Below, piece after piece: positions 1 through 45,767 of a DNA stretch of 45,767 nt. The notes beneath the pieces were generated by a model. The model was given only the letters and a program-made list of their open reading frames with translations, had not been told where the DNA came from and searched no databases. Both the position numbers and the translations under genes were made by a program. Every line of letters starts with the position of its first letter. Position 1 is the first letter of the stretch. The DNA comes from an uncultured bacterium (GTDB lineage Bacteria > UBP6 > UBA1177): assembly GCA_905235605.1 (NCBI GenBank), contig CAJOMF010000006.1, positions 3,678 to 49,444 of the forward strand, read 5' to 3'.

Positions 1-137
1 AACGTCGGATCAGTTGAGTCAGTCGGTTCAGTCGGATCAACGACACCGCTGTCATCCTTGTTTTCATACGTTTCTTCGCAACCGAAAAAACTTAAAACAA
101 GCACTGAAAACGCCAGCACTGCAAAGATTTTTTTCAT
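1..137 (-). CDS. Lipoprotein with DPT-rich linker, 5' part only
   Basis: This gene starts at ATG 137 and runs off the left edge; 45 codons are visible. Residues 1-20 form a lipoprotein signal peptide (MKK start, hydrophobic core, lipobox ending SFFGC with Cys20), so the mature protein should be membrane-anchored. An acidic, Pro/Thr-rich linker with DPTEPTDSTDPT follows, the same style as the linkers of the lipoproteins at 34.6-37 kb. It lies 22 bp downstream of purB on the same strand and may be co-transcribed with it. No strong ribosome binding site is visible. The functional domain lies outside the window. Confidence 0.75.
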   Translation of the reverse strand, partial: MKKIFAVLAFSVLVLSFFGCEETYENKDDSGVVDPTEPTDSTDPT

Positions 138-159
138 TAAAAACAGATACTTATTCACT

Positions 160-1530
160 TTATTTACCCGATCTTGCAAAATATTCGTCAACAAGTTTTT
201 CAGCAATTCCGAGGTATGTCGAAGGAGTGAGTTTTTTAAGTTTTTCTTTGACGTCCGTTGGAACTTTTTCAAGCGAATCGATAAATTCATCAAGTGCGGC
301 TCTCTCGATTTTTTTGCCGCGGGTCAAACCTTTCAGCTTTTCGTAAGGATTTTCTTCGCCGTAAACCCTCATAACGGTCTGCACCGGTTCAGCCAGAAGT
401 TCGAGGTTTTCTTCAAGATCTTCCGCTATTTTCGGATAGTTGACTTCGATTTTCGACAAACCTTTTTTGCAGTTTTTAAGGCTTATCAGAATGTAGCCGA
501 AAATAATGCCGATATTTCTCAAAACAGTCGAATCGGTAAGGTCGCGCTGAAGCCTCGAATTGAGGAGTTTCGTGCTCAAATGCTCCATGAGCGAAATCGC
601 AACACCTGAATTTCCTTCACTGTTTTCAAAATCTATCGGGTTGATTTTGTGCGGCATCGTTGATGATCCGACCTCGCCTTCTTTCGGTTTCTGCTTGAAG
701 TATGCAAGCGAAATATATGTCCAGATGTCGCGGTTCATGTCGATGAGCGTCGAGCAGACACGTATTAGTGCATGAAAAATCTCTGAAATATAATGATAAT
801 TGTTTATCTGCGTAGTCCAGATGAGCGGTTTTGCACCCAGAGAATTTGAAATGAAATCTTCTGCCGCTCTCAGCCAGTCAACATCGGGTTTTGCCGCAAC
901 GTGGGCGTTCCAGTTGCCTGTCGCGCCGCTGAATTTGCACTCGACTTCGATTTTTTCAAGTATTTCAAGTTCGCGTCTGAAACGTGCCGCGAAATTTATG
1001 AACTCTTTTCCTACGGTCGTCGGAGTCGCAGGCTGACCGTGAGTACGCGCCATCATCGGGACAGCTTTGTTGTCACGCGCTAAAGTTTCAATCTTTTCAA
1101 GCACTTCTTTCAAAGTATCACAGAGTATTCTTTTTCCCTTTTTGATCATCAGAGCGTAGGAAGTGTTGTTGATGTCTTCCGAAGTGCAGCAGAAGTGAAC
1201 CCACTCTTTCAAGTGACCAAGACCGCGGTTTTCAAGCTGGTCCTTGACATAGTATTCGACCGATTTCACGTCGTGGTTCGTCACCGATTCGAACTTTTTC
1301 ACCATAAGTCCGCTTTCAGTGTTGAAACCTGTGTAGATCGCGTCGATCGCATCGATAACTCCCTGCGGAGCCTCGTCGAAACCGAGCTTCGAAAGGATGA
1401 ATTTCAGCCATTCGACTTCGACAAAAACACGGTGCCTGATAAGACCGTATTCCGAAAAAATATCCCTGAGTTCGTCGGTATGTTTCGCGTAACGTCCGTC
1501 AACTACCGAAATTGCGTACAGATTATCCAT
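160..1530 (-). CDS. purB: Adenylosuccinate lyase
   Basis: The enzyme catalyses two fumarate-releasing steps of purine synthesis: SAICAR to AICAR, and adenylosuccinate to AMP. The 456 residues match the length of the E. coli-type enzyme. The start resembles it too (VDGRY at 10-14, IFSEYGL at 24-30). The fumarase/aspartase superfamily signature SSTMPHKINP is at 289-298 and carries the flexible catalytic serine loop. TSED is at 116-119 and RTHGQPATP at 162-170. The ATG is preceded by AGGAGG and a sigma70-like promoter. The DPT-linker lipoprotein follows 22 bp downstream. Nothing suggests damage; this is a cytosolic housekeeping gene. Confidence 0.97.
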   Translation of the reverse strand: MDNLYAISVVDGRYAKHTDELRDIFSEYGLIRHRVFVEVEWLKFILSKLGFDEAPQGVIDAIDAIYTGFNTESGLMVKKFESVTNHDVKSVEYYVKDQLENRGLGHLKEWVHFCCTSEDINNTSYALMIKKGKRILCDTLKEVLEKIETLARDNKAVPMMARTHGQPATPTTVGKEFINFAARFRRELEILEKIEVECKFSGATGNWNAHVAAKPDVDWLRAAEDFISNSLGAKPLIWTTQINNYHYISEIFHALIRVCSTLIDMNRDIWTYISLAYFKQKPKEGEVGSSTMPHKINPIDFENSEGNSGVAISLMEHLSTKLLNSRLQRDLTDSTVLRNIGIIFGYILISLKNCKKGLSKIEVNYPKIAEDLEENLELLAEPVQTVMRVYGEENPYEKLKGLTRGKKIERAALDEFIDSLEKVPTDVKEKLKKLTPSTYLGIAEKLVDEYFARSGK

Positions 1531-1557
1531 TGCGTCCTCCTAAAACAAATTCGCCGA

Positions 1558-1585
1558 AGTATAATTTTGAATAGCAATTTTTCAA
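1558..1585 (-). promoter_or_regulatory. Putative sigma70 promoter of purB
   Basis: On the minus strand TTGAAA (1585-1580) is followed after 16 bp by TATACT (1563-1558), about 28 bp upstream of the purB ATG. This is pattern matching only; no PurR-like operator was recognised. Confidence 0.5.
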
Positions 1586-1616
1586 TATTTAGCAATGAAA
1601 ATTATCATCCTTAAAA

Positions 1617-2336
1617 CTAAAAAACCACGACTCCGCTTTTTTCAAGAAGCGCCTTCCGCTCTCTCCAGTCGGGTAGAAAAACCGAAAGCTGACGGTAAAA
1701 ATCTGGCGAATGATCCGGATGAAGAAAGTGAGTGAATTCGTGGATCACGACGTATTCGATACAGACAAAAGGAACCGATGCAAGCGCGTAGTTGAAGGTT
1801 ATCCGCCCAGCCATCGGCATGCAGCTCCCCCAGCGCGAAACCATGTTCCTGAACTTTATTTCGGGAAACGGAATCCCGTATTTGCCGAACTTCGGATATA
1901 CTGCTTTGCAGAGCTCCGTTACGGTCTCGCAACAGAGATTTCTGAACCACTTGCGGAAAACACTGCGCTTCATCTCAATATCGAAGGGATCCTTCACCCT
2001 CAAAGTTATGAAAACGCCGTCGTTTTTGACCTCGTTTTTTGCTCCGCGCAATACTTTCAGCCTCAGATCGTGCCCGAAAATGCGGAACGATTCGCCGTCA
2101 ACATACTGCTTTGAAGCAGCGTTAGTGTTCTCAATTTCCGCATAATGACTTATCGCCTTGAAAATAAAATCAGCCTTTCCTCGCAGAAATCTCTCAATAC
2201 ATTCAATAGAAACCCTGCTGTTTGCCGACACCGCTACAGTTCCGTCCCTGCGAACTCTCAGATTCAGATTTTTCACCTTTTTGCGTTCAAGATCGTATTC
2301 CAGGATCCTGCCGGATATTTCGATTTTGCGCTGCAT
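1617..2336 (-). CDS. YgjP-like (DUF45) zinc metallopeptidase
   Basis: This 239-residue protein has the YgjP/WrrY-type zincin layout. The zinc motif HEFTH is at 199-203, with the third-ligand candidate His209 in FLHPDHSPDFY. RWGSC at 168-172 and the following beta-strand region are typical of the family. No signal peptide is seen, so it is probably cytosolic. The family is predicted to be protease-like, but its substrates are mostly unknown. The ATG at 2336 directly follows the stop codon of the AlbA_2 gene (TAA then ATG), which indicates translational coupling. YgjP-like genes often sit beside restriction or DNA-binding genes, which fits this neighbour, but the functional link is inference. 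Confidence 0.85.
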   Translation of the reverse strand: MQRKIEISGRILEYDLERKKVKNLNLRVRRDGTVAVSANSRVSIECIERFLRGKADFIFKAISHYAEIENTNAASKQYVDGESFRIFGHDLRLKVLRGAKNEVKNDGVFITLRVKDPFDIEMKRSVFRKWFRNLCCETVTELCKAVYPKFGKYGIPFPEIKFRNMVSRWGSCMPMAGRITFNYALASVPFVCIEYVVIHEFTHFLHPDHSPDFYRQLSVFLPDWRERKALLEKSGVVVF

Positions 2337-3704
2337 TTATTTCGAGTCCTCATCGTGTAAAATTATTTCCCAATGACCGCCTTTGTCTCCGCCGACACGA
2401 CGAATAAAATTTCCATTCTGCATTTCAGCCAACATTTTTTTAACAGTCGTGTGCCCTAAACCCAATTGTTTTTCCATTTTCGCAATAGTTACAGAATTAT
2501 CTTTTCTGATTGCGTCAAGTATTTGTTGAGCTTTTTCTGGCCACTTTTCTGGCCACTTTTCTGGCCACTTTTCTGACCGCTTCAGGTCAGTTTGTTGTGG
2601 ATCTTCATTTTCAATCTCAAACGCAAACGGAATCGTTACGCGCAAAAAGAAATCCAGAAACTCAAAGACATTTTTGCCGTAATGCTCTATTACAAGCGGA
2701 ATGCCTGAGCCTGTCTGTTCCATCAAATCAAGGCGGATAAAAATCTGTGCAAGCTCCTCGTTCACCGGTTTTGAAACGCCTCTGAAAAAATCATCTTTCG
2801 AGAGATTCAAAGGAATCCCGCCGGTCGAAATTACTTCCATTCTGTCAGAGTAAATATAGACAGCCGGAGGCGTTCCGTCCGCCCAGTTGTTGTGCAGACA
2901 GGCATTGAACCACACTTCACGGAAAGAGTTTCTGTCAAAAAGCGGCTGGTCGTTGCGAACCCCTTTTGTAAAACTGACGTGCGTCTCGTTGATTACATCG
3001 GCACAGTAGTCAAAAGCCTGTTTCATCGCGACCACAAGACATTTTCCACCGTATTCGTTGCGGAGCGCGATACCGTCAGCCTTACTTTTTCCTTTAAATC
3101 TGACAACTTTGATCGAAACATCGTTTTTATCAGACAAAAGTTCAGCCATTCTGTTATATTCGCCGTCTTTTGTAAGCAGATGAAAATTCTCCGCAAAAGT
3201 TGTTTCGTTTATGGTGTATCCTTTTTCCGTAAGCAGCAGCTTCAAATACTGAAAAGTCGGATTTTTTATTCTGCTGGGAATTTCGGTTATCCTGACTTTT
3301 GAATCCAAATATTTGTTGTGCAGAATATTGATCTGCTCTTCCGACATCGAACGACTCGTTGAACCGACACGGATAAAGCATCCCTGCGCACTCCTGCCGT
3401 ATTTTTTGATGTAATAAAGCCCTTCACCTTTCTGGACTTTTATTTCAATGATGTGTTTCTGCTCAACGAATTTTGTTCCGAGTTCGACATAAGAACGAGG
3501 ATCCGGCAGAATCTGATCACCAAGAATATCGGCAATTTTTTTAAGAATCTCATCAAGATTTGTTACTCCGCATATACTTCCGTCGTCGTTCACTCCGATA
3601 TAAACGGTTCCACCGTCAGTATTCAAAAAAGCTACGATTTCTTTCGGTAGAGCATCAGTCAGTTTTTGTTTTAATTCCGTTCTTTCAGTTTCTGCAAAAT
3701 TCAT
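2337..3704 (-). CDS. AlbA_2/Schlafen-type DNA-binding protein (RecG-like annotation)
   Basis: The 455 residues start with an AlbA_2 (Schlafen AlbA) domain: TERTELKQKL near the N-terminus, then FLNTDGGTVYIGVNDDGSI at about 27-45. A central ATPase-like domain of the kind usually labelled 'ATP-dependent DNA helicase RecG-related' follows, with NNWADGTPP and GSGIPLV. No Walker A helicase motif is present, so a true helicase is unlikely. Residues 378-391 are a repeat of EKWP units, followed by a winged helix-turn-helix (about 392-440). It probably acts as a DNA-binding regulator or nucleic-acid sensor. It is the first gene of a two-gene unit with the zinc peptidase. Confidence 0.85.
   Translation of the reverse strand: MNFAETERTELKQKLTDALPKEIVAFLNTDGGTVYIGVNDDGSICGVTNLDEILKKIADILGDQILPDPRSYVELGTKFVEQKHIIEIKVQKGEGLYYIKKYGRSAQGCFIRVGSTSRSMSEEQINILHNKYLDSKVRITEIPSRIKNPTFQYLKLLLTEKGYTINETTFAENFHLLTKDGEYNRMAELLSDKNDVSIKVVRFKGKSKADGIALRNEYGGKCLVVAMKQAFDYCADVINETHVSFTKGVRNDQPLFDRNSFREVWFNACLHNNWADGTPPAVYIYSDRMEVISTGGIPLNLSKDDFFRGVSKPVNEELAQIFIRLDLMEQTGSGIPLVIEHYGKNVFEFLDFFLRVTIPFAFEIENEDPQQTDLKRSEKWPEKWPEKWPEKAQQILDAIRKDNSVTIAKMEKQLGLGHTTVKKMLAEMQNGNFIRRVGGDKGGHWEIILHDEDSK
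2533..2580 (-). repeat. 12-bp tandem repeat coding EKWP units
   Basis: A 12-bp unit containing CTGGCCACTTTT starts at 2537, 2549 and 2561, with a degenerate fourth copy (CTGACC) at 2573. In the reading frame each unit encodes EKWP. It lies in the linker between the ATPase-like domain and the winged helix. Confidence 0.9.
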
Positions 3705-3754
3705 TTTTTTTCACTCTCAGCAACAAACCGCCACTTTGGCGGAATATTGAATAT

Positions 3755-3782
3755 AGAATATAGTTTTTGCTTTACTTGTCAA
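3755..3782 (-). promoter_or_regulatory. Putative promoter of the AlbA_2-zinc peptidase unit
   Basis: TTGACA (3782-3777), a 16-bp spacer and TATTCT (3760-3755) on the minus strand. The predicted 5' leader holds a small hairpin, CCGCC (3728-3732) pairing with GGCGG (3738-3742), between the start of transcription and the ATG at 3704. Confidence 0.55.
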
Positions 3783-3834
3783 GATTTATCTGATAAACAT
3801 TTACGAAAATATAGAATCGTATGCCGAAAATTAT

Positions 3835-4050
3835 TTGACTATTGGACAAAAAAATTTATGATAACTTTGCAAATACGCGAACTTTATATTTGACAAAGAG
3901 ATAAAAAAGCGCAAGGAACAAAATGGAAAATGAAATCTTAACACCACAAATAACATTGATAAAATGGGTTTGCGTAAAGTTCTTTACGCCTTTGCAGAGC
4001 AGGGCGTGGCAATTCTGAGCACTCGGGCGGCTCACCCGCAGGTTTTTTAA
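3835..4050 (+). ncRNA. Candidate small RNA gene with promoter and terminator-like end
   Basis: In the 500-bp gap between 3704 and 4205 no convincing protein gene is seen. A promoter-like pair faces right: TTGACT (3835-3840), 16 bp, TATGAT (3857-3862). Downstream are a perfect hairpin GCGTAAAG-TT-CTTTACGC (3972-3989) and a short GC stem near 4024-4039 followed by six T (4043-4048), which looks like a weak rho-independent terminator. Together these would give a transcript of about 175-180 nt. I could not match it to 6S, tmRNA or other known RNAs. The call rests only on signal arrangement. Confidence 0.3.
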
Positions 4051-4123
4051 GGTCAAATTTGTGATCTTGAACATATTCTCAAATGATTTTTGAGGTCATA
4101 GTTCGCGAATTCGAGTGGTTAAA

Positions 4124-4151
4124 ACCATTTTATTGACGTCAATAAAATGGT
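4124..4151. repeat. Perfect 28-bp palindrome
   Basis: Positions 4124-4137 (ACCATTTTATTGAC) are the exact reverse complement of 4138-4151, with no loop. It lies 54 bp past the 3' end of the DUF4143 ATPase gene. A loop-free, AT-rich palindrome is a poor terminator but a plausible protein-binding site or recombination scar. Confidence 0.9.
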
Positions 4152-4204
4152 CTGAAATTTTTCCTTGAGCAGAAAATTTCTGAGCGTTTTGTAGTTTATA
4201 AACT

Positions 4205-5482
4205 TTAAAATTTCAATGCCGTCAGCGGAACGACATAAACTCCGTCAGGGCGCAGATACGCTGCATTGGTCATTCCGCAGACAACGATAAGCGACGAAGG
4301 CGGAGTGCTTTTTTTGTCCGCAAGAAAACTGTTTTTTATTGAAAGCAGATTCTTTGCCGCTTCATCGATCTGATGCGCTCCCAGCTTGATTTCAACGGCA
4401 CTCCATGAACCGTCAGGCATTTCGATTACCGCATCGATTTCTTTGCCGGAATAATCCTGATAGTGATAAAGATTCCCGCCGAAGGACTCAGCGTATATTC
4501 TGAGATCCCTTTCGCACATTGCCTCAAACAAAAATCCAAGTGTATTCAAATCATTAAGCAGAATTTCCGGCGCGGCGCGAAGCAGTGAACAAGCAAGCGA
4601 AGGGTCGGCAAAATGGCGTTTTTCCTGCTGTTTTACTCTGACAGAAGAACGGATGTTCGAAGAAAAAGGCTGAATATTGTCGAACAGAAACAACCTTTCA
4701 AAAACATCCAGATAGGATGATATGGTGTTGATATCCACCTTGGAATCATCTTTTTCCGCAATATCCCTCTGCAAAGTTCTTACAGAAACGACCGTACTTT
4801 CATTCCGTGCAAGAGAGCGGAGCAGTTTTTTCATTTTCAAACGGTCTCTGTTTGCTGTTTCGATACGCTCAATATCATCGTCAAGAACAGCCTGGATATA
4901 GGATTCAGCCAGTATCGAAGCCTGATTTTCCTTAGCTCCGATATTACCGGGCCATCCGCCGCGGACAATAAGGTAAACAAGTTCTGAAAGATCGACTTCG
5001 CCGGTAAGTTCGTTTGAAAATCTGCCGCAGCAGATGTCAAAAAGCGAAATCTTTCCCGAAGAATCTCCCGATTCGAACAAAGACATCGGTCGCATCCTGA
5101 GACGGACGATCCTGCCGGCTCCGCTGTGCATTTTACCTTCTCTATTCGGTGCTGCTGATCCAGTGAGGATAAACTGACCTTTAAGCGCACGCTGATCCAC
5201 AACATTTCGCACAGCATCCCATAGCGGCGGGACTTCCTGCCACTCGTCAATAAGACGCGGTGTTTTTCCTTCAAGAACGGTGAGCGGAGAAACCTGTGCC
5301 ATAATTCTGTTTGAGTAGTTTCCTGCAGGATCTCCGATATAAACGGCACTTTTGCTGTGATGCTCTGAAGTCCATGTTTTGCCGCACCATTTGCATCCTT
5401 CTATACATACAGCACCTGCCGCACTCAGATATTCTTCGACTTTTGCATCAATAACACGGTTTTTATAGCCTTTTATTTCCAT
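4205..5482 (-). CDS. DUF4143-type AAA ATPase with PD-(D/E)XK-like C-terminus
   Basis: The 425-residue P-loop ATPase has Walker A GCKWCGKT at 29-36 and a Walker B-like RLIDEWQE starting near 76. The middle part is the winged-helix linker usual in this family. The C-terminal DUF4143 region shows a nuclease-fold pattern: EIDAVIE from 348 with an Asp at 350, then AVEIKLG at 362-368 (Glu364, Lys366). These ATPases are widespread in mobile and accessory DNA of anaerobes; their role is unknown, with toxin-antitoxin or defence links only suspected. The start is well supported by GGGAGG six bases before the ATG. The promoter lies inside a set of 23-bp direct repeats. Confidence 0.85.
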   Translation of the reverse strand: MEIKGYKNRVIDAKVEEYLSAAGAVCIEGCKWCGKTWTSEHHSKSAVYIGDPAGNYSNRIMAQVSPLTVLEGKTPRLIDEWQEVPPLWDAVRNVVDQRALKGQFILTGSAAPNREGKMHSGAGRIVRLRMRPMSLFESGDSSGKISLFDICCGRFSNELTGEVDLSELVYLIVRGGWPGNIGAKENQASILAESYIQAVLDDDIERIETANRDRLKMKKLLRSLARNESTVVSVRTLQRDIAEKDDSKVDINTISSYLDVFERLFLFDNIQPFSSNIRSSVRVKQQEKRHFADPSLACSLLRAAPEILLNDLNTLGFLFEAMCERDLRIYAESFGGNLYHYQDYSGKEIDAVIEMPDGSWSAVEIKLGAHQIDEAAKNLLSIKNSFLADKKSTPPSSLIVVCGMTNAAYLRPDGVYVVPLTALKF

Positions 5483-5508
5483 ATCTTACCTCCCGCAAAA
5501 AGCAGGAG

Positions 5509-5537
5509 AAAATACAGCATTCATACAAATTTGTCAA
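5509..5537 (-). promoter_or_regulatory. Promoter of the DUF4143 ATPase gene
   Basis: TTGACA (5537-5532), a 17-bp spacer and TATTTT (5514-5509) on the minus strand, 27 bp from the ATG. The -35 box lies in the gene-proximal copy of a 23-bp repeat, so a protein bound to the repeats would cover or adjoin RNA polymerase. Confidence 0.65.
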
Positions 5538-5609
5538 GTTCATTCATACAAATTCGTGTGAACCATTCATACAAATTCGTGTGAACCATTCATACAAATT
5601 CGTAACAAT
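5518..5609. repeat. Four 23-bp direct repeats (iteron-like) at the ATPase promoter
   Basis: Copies start at 5518, 5541, 5564 and 5587 with an exact 23-bp period and no spacers. Each begins CATTCATACAAATT. Copies 2 and 3 are identical over 23 bp; copy 1 (promoter-proximal) and copy 4 diverge in their last bases. The array fills the gap between the MATE stop and the ATPase promoter. It resembles an operator array rather than a CRISPR. Confidence 0.9.
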
Positions 5610-5617
5610 TTTTTGCA

Positions 5618-6946
5618 TCAATACCCGTATCGTTTCCGTTTTGCAGCCAGAAACGAAAGCGTGACTGCGCCCGCAACAAATTCAGCAGCGACAAGCGAAA
5701 ACCATACACCGTTTATGCCGAAAAGAAGCGGTAGAATGAGGACTGATGCGGTTTCAAATACTACTGTGCGCAAAAAAGATATCGCTGCCGAAACAAAGCC
5801 GTCATTGAGTGCGGTGAAAAAAGATGAGCCGTATATCGGAACTACGGCAAAAAGGAAGCTGAATGAAAAAATCCTGAAACCCTGCACTGTGAGTTCTGTG
5901 AGTCCTGCGTCGTAGCCGACAAAAATCATCGCCATCGGTTTCGCCAAAATCTCTCCGGCAAGAAACATCGAAAGAGCGGAAACGGCTAAAATCTTTGCAC
6001 TTTTTCCGAGGACATTCTTTAATTCCGGGTAGTTGAGCGCGCCAAGATGGAAGCTCACGATCGGCGCGGTTCCCACCGAATAACCTATGAATATCGCAAG
6101 AAAGAGGAAATTGACGTACATCAGGACGCCGTAAGCCGCGACACCGTTTTCTCCGCTGTATTTCATGAGCTGCATGTTGTAAAGCATGCTGACAAGCGAC
6201 ATCGAAACACCTGAAACGAATTCCGATGCGCCGTTCGTGCAGGTTTTCAGCAGCGCTTTTCCGTCAAATTCTGTTCTTCCGAGCTTAAGAAGGCTCGTGT
6301 TTTTGCGGGCAAAATAAATTATCGGAATCATTCCGCCGGCAATCTGGCTCGCAACAGTCGCCAAAGCCGCGCCGACAATGCCGAAAGGAAAAAGCGCAAC
6401 CAGCACGAAATCAAAAATCATGTTTGTAAAACCGGCTGCAACTGTTACCAAAAAACCGAGTTTGGGCTTTTCGGCAACGACATAAAAACTGTGGAATTCG
6501 AACTGGAGCATAACGACCGGAAGCCCGATGAGATTAAGCCTTCCGTAAAGCACGCAGTCGGCAAGCATCGCATCGTCCGCTCCAAGAAGGCTTGCGACCG
6601 GTTCCATCAAGATCCAGCCGATCAGAGCGACGACGATACCGACAAAAATCGTGAAATATACAAGAAACGAAAAAACTGAATTTGCCTTTTCACACTTCCC
6701 TTCGCCTAAAAGTTTGCCGATGAGAGCACTTCCGCCTGTGCCGAATATGAAGCCGAAAACACCTAAAATCATTAAGAAAGGATAGATCAGATTGATTGCC
6801 GCAAAGGGCTTTTTTCCGACAAAATTCGAGATAAAAAACCCGTCCACCATGCCGTAGACGGAAGTAAAAATTATCATCATTATGGTCGGAAGGGCGAAAC
6901 GGATCAGCCTGCCGTATGAAAAATGGTCGGAAAGTTTGATTTCCAT
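5618..6946 (-). CDS. MATE family multidrug/toxin efflux transporter
   Basis: This 442-residue inner-membrane protein has about twelve hydrophobic segments arranged as two six-helix halves, the normal size for MATE carriers. The N-terminus (about LIRFALPTIMMIIFTSVYGM) and the motif VDGFFISNFVG match the DinF/NorM-like family found in anaerobes and Firmicutes. Such proteins export cationic compounds using Na+ or H+ gradients; the substrate cannot be read from the sequence. The ATG at 6946 is preceded by AGAGGTGATGA. It is divergent from the TerB gene, with 235 bp between them. Confidence 0.93.
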   Translation of the reverse strand: MEIKLSDHFSYGRLIRFALPTIMMIIFTSVYGMVDGFFISNFVGKKPFAAINLIYPFLMILGVFGFIFGTGGSALIGKLLGEGKCEKANSVFSFLVYFTIFVGIVVALIGWILMEPVASLLGADDAMLADCVLYGRLNLIGLPVVMLQFEFHSFYVVAEKPKLGFLVTVAAGFTNMIFDFVLVALFPFGIVGAALATVASQIAGGMIPIIYFARKNTSLLKLGRTEFDGKALLKTCTNGASEFVSGVSMSLVSMLYNMQLMKYSGENGVAAYGVLMYVNFLFLAIFIGYSVGTAPIVSFHLGALNYPELKNVLGKSAKILAVSALSMFLAGEILAKPMAMIFVGYDAGLTELTVQGFRIFSFSFLFAVVPIYGSSFFTALNDGFVSAAISFLRTVVFETASVLILPLLFGINGVWFSLVAAEFVAGAVTLSFLAAKRKRYGY

Positions 6947-7082
6947 TCATCACCTCTGAACAAAAAGCAGCCCAATATAGCCGAAAAACGAAATTTTTCG
7001 ATAAAAATAACGGCTCAAAGATCACGGCGACCTTTTTTTGACTGCTCAATGTACAAAATATTTATTTTAGAGAGTTTTTCCT

Positions 7083-7148
7083 TATAATTTTTTGTTTTTT
7101 TGCTTGCCTGAGAGGTGGATTATGAAAAAGTTACAGTCCGCTGCATAA
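7083..7148 (+). promoter_or_regulatory. TerB leader: -10 box and 8-codon upstream reading frame
   Basis: A perfect TATAAT is at 7083-7088, with no clear -35. A GAGAGGTGG Shine-Dalgarno then precedes ATG 7122, which opens an eight-codon frame (MKKLQSAA) ending with TAA at 7146-7148. The TerB ATG at 7182 is in the same frame but has almost no ribosome site of its own. The short frame could be a leader peptide coupling or regulating TerB translation, or the start of a longer TerB protein lost to a nonsense change. Confidence 0.45.
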
Positions 7149-7181
7149 AAAAATATTACTTTATCTTCAAAAACCTGCCGC

Positions 7182-8648
7182 ATGACAAAAGAGATCATCA
7201 TAGAAAACACGAACAACTTAAAGGAAGATCAATATAAGGATACAAGCATCACCGCATCAGCACTGAACGATCCCGATATCCCGGCAAAAATCTGGGAAAT
7301 GATGCAGCTTTATGAATACGGTGACGGCTCTTTCGAGCAGCAGAAAAAGAACTTCATCCGTCAAGGAGAGTTCATGAAGGATTTTGAGGACAGTTACGAC
7401 GGCTGGAGCGGAAAATGCACATACTTTTCGCCGGCTTACCACGATCTTACGCTGAGCCAGCTTAGAAAATATTTCACATGGCGGACCTCGGCGCGAAAAG
7501 GGAAATTTCAGCCTATAGAATCTCCTTTCGTATATCTCTATCTCAACGAACTGCTCTGCGGGATCGGCGCTGAAACACCCGAAGAAACTCTGAAAAAAAT
7601 GGCTGATTTTGAAACCGGATTCGTAAATTCAGGCTTTGCCGATACACTTCTGCAGATGCACCTTAAAAGTTGGATGTTCGAATACGCGGTCATTCATGAT
7701 TTTCAGCCTGAAACTGTCATGCACTATGCCGACCCGCGGATCCTGGCGCACGACACATACCTTTCGACTCTCAGAAATCCGGCGGCGAAAAATGATAACG
7801 AAATATTTATGGCACTCAGTTTTTTTGCGGAAAAAGATCTCTTTCTTTCTCCTGTCGTAACCGAGTGCGGAAGCAGAGGGAAGCACCTTTTCGCGGAACT
7901 CTGGAAATGCGTTTTAAGCCGCTTCAACAAAGATGATACTGACTTTTTTACTGCATGTTTCGGAGAGGCACAAACTTCGAGATGGTATCCTCTTTTCAAC
8001 GCTCTTTTCCGCGATGACGGCGGCGATTCCGACAAAAATTGCGTGCTTAACGAATGCAGAAAATACTTCTGCCGCGGAGGAATCTGGTATGAAGAGAGCT
8101 TCAGCAGAATTCAGTTCGACAAAGTGAGATTCAACGCGCTTCTTCACGAAGCTGAAAGAGTTTTCCGCAAATACTTGAAAGCGGGAAAGGCTCTGCGCCT
8201 GAAACCTGATGAGACCTGGGCGACACAGTATGCCGAAACAGTAGTAGAAGCCGATAAAAAAGCTGAAGCTGAAGCAAAAAGACCTGAAATAAACATCGAT
8301 TTGTCGGGACTCGACAAAATCAGAAGCGATGCGGCAGTTACGCGTGAAAGCCTTCTCACCGAAGAAGAGATAGAAGAAGAAAGCAATAGCGTTCCGACCT
8401 CAGAAAATGAAGGAAACAGCCTTCTCGATGCTGTCAACACCGAAATCCTGCGAAGTCTGCTTAAAAACGGCTCCGCCGACGAATACATAAAAGCGGCTCA
8501 CCTCATGCCCTCGGTCGTAGCAGATACCATAAATGCCGCCCTGTTTGACGAGATCGGCGACAACGTCATTGAATGTAACGGAAAAACACTCAGGATCATT
8601 GAAGATTATGTTGAAGAAGTTGCGGAGATATTGCATTGTGTTTCATAA
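7182..8648 (+). CDS. TerB_N/TerB_C domain protein
   Basis: Residues 95-130 contain a pattern typical of TerB_N domains: YFTWRTSARKGKF, then FVYLYLNELLCGIG. From 369 on the sequence looks like TerB_C (NIDLSGLDKIRSDAAVTRESLL spread over 371-392, then an acidic helical tail). No central metal-binding TerB domain is evident between them. TerB_N and TerB_C proteins belong to the Ter-type stress and DNA-processing networks and often accompany ATPases and Lhr-like helicases, as found 3.6-5 kb downstream here. The protein has no signal peptide and is probably cytosolic. The ATG has a weak ribosome site. A lipoprotein gene follows 34 bp later. The exact biochemical role is unknown. Confidence 0.75.
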   Translation: MTKEIIIENTNNLKEDQYKDTSITASALNDPDIPAKIWEMMQLYEYGDGSFEQQKKNFIRQGEFMKDFEDSYDGWSGKCTYFSPAYHDLTLSQLRKYFTWRTSARKGKFQPIESPFVYLYLNELLCGIGAETPEETLKKMADFETGFVNSGFADTLLQMHLKSWMFEYAVIHDFQPETVMHYADPRILAHDTYLSTLRNPAAKNDNEIFMALSFFAEKDLFLSPVVTECGSRGKHLFAELWKCVLSRFNKDDTDFFTACFGEAQTSRWYPLFNALFRDDGGDSDKNCVLNECRKYFCRGGIWYEESFSRIQFDKVRFNALLHEAERVFRKYLKAGKALRLKPDETWATQYAETVVEADKKAEAEAKRPEINIDLSGLDKIRSDAAVTRESLLTEEEIEEESNSVPTSENEGNSLLDAVNTEILRSLLKNGSADEYIKAAHLMPSVVADTINAALFDEIGDNVIECNGKTLRIIEDYVEEVAEILHCVS

Positions 8649-8682
8649 CACCTGTAATTTTGCGGTTTTTTTTGGAGAGAAA

Positions 8683-9516
8683 ATGAAAAAAAATATAGTT
8701 ATCTTTGCAGTGTTTACAGTGATGTTTTTCATGGTCGGCTGCCACAAATTGCAGTGGTCAAACCGTTCGCCAGACGAAATGAACTGGCCAAAGGCGATAG
8801 AGTATTGCCGCAACTTGAATGAAAGCGGTCACAGCGACTGGAGACTGCCGGATATTGATGAAGTCAGGACTCTTATCAAAAACTGTCCAAACACAGAGCC
8901 TGGCGGAGTGTGCAAAGTCAGCGAGAAGAACGGCTGCTTGACCGAGAAATGCTGGAATAATAAAACCTGCTATTGTGAAAGAAAAAACGAGAAAGGCTAT
9001 TATAACAAACTTGGAGATGATGACTGGTTTTGGTCTTATTCTACTTCATTATTTTTGACAAGCTTTGCATGGGGCGTGGATTTCGCAAGAGGGTATGTGA
9101 TGGAAAATAACAAGTTGTCAAAACGTCACTATGCTCGTTGTGTGAGGGACGGCATAACTCAAAACTCTCAGAAGTCTGATCCTGAAGTTGATTTCGGCTT
9201 CAATGGTACGGGTGCGGTTGTTATGGGGACTCTTGACAAATCAGTCATCAAGGATGTAATCAGAAAGCACTGGCCGGATATCAGAACGTGTTATGAAAAT
9301 GAACTTAAAAAGGACCCGAAACTTTCCGGAAGAATAGCTGTCAACTTTGTCATTTCTGCAACAGGTAATGTGAACAGTTCCAAAGTGCAGAGAACTACTC
9401 TGGAAAACGAAGTTGTCGAAAGCTGCGTCGCAGATCAGATCAAAAAGATCCAATTCCCTGCTCCTAAAGGTGGCGGTACTGTTATCGTGAACTATCCTTT
9501 CGTATTCGAGGAATGA
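8683..9516 (+). CDS. Lipoprotein with DUF1566 (Lcl_C) and AgmX/PglI C-terminal domains
   Basis: I chose ATG 8683 because TTTGGAGAGAAA precedes it and it opens a lipoprotein signal peptide with lipobox FMVGC (Cys20); an upstream in-frame extension overlaps the TerB gene and lacks these. The 277 residues contain a DUF1566/Lcl_C-like domain (NWPKAIEYC, then SDWRLPDIDEVRTL, then YARCVRD). From about 185 there is an AgmX/PglI-type domain (DKSVIKDVIRKHWPDIRTCY, FVISATGNV, ending YPFVFEE). AgmX-type ends are abundant in Myxococcota envelope and gliding-related proteins. It follows TerB by 34 bp and may be co-transcribed with it. Confidence 0.85.
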   Translation: MKKNIVIFAVFTVMFFMVGCHKLQWSNRSPDEMNWPKAIEYCRNLNESGHSDWRLPDIDEVRTLIKNCPNTEPGGVCKVSEKNGCLTEKCWNNKTCYCERKNEKGYYNKLGDDDWFWSYSTSLFLTSFAWGVDFARGYVMENNKLSKRHYARCVRDGITQNSQKSDPEVDFGFNGTGAVVMGTLDKSVIKDVIRKHWPDIRTCYENELKKDPKLSGRIAVNFVISATGNVNSSKVQRTTLENEVVESCVADQIKKIQFPAPKGGGTVIVNYPFVFEE

Positions 9517-9529
9517 AATGTAAAATACT

Positions 9530-9640
9530 ATTTTTGTGAGCTTGCTTCGATAGGCTCAGCAACCACAGTCATTGTCGGAGCGCAAGCGGCCCGCGTGCTG
9601 AATTTGCGGGCAAGCCAACCTAAGCTCCCAGAGTTTTTAC
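9530..9640. repeat. Extragenic inverted-repeat element between convergent genes
   Basis: The gap between the convergent lipoprotein and KilA-N genes holds a GC-richer segment with outer GAGCTT (9538-9543) and AAGCTC (9622-9627). An inner stem GCCCGC (9589-9594) pairs with GCGGGC (9606-9611). It also has the phrase CTTCGATAGGCTCAGCAACC, which resembles a class of interspersed palindromic repeats seen between genes of many bacteria. It may also end transcription from both sides. Confidence 0.5.
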
Positions 9641-9659
9641 AAAATAACGGGTTGATTTT

Positions 9660-10484
9660 TCAACAAGTTTTTTCGGAATTTTTATCTGCGAGCAACCGTT
9701 GTTCAGCGACATTTTCAAGTATCTGCATCTGCTGAATGGCGATTTTGTTGAGTTTTTCTATACGCTCGGACTGCGGAAACCCGTCATTTATGAAAACAGC
9801 GTTCAGATTTTCCATATTTGAAAGGCAGATCAGTTGATTTATCGTGGCGTAATCGCGGATATTGCCGGAAAGTTCAGGATTGCTATCGCGCCACTCTTTC
9901 GCAGTCACTCCGAAAAGCGCGACATTGAGCATATCGGCTTCATCAGCATAAACAAAAGACTTTTGAGCCGCTGTAAGTTCAGGAGGGATCAGGTTGCGGC
10001 TGACTGCGCTCGTGTGAATGTGGTAGTTTATTTTTGCCAGCTCTCGTTTAGCACTCCAGCCGAGTTGTTTCTGTTCTTCAGCTTTGAGACGCTGAAAATC
10101 TTTGACCATATATATCTTGAATTCCGGGCTGATCCACATCGCAAATTCAAAGGCTATATCCTTGTGTGCGTAGGTTCCGCCGTAACGACCTGCCTTTGCC
10201 TGCAAACTTACGGCGTGTGTCCGTGCGACAAATTCTTTGACACTTATCTTGAAACTATTCAACCCCGATTGACTTTTAATTGAGGCGAATTCGCTATAAT
10301 TAAAATTCGGATTGTAAACTTCCTCCCAAATGCCGATATACTCCAAAGTGTTTCTGTTTCTAAGCCAGTCGCTGACGAAAAAATCGCCGTCTTTTGCTTT
10401 CAGCATATCGGTCAGACAAAGATAATCCTCGTTGTCCATGCGAATTACCGAAATAGTCTCACCTTTTACTGTCAACTTTTGCAT
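9660..10484 (-). CDS. KilA-N domain protein
   Basis: The N-terminal half of this 274-residue protein shows the KilA-N/APSES-like DNA-binding pattern common in phage and accessory DNA: ISVIRMDNEDYLCLTDML, then SDWLRNRNTLEYIGIWEE, then AGRYGGTYAHKDIAFEFAMW. The C-terminal half is helical, with a region seen in many such proteins (ELTAAQKSFVYADEADMLNV). It probably binds DNA as a regulator. The start is well supported (GGAGG before the ATG). It points against its neighbours in the accessory island, and a perfect inverted repeat 85 bp upstream may be its operator. Confidence 0.88.
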   Translation of the reverse strand: MQKLTVKGETISVIRMDNEDYLCLTDMLKAKDGDFFVSDWLRNRNTLEYIGIWEEVYNPNFNYSEFASIKSQSGLNSFKISVKEFVARTHAVSLQAKAGRYGGTYAHKDIAFEFAMWISPEFKIYMVKDFQRLKAEEQKQLGWSAKRELAKINYHIHTSAVSRNLIPPELTAAQKSFVYADEADMLNVALFGVTAKEWRDSNPELSGNIRDYATINQLICLSNMENLNAVFINDGFPQSERIEKLNKIAIQQMQILENVAEQRLLADKNSEKTC

Positions 10485-10778
10485 TTAAACCTCCAAAGAT
10501 ATCAAAGAAAATTTTTCGATAAATAAAATAAAATTTTTGATAAAAAATTGAGTTCTATTTTCTAATATTTTGTAATTTTTACAAAGTTATTTTAGCAAAA
10601 CCACAAAGATCAAAGTAAAAAAGTCCGCTGCGTCATAAATTCCGATTAGCACACGGTTTCACAACATAACTTTCTGATTTTTCAAGCGATTTTCTACACA
10701 ATATCCTTCTTCGGGATTCTATTCCGATACATATCTTGCTAAAGTATAAAATTTATTTTTGGAGAAATTATCTTTTTC
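10485..10778. other. AT-rich gene-free stretch with a TTTGTAA inverted repeat
   Basis: No gene is seen between the KilA-N start and the ATPase promoter. The stretch is very AT-rich. One perfect inverted repeat stands out, TTTGTAA-TTT-TTACAAA at 10569-10585, which is a candidate operator for the KilA-N gene. I see no tRNA, terminator or clear insertion-sequence end. Confidence 0.5.
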
Positions 10779-10807
10779 TTGCAATCAGCTGATTTTTATC
10801 GTATATT
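10779..10807 (+). promoter_or_regulatory. Putative promoter of the ATPase-helicase operon
   Basis: TTGCAA (10779-10784), a 17-bp spacer and TATATT (10802-10807). Transcription would start near 10814, leaving GGAGG (10830-10834) in the leader and favouring ATG 10850 over the upstream TTG 10823 as start codon. Confidence 0.55.
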
Positions 10808-10849
10808 TTTGCTCGGACAAAGTTGAGTCGGAGGAAACCGAGTAAAAAA

Positions 10850-12277
10850 ATGAAAGAAGCAAATTTCTCAGAAAATTTCCTGGGGCGCGAAAACGAGCTT
10901 AAAACACTTGCTGGTTTTTATTCAAAAAACGGGCTTCAGGCGGCACTTGTCTACGGAAGACGCAGGATAGGAAAGACAGAACTTATCAAACATTCTTTGA
11001 GCAGACTTTCGGCGACATCAATTTACTTTGAAAGCAAGGAGACTTTTGAAGAAAACAATGTTTCGTCGCTTTCTGAAATAATTTCAGATGTTCTGGGTTT
11101 TCCGCCGCTTGCCTTCAAAAGCATTGAGGAAGTTCTCGATTTTGTTTTCAGGCAGGCAGGACAAAAGGAGATCGTTCTCGTAATCGACGAATATTCCTAC
11201 TTGCGGAAAGTCGTCAAAGGGCTGGACAGCATCATTCAGTATCTGATTGACAAATATAAAAGCTCATCAATGCTGAAACTCATTCTCTGCGGCTCTTACA
11301 TCGACACGATGGAAAGCCTTCTTGAAAAGCAGAATCCGCTCTTCGGACGGTTCGATCTGGTCATAAATCTCAAAGCTATGGACTATTATGAAGCGGCTTT
11401 GTTTTATGAAAATTTCAGCGATGAAGACAAAGTCCGTCTCTATTCGGTTTTCGGCGGAGTGCCGTATTATACGCGGCTTATCGATCCTGAAAAAAGCGTG
11501 AGAGAAAATATTCTTGAGCTTATCGCAACCCCAGGCAGCCGTCTGGAAACTGAAGTAATTATGTATTTGAAATCGGAAATCCAGCGAATGGCCAATGCCT
11601 ATGAAGTTTTTGAAATTCTTGCGAAAGGTCGCGTAAAATTCAGCGATATTCTCTCGGAATCCTCGGTTTCAAGCTCACCGGCCCTTTCCGATATTCTCGA
11701 AAAACTGCAAAAAATGGAGATCATCAGAAAATATGCGCCGATAAACGATGAAAACAACAAGAAAAAATGCGGCTACTACATCTGCGACCAGCTTTCGCTT
11801 TTTTATTTCAAGTATATTTACAGAAATCTGTCCCGCTTGAATGTCATGAATCCCGATGTTTTCTTCGACAGATTCATTCAGCAGGACTTTGAAGAGCAGT
11901 ATGTTCCTAAATGTTTTGAAGAGATCTGCCGTCAGTATCTTATAAGAAAGAACAAAGCATGTGAACTCGAAAATCCTTTTGAAAAAATAGGGAAATATTA
12001 CTACGACGATCCTGCAAACCGCAGAAACGGCGAGTTCGACATCGTGACTCAGGATGGAAATGATTTCATTTTCTATGAAGCAAAATTCCGCGCCGCGCCT
12101 GTAACCCAGGAGATGATTGATGAAGAAATCAAACAGGTGAACGCCGCCGGACTCACCTGCAGAAAATACGGTTTTTTCAGCCGCTCGGGATTCGACGGCA
12201 TAAAAAAACAGAATGGGAAAGACTTGATTTTATTCAAGCTTTCGGATTTATATCTTTTTACAGTAAAAAACAGATAA
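10850..12277 (+). CDS. Archaeal-type P-loop ATPase with DUF234-like nuclease-fold C-terminus
   Basis: Walker A GRRRIGKT is at 36-43 and a Walker B-like VLVIDEYSYL near 110-120, with LGRENEL at 11-17 as usual in this ATPase family (PF01637 type). The C-terminal part (EFDIVTQDG, then FYEAKFR) looks like the DUF234 PD-(D/E)XK-like domain. With ATG 10850 the protein has 475 residues; a TTG at 10823 would add nine, but lies only about 9 bp from the predicted transcription start. It is the first gene of a run of four tightly spaced genes (gap of 13 bp to the next). These ATPases are common accessory genes of unknown function, possibly linked to toxin-antitoxin or defence roles. Confidence 0.85.
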   Translation: MKEANFSENFLGRENELKTLAGFYSKNGLQAALVYGRRRIGKTELIKHSLSRLSATSIYFESKETFEENNVSSLSEIISDVLGFPPLAFKSIEEVLDFVFRQAGQKEIVLVIDEYSYLRKVVKGLDSIIQYLIDKYKSSSMLKLILCGSYIDTMESLLEKQNPLFGRFDLVINLKAMDYYEAALFYENFSDEDKVRLYSVFGGVPYYTRLIDPEKSVRENILELIATPGSRLETEVIMYLKSEIQRMANAYEVFEILAKGRVKFSDILSESSVSSSPALSDILEKLQKMEIIRKYAPINDENNKKKCGYYICDQLSLFYFKYIYRNLSRLNVMNPDVFFDRFIQQDFEEQYVPKCFEEICRQYLIRKNKACELENPFEKIGKYYYDDPANRRNGEFDIVTQDGNDFIFYEAKFRAAPVTQEMIDEEIKQVNAAGLTCRKYGFFSRSGFDGIKKQNGKDLILFKLSDLYLFTVKNR

Positions 12278-12290
12278 AACGGGTGTACAA

Positions 12291-13622
12291 ATGGAAGAAA
12301 ATAAGAGAATTATACCAAAGCGCATAGCCCAGACCGTTATAAATTCGCTGAAAGGCGGCGTTGTTCCGAGAATCGGGCTACCCTACATCGCGGTAGGCAG
12401 AAAAAGCGAGATCGAGGCACTGCTGCACGATGTTGAGATCATCTCTGAAGGCGGTGCGTCGTTCCGTTTTATCGTCGGAAGATACGGCTCAGGAAAGAGT
12501 TTTCTCATCCAGACGATACGGAATTATGTGATGGACAAAGGTTTCATCGTTGCCGATGCCGACCTTTCGCCCGAAAGAAGACTTCAGGGAACTCACGGGC
12601 AGGGACTTGCGACTTACCGCGAACTTATCGGAAACCTTTCGACCAAAACCAAGCCCGAAGGCGGTGCGCTGACGCTCGTGCTCGACCGCTGGATAAACAC
12701 GGTGCAGTCTGAAACGATGCAGGAAAGCGGACTTTCGCCCGACGATCCGGCTTTGGCGGCGGCTGTTGACAGAAAAATTTATGCAGTGACAAGTGCTGTG
12801 AGCGAACTAGTACATGGATTCGAGTTTGCAAGACTTCTTTCGCTCTATTACCGCGCTTATTCTGAAGGAAACGACGAAACGAAAATGAAGGTCGTCCGCT
12901 GGTTCCGCGCCGAATACGCGACAAAGCGCGAGGCAAAGGAAGAACTCGGCGTGAACATCATAATCACAGACGACGACTGGTACGACTACCTCAAACTTTT
13001 CGCCCTCTTTTTCAGGCTCGCCGGATATGCCGGAATGATGATAATGATCGACGAACTCGTAAACATCTACAAGATCCCGAATTCGATAACCAGGCAATAT
13101 AATTACGAAAAAATGCTCACGATGTATAACGACACTCTTCAGGGGAAGGCGCGTTATTTGGGCATCATCATGGGTGCGACACCGCAGGCGGTCGATGACA
13201 GAAGACGCGGAGTTTACAGCTATGAAGCGCTCCGTTCACGCCTTGCCGAAGGAAAATTTTCGAAGGAAGGTGCGCGCGATCTGCTTGCTCCTGTGATCAG
13301 GCTTGAACCTCTCACAGCAGAAGAGATGCTCGTTTTATGCGAAAAGCTGGCCGATATGCACGCCGGACTTTACGGATATGAGCGTAAGATCGGAGTTGAT
13401 GAGCTCTCAGCTTTCATCAAGCTCGAATACGGAAGGATCGGGGCAGACCAGAACATCACGCCGCGCGAAGTCATCAGGGATTTCATCGAACTCATGGATC
13501 TCATGTATCAGAACCCTAAAATGAATATGGCGGAACTACTTCAGTCGGACGATTTCACATACACAAAATCGGAAGCAGTCTCTGACGAAACCGGCGAGGA
13601 TTTCGCGGAGTTCACGATATGA
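12291..13622 (+). CDS. BrxD-like P-loop ATPase (DUF2791 type)
   Basis: The 443-residue protein has Walker A GRYGSGKS at 63-70 and Walker B IMIDEL near 251-256. The opening (RIAQTVINSLKGGVVPRIGL) and the segment SPERRLQGTHGQGLATYREL around 93-112 match the ATPase family that includes BrxD of type 2 BREX phage-defence systems. It presumably couples ATP hydrolysis to a DNA-processing partner. Its stop codon overlaps the helicase start in an ATGA (13619-13622), so the two are made together. In BREX, BrxD is likewise paired with an Lhr-like helicase (BrxHI). No BREX methylase (PglX) or phosphatase (PglZ) lies in the window, so this is a stand-alone module or one attached to TerB. Confidence 0.82.
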   Translation: MEENKRIIPKRIAQTVINSLKGGVVPRIGLPYIAVGRKSEIEALLHDVEIISEGGASFRFIVGRYGSGKSFLIQTIRNYVMDKGFIVADADLSPERRLQGTHGQGLATYRELIGNLSTKTKPEGGALTLVLDRWINTVQSETMQESGLSPDDPALAAAVDRKIYAVTSAVSELVHGFEFARLLSLYYRAYSEGNDETKMKVVRWFRAEYATKREAKEELGVNIIITDDDWYDYLKLFALFFRLAGYAGMMIMIDELVNIYKIPNSITRQYNYEKMLTMYNDTLQGKARYLGIIMGATPQAVDDRRRGVYSYEALRSRLAEGKFSKEGARDLLAPVIRLEPLTAEEMLVLCEKLADMHAGLYGYERKIGVDELSAFIKLEYGRIGADQNITPREVIRDFIELMDLMYQNPKMNMAELLQSDDFTYTKSEAVSDETGEDFAEFTI

Positions 13623-15865
13623 ACGTATTTGCCAGATACGCTCCTTTTATTCAGGATTACATCTACCGAAGCGGCTGGAAGGTGCTGCGCGCCGTGCAGA
13701 ATGCTGCGGGAGAGGCTATTTTCGGAAGCGACGACAATGTTCTTCTTGCTGCGTCTACCGCATCGGGAAAGACCGAGGCTGCGTTTTTCCCTATCCTGAC
13801 CATGCTTGAGGAAGATCCGTCATCGAGTGTCGGAGTTCTCTATATCGCACCGCTTAAAGCACTGATCAACGACCAGTTCGGAAGGATAAACGAGCTTTGC
13901 GAAGAAGCTGCGATCCCTGTTTACCGCTGGCACGGCGATGTTCCGCAGACGCAGAAAAGAAAACTCATAAAAAAGCCCGCGGGAATTCTTCAGATAACGC
14001 CCGAATCGCTTGAATCGCTTCTGATAAACAAGCACATGGAAATTCCGGCTCTTTTCGGAGACTTGCGTTTTGTAGTCGTTGACGAGATCCATTCGCTTCT
14101 GCGCGGTGACCGCGGAATGCAGACTTTCAGCCTGATCGAGCGCCTGTGCAGAGTTGCAGGATGCAACCCTCGAAGGATCGGACTTTCGGCGACTATCGGA
14201 GATCCCGAAGCGGCAGGTGTTTTCCTTTCGGCAGGAAGCGGCAGAAAGACCGTGATCCCGCGTTTTGACGGCGGAAAGGAAGTGTGGCGGCTCTCAATGG
14301 AGCATTTTTACAACACAGATCCTCAGGCAGATTCAGCCGATATTCCAAACGAAGCAACAGAAGACGAAGCAGCGACCGATACCGCGCCGGATAAGGCCGA
14401 TCCTGGTCTTGGCTATATTTTTGAGCATACGAGAGGCAGAAAGTGCCTTATTTTCACCAATTCAAGGGAAGAGTGCGAATCGGTGTGCCAGAATCTGCGG
14501 CAGTACTGCGAAATAAAGCACGAACCCGACCGCTTTCTCATTCACCACGGCAACCTTTCGGCATCCTACCGGGAAAGTGCAGAAGAAGAGATGAAAGACG
14601 ACTCTTCGCTGATGTCTGTCTGCGCCACGGCGACGCTTGAACTCGGGATAGATATCGGAAAACTCGAACGCGCCTTCCAGATCGATGCGCCTTTTACAGT
14701 TTCAGGCTTTCTGCAGCGGATGGGACGTACAGGCAGACGCGGAGATCCCTCGGAAATGCGTTTCGTCACGCGTGAAGACCACCCCGAAGAAAGGGCGATG
14801 CTTCCCGCGCTTATTCCGTGGTATCTCGTGCAGGGTATCGCGATAGTGCAGCTTTACATCGAAGAGCGCTTCGTCGAGCCGCCGAAGACTGACAGGCTTC
14901 CCTTCAGTCTGCTCTACCATCAGACAATGAGCACGCTTGCATCATGTGGAGAAATGACTCCTGCAGAGCTTGCTTCGAGAGTGCTTCCTCTCAACTGCTT
15001 CCAAAGGATAACTGCTGATGACTACAAGCTCCTGCTCAGACACCTGATAAATAGCGGGCACATCAGCAGAACCGAAAACGGCGGTCTCATCGTCGGACTT
15101 GCAGGAGAGCGCATAGTCAGCAACTTCAAATTCTACGCGGTATTTCAGGAAAATATCGAATATTCGGTAAAAGCCGGTTCGGAGGAGCTGGGAACGATCG
15201 TTAAGCCGCCGCCGGCAGGAGAAAAGATCGCGATCGCAGGCAGAGTCTGGGTCGTTGACGAAGTAGACCACAAAAAAAGGATCGTTTACTGCACGCTTGT
15301 CAAAGGAAATATCCCGGCATATTTCGGCGATGTCGCAGGGGACATCCACACCCGCATTCTTGAGCGGATGCGCGGCGTTTTAAGTGAAGAAAAAAGCTAT
15401 CCCTACCTCATGCGCCACGCAGTTGCAAGGCTAAGCGATGCAAGAAAAACTTTTCTGAATGCGGGAGTCGCACGGAAACCTCTCGTTCACTTGGGCGGCA
15501 ATATGTGGGCACTTTTCCCGTGGCTCGGAACTTATGCTTTCATCGCGCTTGAGCGCTTTTTGAAAATACGCTGCGGCTCTGCTTTAGGACTCAAAGGACT
15601 TTCTTCGTCTCGCCCCTACTTCATGCAGTTCACGATGAAAGCAGATCCCGAAACTTTCTACAAAACAGTCGCGGAAGAAGCAGCGAAAGGTATCGACCCG
15701 ATGGAGCTCATCTATCCGAAAGAGAATCCCGTTTTTGAAAAATACGACGAATTCGTGCCTGTAGAACTTATCAGAAAAGGCTTTGCTTTCGGAATTTTAG
15801 ATATCGAAGGAATGAAAAAACGGATTTCGGAGTGGGCAAACATCGTGGATTCCAAACGGAGTTGA
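13619..15865 (+). CDS. Lhr-like DEAD/DEAH-box helicase (BrxHI-like)
   Basis: This superfamily 2 helicase of 748 residues has all core motifs: Walker A STASGKT (46-52), PLKAL (78-82), DEIH (155-158), SAT (190-192), ATLELGIDIG (338-347) and QRMGRTGRRG (366-375). The C-terminal 350 residues resemble the extended region of Lhr-type helicases, which translocate on single-stranded DNA. An acidic insert (about 235-265, DPQADSADIPNEATEDEAAT) separates the two RecA-like lobes. The start overlaps the BrxD-like gene by four bases, and the hydrolase gene begins one base after the stop. A role in DNA processing or phage defence is inferred from this pairing and from the TerB protein upstream. Confidence 0.9.
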   Translation: MNVFARYAPFIQDYIYRSGWKVLRAVQNAAGEAIFGSDDNVLLAASTASGKTEAAFFPILTMLEEDPSSSVGVLYIAPLKALINDQFGRINELCEEAAIPVYRWHGDVPQTQKRKLIKKPAGILQITPESLESLLINKHMEIPALFGDLRFVVVDEIHSLLRGDRGMQTFSLIERLCRVAGCNPRRIGLSATIGDPEAAGVFLSAGSGRKTVIPRFDGGKEVWRLSMEHFYNTDPQADSADIPNEATEDEAATDTAPDKADPGLGYIFEHTRGRKCLIFTNSREECESVCQNLRQYCEIKHEPDRFLIHHGNLSASYRESAEEEMKDDSSLMSVCATATLELGIDIGKLERAFQIDAPFTVSGFLQRMGRTGRRGDPSEMRFVTREDHPEERAMLPALIPWYLVQGIAIVQLYIEERFVEPPKTDRLPFSLLYHQTMSTLASCGEMTPAELASRVLPLNCFQRITADDYKLLLRHLINSGHISRTENGGLIVGLAGERIVSNFKFYAVFQENIEYSVKAGSEELGTIVKPPPAGEKIAIAGRVWVVDEVDHKKRIVYCTLVKGNIPAYFGDVAGDIHTRILERMRGVLSEEKSYPYLMRHAVARLSDARKTFLNAGVARKPLVHLGGNMWALFPWLGTYAFIALERFLKIRCGSALGLKGLSSSRPYFMQFTMKADPETFYKTVAEEAAKGIDPMELIYPKENPVFEKYDEFVPVELIRKGFAFGILDIEGMKKRISEWANIVDSKRS

Positions 15866-15866
15866 A

Positions 15867-16529
15867 ATGCATTTCACCGTTTCAGGCAGAACAGTCGAGA
15901 TTTTTTCAAGTGCAATGGGCAAAGCGCCGCTTGTCATTCTGAACACGATCCAGGGCGAAGGTGCAAAAATATTCGATAAATGCCTTGAATCCGGCTGCAA
16001 AAACTTAACTCTCGCCGCAATCAGCGGACTCAACTGGAACAGAGACCTTTCACCGTGGGAAACTCCTGAGATAAGAAACAACAGACACGGTTTTGGCGGC
16101 GCGGATGAATATATTTCGGAACTCACGACTTCAATCCTTCCCGAAATCTGCGGCGAACTTCCCGAAAAACCTGAATACACCGCGATCGCAGGCTATTCCC
16201 TTGCCGGTCTTTTCGCGCTTTACGCAACTTATAAAACTGATGTTTTCAGCCGCGTTGCAAGCGTTTCAGGCTCACTCTGGTTCCCTGGTTTCACCGGATT
16301 TGCCCAGTCACACGATTTTGCAAAAACTCCTGACTGCATCTACCTTTCTTTGGGGGATACCGAAGCAAAAACACGCGATAAAAACTTAGCTCCTGTGCAG
16401 AAAAACACAGAATTTCTTGCCGATTTCTACAAATCACGCGGTATCCCGACGATTTTCGAACTGAATCCTGGGAACCATTTTAAAGATGAGATCCTGCGTA
16501 TATCCAAGGGAATAAAAATGGTTTTATGA
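15867..16529 (+). CDS. Putative alpha/beta-hydrolase (esterase-like)
   Basis: The 220 residues show the alpha/beta-hydrolase nucleophile elbow GYSLAG with Ser111, followed by LFALYATY and SVSGSLWFPGF, typical of the D-type esterases (Fes/IroE-like and COG2819 relatives). The catalytic His is probably in NPGNHFKD near residue 208. No signal peptide is present. The ATG starts one base after the helicase TGA, so translation is coupled to the helicase. Why a small hydrolase should travel with a helicase is unclear; it may be an accessory enzyme of the module or a chance operon partner. It ends 20 bp from pyrG, which is convergent. Confidence 0.75.
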   Translation: MHFTVSGRTVEIFSSAMGKAPLVILNTIQGEGAKIFDKCLESGCKNLTLAAISGLNWNRDLSPWETPEIRNNRHGFGGADEYISELTTSILPEICGELPEKPEYTAIAGYSLAGLFALYATYKTDVFSRVASVSGSLWFPGFTGFAQSHDFAKTPDCIYLSLGDTEAKTRDKNLAPVQKNTEFLADFYKSRGIPTIFELNPGNHFKDEILRISKGIKMVL

Positions 16530-16549
16530 TCTGAATTTTGCGAAACCGT

Positions 16550-18208
<1,659 letters not shown>

Positions 18209-18300
18209 AGCTTTCTCCCTTGAAAAAAATGTTGTCAAAAATGTTTAAAGAGCCTGCATAAATTAGAGATTTTTCATCAAAATGCAAGATTTGCAGACAC

Positions 18301-18987
18301 CTAAAGCAGGCTGTTGATCTTGTCGGCAATTTCCGCAGGTTCGACAGTTGATTCGAAGCGCTCAACGACCTCGCCATTGCGGTTTACGAGAAATTTCGTG
18401 AAATTCCATTTGATTTCGGCATTGTTTTTGTAGTCCGGATCCTGTTTTGCGATAAAACCGGCCATAAAATCGGCTTTTTCGCCCGTAAAACCTGCAAAAC
18501 TCTTCTGACTTTTGAGGTATTTGTAAAGCGGTTCCGCGTTTTCGCCGTTGACTTCGATTTTTTTGAAGTTTTCAAAACCGGTGTTGAACTTCATCTGGCA
18601 GAACTGATGGATCTCATCATCCGTTCCTGGAGCCTGGTGACCAAATTGGTCACACGGAAAATCCAGTATTTCCAGACCTTTGCCGTGATATTCCTCCCAA
18701 AGTTTTTCCAAACCTTCATACTGCGGAGTAAATCCGCATCCCGTCGCCGTGTTCACGATAAGGAGCACCCTGCCCTTATAATCGGACATTTTGACATCGT
18801 TTCCCTTTCTGTCTTTCACCGTAAAATCGTAAATAGTCATCTCTTTTTCCTCCAAAATTGGTTGATTCGACTCTTTTTTCTCTTTGTTTTCAGATGTTTC
18901 CGCGTTTTTTACTTCCGCAACTTTATCCTTGTTGCAGGACATTACCGCAAAAACCGCAACTAAAACCGCCAGAATGATCTTTTTCAT
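18301..18987 (-). CDS. Glutathione peroxidase-like lipoprotein
   Basis: A lipoprotein signal peptide (lipobox FAVMSC, Cys18) and a charged linker (20-49) precede a complete thiol peroxidase of the GPx family. Peroxidatic Cys84 lies in NTATGCGFTPQYEGLE, with FPCDQFG at 110-116 (Gln115) and KWNF at 193-196 (Trp194). Cysteine replaces selenocysteine, as in most bacteria. It would detoxify peroxides at the envelope, probably using thioredoxin-like donors. ATG 18987 has GGAGGGAAAT in front and lies just below a strong promoter, so the upstream ATG 19023 is not used. ATG 18840 (Met50) has its own TTTTGGAGGAAAAAGAG site and could give a cytosolic 179-residue form. Confidence 0.92.
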   Translation of the reverse strand: MKKIILAVLVAVFAVMSCNKDKVAEVKNAETSENKEKKESNQPILEEKEMTIYDFTVKDRKGNDVKMSDYKGRVLLIVNTATGCGFTPQYEGLEKLWEEYHGKGLEILDFPCDQFGHQAPGTDDEIHQFCQMKFNTGFENFKKIEVNGENAEPLYKYLKSQKSFAGFTGEKADFMAGFIAKQDPDYKNNAEIKWNFTKFLVNRNGEVVERFESTVEPAEIADKINSLL

Positions 18988-19012
18988 ATTTCCCTCCGAA
19001 AAAGTTCCGAAA

Positions 19013-19040
19013 ATTATAGTCAAACAGGATTTTTGGTCAA
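19013..19040 (-). promoter_or_regulatory. Promoter of the glutathione peroxidase gene
   Basis: TTGACC (19040-19035), a 16-bp spacer and a perfect TATAAT (19018-19013) on the minus strand. This places the transcript start near 19006, between the upstream ATG 19023 and the chosen ATG 18987. Confidence 0.65.
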
Positions 19041-19061
19041 TACTTCACTGTAGTCAGTATT

Positions 19062-19317
19062 TTATCCTGAAATAATCGAGCAGGTTTTGTATCCGTCCTG
19101 CGCCGAAAGGCATGTGTCGCGCAAAAATGCGTTCGTTTTGCCCCACCTCTGAATGCCCCGATAGTAGAAAAGCCGCAGTTCTTCGGTGATGATGAAAGGC
19201 ACGATCCCGGCCTGAAGACACTGCCAGAAAATAAGAAGTCTGCCGACACGCCCGTTTCCGTCCTGAAACGGATGGATCCGCTCGAAACGGACATGAAAAT
19301 CGAGGATATCATTAAAA
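19062..19317 (-). pseudogene. Fic family protein, 3' remnant
   Basis: Read on the minus strand, 85 codons run from about 19317 to a TAA at 19064-19062 without a plausible start. They encode the C-terminal half of a Fic domain with a complete catalytic motif HPFQDGNGRVGR, preceded by FHVRFERI and followed by LLIFWQCLQAGIVPFIITEE and YYRGIQRWG. Intact Fic proteins are AMPylators of about 200-400 residues; the N-terminal part is missing, and an in-frame TGA lies directly upstream, overlapping the end of the cytX gene. The remnant probably marks a rearrangement joint. It is likely not expressed. Confidence 0.8.
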
Positions 19318-20490
19318 TCAGGCCGCTTTTTTCATCCCGACGATCTTATTTGCCGCAACGCAGATAAGCATCGTGATGAGCATGTCGGGAAGTGTGTTGC
19401 CTAGAACAAAATCGACTGTCATGAGGTAGCGGTAGATGACGAAACCGATGACCCAGACGACGAGATTTGTCCAGACAAAGGCTGTTTCAATCGTGCGGCG
19501 TTTAAGGATAAAGAAATCGGCAATGAGGACAGCGGTCATCGGTGCGAAAACTGAGCCGATGAGATAAAGGAAATCGGTGATGTCATCCATGTTGAAGAGT
19601 ATCGCGCCGATGGTTCCCAAAACCGCCGCAGAGATAGCGACTGCCTTTGATTTGAGTTTCGTCGAGACTGATTCAGCCGAGATTCCTGCCGAATATGCGT
19701 CCAGGAACGTCGTCGTGACCGTCGAGAAAACGATGATTATAAGTCCTGCGCCGAGCCCTGCTTTGGTCATTATCTGAGCGAGATCGCTCTCTCCTGTAAA
19801 TATCGCGGCGCCCATGCCGATCGTGTACATCCAGCAGCTAACCAAGCCGTATATGACGGAACTGACTGCCGATGCCTTGACAGGTTCTTCAGCCTTGCTC
19901 GTATAGTCGCTGATGAGCGGCAGCCACGAAAGGGGCATTGCAGCAGAAAGTTCGACAGCCGCGCCGAAACTCATCGCTTCTTCAGCCGATACAGCTGCAC
20001 CTTCGCCCGTGAAAATCTTCACGCTCAAAATCACAGTCAGAACGAGAAGCGCAGTCACCGCAACGCTGTTTATTTTTGAGACGTTGACAATGCCGAACAT
20101 TACCCAGAGAACGATGAGTATGCCGATGACGAGTGCCCACACCCAGTTTCCGGCAGAGAGAAGTCCGTTTGCCGAAAGTGCGCCGTCATAGATCATTATT
20201 CCGGTCCAGCCCAGAAGCTGCATTATGTTGAGAACGGCAAAGAGTATTCCGCCTTTTTCGCCGAAACTCATTTTGACGGAATCCATCGCGGAAAGACGAA
20301 CTTTTCCGCCGACAACGCCTGCAAGAAAAAGCATCGCGCAGCCTATGATGTGACCTGAAATTATCGCTAGGAATCCGTTTTTGAAGCCGAGCGGCGCGAA
20401 GTAAGTACCGGTCAGGATTTCTGCGATAGAAACCGCTGCACCGAACCAGATGAAGCTGTTTTCCAGCAAGGATGTCCTTTTTTCTTCCAT
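19318..20490 (-). CDS. cytX: NCS1-family hydroxymethylpyrimidine transporter (CytX-like)
   Basis: This 390-residue, roughly twelve-helix permease belongs to the nucleobase:cation symporter (NCS1) group, with SFIWFGAAVSIAEILTGTYF near the N-terminus and PLSWLPLISDYT in the middle. It lies in one transcript with thiD behind a TPP riboswitch, which is the classic setting of CytX, proposed to import the thiamin precursor hydroxymethylpyrimidine. ATG 20490 is chosen because AAGGAGGTGTAAA precedes it; an in-frame extension to 20517 lies inside thiD. The thiD stop is one base before this ATG, so translation is coupled. The gene ends against a Fic remnant. Confidence 0.88.
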   Translation of the reverse strand: MEEKRTSLLENSFIWFGAAVSIAEILTGTYFAPLGFKNGFLAIISGHIIGCAMLFLAGVVGGKVRLSAMDSVKMSFGEKGGILFAVLNIMQLLGWTGIMIYDGALSANGLLSAGNWVWALVIGILIVLWVMFGIVNVSKINSVAVTALLVLTVILSVKIFTGEGAAVSAEEAMSFGAAVELSAAMPLSWLPLISDYTSKAEEPVKASAVSSVIYGLVSCWMYTIGMGAAIFTGESDLAQIMTKAGLGAGLIIIVFSTVTTTFLDAYSAGISAESVSTKLKSKAVAISAAVLGTIGAILFNMDDITDFLYLIGSVFAPMTAVLIADFFILKRRTIETAFVWTNLVVWVIGFVIYRYLMTVDFVLGNTLPDMLITMLICVAANKIVGMKKAA

Positions 20491-20491
20491 T

Positions 20492-21295
20492 TTACACCTC
20501 CTTCGCAAATTCGCCACCGAGATCGAAGTTGTGTTTCATCGGTCCGCGGCCTTTTCCCAGATCAAGCATCGCCGAAAGTGCACCGGAAATATAGTTTTTC
20601 GCCCTTTCGACCGAGGTTTCAAGCGAAAATCCTTTTGCCAAGTTCGCCGCTATCGCAGAAGAAAGCGTGCAGCCCGTTCCGTGAGTATTGGGGTTTTCGA
20701 TCCTTCTTCCTTTGAACCACTTCGTTTCGGTCCCTTTGCAGAGAAGGTCGTTCGCGTCGTTTATGCTGTGACCGCCTTTAAGAAGCACCGCACAGCCGAA
20801 TTTTCCGCTTATCAGTTCTGTCGCCTTTTCCATATCTCCGGCATTTTTTATTGTCATGCCGGAAAGAATCTCCGCTTCAGGGATATTCGGCGTGACGAGA
20901 GCCGCGATCGGAAGGAGTTTTTCTTCCAAAGTTGACACGGCGTCAGTTTTCATGAGTGCCGAACCGCTTGTTGCGACCATTACCGGATCGACCACAATGT
21001 TTTTCGCTTTGTAAAATTCAAGCCTTTCCGAAATGACCCCGATCAGCTGAGACGACGAGACCATCCCGATCTTTACGGCATCCGGAAAAATGTCCGTGAA
21101 TACCGCATCGATCTGTTGTTTGAGAAAATCTGGAGTTACCTCCGAAATACCTGTTACGCCGGTGGTGTTCTGTGCCGTGAGAGCTGTTACCGCGCTCATC
21201 GCATAGACTCCGTTCATGGTCATCGTTTTGAGATCGGCCTGGATACCGGCGCCTCCGCTGCAGTCACTGCCAGCGATTGATAATGCTGTTTTCAT
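20492..21295 (-). CDS. thiD: Hydroxymethylpyrimidine/phosphomethylpyrimidine kinase
   Basis: ThiD phosphorylates hydroxymethylpyrimidine twice on the way to thiamin phosphate. The 267-residue protein has the ribokinase-fold start SIAGSDCSGGAGIQADLKT, the substrate region VMVATSG, and the anion-hole/catalytic motif NTHGTGCTLSSAIAANL near the C-terminus. ATG 21295 is supported by GGAGGAATT; a longer in-frame start would run toward the riboswitch. It is the first gene after the TPP riboswitch, with cytX coupled behind it. Regulation by thiamin diphosphate is therefore expected: high TPP should lower expression. Confidence 0.95.
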   Translation of the reverse strand: MKTALSIAGSDCSGGAGIQADLKTMTMNGVYAMSAVTALTAQNTTGVTGISEVTPDFLKQQIDAVFTDIFPDAVKIGMVSSSQLIGVISERLEFYKAKNIVVDPVMVATSGSALMKTDAVSTLEEKLLPIAALVTPNIPEAEILSGMTIKNAGDMEKATELISGKFGCAVLLKGGHSINDANDLLCKGTETKWFKGRRIENPNTHGTGCTLSSAIAANLAKGFSLETSVERAKNYISGALSAMLDLGKGRGPMKHNFDLGGEFAKEV

Positions 21296-21418
21296 AATTC
21301 CTCCTTTTTCAGCACTACTTTTATAAAGCGACGCAGAGTGGTGCCCCCGGTGCGCCGCAGCACTTTTCCATTTTTCTGCACTGAAAACGACTGAAAGCTG
21401 ACAAAAAGATTCCAAAAA

Positions 21419-21503
21419 GACTCCCTACGGCGGCATTACCCGCATCAGGTCAAAGGGTCAAAGCCTAACTTCCTCTCAGCCTGCCTCAGCACGCTCCCCT
21501 GCA
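21419..21503 (-). ncRNA. TPP (THI-element) riboswitch
   Basis: Minus-strand reading gives the conserved THI-element blocks in order: GGGGAGC near 21502, GCTGAGAGG near 21480-21470, GACCCTTTGACCTGAT near 21457-21443, then GGGTAAT and CGCCGTAGGGAG ending near 21421. It binds thiamin diphosphate and sits about 125 bp upstream of the thiD ATG. The leader between it and thiD shows no clear rho-independent terminator, so control of translation initiation is more likely than termination. This last point is inference. Confidence 0.95.
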
Positions 21504-21536
21504 AAAAGATGAACATCAAAAAACACGAAACGCCGA

Positions 21537-21564
21537 AATGTAGCGTTAAAAAAGAGTTTGTCAA
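21537..21564 (-). promoter_or_regulatory. Promoter of the TPP riboswitch-thiD-cytX transcript
   Basis: TTGACA (21564-21559), a 16-bp spacer and TACATT (21542-21537) on the minus strand, about 30 bp before the riboswitch begins. Confidence 0.6.
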
Positions 21565-21571
21565 AAAATAA

Positions 21572-21624
21572 TTTTTAGACAATATCTAAAAAGCAGTTGA
21601 CATTCTTTTTCTTACGATTACAAT
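21572..21624 (+). promoter_or_regulatory. Promoter and operator-like inverted repeat of the Panacea operon
   Basis: TTGACA (21597-21602), a 16-bp spacer and TACAAT (21619-21624). Five bases upstream of the -35 box is a perfect inverted repeat TTTTTAGA-CAATA-TCTAAAAA (21572-21592). This may be an operator through which the toxin-antitoxin pair or its neighbour regulates the promoter. Confidence 0.55.
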
Positions 21625-21665
21625 ATCCGGCGTTTTGGTTAATGGCAGATTTGGCGGAGTTTGCG

Positions 21666-22322
21666 ATGAGAGATGTTTACGATTTCGCAAAATTTTTTAT
21701 TAAAAACGGCGCAGATTCTACACCGGATACTTATGACGGAAATATGAAGCTGCAAAAACTGCTTGTTTTAGCGGATCTGGCGAGTATTTCCGAATTCGGA
21801 GAACCTTTGTTCAATGATGAGATCCTGGCATTTGAAAACGGATGCGTCATAGAAAAAGTCAGACTGCGCTATAAAAATGATTACTCGGAGTTTAAGCAGG
21901 AAAGTGTCGATTTCCAACCCGATTTTTCTGAAAAGGAGTATTATATACTCAATTTGATTACTGATATTTTCGGCAATGCTTCCGCAAAAGAACTTTCTGA
22001 AATAAACCACACTTTCGATTTTTGGAAAAAGGCTCTGGTTAAAGGAACAAACGATTACGGGTTTCACGACAAAAAATCTTCCGTAGTCGATATTATGTCG
22101 CAAAAAGGCGATATTAAGCGAATGAAAGAAGTTATTGATGCTTTCAAGAAGTCTTCCCGCGAAGAGCTTCAAAAAGAAACTATAAACGGTGTAACCTATT
22201 ATTTTGACAAGGTATTTGTGCTGACAGACGAAATTATTTCCAAATTGGAGAAATTCTCATCCTCGGCAGAAGACGATTCCTACACGATTTATCTTGATAG
22301 CGGAAATCCGGTTATTTACTGA
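21666..22322 (+). CDS. Panacea-domain antitoxin (DUF4065/SocA-like)
   Basis: The N-terminal 120 residues have the Panacea pattern: MRDVYDFAKFFIK, then MKLQKLLVLADLAS at 27-40. Panacea proteins are antitoxins that neutralise many unrelated toxins, usually encoded by the adjacent gene. The 218-residue protein with ATG 21666 is preferred because GGCGGAG lies six bases before it and the leader is of normal length; ATG 21642 would add eight residues and leave an 11-nt leader. A MazF/PemK-like partner frame follows at 22319, overlapping the stop. Cytosolic. The C-terminal 90 residues are probably the toxin-specific part. Confidence 0.82.
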   Translation: MRDVYDFAKFFIKNGADSTPDTYDGNMKLQKLLVLADLASISEFGEPLFNDEILAFENGCVIEKVRLRYKNDYSEFKQESVDFQPDFSEKEYYILNLITDIFGNASAKELSEINHTFDFWKKALVKGTNDYGFHDKKSSVVDIMSQKGDIKRMKEVIDAFKKSSREELQKETINGVTYYFDKVFVLTDEIISKLEKFSSSAEDDSYTIYLDSGNPVIY

Positions 22323-22663
22323 CGGACTTTGCGGCAGGTCAGGGAATATTGGGGCGTATCCCTTTTGCAAACGGAAATATGCCGGAATACGACAGACCTT
22401 ATCTGGTAATATCGGTCAATGCCGATTATATCGAGGTTCTGATCATCTCAAGCATCAAAGGAAAAGAACGAAAACTACTTTTTCCTTCAAACGAGAGGCT
22501 CAAAATTTACGATCCGCCGTTCGACAAACCATCTTTTGTGAAGCTGGATTCTTTGACGTGAGTCGACAAAGCAGATTGGACTGAACTGAAGATCCTGCGT
22601 AGCGGTAATACCTTGGATAAGACTGAATTTTCAAGAATCCTGAATTTATTGAGGGATTTTTAG
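22319..22663 (+). pseudogene. MazF/PemK-like toxin, interrupted by one in-frame TGA
   Basis: One reading frame overlaps the antitoxin stop and runs to a TAG at 22661-22663. It encodes GQGILGRIPFANGN, then YDRPYLVIS, then SSIKGKERKLLFPSN and KPSFVKLDSL, a pattern consistent with the MazF/PemK (SH3-barrel) ribonuclease fold. A TGA at 22559-22561 splits it; the frame continues for 33 codons (VDKADWTELKILRSGNTL, then EFSRILNLL) that match the usual C-terminal helix. The TGA is one C-to-T step from an Arg codon (CGA). No ATG start is visible; CTG 22319 or TTG 22349 are candidates. The antitoxin may thus be an orphan. Family assignment is moderate. Confidence 0.65.
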
Positions 22664-22684
22664 CACAAAGCTGAAATGTCCGGT

Positions 22685-22918
22685 TTAAAGCAGAGCCTTT
22701 TTCTGACTTTCTTCAAAATCAAAAAGCTCTTTTAGAGGAAGTTCCAGAGCAAAGGAAATTTTTTCGATCGCGTCTATTGAAATATTGCGTTTGCCGCATT
22801 CTACCGTGCTGATGTACTCGCGCCCGAGACCCGATTTGAAAGCAAGATCATTCTGTGTCATGCCCTGCTGTTTCCGAAGAAACAAAATGCGTTTTCCGAG
22901 TAATTCCCGAGCTTCCAT
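22685..22918 (-). CDS. XRE-family helix-turn-helix regulator
   Basis: This 77-residue protein is one Cro/C1-type helix-turn-helix domain: LGKRILFLRKQQGMTQNDLA, then SGLGREYISTVECGKRNIS, then the closing helix with LPLKELFDFEE. It probably represses its own promoter. ATG 22918 is chosen; a TTG at 22945 would add nine hydrophobic residues. No strong ribosome site is visible for either. The 170-bp gap upstream has TGTAT-CTGATA-ATACA (22978-22993), a candidate operator half-site pair. It is convergent with the toxin remnant. Confidence 0.85.
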   Translation of the reverse strand: MEARELLGKRILFLRKQQGMTQNDLAFKSGLGREYISTVECGKRNISIDAIEKISFALELPLKELFDFEESQKKALL

Positions 22919-23033
22919 ACCGGCAATAAAAACCAAAAACAACAACAGAGATAAAATAGCAGAAATTTTTTTTGCGTATGTATCTGATAATACACATTTT
23001 TACGGTTTTTGTAGCTTTTAATGCACTTTTTTC

Positions 23034-23061
23034 TTGATTTTTGTAGCCGTTAGTATACATT
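23034..23061 (+). promoter_or_regulatory. Putative promoter of the lipoprotein gene at 23.1 kb
   Basis: TTGATT (23034-23039), a 16-bp spacer and TACATT (23056-23061), 54 bp upstream of the ATG. Its -10 region includes GTATAC. The nearby TGTAT/ATACA sites might let the XRE regulator affect it. Confidence 0.4.
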
Positions 23062-23115
23062 TACGCGTTTTGAACCGAATAAGGTCTGTTATTTCTATTT
23101 TTTAAGGAGGTAAAG

Positions 23116-23976
23116 ATGAAAAAGACAATGAAATCGTTTATTACGGCTGCCTTGTGCGGCATTATGTTTGTTGTATCATGCGGAACAACAAGAACCATGG
23201 CTCCAAAAGACGAGAAAAGACTTGCGTCAACAATTTCACTTCAGAGAAATGATTATGAAATTCTCGACACGATTACATCAGAGGCTACAGTTACCTACAT
23301 CTCAAGAAAAGGTTTGATTCAAGTCAAATCCCAGACAGGTGAGTTCCTGAATCTCTGCCAAGTAACTAAAATGGGACCGCGCTTCCTTGACAGAAAATCA
23401 AAAGGCACATTAAAGTATGGTCATATAGCAGACCTTAATTTAGGATCACCGAATCCCTGCGACGGTAAATCGATGGCCGGTTTTCTGGCAGCACACAAAC
23501 TTATAGGCAAAGTTAAATCTTCCAATGGTGACACTATTGTTGTTCCGACAATTGATTTTAGTGAGGAAGAAATAAAAGGCGGAATCTCCTATAGAGCTAC
23601 AATTACTGCCAAACTGGTAAAAATTAAAAACGAGTCTAGCAAACAGGTCGCAGGTACGGGCAATACAGAGCTGGAACGTCTCACGATCCACTGGAACATC
23701 AATACCCGTCCGCAGGGTGCAGACTGTTACTGGCGCGTAAAATCATCGACTCCCGATGTCAAAAATCAGAATGAAAAGTATCTTGCACCGTCTCCTTACG
23801 AGTCGACAGAAACTTACGACATCAAAGGTTTGAGCCGCGACACTGCAGGTGATGTCCAGATCGAAATAAGATGCTCGAAACCAGGATATGCTGATCAAAA
23901 GAAAGTTTTCAATGTGCTTTCGGTACTCGACGAAAAAGAAATTTCAATTATGATGCCGCTTGTAAAGGACGAATAG
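23116..23976 (+). CDS. Lipoprotein of unknown function
   Basis: The 286-residue protein starts with a lipoprotein signal peptide (lipobox FVVSC, Cys22), behind AAGGAGGTAAAG. The mature part has no domain I recognise. Residues 40-170 look beta-rich and include VTYISRKGLIQVKSQTGEF. The C-terminal third (WNINTRPQGADCYWRVKSST, then VQIEIRCSKPGYADQ and KKVFNVL) resembles small PEGA-like or immunoglobulin-like beta domains found in envelope lipoproteins, but this is a weak impression. It stands alone between an XRE gene and thiE. Confidence 0.7.
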   Translation: MKKTMKSFITAALCGIMFVVSCGTTRTMAPKDEKRLASTISLQRNDYEILDTITSEATVTYISRKGLIQVKSQTGEFLNLCQVTKMGPRFLDRKSKGTLKYGHIADLNLGSPNPCDGKSMAGFLAAHKLIGKVKSSNGDTIVVPTIDFSEEEIKGGISYRATITAKLVKIKNESSKQVAGTGNTELERLTIHWNINTRPQGADCYWRVKSSTPDVKNQNEKYLAPSPYESTETYDIKGLSRDTAGDVQIEIRCSKPGYADQKKVFNVLSVLDEKEISIMMPLVKDE

Positions 23977-24039
23977 TCCCCATCAAAAATCAGATAGCAG
24001 GCTGTTGCGCCAGTTTTTCTGACAGAACGGGCGTATATT

Positions 24040-24675
24040 TCATTTGACAACAATTTTTTCAGAAAGCCTTTTCAATTCTCTGCACTTGCTTTCAACATCT
24101 TGAGCTCCGAAGACCGCACTTATAACTGCGACTCCGTTGATGCCGGTTCCGGCAAGGCTGATCATGTTGGTCTCGTTGATGCCGCCTATCGCAACGACCG
24201 GGATCTTTACGCCCGAGCAGATGTTTTTCAGCGTTTCAAGCGGTAGGACACGGACATTTGATTTTGTCGCGCTTCCGAAAACTGCACCGCTTCCCAGATA
24301 GTCAGCCCCTGCTTTTTCAGCGGCCATAGCCTCTCCGACATTGTGCGCCGAAACGCCGATTACAAGCCTGTTTCCCGCCATTTTTCGGACTTCGGCCACG
24401 CTGCCGTCATCCTGCCCGATGTGGACTCCGTCAGCCCCGCATGAAAGCGCAATTTCAATGTTGTCGTTGATAATGAGCGGAACATCATACTTCGCACAGA
24501 GTTTTTTTACTTCACGCGCTTCAGCGAGAAATTCACCAGACGGAAGATGCTTTTCTCTAAGCTGCAGGCAGGTGATCCCGCCTTTGAGTGCCGATTCGAT
24601 CTGAGCAAAAAAATCGCGGTCAGGATATCTTTCCGTGACCGCGTAAAGTAGAAGATTTTTTCCTGTAAAAACCAA
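24040..24675 (-). CDS. thiE: Thiamin-phosphate synthase
   Basis: ThiE joins hydroxymethylpyrimidine diphosphate and thiazole phosphate into thiamin phosphate. The 211 residues have the TIM-barrel family motifs LLLYAVTERYPDRDF, CLQLREKH, PLIINDNIEIALSCGADGVH (followed by IGQDD) and GSGAVFGSATK, and close with VVAIGGINETN and VAVISAVFGA. The predicted start is TTG 24675, right after the serA stop (TAA at 24681-24679) with a weak AGG-containing site inside serA, so its expression depends on serA. It is 3 kb from the riboswitch-controlled thiD-cytX unit and has no riboswitch of its own. Confidence 0.93.
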   Translation of the reverse strand: MVFTGKNLLLYAVTERYPDRDFFAQIESALKGGITCLQLREKHLPSGEFLAEAREVKKLCAKYDVPLIINDNIEIALSCGADGVHIGQDDGSVAEVRKMAGNRLVIGVSAHNVGEAMAAEKAGADYLGSGAVFGSATKSNVRVLPLETLKNICSGVKIPVVAIGGINETNMISLAGTGINGVAVISAVFGAQDVESKCRELKRLSEKIVVK

Positions 24676-24678
24676 GAC

Positions 24679-25602
24679 TTACTTGTTGACCTGGAATCTT
24701 ACATCGCCTTTTTCGAAGAAGTTTACGATCTCTGTTGCAGCAGCTTCTGCAGCGTTGTCGTTTGCTTCGCTCGTCTGTGCGCCCATTTTCTTCGGGGTGA
24801 AGAAAACTCTGCCTTCGAATTTAGCTTTGAGCTCTTCAGCGTTGTCCGGAGCGACGTCTGCAACGTATTTGAAATCGGGTCTTGCTTCAAGAACAGCCGC
24901 GAGGTCTTCTTCGTTGATAATCTCTTTTCTTGCGGTGTTGATGAGGGTCGCCGGTTTCGGCATATCCATCATGAACTCTTTCGTGATCGACTTCTTGGTC
25001 TCGTCGTTAGCCGGGATGTGGAGCGATACGTAGTTGCAGGTTTTGTAGAGCTCTTCTTTGGTAGCGATGTATTTTACGCCCTCGGATTCGATTTTCTCTT
25101 TGGTAAGGAAGGGGTCGAAAGCATAAACTTCCATACCGAGTCCTTTCGCGATCCTTGCAACATTCCTGCCGACATTCCCGTAAGCCTGCAACCCGAGTTT
25201 TTTGCCTTTAAGTTCGGTTCCGGTCGACGGAGTGAAGCAGGTTCTTGCGGTGTAGATAGCCATACCGATAGCAAGTTCTGCAACAGCGTTTGCGTTTACG
25301 CCGGGGGTATTCATAACGACGATGCCTTTCTCTTTTGCAGCCGCACAGTCGACGTTGTCGAAACCTGCGCCGCCTCTGACTACGATCTTGAGTTCCGGAG
25401 CTGCATCCATGATCTCTTTCGTGATTTTGTCGCTTCTGATGATGATCGCGTTTACGTCTGCGACAGCTGCCTTGAGCTCGTCAACGGACGTGTACTTTTC
25501 AAGTTTGCGGAATTCGTAACCTGCACCCTTGCAGATCTCTTCGATTTTTGCAACAGCCTTTGCTGCAAAAGGTTTTTCGGTAGCAAGAAGAACTTTTTTC
25601 AT
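24679..25602 (-). CDS. serA: D-3-phosphoglycerate dehydrogenase, short form
   Basis: SerA oxidises 3-phosphoglycerate with NAD+ in the first step of serine synthesis. At 307 residues it is the short type without the C-terminal ACT regulatory domain. It has VRGGAGFDNVD (substrate loop), LGLQAYGNVGRNVARIAKG (NAD-binding glycine loop) and INTARKEIINEEDL with the catalytic Arg. The usual catalytic His motif TPHxGA is TPKKMGAQTSEAN here; this Lys variant is also known in Bacteroidetes-type enzymes. Strong AAGGAGG site and a good promoter precede the ATG. thiE is translationally coupled behind it. Confidence 0.93.
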   Translation of the reverse strand: MKKVLLATEKPFAAKAVAKIEEICKGAGYEFRKLEKYTSVDELKAAVADVNAIIIRSDKITKEIMDAAPELKIVVRGGAGFDNVDCAAAKEKGIVVMNTPGVNANAVAELAIGMAIYTARTCFTPSTGTELKGKKLGLQAYGNVGRNVARIAKGLGMEVYAFDPFLTKEKIESEGVKYIATKEELYKTCNYVSLHIPANDETKKSITKEFMMDMPKPATLINTARKEIINEEDLAAVLEARPDFKYVADVAPDNAEELKAKFEGRVFFTPKKMGAQTSEANDNAAEAAATEIVNFFEKGDVRFQVNK

Positions 25603-25638
25603 ATTGACCTCCTTAAGTGTTAAAGAAAATAACGCGCT

Positions 25639-25667
25639 ATCTAATATTTTAAAAACGGGTTTGTCAA
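25639..25667 (-). promoter_or_regulatory. Promoter of serA-thiE
   Basis: TTGACA (25667-25662), a 17-bp spacer and TTAGAT (25644-25639) on the minus strand, about 37 bp from the serA ATG. Confidence 0.6.
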
Positions 25668-25689
25668 CTATATCCGCCGGAACAAAATT

Positions 25690-27462
25690 TTATTCTATTT
25701 TTTCGTAGACCTTTTCATTGACTTCGCGGTCGATCGCCTCGCGGTTCGATGCGAAAACATCGAAAAGAACAGGGTCGAGTTTGCCGTCTTCGACCTCTTT
25801 TTTCAGGATGGATATGGCGATTTCAGGCGCGATCGCCTTTTTGTAAGGTCTGTCCTTCGCGGTCAGGGCATCATAGATATCGGCAATCGCCATGACCCGT
25901 TCGATGATGCCTAGTTCCTCCCCTTTTTTGTGGAACGGATAGCCGCTTCCGTCGAGTTTTTCGTGGTGGGCGGCAGCGACATTAGGTACAGCCTTGAGTG
26001 AAACCGGCCAGTCAATAGAGTTGAGCAGCTCGTAGCTGTAAAGAACATGCTTTTCCATGTTCGAACGTTCCTCCGTGGTGAGCGTTCCCTTCTGGATGTT
26101 GAGGTAGACGAGCTCTTCCGAAGTTACAAGTTCTATCTTTTCGCCGTTCGCATTGACCATAATACGGGCAGCCTTTTCAATGAGTTTTTTTTCTTCTTCA
26201 TCGTGGGGACGCGGAATATCGAGCGAATCGAGTTTTGAAAGCAGCTCTTCGGCGACCGCCTTTTCCTCGCTTCCGTCACGCATAAAAACAATGGCGTACT
26301 TTATGCGCCACTTCATTTTTTCGAGATCTTCCGCATAAAATCTGTGCTGCTTCATAAGAAGTTTTTCGCGGACGCCGACTTTGCCGAAATCGTGAAGCAA
26401 AGATGCTGTTTCGGCAACTTTCATCGTATTTTTGTCGACACGGTAACGATCTGCTATTTCCGGTTTTTCGAGTGCATGTTTCAAAATCGCCATCGTGTAT
26501 GCCGATACGCGGATGCTGTGACCTTTCGTTATCGGATCCCTCTGTTCTATTGCTTTTACCGAAGAAATTATCATGTTGTTGAGAAGTTTTTCTGTTTCAA
26601 GCAGAAGATTGTTGTTTTCGACCGAAACCGCTGCGAGAGTCGAGAGGCTTTTGAGCATGATCGTATCGAAATCGCTGAACGGGACCGGCTCATCCGACTC
26701 GCTGTCGAGCTTGTTGATGAGCTGTACCGCGCCGACAACATCTCCGGTCGCCGTTTTCATCGGAACTGTGATTATCGAAACCGTTTTATAGTTGAGTTTT
26801 CTGTCGAGATCGCTGTTGAAAGTGTACGGCGCATCTTCGGGAATGCTGTATGCATCCGGAATGTTGAGCGTTTCGCCTTTGTCGCAGACGTAACCGACGA
26901 AACTCCTTTTGTTGAAGGGGATCTCGCGCTTCTCGAAAACTTTTGAACCGAGGCGGCTGTTCTGGCTGGAGACAAAGAATATTCTGTCGTGCTCTTCGTT
27001 CATCAGGTAAAGCGTGCCGGCTTCGGCATTAGTCGCTTTGCGCAGGAAAGTCAAAATCTGACCGTAAAGTTTGTTCGGCTCCTTCTCAACGCTCAGGCTG
27101 ATACTTATCTGCGCGTTTTCAAGGATCTTGTTGTAAAGATCACTTGTTATGTTGATGAAATCAAGGATGTATCCCAGCGAAAAACGGTCGAACTTTTCAC
27201 CGTCGACAACAAAAACACGCTGGTCGAGCTGCTTGAATTCGCAGTCGAAAGAAACGATAAGCACCGCTTTTGCGTCTTTTATCAGCGGAAGTTCCGGCTG
27301 ATAGTCGCGCATAGACATTATCAATATGTAAGAAACTTTATCTAAGCCGGCAAGTTTTGCCCCGATTTCGGCAAAAGTGTCGTAAACAACAGGCGTTCTG
27401 TTGTCAAAACGCTCGATTTTGAGGAACGACGGAATAAATATCAAATCTTCGTGAGCTGCCAA
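25690..27462 (-). CDS. GAF and HD-GYP domain protein (probable cyclic di-GMP phosphodiesterase)
   Basis: An N-terminal segment of about 120 residues (possibly receiver-like) is followed by a GAF domain (about 130-290, LRKATNAEAGTLYLMNEE, GAVQLINKLD) and an HD-GYP domain. The HD pair is in SLLHDFGKVG (361-362 when counted from the upstream GTG 27474), and HHEKLDGSGYP is at 503-513. HD-GYP enzymes hydrolyse cyclic di-GMP. Between the HD motif and LTTEE there are about 80 extra residues, far longer than the usual linker. The start is probably TTG 27462, with GGAGGAAGTT in front; GTG 27474 overlaps this site. No transmembrane segment is present, so it is cytosolic. Confidence 0.9.
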   Translation of the reverse strand: MAAHEDLIFIPSFLKIERFDNRTPVVYDTFAEIGAKLAGLDKVSYILIMSMRDYQPELPLIKDAKAVLIVSFDCEFKQLDQRVFVVDGEKFDRFSLGYILDFINITSDLYNKILENAQISISLSVEKEPNKLYGQILTFLRKATNAEAGTLYLMNEEHDRIFFVSSQNSRLGSKVFEKREIPFNKRSFVGYVCDKGETLNIPDAYSIPEDAPYTFNSDLDRKLNYKTVSIITVPMKTATGDVVGAVQLINKLDSESDEPVPFSDFDTIMLKSLSTLAAVSVENNNLLLETEKLLNNMIISSVKAIEQRDPITKGHSIRVSAYTMAILKHALEKPEIADRYRVDKNTMKVAETASLLHDFGKVGVREKLLMKQHRFYAEDLEKMKWRIKYAIVFMRDGSEEKAVAEELLSKLDSLDIPRPHDEEEKKLIEKAARIMVNANGEKIELVTSEELVYLNIQKGTLTTEERSNMEKHVLYSYELLNSIDWPVSLKAVPNVAAAHHEKLDGSGYPFHKKGEELGIIERVMAIADIYDALTAKDRPYKKAIAPEIAISILKKEVEDGKLDPVLFDVFASNREAIDREVNEKVYEKIE

Positions 27463-27550
27463 AACTTCCTCCACCTAAAACAAAAAACCACTGATTATAG
27501 AGAAAGAAGAAAAAAGAGCAAATTGCTGGCGGCGCGGCAGTGAATAATGG

Positions 27551-27615
27551 CGTGATCACGATATTCCGATATCCGGGGATCACGGTGCGCCGCTTTCGGG
27601 ATCACGGGATCCCGG
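27551..27615. repeat. GATCACG hairpin cluster
   Basis: The gap between the HD-GYP start and the dCMP deaminase stop holds the palindrome CGTGATCACG (27551-27560), a small hairpin GATAT-TCCG-ATATC (27560-27573), and a seven-bp GC-rich hairpin CGGGATC-ACGG-GATCCCG (27597-27614). GGGATCACGG occurs twice. No T-run follows on the deaminase strand, so a rho-independent terminator is doubtful; a REP-like element is possible. Confidence 0.6.
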
Positions 27616-27628
27616 CAAGACTGCGGCA

Positions 27629-28111
27629 CTAATTGAATTTTAAAACAATATTTTCCGGCAGAGGTTCGAGTTTTCTGACTTTGACATTTGCCTGTGCCAG
27701 CATGAGTTTGGAAGCCCTGACCGCGTCTGTGTCGGCGTATTTGTCTGAAAGATAGACTATTTCAGAAATTCCCGATTGGATTATTGCCTTTGCGCACTCG
27801 TTGCACGGAAAAAGGGCGACATATATCGTGCAGCCGCGGAGATTCTGGATCGAGTTCAGTATGGCGTTTAGTTCGGCGTGAACGACAAACGGGTATTTCG
27901 TGTCGAGGTATTCCCCTTCCCTGTCCCACGGAAGCGTGTCATCCCCGCAGCCTGCCGGAAAGCCGTTGTAGCCTACTCCGACGATGCGGTGTTCGCTGTT
28001 CACGATACACGCTCCGACCTGAGTGTTCGGGTCTTTGGAACGCTGCGCGCTGAGCAGTGCGACTCCCATGAAATACTGATCCCACGATATGTAGTTTTCT
28101 CTTTTCACCAT
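27629..28111 (-). CDS. dCMP deaminase / ComEB-like cytidine deaminase
   Basis: The 160-residue protein has both zinc motifs of the family, HAE at 78-80 (FVVHAELNAI) and PCNEC at 102-106, as well as DPNTQVGACIVN and GYNGFPAGC. Such enzymes deaminate dCMP to dUMP, supplying thymidylate synthesis; ComEB homologues share this layout. ATG 28111 is preferred because GCGGAGGGATC precedes it. A longer in-frame start at 28204 would add 31 mostly hydrophobic residues and lacks a site. Cytosolic. It is convergent with nothing and is divergent from the large secreted protein gene, 169 bp away. Confidence 0.92.
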   Translation of the reverse strand: MVKRENYISWDQYFMGVALLSAQRSKDPNTQVGACIVNSEHRIVGVGYNGFPAGCGDDTLPWDREGEYLDTKYPFVVHAELNAILNSIQNLRGCTIYVALFPCNECAKAIIQSGISEIVYLSDKYADTDAVRASKLMLAQANVKVRKLEPLPENIVLKFN

Positions 28112-28214
28112 GATCCCTCCGCTGAAAAAGGACAAAACCCCCGAAAAATCCCGCTGTTTTCGCATAAAAAAAGCAAAAAAGCAAATCATGCCGGCGACTT
28201 TCATTTTTACCGCT

Positions 28215-28242
28215 TTGACTTATTTTTCTTTTTTGGTAAAAT
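28215..28242 (+). promoter_or_regulatory. Promoter of the large secreted protein gene
   Basis: TTGACT (28215-28220), a 16-bp spacer and TAAAAT (28237-28242), followed by CAGGAGACTGCA directly before ATG 28281. Confidence 0.6.
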
Positions 28243-28280
28243 TTGTAGTTTTATGTGTGATTTAACAACAGGAGACTGCA

Positions 28281-31200
28281 ATGAAAAAATTATTAGTGTT
28301 CATTTTTGTTCTTTCTGCAGTGCTTTCGGCATCCGCTTACGAAGGAACAACGATCGGTCCGGAAGTTTCCACGCTTGACGGCAAAAAACTTCAGTGGGAA
28401 GCCGGAAGTTTCGACTATTTCGTAATGTTCAAATCTTTGATGGGAAACGATGTCCGCGAGATCTGCTCCAGTGCAAGCTCGCCGGTCGGATGCGACTGGG
28501 AGGACAATCCCGAGCCGGACAGCTGCCTTCCGCAGAGCACTTTCCAGCTGACGAACCAGCATGTTCCGGAAGATGCATACGTCGAAGCAGCTTATCTTGT
28601 CTGGACTTCAAGCCTCGATCCGAACAATGTAAACCACACCGACAACACGGCGACTCTCAACTTTACATCGGACGACGGTCAGATCACTCAGACGATAAAC
28701 GCTGTCGCTCCCAGAATCGGGACTGCCGGAACCGATGCCAACCCGGGGCAGCAGGATTTCACGTTCGAAGGAATAACAACCGAGCAAAGCGGTACGATTT
28801 ACGGCGGATACTACACCTACCGTGTCGATGTCACCGATTTCTTCAACCAGATCCACGCAAAAGGAAGGGATCTCGGCTACAAATCTGACGGTATGTCACT
28901 TTACGGCAGCTATACTGTCAGTGATGTCGAATGCTCAAACGACTCGAACTATCTTTCGCAGATTGTAGGCACAAACGGCTACAGTGCTTCGGTAATGTGC
29001 GGCTGGTCGCTCATCACAGTCTACCGTTCAACGAGAATCAGCCCGAAAATGGTCTACATCTACAACGGTTTCGGAAGATTCTGCAAACAGGAAGTCGACC
29101 TCGGAATTTCAGGTTTCGAATTCCCTGACAAGCCTATCATCAAAATGACGATGGCTGTTCACGAAGGAGATCCCGGTCTGGCAAGTGCTTCAGGCTGCGG
29201 AACATACGGTATGGCAGCTTGTCCTCCGGAAGGTCTGCAGGTAACCGGCGAGACAACTGCTCCTGAAGATCTGGTCATTCTCCAGAATCAGTGCAATCCA
29301 GCCAAATTTGTAGATTCAAGCGGAACGGCATTCAACTATTCCGATACCTATAACTCGATTTCAAGCATCTACGGCTGGAACGATGATTTCCCGACCTGTA
29401 TCGGCGGTGACCCGAACAATCCTGATCCGGACACCCTTGAATACACGATGGATGTCGATACTTTCCTGCTTGATGCAGAGGCTAACCCCGATTTCGACAG
29501 ACAGTTCAAAAAAGGCGACTCCAACATGTTCATAAAAATAGGTGCCAACGCAGACTGCATCTATCCGAACTACATGGTCGTCTCGCTTGATACCAAAGCT
29601 CCGAGATACGATATTCCGATAAACCCGGTAACTCCCGACGGAAGAGAGAAAAACTACTGCTCATGCTCCGAACAGGCTGATTCCGTCTGCGCGACAGCCC
29701 CGTTCTACTTCATGATCAAAGTCCAGAACTGGGGAGACGATCTTTCGACGAACGTAACTGTTCAGGACACGCTTTCACCGAAAGTCAACTATATTTCCGG
29801 CACGACCGAAATGTGCAAAGAGTGGAAAAGCGACAATGTCTGCAAGAAATGGGAAGCAGTCGAAGACATAAACGGAGGTTTCCCGCTGACGAATCCATAT
29901 AAAGTGGCGGATATACTCGGCTACTGCGATCAGGTATATCAGACCTGCGATGAAACGATAATGATCCGTTTCAAAGTCAAACCTAAAGACAATCTTGCAA
30001 AGAACGAAGTCATTGAAAATACCGCTATAATCAGTGACGATTCGGGCAAACCCTACAAAACCAACACTTCGATCCCGCTCAGGCTCACATTCGGCAGCTG
30101 TCCTTCGGCAGCCGCTTGCGAAAATCCCGACCTTACGAACTGCGGCGGTTACGGTGACGGCGAAGGCTGTACGAAAGACGAAGAATGCGGCACAGGAAAA
30201 GTCTGCAAAAACGGAGGATGCGTAATCGACGAATCCAATTTTGCCGGCAGCGCTAAAACCACCGTTGCAACAGGTAAAAACTCTCCTGTAAGCGGTGACG
30301 CTGCAATAATCATCCCGGCTCCGACGGAAAAACTTGTCATGGGACAGTTCTCCGTTTTGGCTTCGACTGAGGAATCCGGCAAAAACTTCTCGTTCGATTC
30401 GGTCATTGCGAGCCTCTATGCAAAAGACCAGGCTACGCAGATCACCAATGTCAAACTTGTCTACGACAAAAACGGAAACGGCATTTTCGATGACGGCGAT
30501 ACCGAAGTCACCGACCCTCAAAGCGTAAAGGCAAACACCGTTTCCCTTGCTCTGAAAGGCGATTCCACAGTTTATGAGTCGAACATCCTTCACCATTTCC
30601 TGATCGTTGCCGATGCTTCATACAAAACACCTGAATCGGTTCCGGTCAACACGAGTTTCTATTTCTACATTGAAAGCATCGAGAGATTTTCTTTCAGCAG
30701 AGTCCGGAACATGACCACTGAAAATTCGGGATTCCCGATGAATTTTGCAGAGTTTTCGTTCGAGCCGACGGTTGAAGCATTCGTCTTCACAAAAGGCAGC
30801 GTAGAACCGCCTGTTCCGTCGCTTTCCGACATTAACAAAACTCCGACAGGAATCATTCAGGCCAGGGCTAAGGCTATTGCGCACAGCAACAGTATTAAGA
30901 AAATCACACTTAAAACGACATCCAAATCGGTAAAATTCAAGGACGGGATCAAAAAGATCTCTGTTTTTCTCGACACCAACAAGGATGCTTCCTACGATGG
31001 CGAAGTGCAGCTCGTCAGTGCTGTTCCTACCGAATCTTCCAACCTGCTGGATATAGTTTTTGACACTCCCCTCTCTTTTGAAGCAGGCGAAGAAAAAACT
31101 CTGCTTTTTGTAGCAGAATTCAATATTCCCAAAGATATGACAGCGGAATTCGAAATCCAGAAATCGAAAGTCAAACTTGCAACCTCCACCGAACTTATCG

Positions 31201-31394
31201 GGCTGCCGGTAAAATCAAAAGCATTTACCTACAAATGCGAAGAAGGTGATCTTACCTGCCTTGAAGACGACGATGACGGCGGAAGCTGCGCAGTAACGGC
31301 AATAGACGACAGAAACACCGGCGTTTCCGCTGTTTTTGCAATGCTTCTTTTTGTTTTGGGATTTGCATTTTTTGCGAGAAAAATTTCCATTTAA
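28281..31394 (+). CDS. Large secreted surface protein with MYXO-CTERM-like C-terminus
   Basis: The 1037-residue protein has an ordinary signal peptide (1-19, cut near SASA-YEG). The N-terminal third (about 100-300) has a beta-rich region with VWTSSLDP and MCGWSLITVYRST, like the DUF3344-type domains of surface proteins. A DUF11-like repeat follows near 480-540 (VQNWGDDLSTNVTVQDTLSP). A small six-cysteine module with CTKDEECGTGKVCKNGGC lies near 630-650. The C-terminus has an acidic stretch, then GGSCAV with Cys1003, a hydrophobic segment (about 1013-1031) and ARK. This Cys + membrane span + basic tail is the layout of MYXO-CTERM and related surface-sorting signals. It probably sits on the outer surface; function unknown. 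Confidence 0.8.
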   Translation: MKKLLVFIFVLSAVLSASAYEGTTIGPEVSTLDGKKLQWEAGSFDYFVMFKSLMGNDVREICSSASSPVGCDWEDNPEPDSCLPQSTFQLTNQHVPEDAYVEAAYLVWTSSLDPNNVNHTDNTATLNFTSDDGQITQTINAVAPRIGTAGTDANPGQQDFTFEGITTEQSGTIYGGYYTYRVDVTDFFNQIHAKGRDLGYKSDGMSLYGSYTVSDVECSNDSNYLSQIVGTNGYSASVMCGWSLITVYRSTRISPKMVYIYNGFGRFCKQEVDLGISGFEFPDKPIIKMTMAVHEGDPGLASASGCGTYGMAACPPEGLQVTGETTAPEDLVILQNQCNPAKFVDSSGTAFNYSDTYNSISSIYGWNDDFPTCIGGDPNNPDPDTLEYTMDVDTFLLDAEANPDFDRQFKKGDSNMFIKIGANADCIYPNYMVVSLDTKAPRYDIPINPVTPDGREKNYCSCSEQADSVCATAPFYFMIKVQNWGDDLSTNVTVQDTLSPKVNYISGTTEMCKEWKSDNVCKKWEAVEDINGGFPLTNPYKVADILGYCDQVYQTCDETIMIRFKVKPKDNLAKNEVIENTAIISDDSGKPYKTNTSIPLRLTFGSCPSAAACENPDLTNCGGYGDGEGCTKDEECGTGKVCKNGGCVIDESNFAGSAKTTVATGKNSPVSGDAAIIIPAPTEKLVMGQFSVLASTEESGKNFSFDSVIASLYAKDQATQITNVKLVYDKNGNGIFDDGDTEVTDPQSVKANTVSLALKGDSTVYESNILHHFLIVADASYKTPESVPVNTSFYFYIESIERFSFSRVRNMTTENSGFPMNFAEFSFEPTVEAFVFTKGSVEPPVPSLSDINKTPTGIIQARAKAIAHSNSIKKITLKTTSKSVKFKDGIKKISVFLDTNKDASYDGEVQLVSAVPTESSNLLDIVFDTPLSFEAGEEKTLLFVAEFNIPKDMTAEFEIQKSKVKLATSTELIGLPVKSKAFTYKCEEGDLTCLEDDDDGGSCAVTAIDDRNTGVSAVFAMLLFVLGFAFFARKISI

Positions 31395-31411
31395 CTGACT
31401 TCAGTTTTTTT

Positions 31412-31478
31412 ACTGCCGCCCGCTAAGATCCTCAGGGTCTTTATAGTCCTCAGGGTCCTCAAGCTCAGCGGCGGCAGT
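31412..31478. repeat. Inverted repeat enclosing two TCCTCAGGGTC repeats
   Basis: ACTGCCGCCCGCT (31412-31424) pairs with AGCGGCGGCAGT (31467-31478) except for one extra base. Inside are two copies of TCCTCAGGGTC (31429-31439 and 31447-31457). The element lies between the large surface protein gene and the zinc-ribbon gene, and could act as a terminator or as a small mobile repeat. Confidence 0.65.
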
Positions 31479-31496
31479 AAGGTCGTTGGAAACACC

Positions 31497-31524
31497 TTGA
31501 TTTTTTCCGCTTAATCTCTATAAT
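31497..31524 (+). promoter_or_regulatory. Promoter of the zinc-ribbon-secA unit
   Basis: TTGATT (31497-31502), a 16-bp spacer and a perfect TATAAT (31519-31524). The leader carries TTTTGGAGGAAATT before ATG 31554. Confidence 0.65.
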
Positions 31525-31553
31525 TCTGCGTTTTGTTGTTTTTGGAGGAAATT

Positions 31554-31856
31554 ATGGCTGTTTATATCTGTCACAACTGCAAAAAATCGCTTGACGACGA
31601 ACTTGAAGACATCCGCGGAAAAGTCGGCAGACAGGATGTGTGTCCGTTCTGCTACTCAGACCTTCACTGCTGCATGAACTGTCGTTTCCACGATGAAAAC
31701 TACACGAACGAATGCCGTGAAGACTCTCGTTCCTTCATCCGCGAAAGAGATAAGGCAAACTTCTGCGCTTCGTTCGAGTTCATCAAGAACGAAGGCGAGG
31801 ACGGCAGCGAGGAGATCGAGGCAAAAACGCAGCTCAGCGACCTTTTCAAATTTTAG
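31554..31856 (+). CDS. Small cysteine-rich zinc-ribbon protein
   Basis: The 100-residue protein has CHNC (7-10 region), CPFC, CCMNC and a further CREDS/FCASFEF pair, which suggests two zinc-binding knuckles. The sequence HDENYTNECRED followed by a conserved-looking RERDKANFC is characteristic, but I cannot name the family with certainty. No signal peptide. It has a strong promoter and Shine-Dalgarno, and secA follows 27 bp later on the same strand, so a role near the translocation motor or a shared expression need is possible. ATG 31554 is chosen over the in-frame TTG 31533, which lies beside the -10 box. Confidence 0.75.
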   Translation: MAVYICHNCKKSLDDELEDIRGKVGRQDVCPFCYSDLHCCMNCRFHDENYTNECREDSRSFIRERDKANFCASFEFIKNEGEDGSEEIEAKTQLSDLFKF

Positions 31857-31883
31857 TTTTCAAAAATATTCGGGAGTTCCGAT

Positions 31884-34616
31884 ATGTTCAAATACCTGTT
31901 CAAAAAGATCTTCGGTACTGAAAACGACCGTTTTTTGAAGTCTATCAGACCGACGATCGCGAAAATCAACAGTTTCGAAGATTCGCTGAAGAATCTTTCC
32001 GATGCGGATCTGACGGCTAAAACAGCCGATTTCAAACAGAGGATAGCAAACGGCGAATCGCTTGATTCCATTCTTCCCGAGGCTTTTGCAGTCGTCCGTG
32101 AGGCGGGAAAACGCGTTCTCGGCATGAGGCACTACGATGTTCAGCTCGTCGGCGGCATAGTCCTCCACAAGGGAAGGATCGCCGAAATGAAGACCGGTGA
32201 AGGTAAAACGCTCGTCGCTACTCTTCCGATGTACCTCAACGCTCTGGAAGGACGCGGCGCTCACCTTGTCACGGTCAACGACTACCTTGCAGCCCGCGAC
32301 GCCGAGTGGATGGGCAGAATCTACAAATTTCTCGGCCTTTCTGTAGGCACTATCCTCAACGGGATGAACACGAAAGAGCGCAGAATAGCCTACAACAGCG
32401 ATATAACCTACGGCACGAACAGCGAATTCGGCTTCGACTATCTGCGCGACAACATGAAATTCGACATAAACAACTACGTTCAGCGCGATCTGCGTTATGC
32501 GATCGTCGATGAGGTCGACTCGATCCTTATCGACGAGGCGAGAACACCGCTCATCATCTCTGGTCCGAGCGACGAAAGCACTGATCTTTACGTCAAAGTG
32601 AATGCAGTCGTCAGAACGCTCAAGGAAGAAGAACACTTCACGAAGGATGAAAAGGCGAAAAACGCGATCCTCACGCAGGAAGGTATCTACAGAGTCGAAA
32701 ATCTTCTCGGCGTCAACAATCTTTACGCGCCGGAGAACCTCGAACTGGTACATCACGTCCAGCAGGCTCTGAAGGCGAACTTCATGTTCCACCTCGATGT
32801 TGATTACGTTGTCAAGAACATTGACGGCGTCGACAAAGTCATGATCGTTGACGAATTCACCGGCCGGCTCATGGAGGGAAGGCGTTACAGCGACGGTCTG
32901 CACCAGGCTCTCGAAGCGAAGGAAGGTGTCAAGGTCGAGCGCGAAAATCAGACTCTGGCGACCATCACATACCAGAATTTCTTCAGGATGTACGACAAAC
33001 TTTCGGGCATGACGGGTACTGCCGACACCGAAGCACGCGAATTCGCAGAGATCTACAACCTCGGAGTCACCGTAATTCCCACGAACAAGCCCGTCATCAG
33101 GCAGGATCTTCCCGATCAGATCTACAAAACCCAGGTCGCAAAAGAAAATGCCGTTGTCCGTGAAATTCTTGATAAAAACGCGAAAGGTCAGCCTGTCCTG
33201 GTCGGTACAGTTTCAGTCGAAAAGTCCGAAAGGATCAGCAATCTCCTCACAAAAATGGGGATCAAGCACAATGTACTCAACGCGAAATTCCACATGAAAG
33301 AGGCTGATGTCGTCGCTCAGGCCGGAAGAAAGGGAACGATCACTATAGCCACCAACATGGCAGGCCGCGGAACCGATATCGTGCTCGGCGGAAACCCGGA
33401 AAAACTGGCTTTTGCCGAAGCCGAAGCGACGATGGAATTCGTCGATACCGAATCACCGGAATTTAAGGAAATCCTTGATAAATACGAAAAGATCTGCGCC
33501 GAGGAAAAGAAGGAAGTCCTCGCTGCAGGCGGCCTCCACATCGTCGGAACGGAGCGCCACGAATCGAGACGAATCGACAATCAGCTCAGAGGCCGGAGCG
33601 GTCGTCAGGGCGACCCTGGTTCATCGAGATTCTTCCTCAGCTTGGAAGACGACCTCATGCGTATTTTCGGTAGCGAGCGCCTTTCGACCGTAATGTCGAG
33701 GCTCGGACTTGAAGACGATCAGCCGATCGAGCACAAACTCATCTCGAAATCGATCGAAAACGCGCAGAAAAAGGTCGAAGCGCACAACTTCAGCATCCGT
33801 AAGAACGTCCTCGAATACGACGACGTAATGAACCAGCAGAGAAAGACGATCTACGCTCTGCGCCGCAGCATCCTGACAGGCGGAGAGGCAAATAAGCAGG
33901 TCATCTACTCGATGATAGAAGACATCATCAACACGAATCTGAACAACATAATCCCGGAAAAATCGACTCCAGACAGCTGGGATTACGCTCTGGTCAAAGA
34001 TTTCCTCGCCGGCGTTCTCGCCTACAACGAAGACATGCGCGCCCAGCTCGACGAAAATATGTTCGCCGACATCATAAACCCGAACAACTACATCGGGCAC
34101 AAAAACGAAGCTGCACTGCAGATGATGGCTCAGAAATGCTATGATTTCCTGCTTGAACAGTACGACAAGAAAATGTCGCAGTACGACAAGGAACTCAGCA
34201 ATGAGATCGAGCGCCACATAGTTCTTGAAGTCCTCGACATTTTCTGGAGAAGACACCTTCTCAGCATGGATCACCTCCGTGAAGGCATCGGGCTGCGCGG
34301 CTACGGTCAGAAAAACCCGAAACTCGAATACAAACGCGAAGGTTTCGCAATGTTCCAGGATATGATGTTCAACATCTACACCGAATCTGTAAAACGTCTC
34401 TTCTCAGTTCAGGTCGTAACACAGGAAGCAGTCGAAAAATTCGAGCAGAAAGAGCAGAAAAAAGAGGCTGAAGTCCAGAAAAATACCACTGCTCCGACAG
34501 TCGAAAAAGAACCTGTAAAACGTACTGCTCCCAAAGTCGGAAGAAACGATCCGTGCCCCTGCGGAAGCGGCAAAAAATTCAAACAGTGCTGCATGGGAAA
34601 AGGGATCTACGATTAG
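31884..34616 (+). CDS. secA: Preprotein translocase ATPase SecA
   Basis: SecA drives protein export through SecYEG using ATP. The 910 residues have the full set of DEAD-motor motifs: Walker A MKTGEGKT (102-109), [20 protein letters not shown] near 205-225, and NMAGRGTDI in the second motor lobe. The C-terminus has the SEC-C zinc motif [14 protein letters not shown] (Cys891, Cys893, Cys902, Cys903), used to bind SecB or ribosomes in Gram-negative species. A weak GGGAG site precedes the ATG. It is the last gene of a unit with the small zinc-ribbon gene. Nothing unusual is seen in the motor. Confidence 0.98.
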
Positions 34617-34618
34617 AT

Positions 34619-35721
34619 CTATTCTTCGTATTTGTTGTGAGGAACATCGCTGTTAGGATCAACGATGTCAAAAATCTCGTCAGCTTTTTCAAGAAGCGTT
34701 GCACAATCCATGGAATCATCGACTTTTACAAGCTGGAAAACGCTTCTTGCAGTCTCTGTAACTGTGGTTTTCGTACATCTGAGAGAGACATTGGGGGTCT
34801 GCAGATGCGCATACTGTTCATCCGTCCACTCTACATTTCCTTCTATTTTGCCGTTGCTTACGACTTTTCCTGACAAACTGTGCCCGAACCTGTGAACGTA
34901 GTACATTTTACCGCTTGCCAGAGTGCTTGAAAACTGGACTGTAAACGCAGGGTTCCCGTCTTCATCATGGTCAAAGATCCTTGGGTCGCTGTCAGAACTG
35001 ATCATCGGTTCAGTTGACGGATCATCCATGTTTGCACCGCGGAGTTCCCAGTCTTTGTTGAGTTTGAATGTCTTTTCTCCGTCGTTTTCAGAGATTTCAA
35101 GAAAGGTTCGTTTTCGTGCCCCGGGATCTGATAAGGTTTCCAATAGTTGAAGACCGTGTTGAATTTCGAACCGTCGAACTCGTTAAGACCGACCCTTCCC
35201 TGGCTTATTTTGCCGTCAAGTCCAGTGCGGTTGTCAGTCCTGCAGATCCGCTCGTCTTTCTTGTAAAAGTCAAGTTTGCAGTCAGCATTCGGTTTGATTT
35301 CAACAACAACGAATCTGGTCGTTACGCTTGGAACATCCTGAGCAAAAGTTGTGCTTGATGCCGAACGGAGGATCACTTTCTGAGCCCATGTCCCTACGAG
35401 CTCCTGTTCAAGTTCACTGAGTTCACAAGCGGTTACCGGTTCGTCATCCTGCACATCTTCAGAACCATCCGCTTCATCGGTCGGATCGCCGGTCGGATCC
35501 GTCGGATCGGTATCACTGTCTTCGCTGCCTGGATCGGTTTCGTTGCCGTTGTTGTCAGTATCATTGGCAGTATCTGACGCTGTGTCAGGAGTTTCTTCAG
35601 AACCACTCTCTGCTGCGGAATCAGGATCATCAGCAGGAGTCTGAGTCTTGTTGTCACTGCCGCATGAAACAAAGAAAATTACTGCACAAACAGCTGCAAT
35701 TAAAATTACGTTTTTTGTCAT
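34619..35721 (-). pseudogene. DPT-linker lipoprotein, frameshifted copy
   Basis: The 5' part (35721 downward) has a lipoprotein signal peptide (VISC-like lipobox, FFVSC, Cys20), an acidic Asp/Pro/Thr linker and a domain starting CELSELEQELVGTWAQKV. At about 35098-35104 the frame changes: the paralogue at 35870-36979 reads PGHESDTYLEIAEE, and here the same sequence is reached only after a missing base near CCTTTCTTGAAATC. The rest (LEISENDGEKTFKLNKDW to DVPHNKYEE) then continues in another frame to 34619. A one-base deletion, a sequencing error, or a programmed shift could explain it. Without the shift the product would be about 365 residues, like the paralogue. Confidence 0.8.
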
Positions 35722-35820
35722 TTTTCCCTCTTCAAAATTACCAATAAACGATAAAAACTCACTGAATAATAGGACTTTTTGGTCAGTAGGAGGTTACAGC
35801 GAAACACACGAGTATACAGA

Positions 35821-35848
35821 ATAAAAAAGCCCCTCCGGAGAGGGGCTG
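35821..35848 (-). terminator. Rho-independent terminator after the intact DPT lipoprotein
   Basis: AGCCCCTC (35828-35835), loop CGGA, GAGGGGCT (35840-35847), followed on the minus strand by TTTTTTAT. It ends the unit made of the outer-membrane protein and the intact DPT lipoprotein, 22 bp past the stop. Confidence 0.9.
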
Positions 35849-35869
35849 GAAAAATCGGAGATTTAGTAA

Positions 35870-36979
35870 TTATTCTCCGTACTTATCACTGTGAGGAACA
35901 TCACTGTTGGGATCAACGATGTCAAAGATAGTGTCAGCGTTCCCGAGAAGTGTTTCGCAGTCCATCGAATCATCGACTTTTACAAGCTGGAAAACGCTTT
36001 TCGTTTCGTCCGTCTCAGTCGTTTTCTGACCTCTGAGAGTGAGGTTCGGGGTTTTCTGATGAGCATACTGCTCGTCTGTCCAGTTGACAGTCCCTTCGAT
36101 CTTGCCGTCAGCTACGACTTTACCGGTAAGAATGTGGCTGAGTCTCTGGACATAGTACATTGTTCCGCTTGCAAGGGAACTGGTGAAAAGGATGGAGAAC
36201 GCAGGATTACCGTCTTCATCATGGTCAAAAATTCTGGAATCGCTGTCTGAATCGATCATCGGCTCAGTCGAAGGATCGGTCATATTCGCACCGCGGAGTT
36301 CCCAGTCTTTGTTGAGTTTGAACGTTTTTTCTCCGCCTTCTTCTGCGATTTCAAGGTAAGTATCGCTTTCATGTCCCGGGATCTGATACGGTTTCCAGTG
36401 GTGGAAAATCGTGTTGAATTTAGAACCGTCTTCCTCATTGAATCCGACTCTTCCCTGGCTTACTTTGCCGGCAAAACCGGTGCGGTTCGCCGTTCTGCAG
36501 ATCTGGTTTCCTTTTTTGAAGAAATCAAGTTTGCAGTTCTCATCGGGTTTGATTTCGGTAACGATATAGCGGGTCGTTACGCTCGGAACATTCTGAGCCA
36601 TTGTGGTGCTCGATGAAGAACGGAGAATTATCTTCTGTGCCCAAGTTCCTACGAACTCTTTTTCAAGGTCGCTGAGTTCACAGCCTTCAGGATCAGTTGT
36701 AGGTTCCGTGGTCGGCTCGTCGGTCGGATTCGTCGGCTCATCAGTATCCGTCGGATCTTCCGTAGTTGTCGGATCAGTCGGGTTGTCAGTAGGATCTTCC
36801 GTAGTCGTCGGATCGGTCGGGTTGTCAGTAGGATCTTCCGTAGTCGTCGGATCAGTCTGATCGGTGTCTGTCGTCTGGTCAGGATCGTCTGCTTTCGTCG
36901 GGTTTGTACTGTCGCCGCCGCATGAAACAAAGAACAATGTTGCGCAGATCGCTGCGATTGAAATCATAAATTTTTTCAT
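35870..36979 (-). CDS. DPT-linker lipoprotein, intact copy
   Basis: The 369-residue protein has a lipoprotein signal peptide (lipobox FFVSC, Cys20). A linker of about 75 residues made of Asp, Pro and Thr follows, including three 13-residue units of the type NPTDPTTTEDPTD. The conserved C-terminal domain (about 100-369) starts CELSDLEKEFVGTWAQKI and includes TRYIVTEIKPDENCKLDFF, RVGFNEEDGSKFNTIFHHW and FKLNKDWELRGANM. I do not know this domain; VGTWAQKI suggests a lipocalin-like barrel, but this is weak. The ATG has AAGGAGAAAAAG in front, and the outer-membrane protein gene ends 27 bp upstream, so the two are one operon. Confidence 0.88.
   Translation of the reverse strand: MKKFMISIAAICATLFFVSCGGDSTNPTKADDPDQTTDTDQTDPTTTEDPTDNPTDPTTTEDPTDNPTDPTTTEDPTDTDEPTNPTDEPTTEPTTDPEGCELSDLEKEFVGTWAQKIILRSSSSTTMAQNVPSVTTRYIVTEIKPDENCKLDFFKKGNQICRTANRTGFAGKVSQGRVGFNEEDGSKFNTIFHHWKPYQIPGHESDTYLEIAEEGGEKTFKLNKDWELRGANMTDPSTEPMIDSDSDSRIFDHDEDGNPAFSILFTSSLASGTMYYVQRLSHILTGKVVADGKIEGTVNWTDEQYAHQKTPNLTLRGQKTTETDETKSVFQLVKVDDSMDCETLLGNADTIFDIVDPNSDVPHSDKYGE
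36753..36869 (-). repeat. 39-bp tandem repeat in the DPT linker
   Basis: GGATCTTCCGTAGT starts at 36753, 36792 and 36831, an exact 39-bp period. Each unit encodes 13 residues rich in Asp, Pro and Thr. Copies 2 and 3 are nearly identical at the nucleotide level, suggesting recent unit gain. Confidence 0.9.
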
Positions 36980-37006
36980 CTTTTTCTCCTTAAAAAATTG
37001 TTAAAA

Positions 37007-38512
37007 CTACCATATAACTTCTGCTGAAATACCAATATTCAAAAGAAAACCCTTGCTTGTCCAGCCCGGAAAACCAGGGTTATTTGTCTGCAACCCTTGT
37101 TTCAATTCATCAAATTCTGCTCTTTGACCGGAACCGTTGGGACCGCTGTATTCGGCATCGTCCGGCATTTCGTCAACAAGTCCGCCGTCTTCCTGTTTGC
37201 GCTCGAGATCCTTCTCTTCAGTTCTGCTGAGTAACCACTGCAGAGAACCGCTTATTCCGGCACCGATCTTGACCTGATCGGTAATGCTGAAATATTCGTG
37301 GTAACCGAGAGAAAAACCGAATCTGTCGTTATCGACATAGTTTTCCCTTCCTGTTTGTGCAGGAACAGGACTCGGCACATAGTTGAAGCCGAATGCAACC
37401 CTGCGCTCCGGATGACGCATGAGTAAACCGGCAGTCGCCGAAAATGTATCGTTCCATTTATCGGTCGGCTTCTCACCGTGACGGTTGATGTAAGTCGACC
37501 ACCTTGACCACTCGAAACCAGCCATCGGTGTAATCTGGTAATCGTTTTTGATATCAAAATTGTAGTATGTTCCGACCGAAAGTTTTATCGGCTGATATCC
37601 GGCAGTCATTGAAGATTCAGCCGTAAGCCATCTTTGATTCTCCTCATAATTATCCCAACCGTTGACCTGCATTTCGTTGTTGAGCTTGACTATACCTGTG
37701 TTCGTCGGGAAGTGGAAAGTTCCTGTGAGATGCCACCCTGCGACAGGGTTTGCAACGAATGAGAAATAAGGCATTATCGAAGCACCGACATTCATTTTCG
37801 CGTTGATGAGCTGCAGCGAAGGATCTGATGTTTGCGGAACAAAAACACGGTTCTGGGTTTTGGTGTAGGTCGAAATCGCAAGACCGGCACCGATCCTGAA
37901 ATATCTGCCGAATCTGCCTGCAAGTGCTACAGCTGCACTGAACTGTTTGAGTCTGTCGCCGTAGAGCTCGAACTGAAGACTGTTTGAAAAATACTGTTCC
38001 CTTTCGTCGTTGAAAAAAGGCTGCTGCGTCTGGATCCCGGAAAACGGAATGAGCGCATAAACACCGACCGTAAGCTGACCTCCGATTTTTTCGAGGCTTT
38101 TTCTCGCAATATTTTTTACAGCTCCGAGAGTTATCACGCCGTCAAAAGAATCATAATCAGCCGAACCGCGCTTGTTTATCAAATCAGCCGTCGGCAGAGG
38201 ATTAAATATGTTGGCATCTGCATTTGTAGCATCAACATAATACATGTGTTCTGTAACATCGTGCCCGCCTGGTCTTGTCGCGTGGCTTATTGATTTGTTC
38301 TGGATCGTCATTCCGAAACCGATTTTGAAAGAGTCATCCAAAGTCGCGAGGTCCGCCGGGTTGAAGTAAGCCGCCTCGGCGCCTGTCGAAATTATTCTCG
38401 AAGTGAAAGGATGAACAGAATCCTGCGCTCCGACAAGCTCAAGAACAGAAGAAGCCGAAAGCGTAGCCGAAACAAACAAGCAAAAAGCAATACATACAAA
38501 TTTTCTCAACAA
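37007..38512 (-). CDS. FadL/OmpP1-like outer-membrane protein
   Basis: The 501-residue protein has an N-terminal signal peptide (LLRKFVCIAFCLFVSATLSA), then a FadL/OmpP1-like start (STGAEAAYFNPADLATLDD, which matches the family's conserved early motif). Repeated amphipathic beta-strands follow, up to the C-terminal ISAEVIW, ending in an aromatic residue as outer-membrane barrels do. FadL-type barrels take up hydrophobic compounds; the substrate here is unknown. The start is probably TTG 38512, which has GGAG six bases upstream; the longer in-frame TTG 38524 overlaps this site. It is the first gene of a two-gene unit with the DPT lipoprotein at 35870. Confidence 0.8.
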   Translation of the reverse strand: MLRKFVCIAFCLFVSATLSASSVLELVGAQDSVHPFTSRIISTGAEAAYFNPADLATLDDSFKIGFGMTIQNKSISHATRPGGHDVTEHMYYVDATNADANIFNPLPTADLINKRGSADYDSFDGVITLGAVKNIARKSLEKIGGQLTVGVYALIPFSGIQTQQPFFNDEREQYFSNSLQFELYGDRLKQFSAAVALAGRFGRYFRIGAGLAISTYTKTQNRVFVPQTSDPSLQLINAKMNVGASIMPYFSFVANPVAGWHLTGTFHFPTNTGIVKLNNEMQVNGWDNYEENQRWLTAESSMTAGYQPIKLSVGTYYNFDIKNDYQITPMAGFEWSRWSTYINRHGEKPTDKWNDTFSATAGLLMRHPERRVAFGFNYVPSPVPAQTGRENYVDNDRFGFSLGYHEYFSITDQVKIGAGISGSLQWLLSRTEEKDLERKQEDGGLVDEMPDDAEYSGPNGSGQRAEFDELKQGLQTNNPGFPGWTSKGFLLNIGISAEVIW

Positions 38513-38583
38513 TTTTATCTCCAATCAAATATAAAAAACAACTTAATTTCAACAAACAATGAGACTTTCAAACAAGCCTCAGG

Positions 38584-39363
38584 TTACATCATTCCGAGAT
38601 ATTTCATCACCTTTTTTATGTCTTCCCAGACAGGCCGCTTGTATGCTTCGTTTCTGAGGAGAGCACTCGGATGATAAGTAACAAAAACCTTTATCCCTTC
38701 GTATTCATAAGTCATTTCGCGCGCTTTAGACATAGAACTTTCAATGCCGAGCAGATTTTTCATCGCGACTTTACCCAACAGAATCAAGACCTTAGGATTT
38801 ACAATCTTAATCTGTTCCTTCAAAAAACCGATGCAGCACTGAGCCTCATCCGGCATCGGATCGCGGTTTGCCGGTGGCCTGCACTTAACAATGTTTGCTA
38901 TATAGACCGTTTCGCGCGGGATCTTCATTCCATTTTCGATTATTTTTGTCAGAAGCTGCCCCGCCTTTCCGACAAAAGGTCTGCCGCTCAAATCTTCATC
39001 TTCACCCGGGCCTTCGCCGATGAACATGATGTCAGCATTTTCGTTTCCTTCGCCGAAAACAACATTCGTCCGCTTTGCAGCAAGACGGCATGAGGAACAT
39101 CTTCCGGCTCTTATGCGCACCTTTTCAAGAGGCGGCAGAGAGTCGTCGATCGGCTCTTCGACACTTTTTGCAGTCGCAGCCATCGAAACGGGAGCTACTT
39201 TCGGAGCCGGAACAAACCCTGCCTCTCTGAAAGATTTTGCAATCTCTTCTGAAATCGAGGAATTTATCTCTTCCGCGAATTTTTCATCGAAAGTGAATGT
39301 TTGGAGTTTGTGCTGCCATAGCAGCCACGCTTCAAGCGATTCGGGAGAAACTGACGGGATCAA
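38584..39363 (-). CDS. Type-4 (UdgA-like) uracil-DNA glycosylase
   Basis: The enzyme removes uracil from DNA. The 259 residues have the family's [4Fe-4S] cysteines (Cys89, Cys92, Cys161, and one of Cys176/177), GEGPGEDED at 117-125, KCRPPANRDP at 160-169 and HPSALLRN at 231-238. The first 75 residues are an extra low-complexity-like extension, common in this family. The start is TTG 39363, overlapping the HEAT-repeat stop in TTGA, with a weak site inside the upstream gene. A DNA-repair enzyme in a lipoprotein-rich region is unremarkable. It follows the HEAT-repeat gene in one unit. Confidence 0.93.
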   Translation of the reverse strand: MIPSVSPESLEAWLLWQHKLQTFTFDEKFAEEINSSISEEIAKSFREAGFVPAPKVAPVSMAATAKSVEEPIDDSLPPLEKVRIRAGRCSSCRLAAKRTNVVFGEGNENADIMFIGEGPGEDEDLSGRPFVGKAGQLLTKIIENGMKIPRETVYIANIVKCRPPANRDPMPDEAQCCIGFLKEQIKIVNPKVLILLGKVAMKNLLGIESSMSKAREMTYEYEGIKVFVTYHPSALLRNEAYKRPVWEDIKKVMKYLGMM

Positions 39364-40877
39364 TTCTTTTCTCTGCCGTACCTGAGAATAAACAAATTGT
39401 CTTCGATTGCGTTCGCTGCCTCTTCGCGGACTTTCGGATCAGTTTCTTCGCTTACGAGCTTTTTAAGGTATTCCTGAACAGATTTGTCACCGATCTTTGC
39501 GATCGACTGGATGCCTATCGACTTCGCAAGGATCGATTTTTCGCGGACGATGAAGTCGTAAAGCGGTTTCGCGCCGCCGGCATTTCCGAGCTGACCGATC
39601 GACATAGCGGCAGTCGTTCTGATCTCTTCCTTGGAATCTTCGTTCATGACCTGAATGAGGAAAGGAAGCGATTCTGCGAACTGGTATGTCCCGACGACTG
39701 AAAGGATCGTTTTTTTCCAGTAGGAATCACTGCTTTTGTTGAAAAGCCCGATGAGCGATTCAGCAACGCTTTTTGATTTTACTCTGTTGAAATAGTTGTT
39801 GAACTCAAGTTTTCTCTCTGAAACTCTTTCGTTCGTAGCAGCCTTGAGAACGAGCTCGACAAGGTCTGCACCGTCGTATTCCGCAATGATCGCAAGAACT
39901 TTCGCAAGCCAGTCGGCGTCACCGCTGTCAAGCTGCGAAGAAATGAGCCTTATCGTGTCGGGAGAATCGATTTCGATGAGCGCTCTGACAAAAACCTCTT
40001 TGTTGGAAGCAGGTTTCACCTCCGGAAAGCATTCACTGGAAGATGGAGCATAAAGGCTGATTTTATTAAGCATTTTCCCGATAACAGGAACACTCTGCTT
40101 TGAGTAGAGGTTCATTGCGGCATAACCGAAAGCGGTCTGATTGTCTGCATTGAATCCTTCGGCCTTTGTCAGGACATTCTGATTGAAGTAAAGCTCACCT
40201 TTGATTTCGCCGGAGAATTTGACTGCAAGGCAGGAGAGCGTGTCTGTTCCGGCAATAAAAGAGTTGTATTTTTCATCGTCTATCGGAAGACCGCCGATCT
40301 TAGCTACAGCAAGAGCCGTGCGGAGAGACGCTGAATCCTTTTTCCCGATGAACTCGTTTACAAGCTGTTCGAAAGCCTCTTTCGTAGAGTCGTTCTGCAT
40401 ATTGTCCGCTTTTTCACGGATCGCCTTGATCGCGACGTCCAGAAGCCTCTCGTCAAAAAGCTGCCAGAAGTTGATCAGATAAGGCGTATTGAAAGAGAAG
40501 TTTGCTTTGTTGTCTCTCGAAACGGGGATCGTGATGCTGTCTTCAAGCAGCCTGTAATCCTTCGCCCCTTTCTTGAGGATGAAAACATAAGCATCGCCTT
40601 TTTTGTAGGCGTCTCTCTTGTAGCGGAGCCTGATCCTTTCATTGTCGAGTCCGCTGATCTCGATATCGCCTGAAGCTTCGCCGGCATAAACTTTGTCGAC
40701 CATAACTTTCGCCTTGGTTCTGCCGCCCTGGATATACTTTCCGAGAATGATCGTGTCTGCATTTTCAACCGATTTGACGAAATTTTCATCCTTAAGCTGA
40801 ACCTTATCGTCGAGAACCGACTGCCCGAAAAGAGAAGAAGTCAAGAAAATCACTAATAAAAATACCACCTTAAACAT
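39360..40877 (-). CDS. Secreted HEAT-repeat protein
   Basis: The 505-residue protein has a signal peptide (1-18, VFLLVIFLTSSLFG) and is probably periplasmic. The N-terminal third looks beta-rich (QGGRTKAKVMVDKVYAGEAS). The last 250 residues have HEAT-like helical repeats, including AAMSIGQLGNAGGAKPLYDF and IGIQSIAKIGDKSVQEYLKK. HEAT arrays bind proteins as scaffolds. A promoter with consensus -35 lies upstream. Its stop codon overlaps the start of the uracil-DNA glycosylase (TTGA), so the two are translated together, although a functional link is not obvious. Confidence 0.85.
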   Translation of the reverse strand: MFKVVFLLVIFLTSSLFGQSVLDDKVQLKDENFVKSVENADTIILGKYIQGGRTKAKVMVDKVYAGEASGDIEISGLDNERIRLRYKRDAYKKGDAYVFILKKGAKDYRLLEDSITIPVSRDNKANFSFNTPYLINFWQLFDERLLDVAIKAIREKADNMQNDSTKEAFEQLVNEFIGKKDSASLRTALAVAKIGGLPIDDEKYNSFIAGTDTLSCLAVKFSGEIKGELYFNQNVLTKAEGFNADNQTAFGYAAMNLYSKQSVPVIGKMLNKISLYAPSSSECFPEVKPASNKEVFVRALIEIDSPDTIRLISSQLDSGDADWLAKVLAIIAEYDGADLVELVLKAATNERVSERKLEFNNYFNRVKSKSVAESLIGLFNKSSDSYWKKTILSVVGTYQFAESLPFLIQVMNEDSKEEIRTTAAMSIGQLGNAGGAKPLYDFIVREKSILAKSIGIQSIAKIGDKSVQEYLKKLVSEETDPKVREEAANAIEDNLFILRYGREKN

Positions 40878-40921
40878 AGTTACACCCCCGTTTTAGGTAA
40901 GAACAGAATAATAATCCTTAA

Positions 40922-40950
40922 TATTTATACAATAAAAAGATTTTTGTCAA
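40922..40950 (-). promoter_or_regulatory. Promoter of the HEAT-repeat-glycosylase unit
   Basis: TTGACA (40950-40945), a 17-bp spacer and TAAATA (40927-40922) on the minus strand, 45 bp before the ATG at 40877. Confidence 0.65.
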
Positions 40951-40968
40951 CAAAAAGGAAGGGAGCCT

Positions 40969-42102
40969 TTAGATGGTGTAAGTGTATTTGAAATCGATCT
41001 GTCCATCGTAAAACTGTGGGAAATGACGTGACTTTATCGCATCAAGGATGCAGTCTCCGAAAAGCGATGACTGATATTTCTCAGTCGTGAAGTATGCGTC
41101 GAGAACGACACCGCTTCCTGCAACGCGGACCATGAGCTCCATCGTTCCCATCATGTTGCGGTCGCCCTGCTCGTATCTGCTCTGGTAGCACTGCGTGATG
41201 TCAGGAAGGAACTTGTTCATGTGAGACGTTACGTGCTTTGCCTCAAGTGTAGCCGGAAGATAGTCTTCTCTGCCGGCCCATGCCTTCTGAAGCGTCTCAA
41301 GATCGGGCGGAGTCGTTACGAACTGCGTGTCAGCCGGTTTTGCCGGTCTTTTTATCAGGTCGCCTTCGACCTTTGCCTGGCGTGCTATGAGCTCGACGAT
41401 GTTCTTGAATTTGCGCTCTTCGGCATAACCGCGTGCCGTTTTACTCGTTTTGAAGTGGATCTTATTGATGTCGGCTCTGAACTCGAGCAGGGTTTTAACG
41501 ACTTTTTCGTGACCGTTCATGCTTGCGAACATCAGCGCACTGACACCGTCGACCGTTACGTCGTTGATTTTTGCATTGTTGTAAAGCAGGAATCTGACCA
41601 TTTCATCGTGGCCGTAACGTGCTGCATCCATGAGCGGAGTCTCTTTGTATCTGTCGGAATTGTTGACGGCAGCACCTTTTTCGACAAGGAATTTCACAAC
41701 TTCGAGGTTGCCCTTTTTGGCAGCCCAGGAAAGCGGAGTTTCATCGCGGTAGCCGTCCATGACATCAATGTAAGCCTGTTTTGCAACGAGCTTTTTCACA
41801 AGTTCGAGATTTCCGTGCCATGCAGCCCAGTGAAGCGGGTATACTCCGCTTTTGTTTTTGGAATTGACATCGGCTCCTGCTGCAAGAAATTTGTCGACAA
41901 GCGCCGCATCGTTAAGCCTTGCAGCTTCGACAAAAGCATCAGGATCATTGGAAACTTTAACGTTTTTCGAAGAAGACGAAGCCTTCTTTTCAGTTTTTGC
42001 CGGAGCGCTTTTCTGAGGTTCGCCGTCAGGTTTGGTGTCGGAAGTCCCGCACGAGACAAAAGCAACGAAAACAAGCAAGAAAAGTAAACGAACGATTTTC
42101 AT
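40969..42102 (-). CDS. Ankyrin-repeat lipoprotein with AgmX-like C-terminal domain
   Basis: The 377-residue protein has a lipoprotein signal peptide (FVAFVSC lipobox, Cys19), a Lys/Ser/Thr-rich linker, and about five ankyrin repeats (55-245; for example GVYPLHWAAWHGNLELVKKL, RDETPLSWAAKKGNLEVVKF). The C-terminal 90 residues (HMNKFLPDITQCYQSRYE, ELMVRVAGSGVVLDA, then HFPQFYDG) match the AgmX/PglI-type domain also seen in the DUF1566 lipoprotein at 8.7 kb. It is the third gene of the MlaD-lipoprotein-ankyrin unit, 12 bp after the second. Confidence 0.88.
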   Translation of the reverse strand: MKIVRLLFLLVFVAFVSCGTSDTKPDGEPQKSAPAKTEKKASSSSKNVKVSNDPDAFVEAARLNDAALVDKFLAAGADVNSKNKSGVYPLHWAAWHGNLELVKKLVAKQAYIDVMDGYRDETPLSWAAKKGNLEVVKFLVEKGAAVNNSDRYKETPLMDAARYGHDEMVRFLLYNNAKINDVTVDGVSALMFASMNGHEKVVKTLLEFRADINKIHFKTSKTARGYAEERKFKNIVELIARQAKVEGDLIKRPAKPADTQFVTTPPDLETLQKAWAGREDYLPATLEAKHVTSHMNKFLPDITQCYQSRYEQGDRNMMGTMELMVRVAGSGVVLDAYFTTEKYQSSLFGDCILDAIKSRHFPQFYDGQIDFKYTYTI

Positions 42103-42114
42103 AACTCCTCCTAT

Positions 42115-42783
42115 TTATTCAGGTAATTCTTCAGAAACAACAAGTTCCATTCTCTTTTTTAAAAGTTCGGCATTCTGCATGTCGCCGTGTTTTTCAAAAT
42201 ATGAAAGCTGTAAAGCAAGATACTTGAGGACGACCTTTTTCCAACCTTCTTTTGAAGCCGCCTTGATCGCAAATCCCGCAGTTTCGGCATCGTAGCAGTT
42301 GTTTTTAACAAGAAACGAAGCCTTTATCAGAAGAGTCGTCGGATTTTTTTCAGAAGAAAGTTCAGAATTTGCCTTTTCGACATTGCAGTTCTGTGAAATC
42401 TCAAAAATATCACGGTATTTCTTCGGAAAATCTTCTGATTTCCGCGCTTTGCCTGACACGAAATTGTAATAAGCGGTATTTTCTTCGTTTTTAAGAAGAG
42501 GAAGCATTTCCGCAACTTCGCGGCACTCCGAATATTCAAGAAGCGCAAACCTGACAACGCATTTCGTAAGGTATGCTTTCACTATCTCGTCGGGATCGAC
42601 TGTCATCCTGAAATCTTCGAGCAGTTTGTCAAAGTATTTCGAGGCATAGCTTTCATTGCCGACAAAACTGGTTTCGATGAAATTCGCCGTATCTGCCGCA
42701 GCGTTCTGCTTCCAGGCAGGGATATGCCCAGCGCCGCATGAAATCAGGAAAAGAATCGATAAAATACAGAAAAAAAGTCTCAT
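42115..42783 (-). CDS. Lipoprotein of unknown function in the MlaD-like operon
   Basis: The 222-residue protein has a lipoprotein signal peptide (LFLISC lipobox) and an all-helical mature part with features of TPR-like helix pairs (YFDKLLEDFRMTVDPDEIVKAY, then ECREVAEMLPLLKNEENTAY), but no repeat consensus I could prove. ATG 42783 overlaps the MlaD-like stop codon in TGATG, and GTG 42786 is an alternative start. Translation is thus coupled to the MlaD-like gene. It may act with the MlaD-like protein at the envelope; this is inference. Confidence 0.75.
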   Translation of the reverse strand: MRLFFCILSILFLISCGAGHIPAWKQNAAADTANFIETSFVGNESYASKYFDKLLEDFRMTVDPDEIVKAYLTKCVVRFALLEYSECREVAEMLPLLKNEENTAYYNFVSGKARKSEDFPKKYRDIFEISQNCNVEKANSELSSEKNPTTLLIKASFLVKNNCYDAETAGFAIKAASKEGWKKVVLKYLALQLSYFEKHGDMQNAELLKKRMELVVSEELPE

Positions 42784-43724
42784 CACGGCAGCTTTATCTC
42801 CTTGTCCTGAGTCGTAGGAAGGACTTTGCGGACATCTTTGACCATCGAATTTACCGAGTTGATTATCGAATCGAGATCCTTCCTCAGGACATCCATATCC
42901 TTCGTTCCTTCCTGAAGGTTTTCGCCCGATTTGATCAAAGATGCGATCAGAATGTCCAGATCGGCCATTTTTTTGTTCACATCTTCAACTATCGCATTGA
43001 CTTTGGAGAGCGTTCCCTCGTCACCGAGGATCTGGTCATCGGCCTTGACAAGCGTTTTGTTGGCGTTGCTGATCAGAGTTTCGATTTCGCCCAGAGAGTT
43101 GTTGAGGTGCGCAACGCCTTCGCGGAACTGCGCAGCTGCCGCTTTGTCACCAGCCATCATCTCGATTATACCGCGTTTCTGTGCCAGATCGTTCGTGATC
43201 TTCTCGACATGGACAAGAGTTTTGTTGAGATGGCTCTTTTCGTCTGTCAAAGTTTTGAGATTAGTCGCAATTTCATCGATTTTTTCAACCATAGGCTGGA
43301 GTTTTTTGATGACTTCGTTTATGTCGTCAACCATCTGTGTTTCAAAAACATAGTTGCTGTCTGCCGGTGTATCGGTAATGTTCGGGGTCGTCACAATAAA
43401 TCGTGAAGAACCGATGAGCGGTCTTTCGAGAGTAAAAACAGAGCTTTTGTTGATGCGGTGCGCGTGTTCTTCCGGCACTTTGACAAGAACCAGGACCGTT
43501 CCTTTGCTGTCAAGTTCGAAATGTTCGACTTTTCCGATCTCAAAACCGGAAAAAAGAAGCGGCATTCCCTCTGTGATACCCTCACCGGTAGACGACGAAA
43601 GGGTGTAATAAAGATGATTGGTGAAAACATTTTTTTTGACGAGAATAAAAACGATAAAACACGCAATCATAAACAAGGACAAAATCAGGAACAGACCGAC
43701 TCTGAAATTAGCGGAACTCTTCAA
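42783..43724 (-). CDS. MlaD/MCE-domain membrane protein
   Basis: The 313-residue protein has one N-terminal membrane helix (9-29) and an MCE domain (about 38-115, with EGMPLLFSGFEIGKVEHFEL and SSRFIVTTP). A long helical, coiled-coil-like tail (130-300) follows. MlaD-type proteins form hexameric channels that carry lipids between the membranes, with an ABC transporter (MlaE, MlaF) in the inner membrane. Neither of those partners is in the window. The start is TTG 43724 with CAGGTGCG upstream; a strong promoter lies about 45 bp above. It leads a three-gene unit. Confidence 0.85.
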   Translation of the reverse strand: MKSSANFRVGLFLILSLFMIACFIVFILVKKNVFTNHLYYTLSSSTGEGITEGMPLLFSGFEIGKVEHFELDSKGTVLVLVKVPEEHAHRINKSSVFTLERPLIGSSRFIVTTPNITDTPADSNYVFETQMVDDINEVIKKLQPMVEKIDEIATNLKTLTDEKSHLNKTLVHVEKITNDLAQKRGIIEMMAGDKAAAAQFREGVAHLNNSLGEIETLISNANKTLVKADDQILGDEGTLSKVNAIVEDVNKKMADLDILIASLIKSGENLQEGTKDMDVLRKDLDSIINSVNSMVKDVRKVLPTTQDKEIKLP

Positions 43725-43767
43725 AACGCACCTGAAAAAACAAAATCAAAAACAAAAAAACCGCAAT

Positions 43768-43795
43768 ATTATAAGGATAAAGGAAATTAAGTAAA
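43768..43795 (-). promoter_or_regulatory. Promoter of the MlaD-like operon
   Basis: TTTACT (43795-43790), a 16-bp spacer and a perfect TATAAT (43773-43768) on the minus strand. Confidence 0.55.
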
Positions 43796-43820
43796 ATTTT
43801 AATCGATTTTTTTCGCAAAA

Positions 43821-44942
43821 TCAGCGGACTGATCCAAGATATTCTTCCAGATACTTTATGAAAAGTTCATTCTGCTCTTTGAGACCGATCGAAAGTCTGA
43901 GCCAGTTCGGGAAACCGTAGTTCGCGACCGGACGGACGATGACGCCTTTGTGAAGCAGATAGTCGTAACAGTCGCGGCCTGAAGTTACCTCTTCACCGAC
44001 TTTGAACAGCATGAAGTTGCCCTGTGTCGGCAGATATTCAAGGCCGAGCCTGTTGAACTCTTTGTAGAGGTACTCCCTGCCCTCGCGGTTTACTTTTATC
44101 GCGTTTTTAAGGTAATCAAGATCTTTGAACGCGGCGATTCCTGCGGTCTGAGCGAGCGAATTGGTGTTGAAAGGTTCTCTGACGCGGTTCATGTAGTCAA
44201 CGATTTCCGGCGTTGAGACCGCATAACCGAGCCTGATACCGCTGAGGCCGAAAGCCTTTGAAAGCGTTCTGCAGATTATCATGTTCGGGTGCATGTTTCT
44301 GTATTCAAAACCGTTCGGATAGTCGGGCGCATCGGCAAAATCGAAGTAAGCTTCGTCAACTATGATTACAACTTCCTGCGGTACTGCCTTGAGAAGTTTT
44401 TCGAACTGGGCCTTCGGGTAGTAAGTTCCGGTCGGGTTGTTCGGGTTGATGAGGCAGATCATCTTTGTTTTCGGAGTGACCGCCGCGATGATACCGTCGA
44501 TATCTACAACGTGGTCTTTTGTCTGCGGAACAAGTTTCATTTTGATGTCTGCTGCCTTGAGGATGAGTTCGTAAGCGACGAAACCCTGCTCGGAAAGAAC
44601 GACTTCCTCGTCGCCTTTGATGAGAGTCCTGATCGCGATGTCAATGATCTCGTTCGAGCCGTTTCCGACAACGACTTCTTCGAATTTGATCTCTTCGCCT
44701 TTGCTTTTGTGATAGTCAACGATCGCGTTTTTAAGATAGTATGCGTTGCCGTCGGGGTAGTAGTTAAGCTCGGAAAGCGCGTTTATGAGTGCTTCGCGGA
44801 CTTTCGGGCTGATCCCCGTCGGGTTTTCATTGCTCGCAAGCTTGATCGCCGAGGCCAGACCGAGCTCTCTTTCGACTTCAGAAATAGGTTTACCGGGTTT
44901 GTAAGGGGAAATAGCTTTGATGTTTTCACCGACTTTTACCAT
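43821..44942 (-). CDS. hisC: Histidinol-phosphate aminotransferase
   Basis: HisC is the PLP-dependent transaminase that makes histidinol phosphate in histidine synthesis. The 373 residues have SNENPTGISPKV (38-49), YYPDGNAYYLK (61-71), NPNNPTG (166-172), DEAYFDF (196-202) and Lys229 in TLSKAFGLSGIRLGY, the PLP lysine of the family. No other his genes are in the window. The ATG has GGAGAG six bases upstream. It is a single-gene unit. Confidence 0.95.
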   Translation of the reverse strand: MVKVGENIKAISPYKPGKPISEVERELGLASAIKLASNENPTGISPKVREALINALSELNYYPDGNAYYLKNAIVDYHKSKGEEIKFEEVVVGNGSNEIIDIAIRTLIKGDEEVVLSEQGFVAYELILKAADIKMKLVPQTKDHVVDIDGIIAAVTPKTKMICLINPNNPTGTYYPKAQFEKLLKAVPQEVVIIVDEAYFDFADAPDYPNGFEYRNMHPNMIICRTLSKAFGLSGIRLGYAVSTPEIVDYMNRVREPFNTNSLAQTAGIAAFKDLDYLKNAIKVNREGREYLYKEFNRLGLEYLPTQGNFMLFKVGEEVTSGRDCYDYLLHKGVIVRPVANYGFPNWLRLSIGLKEQNELFIKYLEEYLGSVR

Positions 44943-45017
44943 GTCACTCTCCTATTTGAAATTGTTAAAACAGCCAAACTGCCTGCATAAATCGCACAAA
45001 ACCGAGAGGAAAACAAG

Positions 45018-45602
45018 TTATTTTCCGCTGTTTACGATTTTTTCGAACTCTTCGTAGGTGTGTTTGCCCGAAATCGTATCTATAACCTTCCCGTTTTCGT
45101 CGGCAAGGACCATGTAAGGCATGATCACGCCCGATTCAGCAAGCGATTCAGGCGCCTGAAGGACATCAAACTGCGCGTTTTTGTCGGCGATGATCTTTTT
45201 GATCTTTCCGGGCATCGGATCGACGCTTACCGAAAGGATCTTCAGCGTCTTTTTTCCGTCTTCATACTCTGCTTTGAGCTTATTGAGTTCGGGGAACATC
45301 GCGATGCACGGCTCGCACCAGCTCGCCCAGAAATCAACGAGTATCCTCTTTCCCTTGAAATCGCCGAATTTAACCTTTTCGCCGCTTTTGATCGAGACCA
45401 TCTCAAACGCGTGGATGTTTTTTCCCTTCTCGAAATCTTCACCCAAGATCTCGTTTTCAAGCCCTTTGACTTCGATCTCACCCTCTGTTTTCGCCGTTTC
45501 CGCAGGCTTTACCTGCTTTTCGGCAGCCTGAGCCGCGCTTTTCGACTCGTTACAGGAAATCAGAAACAGAAAAACTAAAACTGAGATCACGATTTTTTTC
45601 AT
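45018..45602 (-). CDS. TlpA-like thioredoxin-fold lipoprotein
   Basis: The 194-residue protein has a lipoprotein signal peptide (FLFLISC lipobox, Cys17), an Ala/Lys/Glu-rich linker (20-60) and a thioredoxin-fold domain with FWASWCEPCIAMFPEL (Cys96, Cys99). TlpA/ResA-type proteins reduce disulfides in the envelope, for example in cytochrome c assembly. ATG 45602 has GGAGAAAAAA directly upstream; GTG 45614 lies inside this site and is not preferred. The stop of the Cys-rich gene at 45614 lies next to the site, so the two genes are probably co-transcribed. Confidence 0.92.
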   Translation of the reverse strand: MKKIVISVLVFLFLISCNESKSAAQAAEKQVKPAETAKTEGEIEVKGLENEILGEDFEKGKNIHAFEMVSIKSGEKVKFGDFKGKRILVDFWASWCEPCIAMFPELNKLKAEYEDGKKTLKILSVSVDPMPGKIKKIIADKNAQFDVLQAPESLAESGVIMPYMVLADENGKVIDTISGKHTYEEFEKIVNSGK

Positions 45603-45613
45603 TTTTTTCTCCA

Positions 45614-45767
45614 CTATTTTTTATCCGGCAGTTTTTTCACGCAGAAACTTCCCTTCACCGATTTAAGGCAGGTGTGATCAGCCGGGCATGTCGAATCATC
45701 GCCCTCTTTGCAGTTTTCGATGACGCAGTAACCCGTCTCTTTGATCTTGGGGTGCATCTTCGCTATC
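45614..45767 (-). CDS. Cysteine-rich protein, 3' end only
   Basis: The frame enters at the right edge and ends with TAG at 45616-45614; 51 codons are visible. It reads KETGYCVIENCKEGDDSTCP, then ADHTCLKSVKGSFCVKKL, with five cysteines and a basic tail. The spacing resembles the six-cysteine module in the large surface protein (CTKDEECGTGKVCKNGGC), so it is probably the C-terminus of an extracytoplasmic protein. It ends 11 bp upstream of the TlpA-like start. Confidence 0.75.
   Translation of the reverse strand, partial: IAKMHPKIKETGYCVIENCKEGDDSTCPADHTCLKSVKGSFCVKKLPDKK

Follow-up and report, generated by a model that had tools for sequence, protein, structure and literature searches.

Protein tails that bear an invariant Cys and are accompanied by a CPBP protease are known from the JDVT-CTERM/MrtJ and Synerg-CTERM/MrtS systems. 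GlyGly is the signature of rhombosortase tags, and PEP that of exosortase tags. MYXO-CTERM is called a myxobacteria-specific tag in the passages of the Myxococcus xanthus paper that deal with it (PMC11980579); there, the lipidating enzyme is stated as not identified, with Lgt as the leading candidate. The DNA analysed here, a stretch of 45,767 nucleotides (the window), encodes a protein whose C-terminal tail is very probably a sorting signal, read by a myxosortase system in a UBP6 bacterium. A set of such tails probably acts with a single matching membrane protease to fix proteins to the cell surface in this poorly known lineage of gut bacteria. As far as the passages on MYXO-CTERM/MrtX of M. 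xanthus go (PMC11980579), both systems combine a signal peptide with a Cys, a helix and a basic end, both proteases are of the CPBP type with EExxxR, His and HxxxN, and the presence of T2SS and of tails on many unrelated proteins is common to both. An invariant Cys tail and a CPBP protease are also shared with JDVT-CTERM/MrtJ and Synerg-CTERM/MrtS; however, in UBP6 a single enzyme would act on the products of several scattered genes, whereas those systems are two-gene pairs. In the literature searched, no paper linked UBP6 to a myxosortase.

The gene in question (28281–31394, + strand, as are all features of the protein given below) encodes, according to its open reading frame, Pfam and an AlphaFold model, a 1037-aa exported, beta-rich surface protein of the DUF11/DUF7619 type. 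Its N-terminal Sec signal peptide, MKKLLVFIFVLSAVLSASA (residues 1–19; 28281–28337), is modelled as a helix at residues 2–15 and has no lipobox Cys. Consecutive beta domains make up the body (model mean pLDDT 84); among them, DUF7619 passes its cut-off (32.4 bits vs 27) and DUF11, with 21 bits, stays just below it. Foldseek with this body gave generic Ig-like beta domains only, with low TM-scores, and a search of viral contigs with the protein gave no match. The C-terminus reads LEDDDD-GGSC-AVTAIDDRNTG-VSAVFAMLLFVLGFAFFA-RKISI. Here, an acidic linker, EDDDD (residues 995–999; 31263–31277), predicted to be disordered (pLDDT < 50 for 995–1016), is followed by the signature GGSCAVTAIDD (31278–31310), delimited from typed tails and body-selected ends, in which Cys1003 (codon 31287–31289) is the predicted site of lipidation and cleavage. 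After a spacer of 11 residues come the membrane helix VSAVFAMLLFVLGFAFFA (residues 1015–1032; 31323–31376; Kyte-Doolittle maximum 2.71; model helix 1016–1036) and the short basic tail RKISI (31377–31391), predicted from sequence to be cytoplasmic. The order of an invariant-Cys signature, a helix and a basic cytoplasmic end is the MYXO-CTERM layout, the basic end (RK) being weak. The open frame is present, as are the GGSC, hydrophobic span and basic end named in the original prediction. Elsewhere in the window, two adjacent paralogous lipoproteins (FFVSCGSD and FFVSCGGD) with T/D/P-rich linkers are encoded at 35002–36979 on the minus strand, the second of which carries repeated TDNPTDPTTTEDP units.

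A check of the source genome (G000; a 2.67-Mb assembly of 136 contigs, 96% complete) for other such ends was positive, giving four further proteins, one of them with an unrelated body. When the tail alone was the query, two more proteins were found (E 3e-5 and 5.5e-5); a three-row tail profile added two further ones, and a five-row profile gave five places, on contigs C6 (the window), C22, C18, C77 and C57. Four of these five are open frames of 1023–1077 aa with homologous bodies, and the protein on C57 (390 aa, DUF7151/collagen) clusters apart from them outside the tail, so that two unrelated body types, DUF11-type and DUF7151/collagen, bear the tail within one genome. A sixth place, on C43, holds a helix-free form of the Cys tail. 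Candidates on C15 (L004, E 1.48 in the tail search), C38 and C74 (both A1 matches) were dropped, their ends having no motif.

The wider survey took in 28 genomes of the same phylum and 33 others (61 in all). The relatives, obtained by an enzyme-based scan of genome contigs, come mostly from ruminants, and the enzyme is 79, 75 and 58% identical to those of deposits labelled UBP6_UBA1177, UBP6_UBA1196 and UBP6_UBA1209, respectively. We only infer that the related genomes represent candidate phylum UBP6, since two other relatives found with the enzyme were deposited as Spirochaetales. Tail profile A2 matched 22 of the 28 same-phylum genomes and also three of the 33 others, at E 0.02–0.10. At E ≤ 0.01, profile A4 (32 rows, drawn from 12 of the 28) matched 27/28 and 0/33; 15 of the 16 same-phylum genomes that contributed no row to it were among those matched. 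In G026, the enzyme is present and no tail matches A4 at this threshold. As judged by profile matching, this distribution is more than chance. The bodies of 57 tail proteins (three of 60, shorter than 80 aa, were excluded) fell into clusters of 48, 7, 1 and 1, and four unrelated body types occur in the phylum: DUF11/DUF7619, DUF7151 with collagen, HYDIN Ig, and peptidyl-arginine deiminase with MopE. Occurrence on unrelated bodies is what characterises a sorting signal.

The 60 same-phylum tails were filtered for Cys, so that the invariance of this residue, in them as in A4, results from the selection itself. Around it, in typed tails (for which Cys was likewise a selection criterion), G occupies position −1 in 26/32 and S or A position +1 in 31/32, the extended signature of UBP6 tails being G-C-[SA]-[IVL]-x-x-[VI]-[DE]. 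A tail-unselected test was provided by searching with the body only, from which 40 ends, together with further short-form places, were fetched from a longer list; these ends were mainly at places absent from the earlier fetches. Thirty-five had the helix and Cys, four had Cys without a helix and one was cut by a contig end; the Cys motif was thus found in all 39 complete ends.

A candidate processing enzyme is encoded in the same genome. PF02517 (CPBP) has a single match there, a 213-aa protein at C4:47307–47945, and its best NCBIfam matches are all myxosortases, each below the curated cut-off (score/cut-off: MrtP 82.9/250, Mrt_core (NF040914) 77.7/100, MrtC 76.1/195, MrtJ 61.1/75, MrtS 56.9/130). 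The protein has both the myxosortase catalytic set EExxxR, His and HxxxN and the Rce1 fold. Among aligned enzymes, E122, E123, R127, H161 and H198 are kept in 25/25 and N202 in 24/25. The structure model (pLDDT 92.7) superimposes on SpdC (6u0o; Z 14.9, 195 residues, rmsd 3.2) and MmRce1 (4cad; Z 13.7, 192 residues, rmsd 3.3), the next row of the comparison having Z 4.3; Foldseek of the model gave no match at E ≤ 0.001, the best being 4cad at E 0.43. Judged by its profiles and predicted structure, this enzyme belongs to the myxosortase (CPBP) family, within which it is divergent. Homologs were found in 28/28 same-phylum genomes and 2/33 others, and on sequence grounds the pairing of tail and protease across the phylum is well supported. 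The GspD secretin is also present in the source genome (448.8 bits, above cut-off). The search for a sorting enzyme was thus positive, the enzyme being neither a rhombosortase nor an exosortase, and the original idea of a variant MYXO-CTERM-like signal recognised by a different sortase-like enzyme gains support from the shared ends and the divergent myxosortase. Directly upstream of the enzyme gene, at L281:9896–11302 (+), lies a gene for a 469-aa membrane protein, kept beside the enzyme in the genus; a weak TIGR01494 match suggests likeness to a degenerate P-type ATPase, and Pfam assigned the protein to no family. We set it aside as a system component because it was unseen beside the enzyme outside the genus and has no Pfam family.

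TIGR03901 (MYXO-CTERM; cut-off 20 bits) had no match in the source genome at E ≤ 0.001 or at E ≤ 0.1, and the tail segment searched alone matched no family. This profile passes its cut-off in 9/61 genomes, namely 5/28 of the same phylum (G020–G024) and 4/33 others (G055, G031, G035 and G037), and is therefore not very specific. In one of the latter, the 9-Mb genome G055, the enzyme scores 417.6 bits against MrtX, far above cut-off. Sister families in the same phylum have GCGC- or CDC-type motifs and Arg-rich ends; as far as motifs can tell, their tails bridge to the form seen in the window. The spacer between Cys and membrane segment, remarked on from the start as unusually long, was measured from Cys to the most hydrophobic 15-mer, and the observation holds: it is 9–15 residues in 60 same-phylum tails vs 1–8 in 10 tails of G055 (10 of 11 fetched ends passed the filter). 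In the prototype, TraA, it is 10, and the window spacer is therefore long yet within MYXO-CTERM. In addition to this spacer difference (9–15 vs 1–8), UBP6 differs from the M. xanthus system in phylum, in the extended signature and few Arg, in that TIGR03901 misses the window tail and the enzyme falls below all Mrt cut-offs, and in the helix-free short tails. By its layout and motif, the window tail is a drifted variant of MYXO-CTERM. This would mean that a complete, divergent set of signal and enzyme occurs in another phylum, with spacer and Arg content varying and Cys and its neighbours constant.

In the proposed mechanism, Sec would export the window protein by means of its N-terminal signal peptide, and the C-terminal helix would halt in the inner membrane, leaving the body periplasmic and RK cytoplasmic. 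A lipid would then be added to Cys1003, most plausibly by Lgt as the leading candidate enzyme, and the CPBP glutamic intramembrane protease would cut after the Cys and free the helix. Lipidation, cleavage and surface location of the tail proteins are thus predicted. We favour the sorting signal because of the tail family, the phylum-wide pairing with the protease, the catalytic residues and fold of the latter, and the GspD secretin; counted against it were the TIGR03901 miss in the source genome and the limited specificity of this profile, enzyme scores below the Mrt cut-offs, the weak RK as compared with the Arg-rich MYXO-CTERM, and genome G026, with the enzyme but no A4 match. A rival explanation would be an ordinary C-terminal membrane anchor: the helix would merely retain the protein in the inner membrane, and the presence of a Cys would be incidental. 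The helix alone would suffice to anchor the protein, and the basic end is short; however, this explanation is improbable in view of the Cys motif kept in all 39 complete body-selected ends, its retention even without a helix, its occurrence on unrelated bodies, and the presence of the tail tracking the myxosortase-like gene through the phylum. It is even harder to accept that a sorting signal is indeed present but read by a rhombosortase, an exosortase or an ordinary rhomboid, a reading to which we assign very little probability. The one observation in its favour, a single rhomboid-type TIGR03902 match in the source genome, falls far short of the cut-off (21.8 vs 84 bits), and the same was seen in 14/14 control genomes; exosortase PF09721 had no match in this 96% complete genome at E ≤ 0.01, and the tail has a Cys with neither the GlyGly nor the PEP signature.

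The surprising part of the finding is the existence of tails without a helix. Conserved paralogs of the window protein, of about 410 aa, are kept across the genus (own copy, 411 aa, C43:14488–15720, which is L256:689–1921 (−); others at L257–L262, L265, L274, L279 and L285–L290); 16 of the 18 ends examined are SGCSLLFVD or near variants, stopping 5–6 residues after the Cys, and there is no membrane helix. In 16 aligned members, the mean top-residue fraction was 0.89 in the last nine columns vs 0.70 in the body. Another family, f3, ends with CxCS[VL][VI][WF], and in three of the four genomes whose enzyme region was examined (G020, G022 and G023; not G021) its short-tail genes (CxCSV[VI]W; L298, L296 and L297, respectively) share the strand of the myxosortase gene and follow it downstream by a few kb. 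Short-tail paralogs stop 4–6 residues after Cys (SGCSLLFVD, GCGCSVVW). Readthrough into a hidden helix was rejected, as the 3' DNA has no helix-plus-basic frame; in G019, it contains a hydrophobic AT-rich stretch without a basic end. In tandem DUF7151 genes (L080, L084 and L089), the Cys motif closes the second gene and is succeeded by an amphipathic stretch that lacks a basic end, the L080 sequence reading SSGCTVSLIDDNSALESFYSMISNVCRFVSDLF.

A likeness to CaaX/Rce1 is seen in the protease fold (4cad, Z 13.7) and in short tails that end C-S-V-V-W, C-S-L-V-F or C-S-L-L-F-V-D. However, a CaaX box proper has three residues after its C and belongs to cytosolic proteins, whereas in the UBP6 short tails 4–6 residues follow the C and the proteins are exported; none of these tails has the C-terminal Cys plus three residues. 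Helix-free tails may be regarded as a natural deletion experiment, and suggest that the Cys signature has a role even without the helix. One could speculate, though we consider it rather unlikely, that UBP6 uses two forms of one Cys signal, helix-bearing and CaaX-like helix-free, both lipidated outside the cytoplasm by Lgt and trimmed by the same myxosortase; if true, bacteria would possess an extracytoplasmic equivalent of CaaX processing. For the short-tail paralogs only, the chances seem evenly balanced that they are unlipidated, and that the Cys engages in a disulfide bond or a periplasmic protease or an assembly partner recognises the hydrophobic end. A released helix-free periplasmic protein would have no evident route to the lipidating enzyme, and the aromatic short ends VVW and LVF are akin to those of C-terminal recognition peptides. 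On the other hand, short tails match the helix-bearing ones position by position (G-C-[SA]-[IVL]-x-x-[VI]-[DE]), and three of the four f3 genomes examined have short-tail genes shortly downstream of their myxosortase gene. Moreover, two homologs with no Cys end (L263 and L264) begin with MSIRLF...FYSGC, which looks lipobox-like because the window lipoproteins have FFVSC; in this one orthologous pair, an N-terminal lipid site may have replaced the C-terminal one.

A possible link to Lgt comes from two contigs of Deltaproteobacteria (L127:3–4309 and L128:2–4453), on which genes in the order ileS-lspA-lgt-mrt lie on one strand, nearly touching or overlapping; ileS was assigned by eye, whereas the identity of LspA is backed by Pfam on both contigs and that of LGT on L128. 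We regard this as a lead, because there are two contigs only and the arrangement ileS-lspA-lgt is itself common; the order makes Lgt as the lipidating enzyme a directly testable hypothesis. In those passages of PMC11980579 that name Lgt, the lgt-mrt gene order is absent. The enzymes of L127 and L128 both pass the Mrt_core cut-off, with 110.7 and 126.3 bits vs 100.
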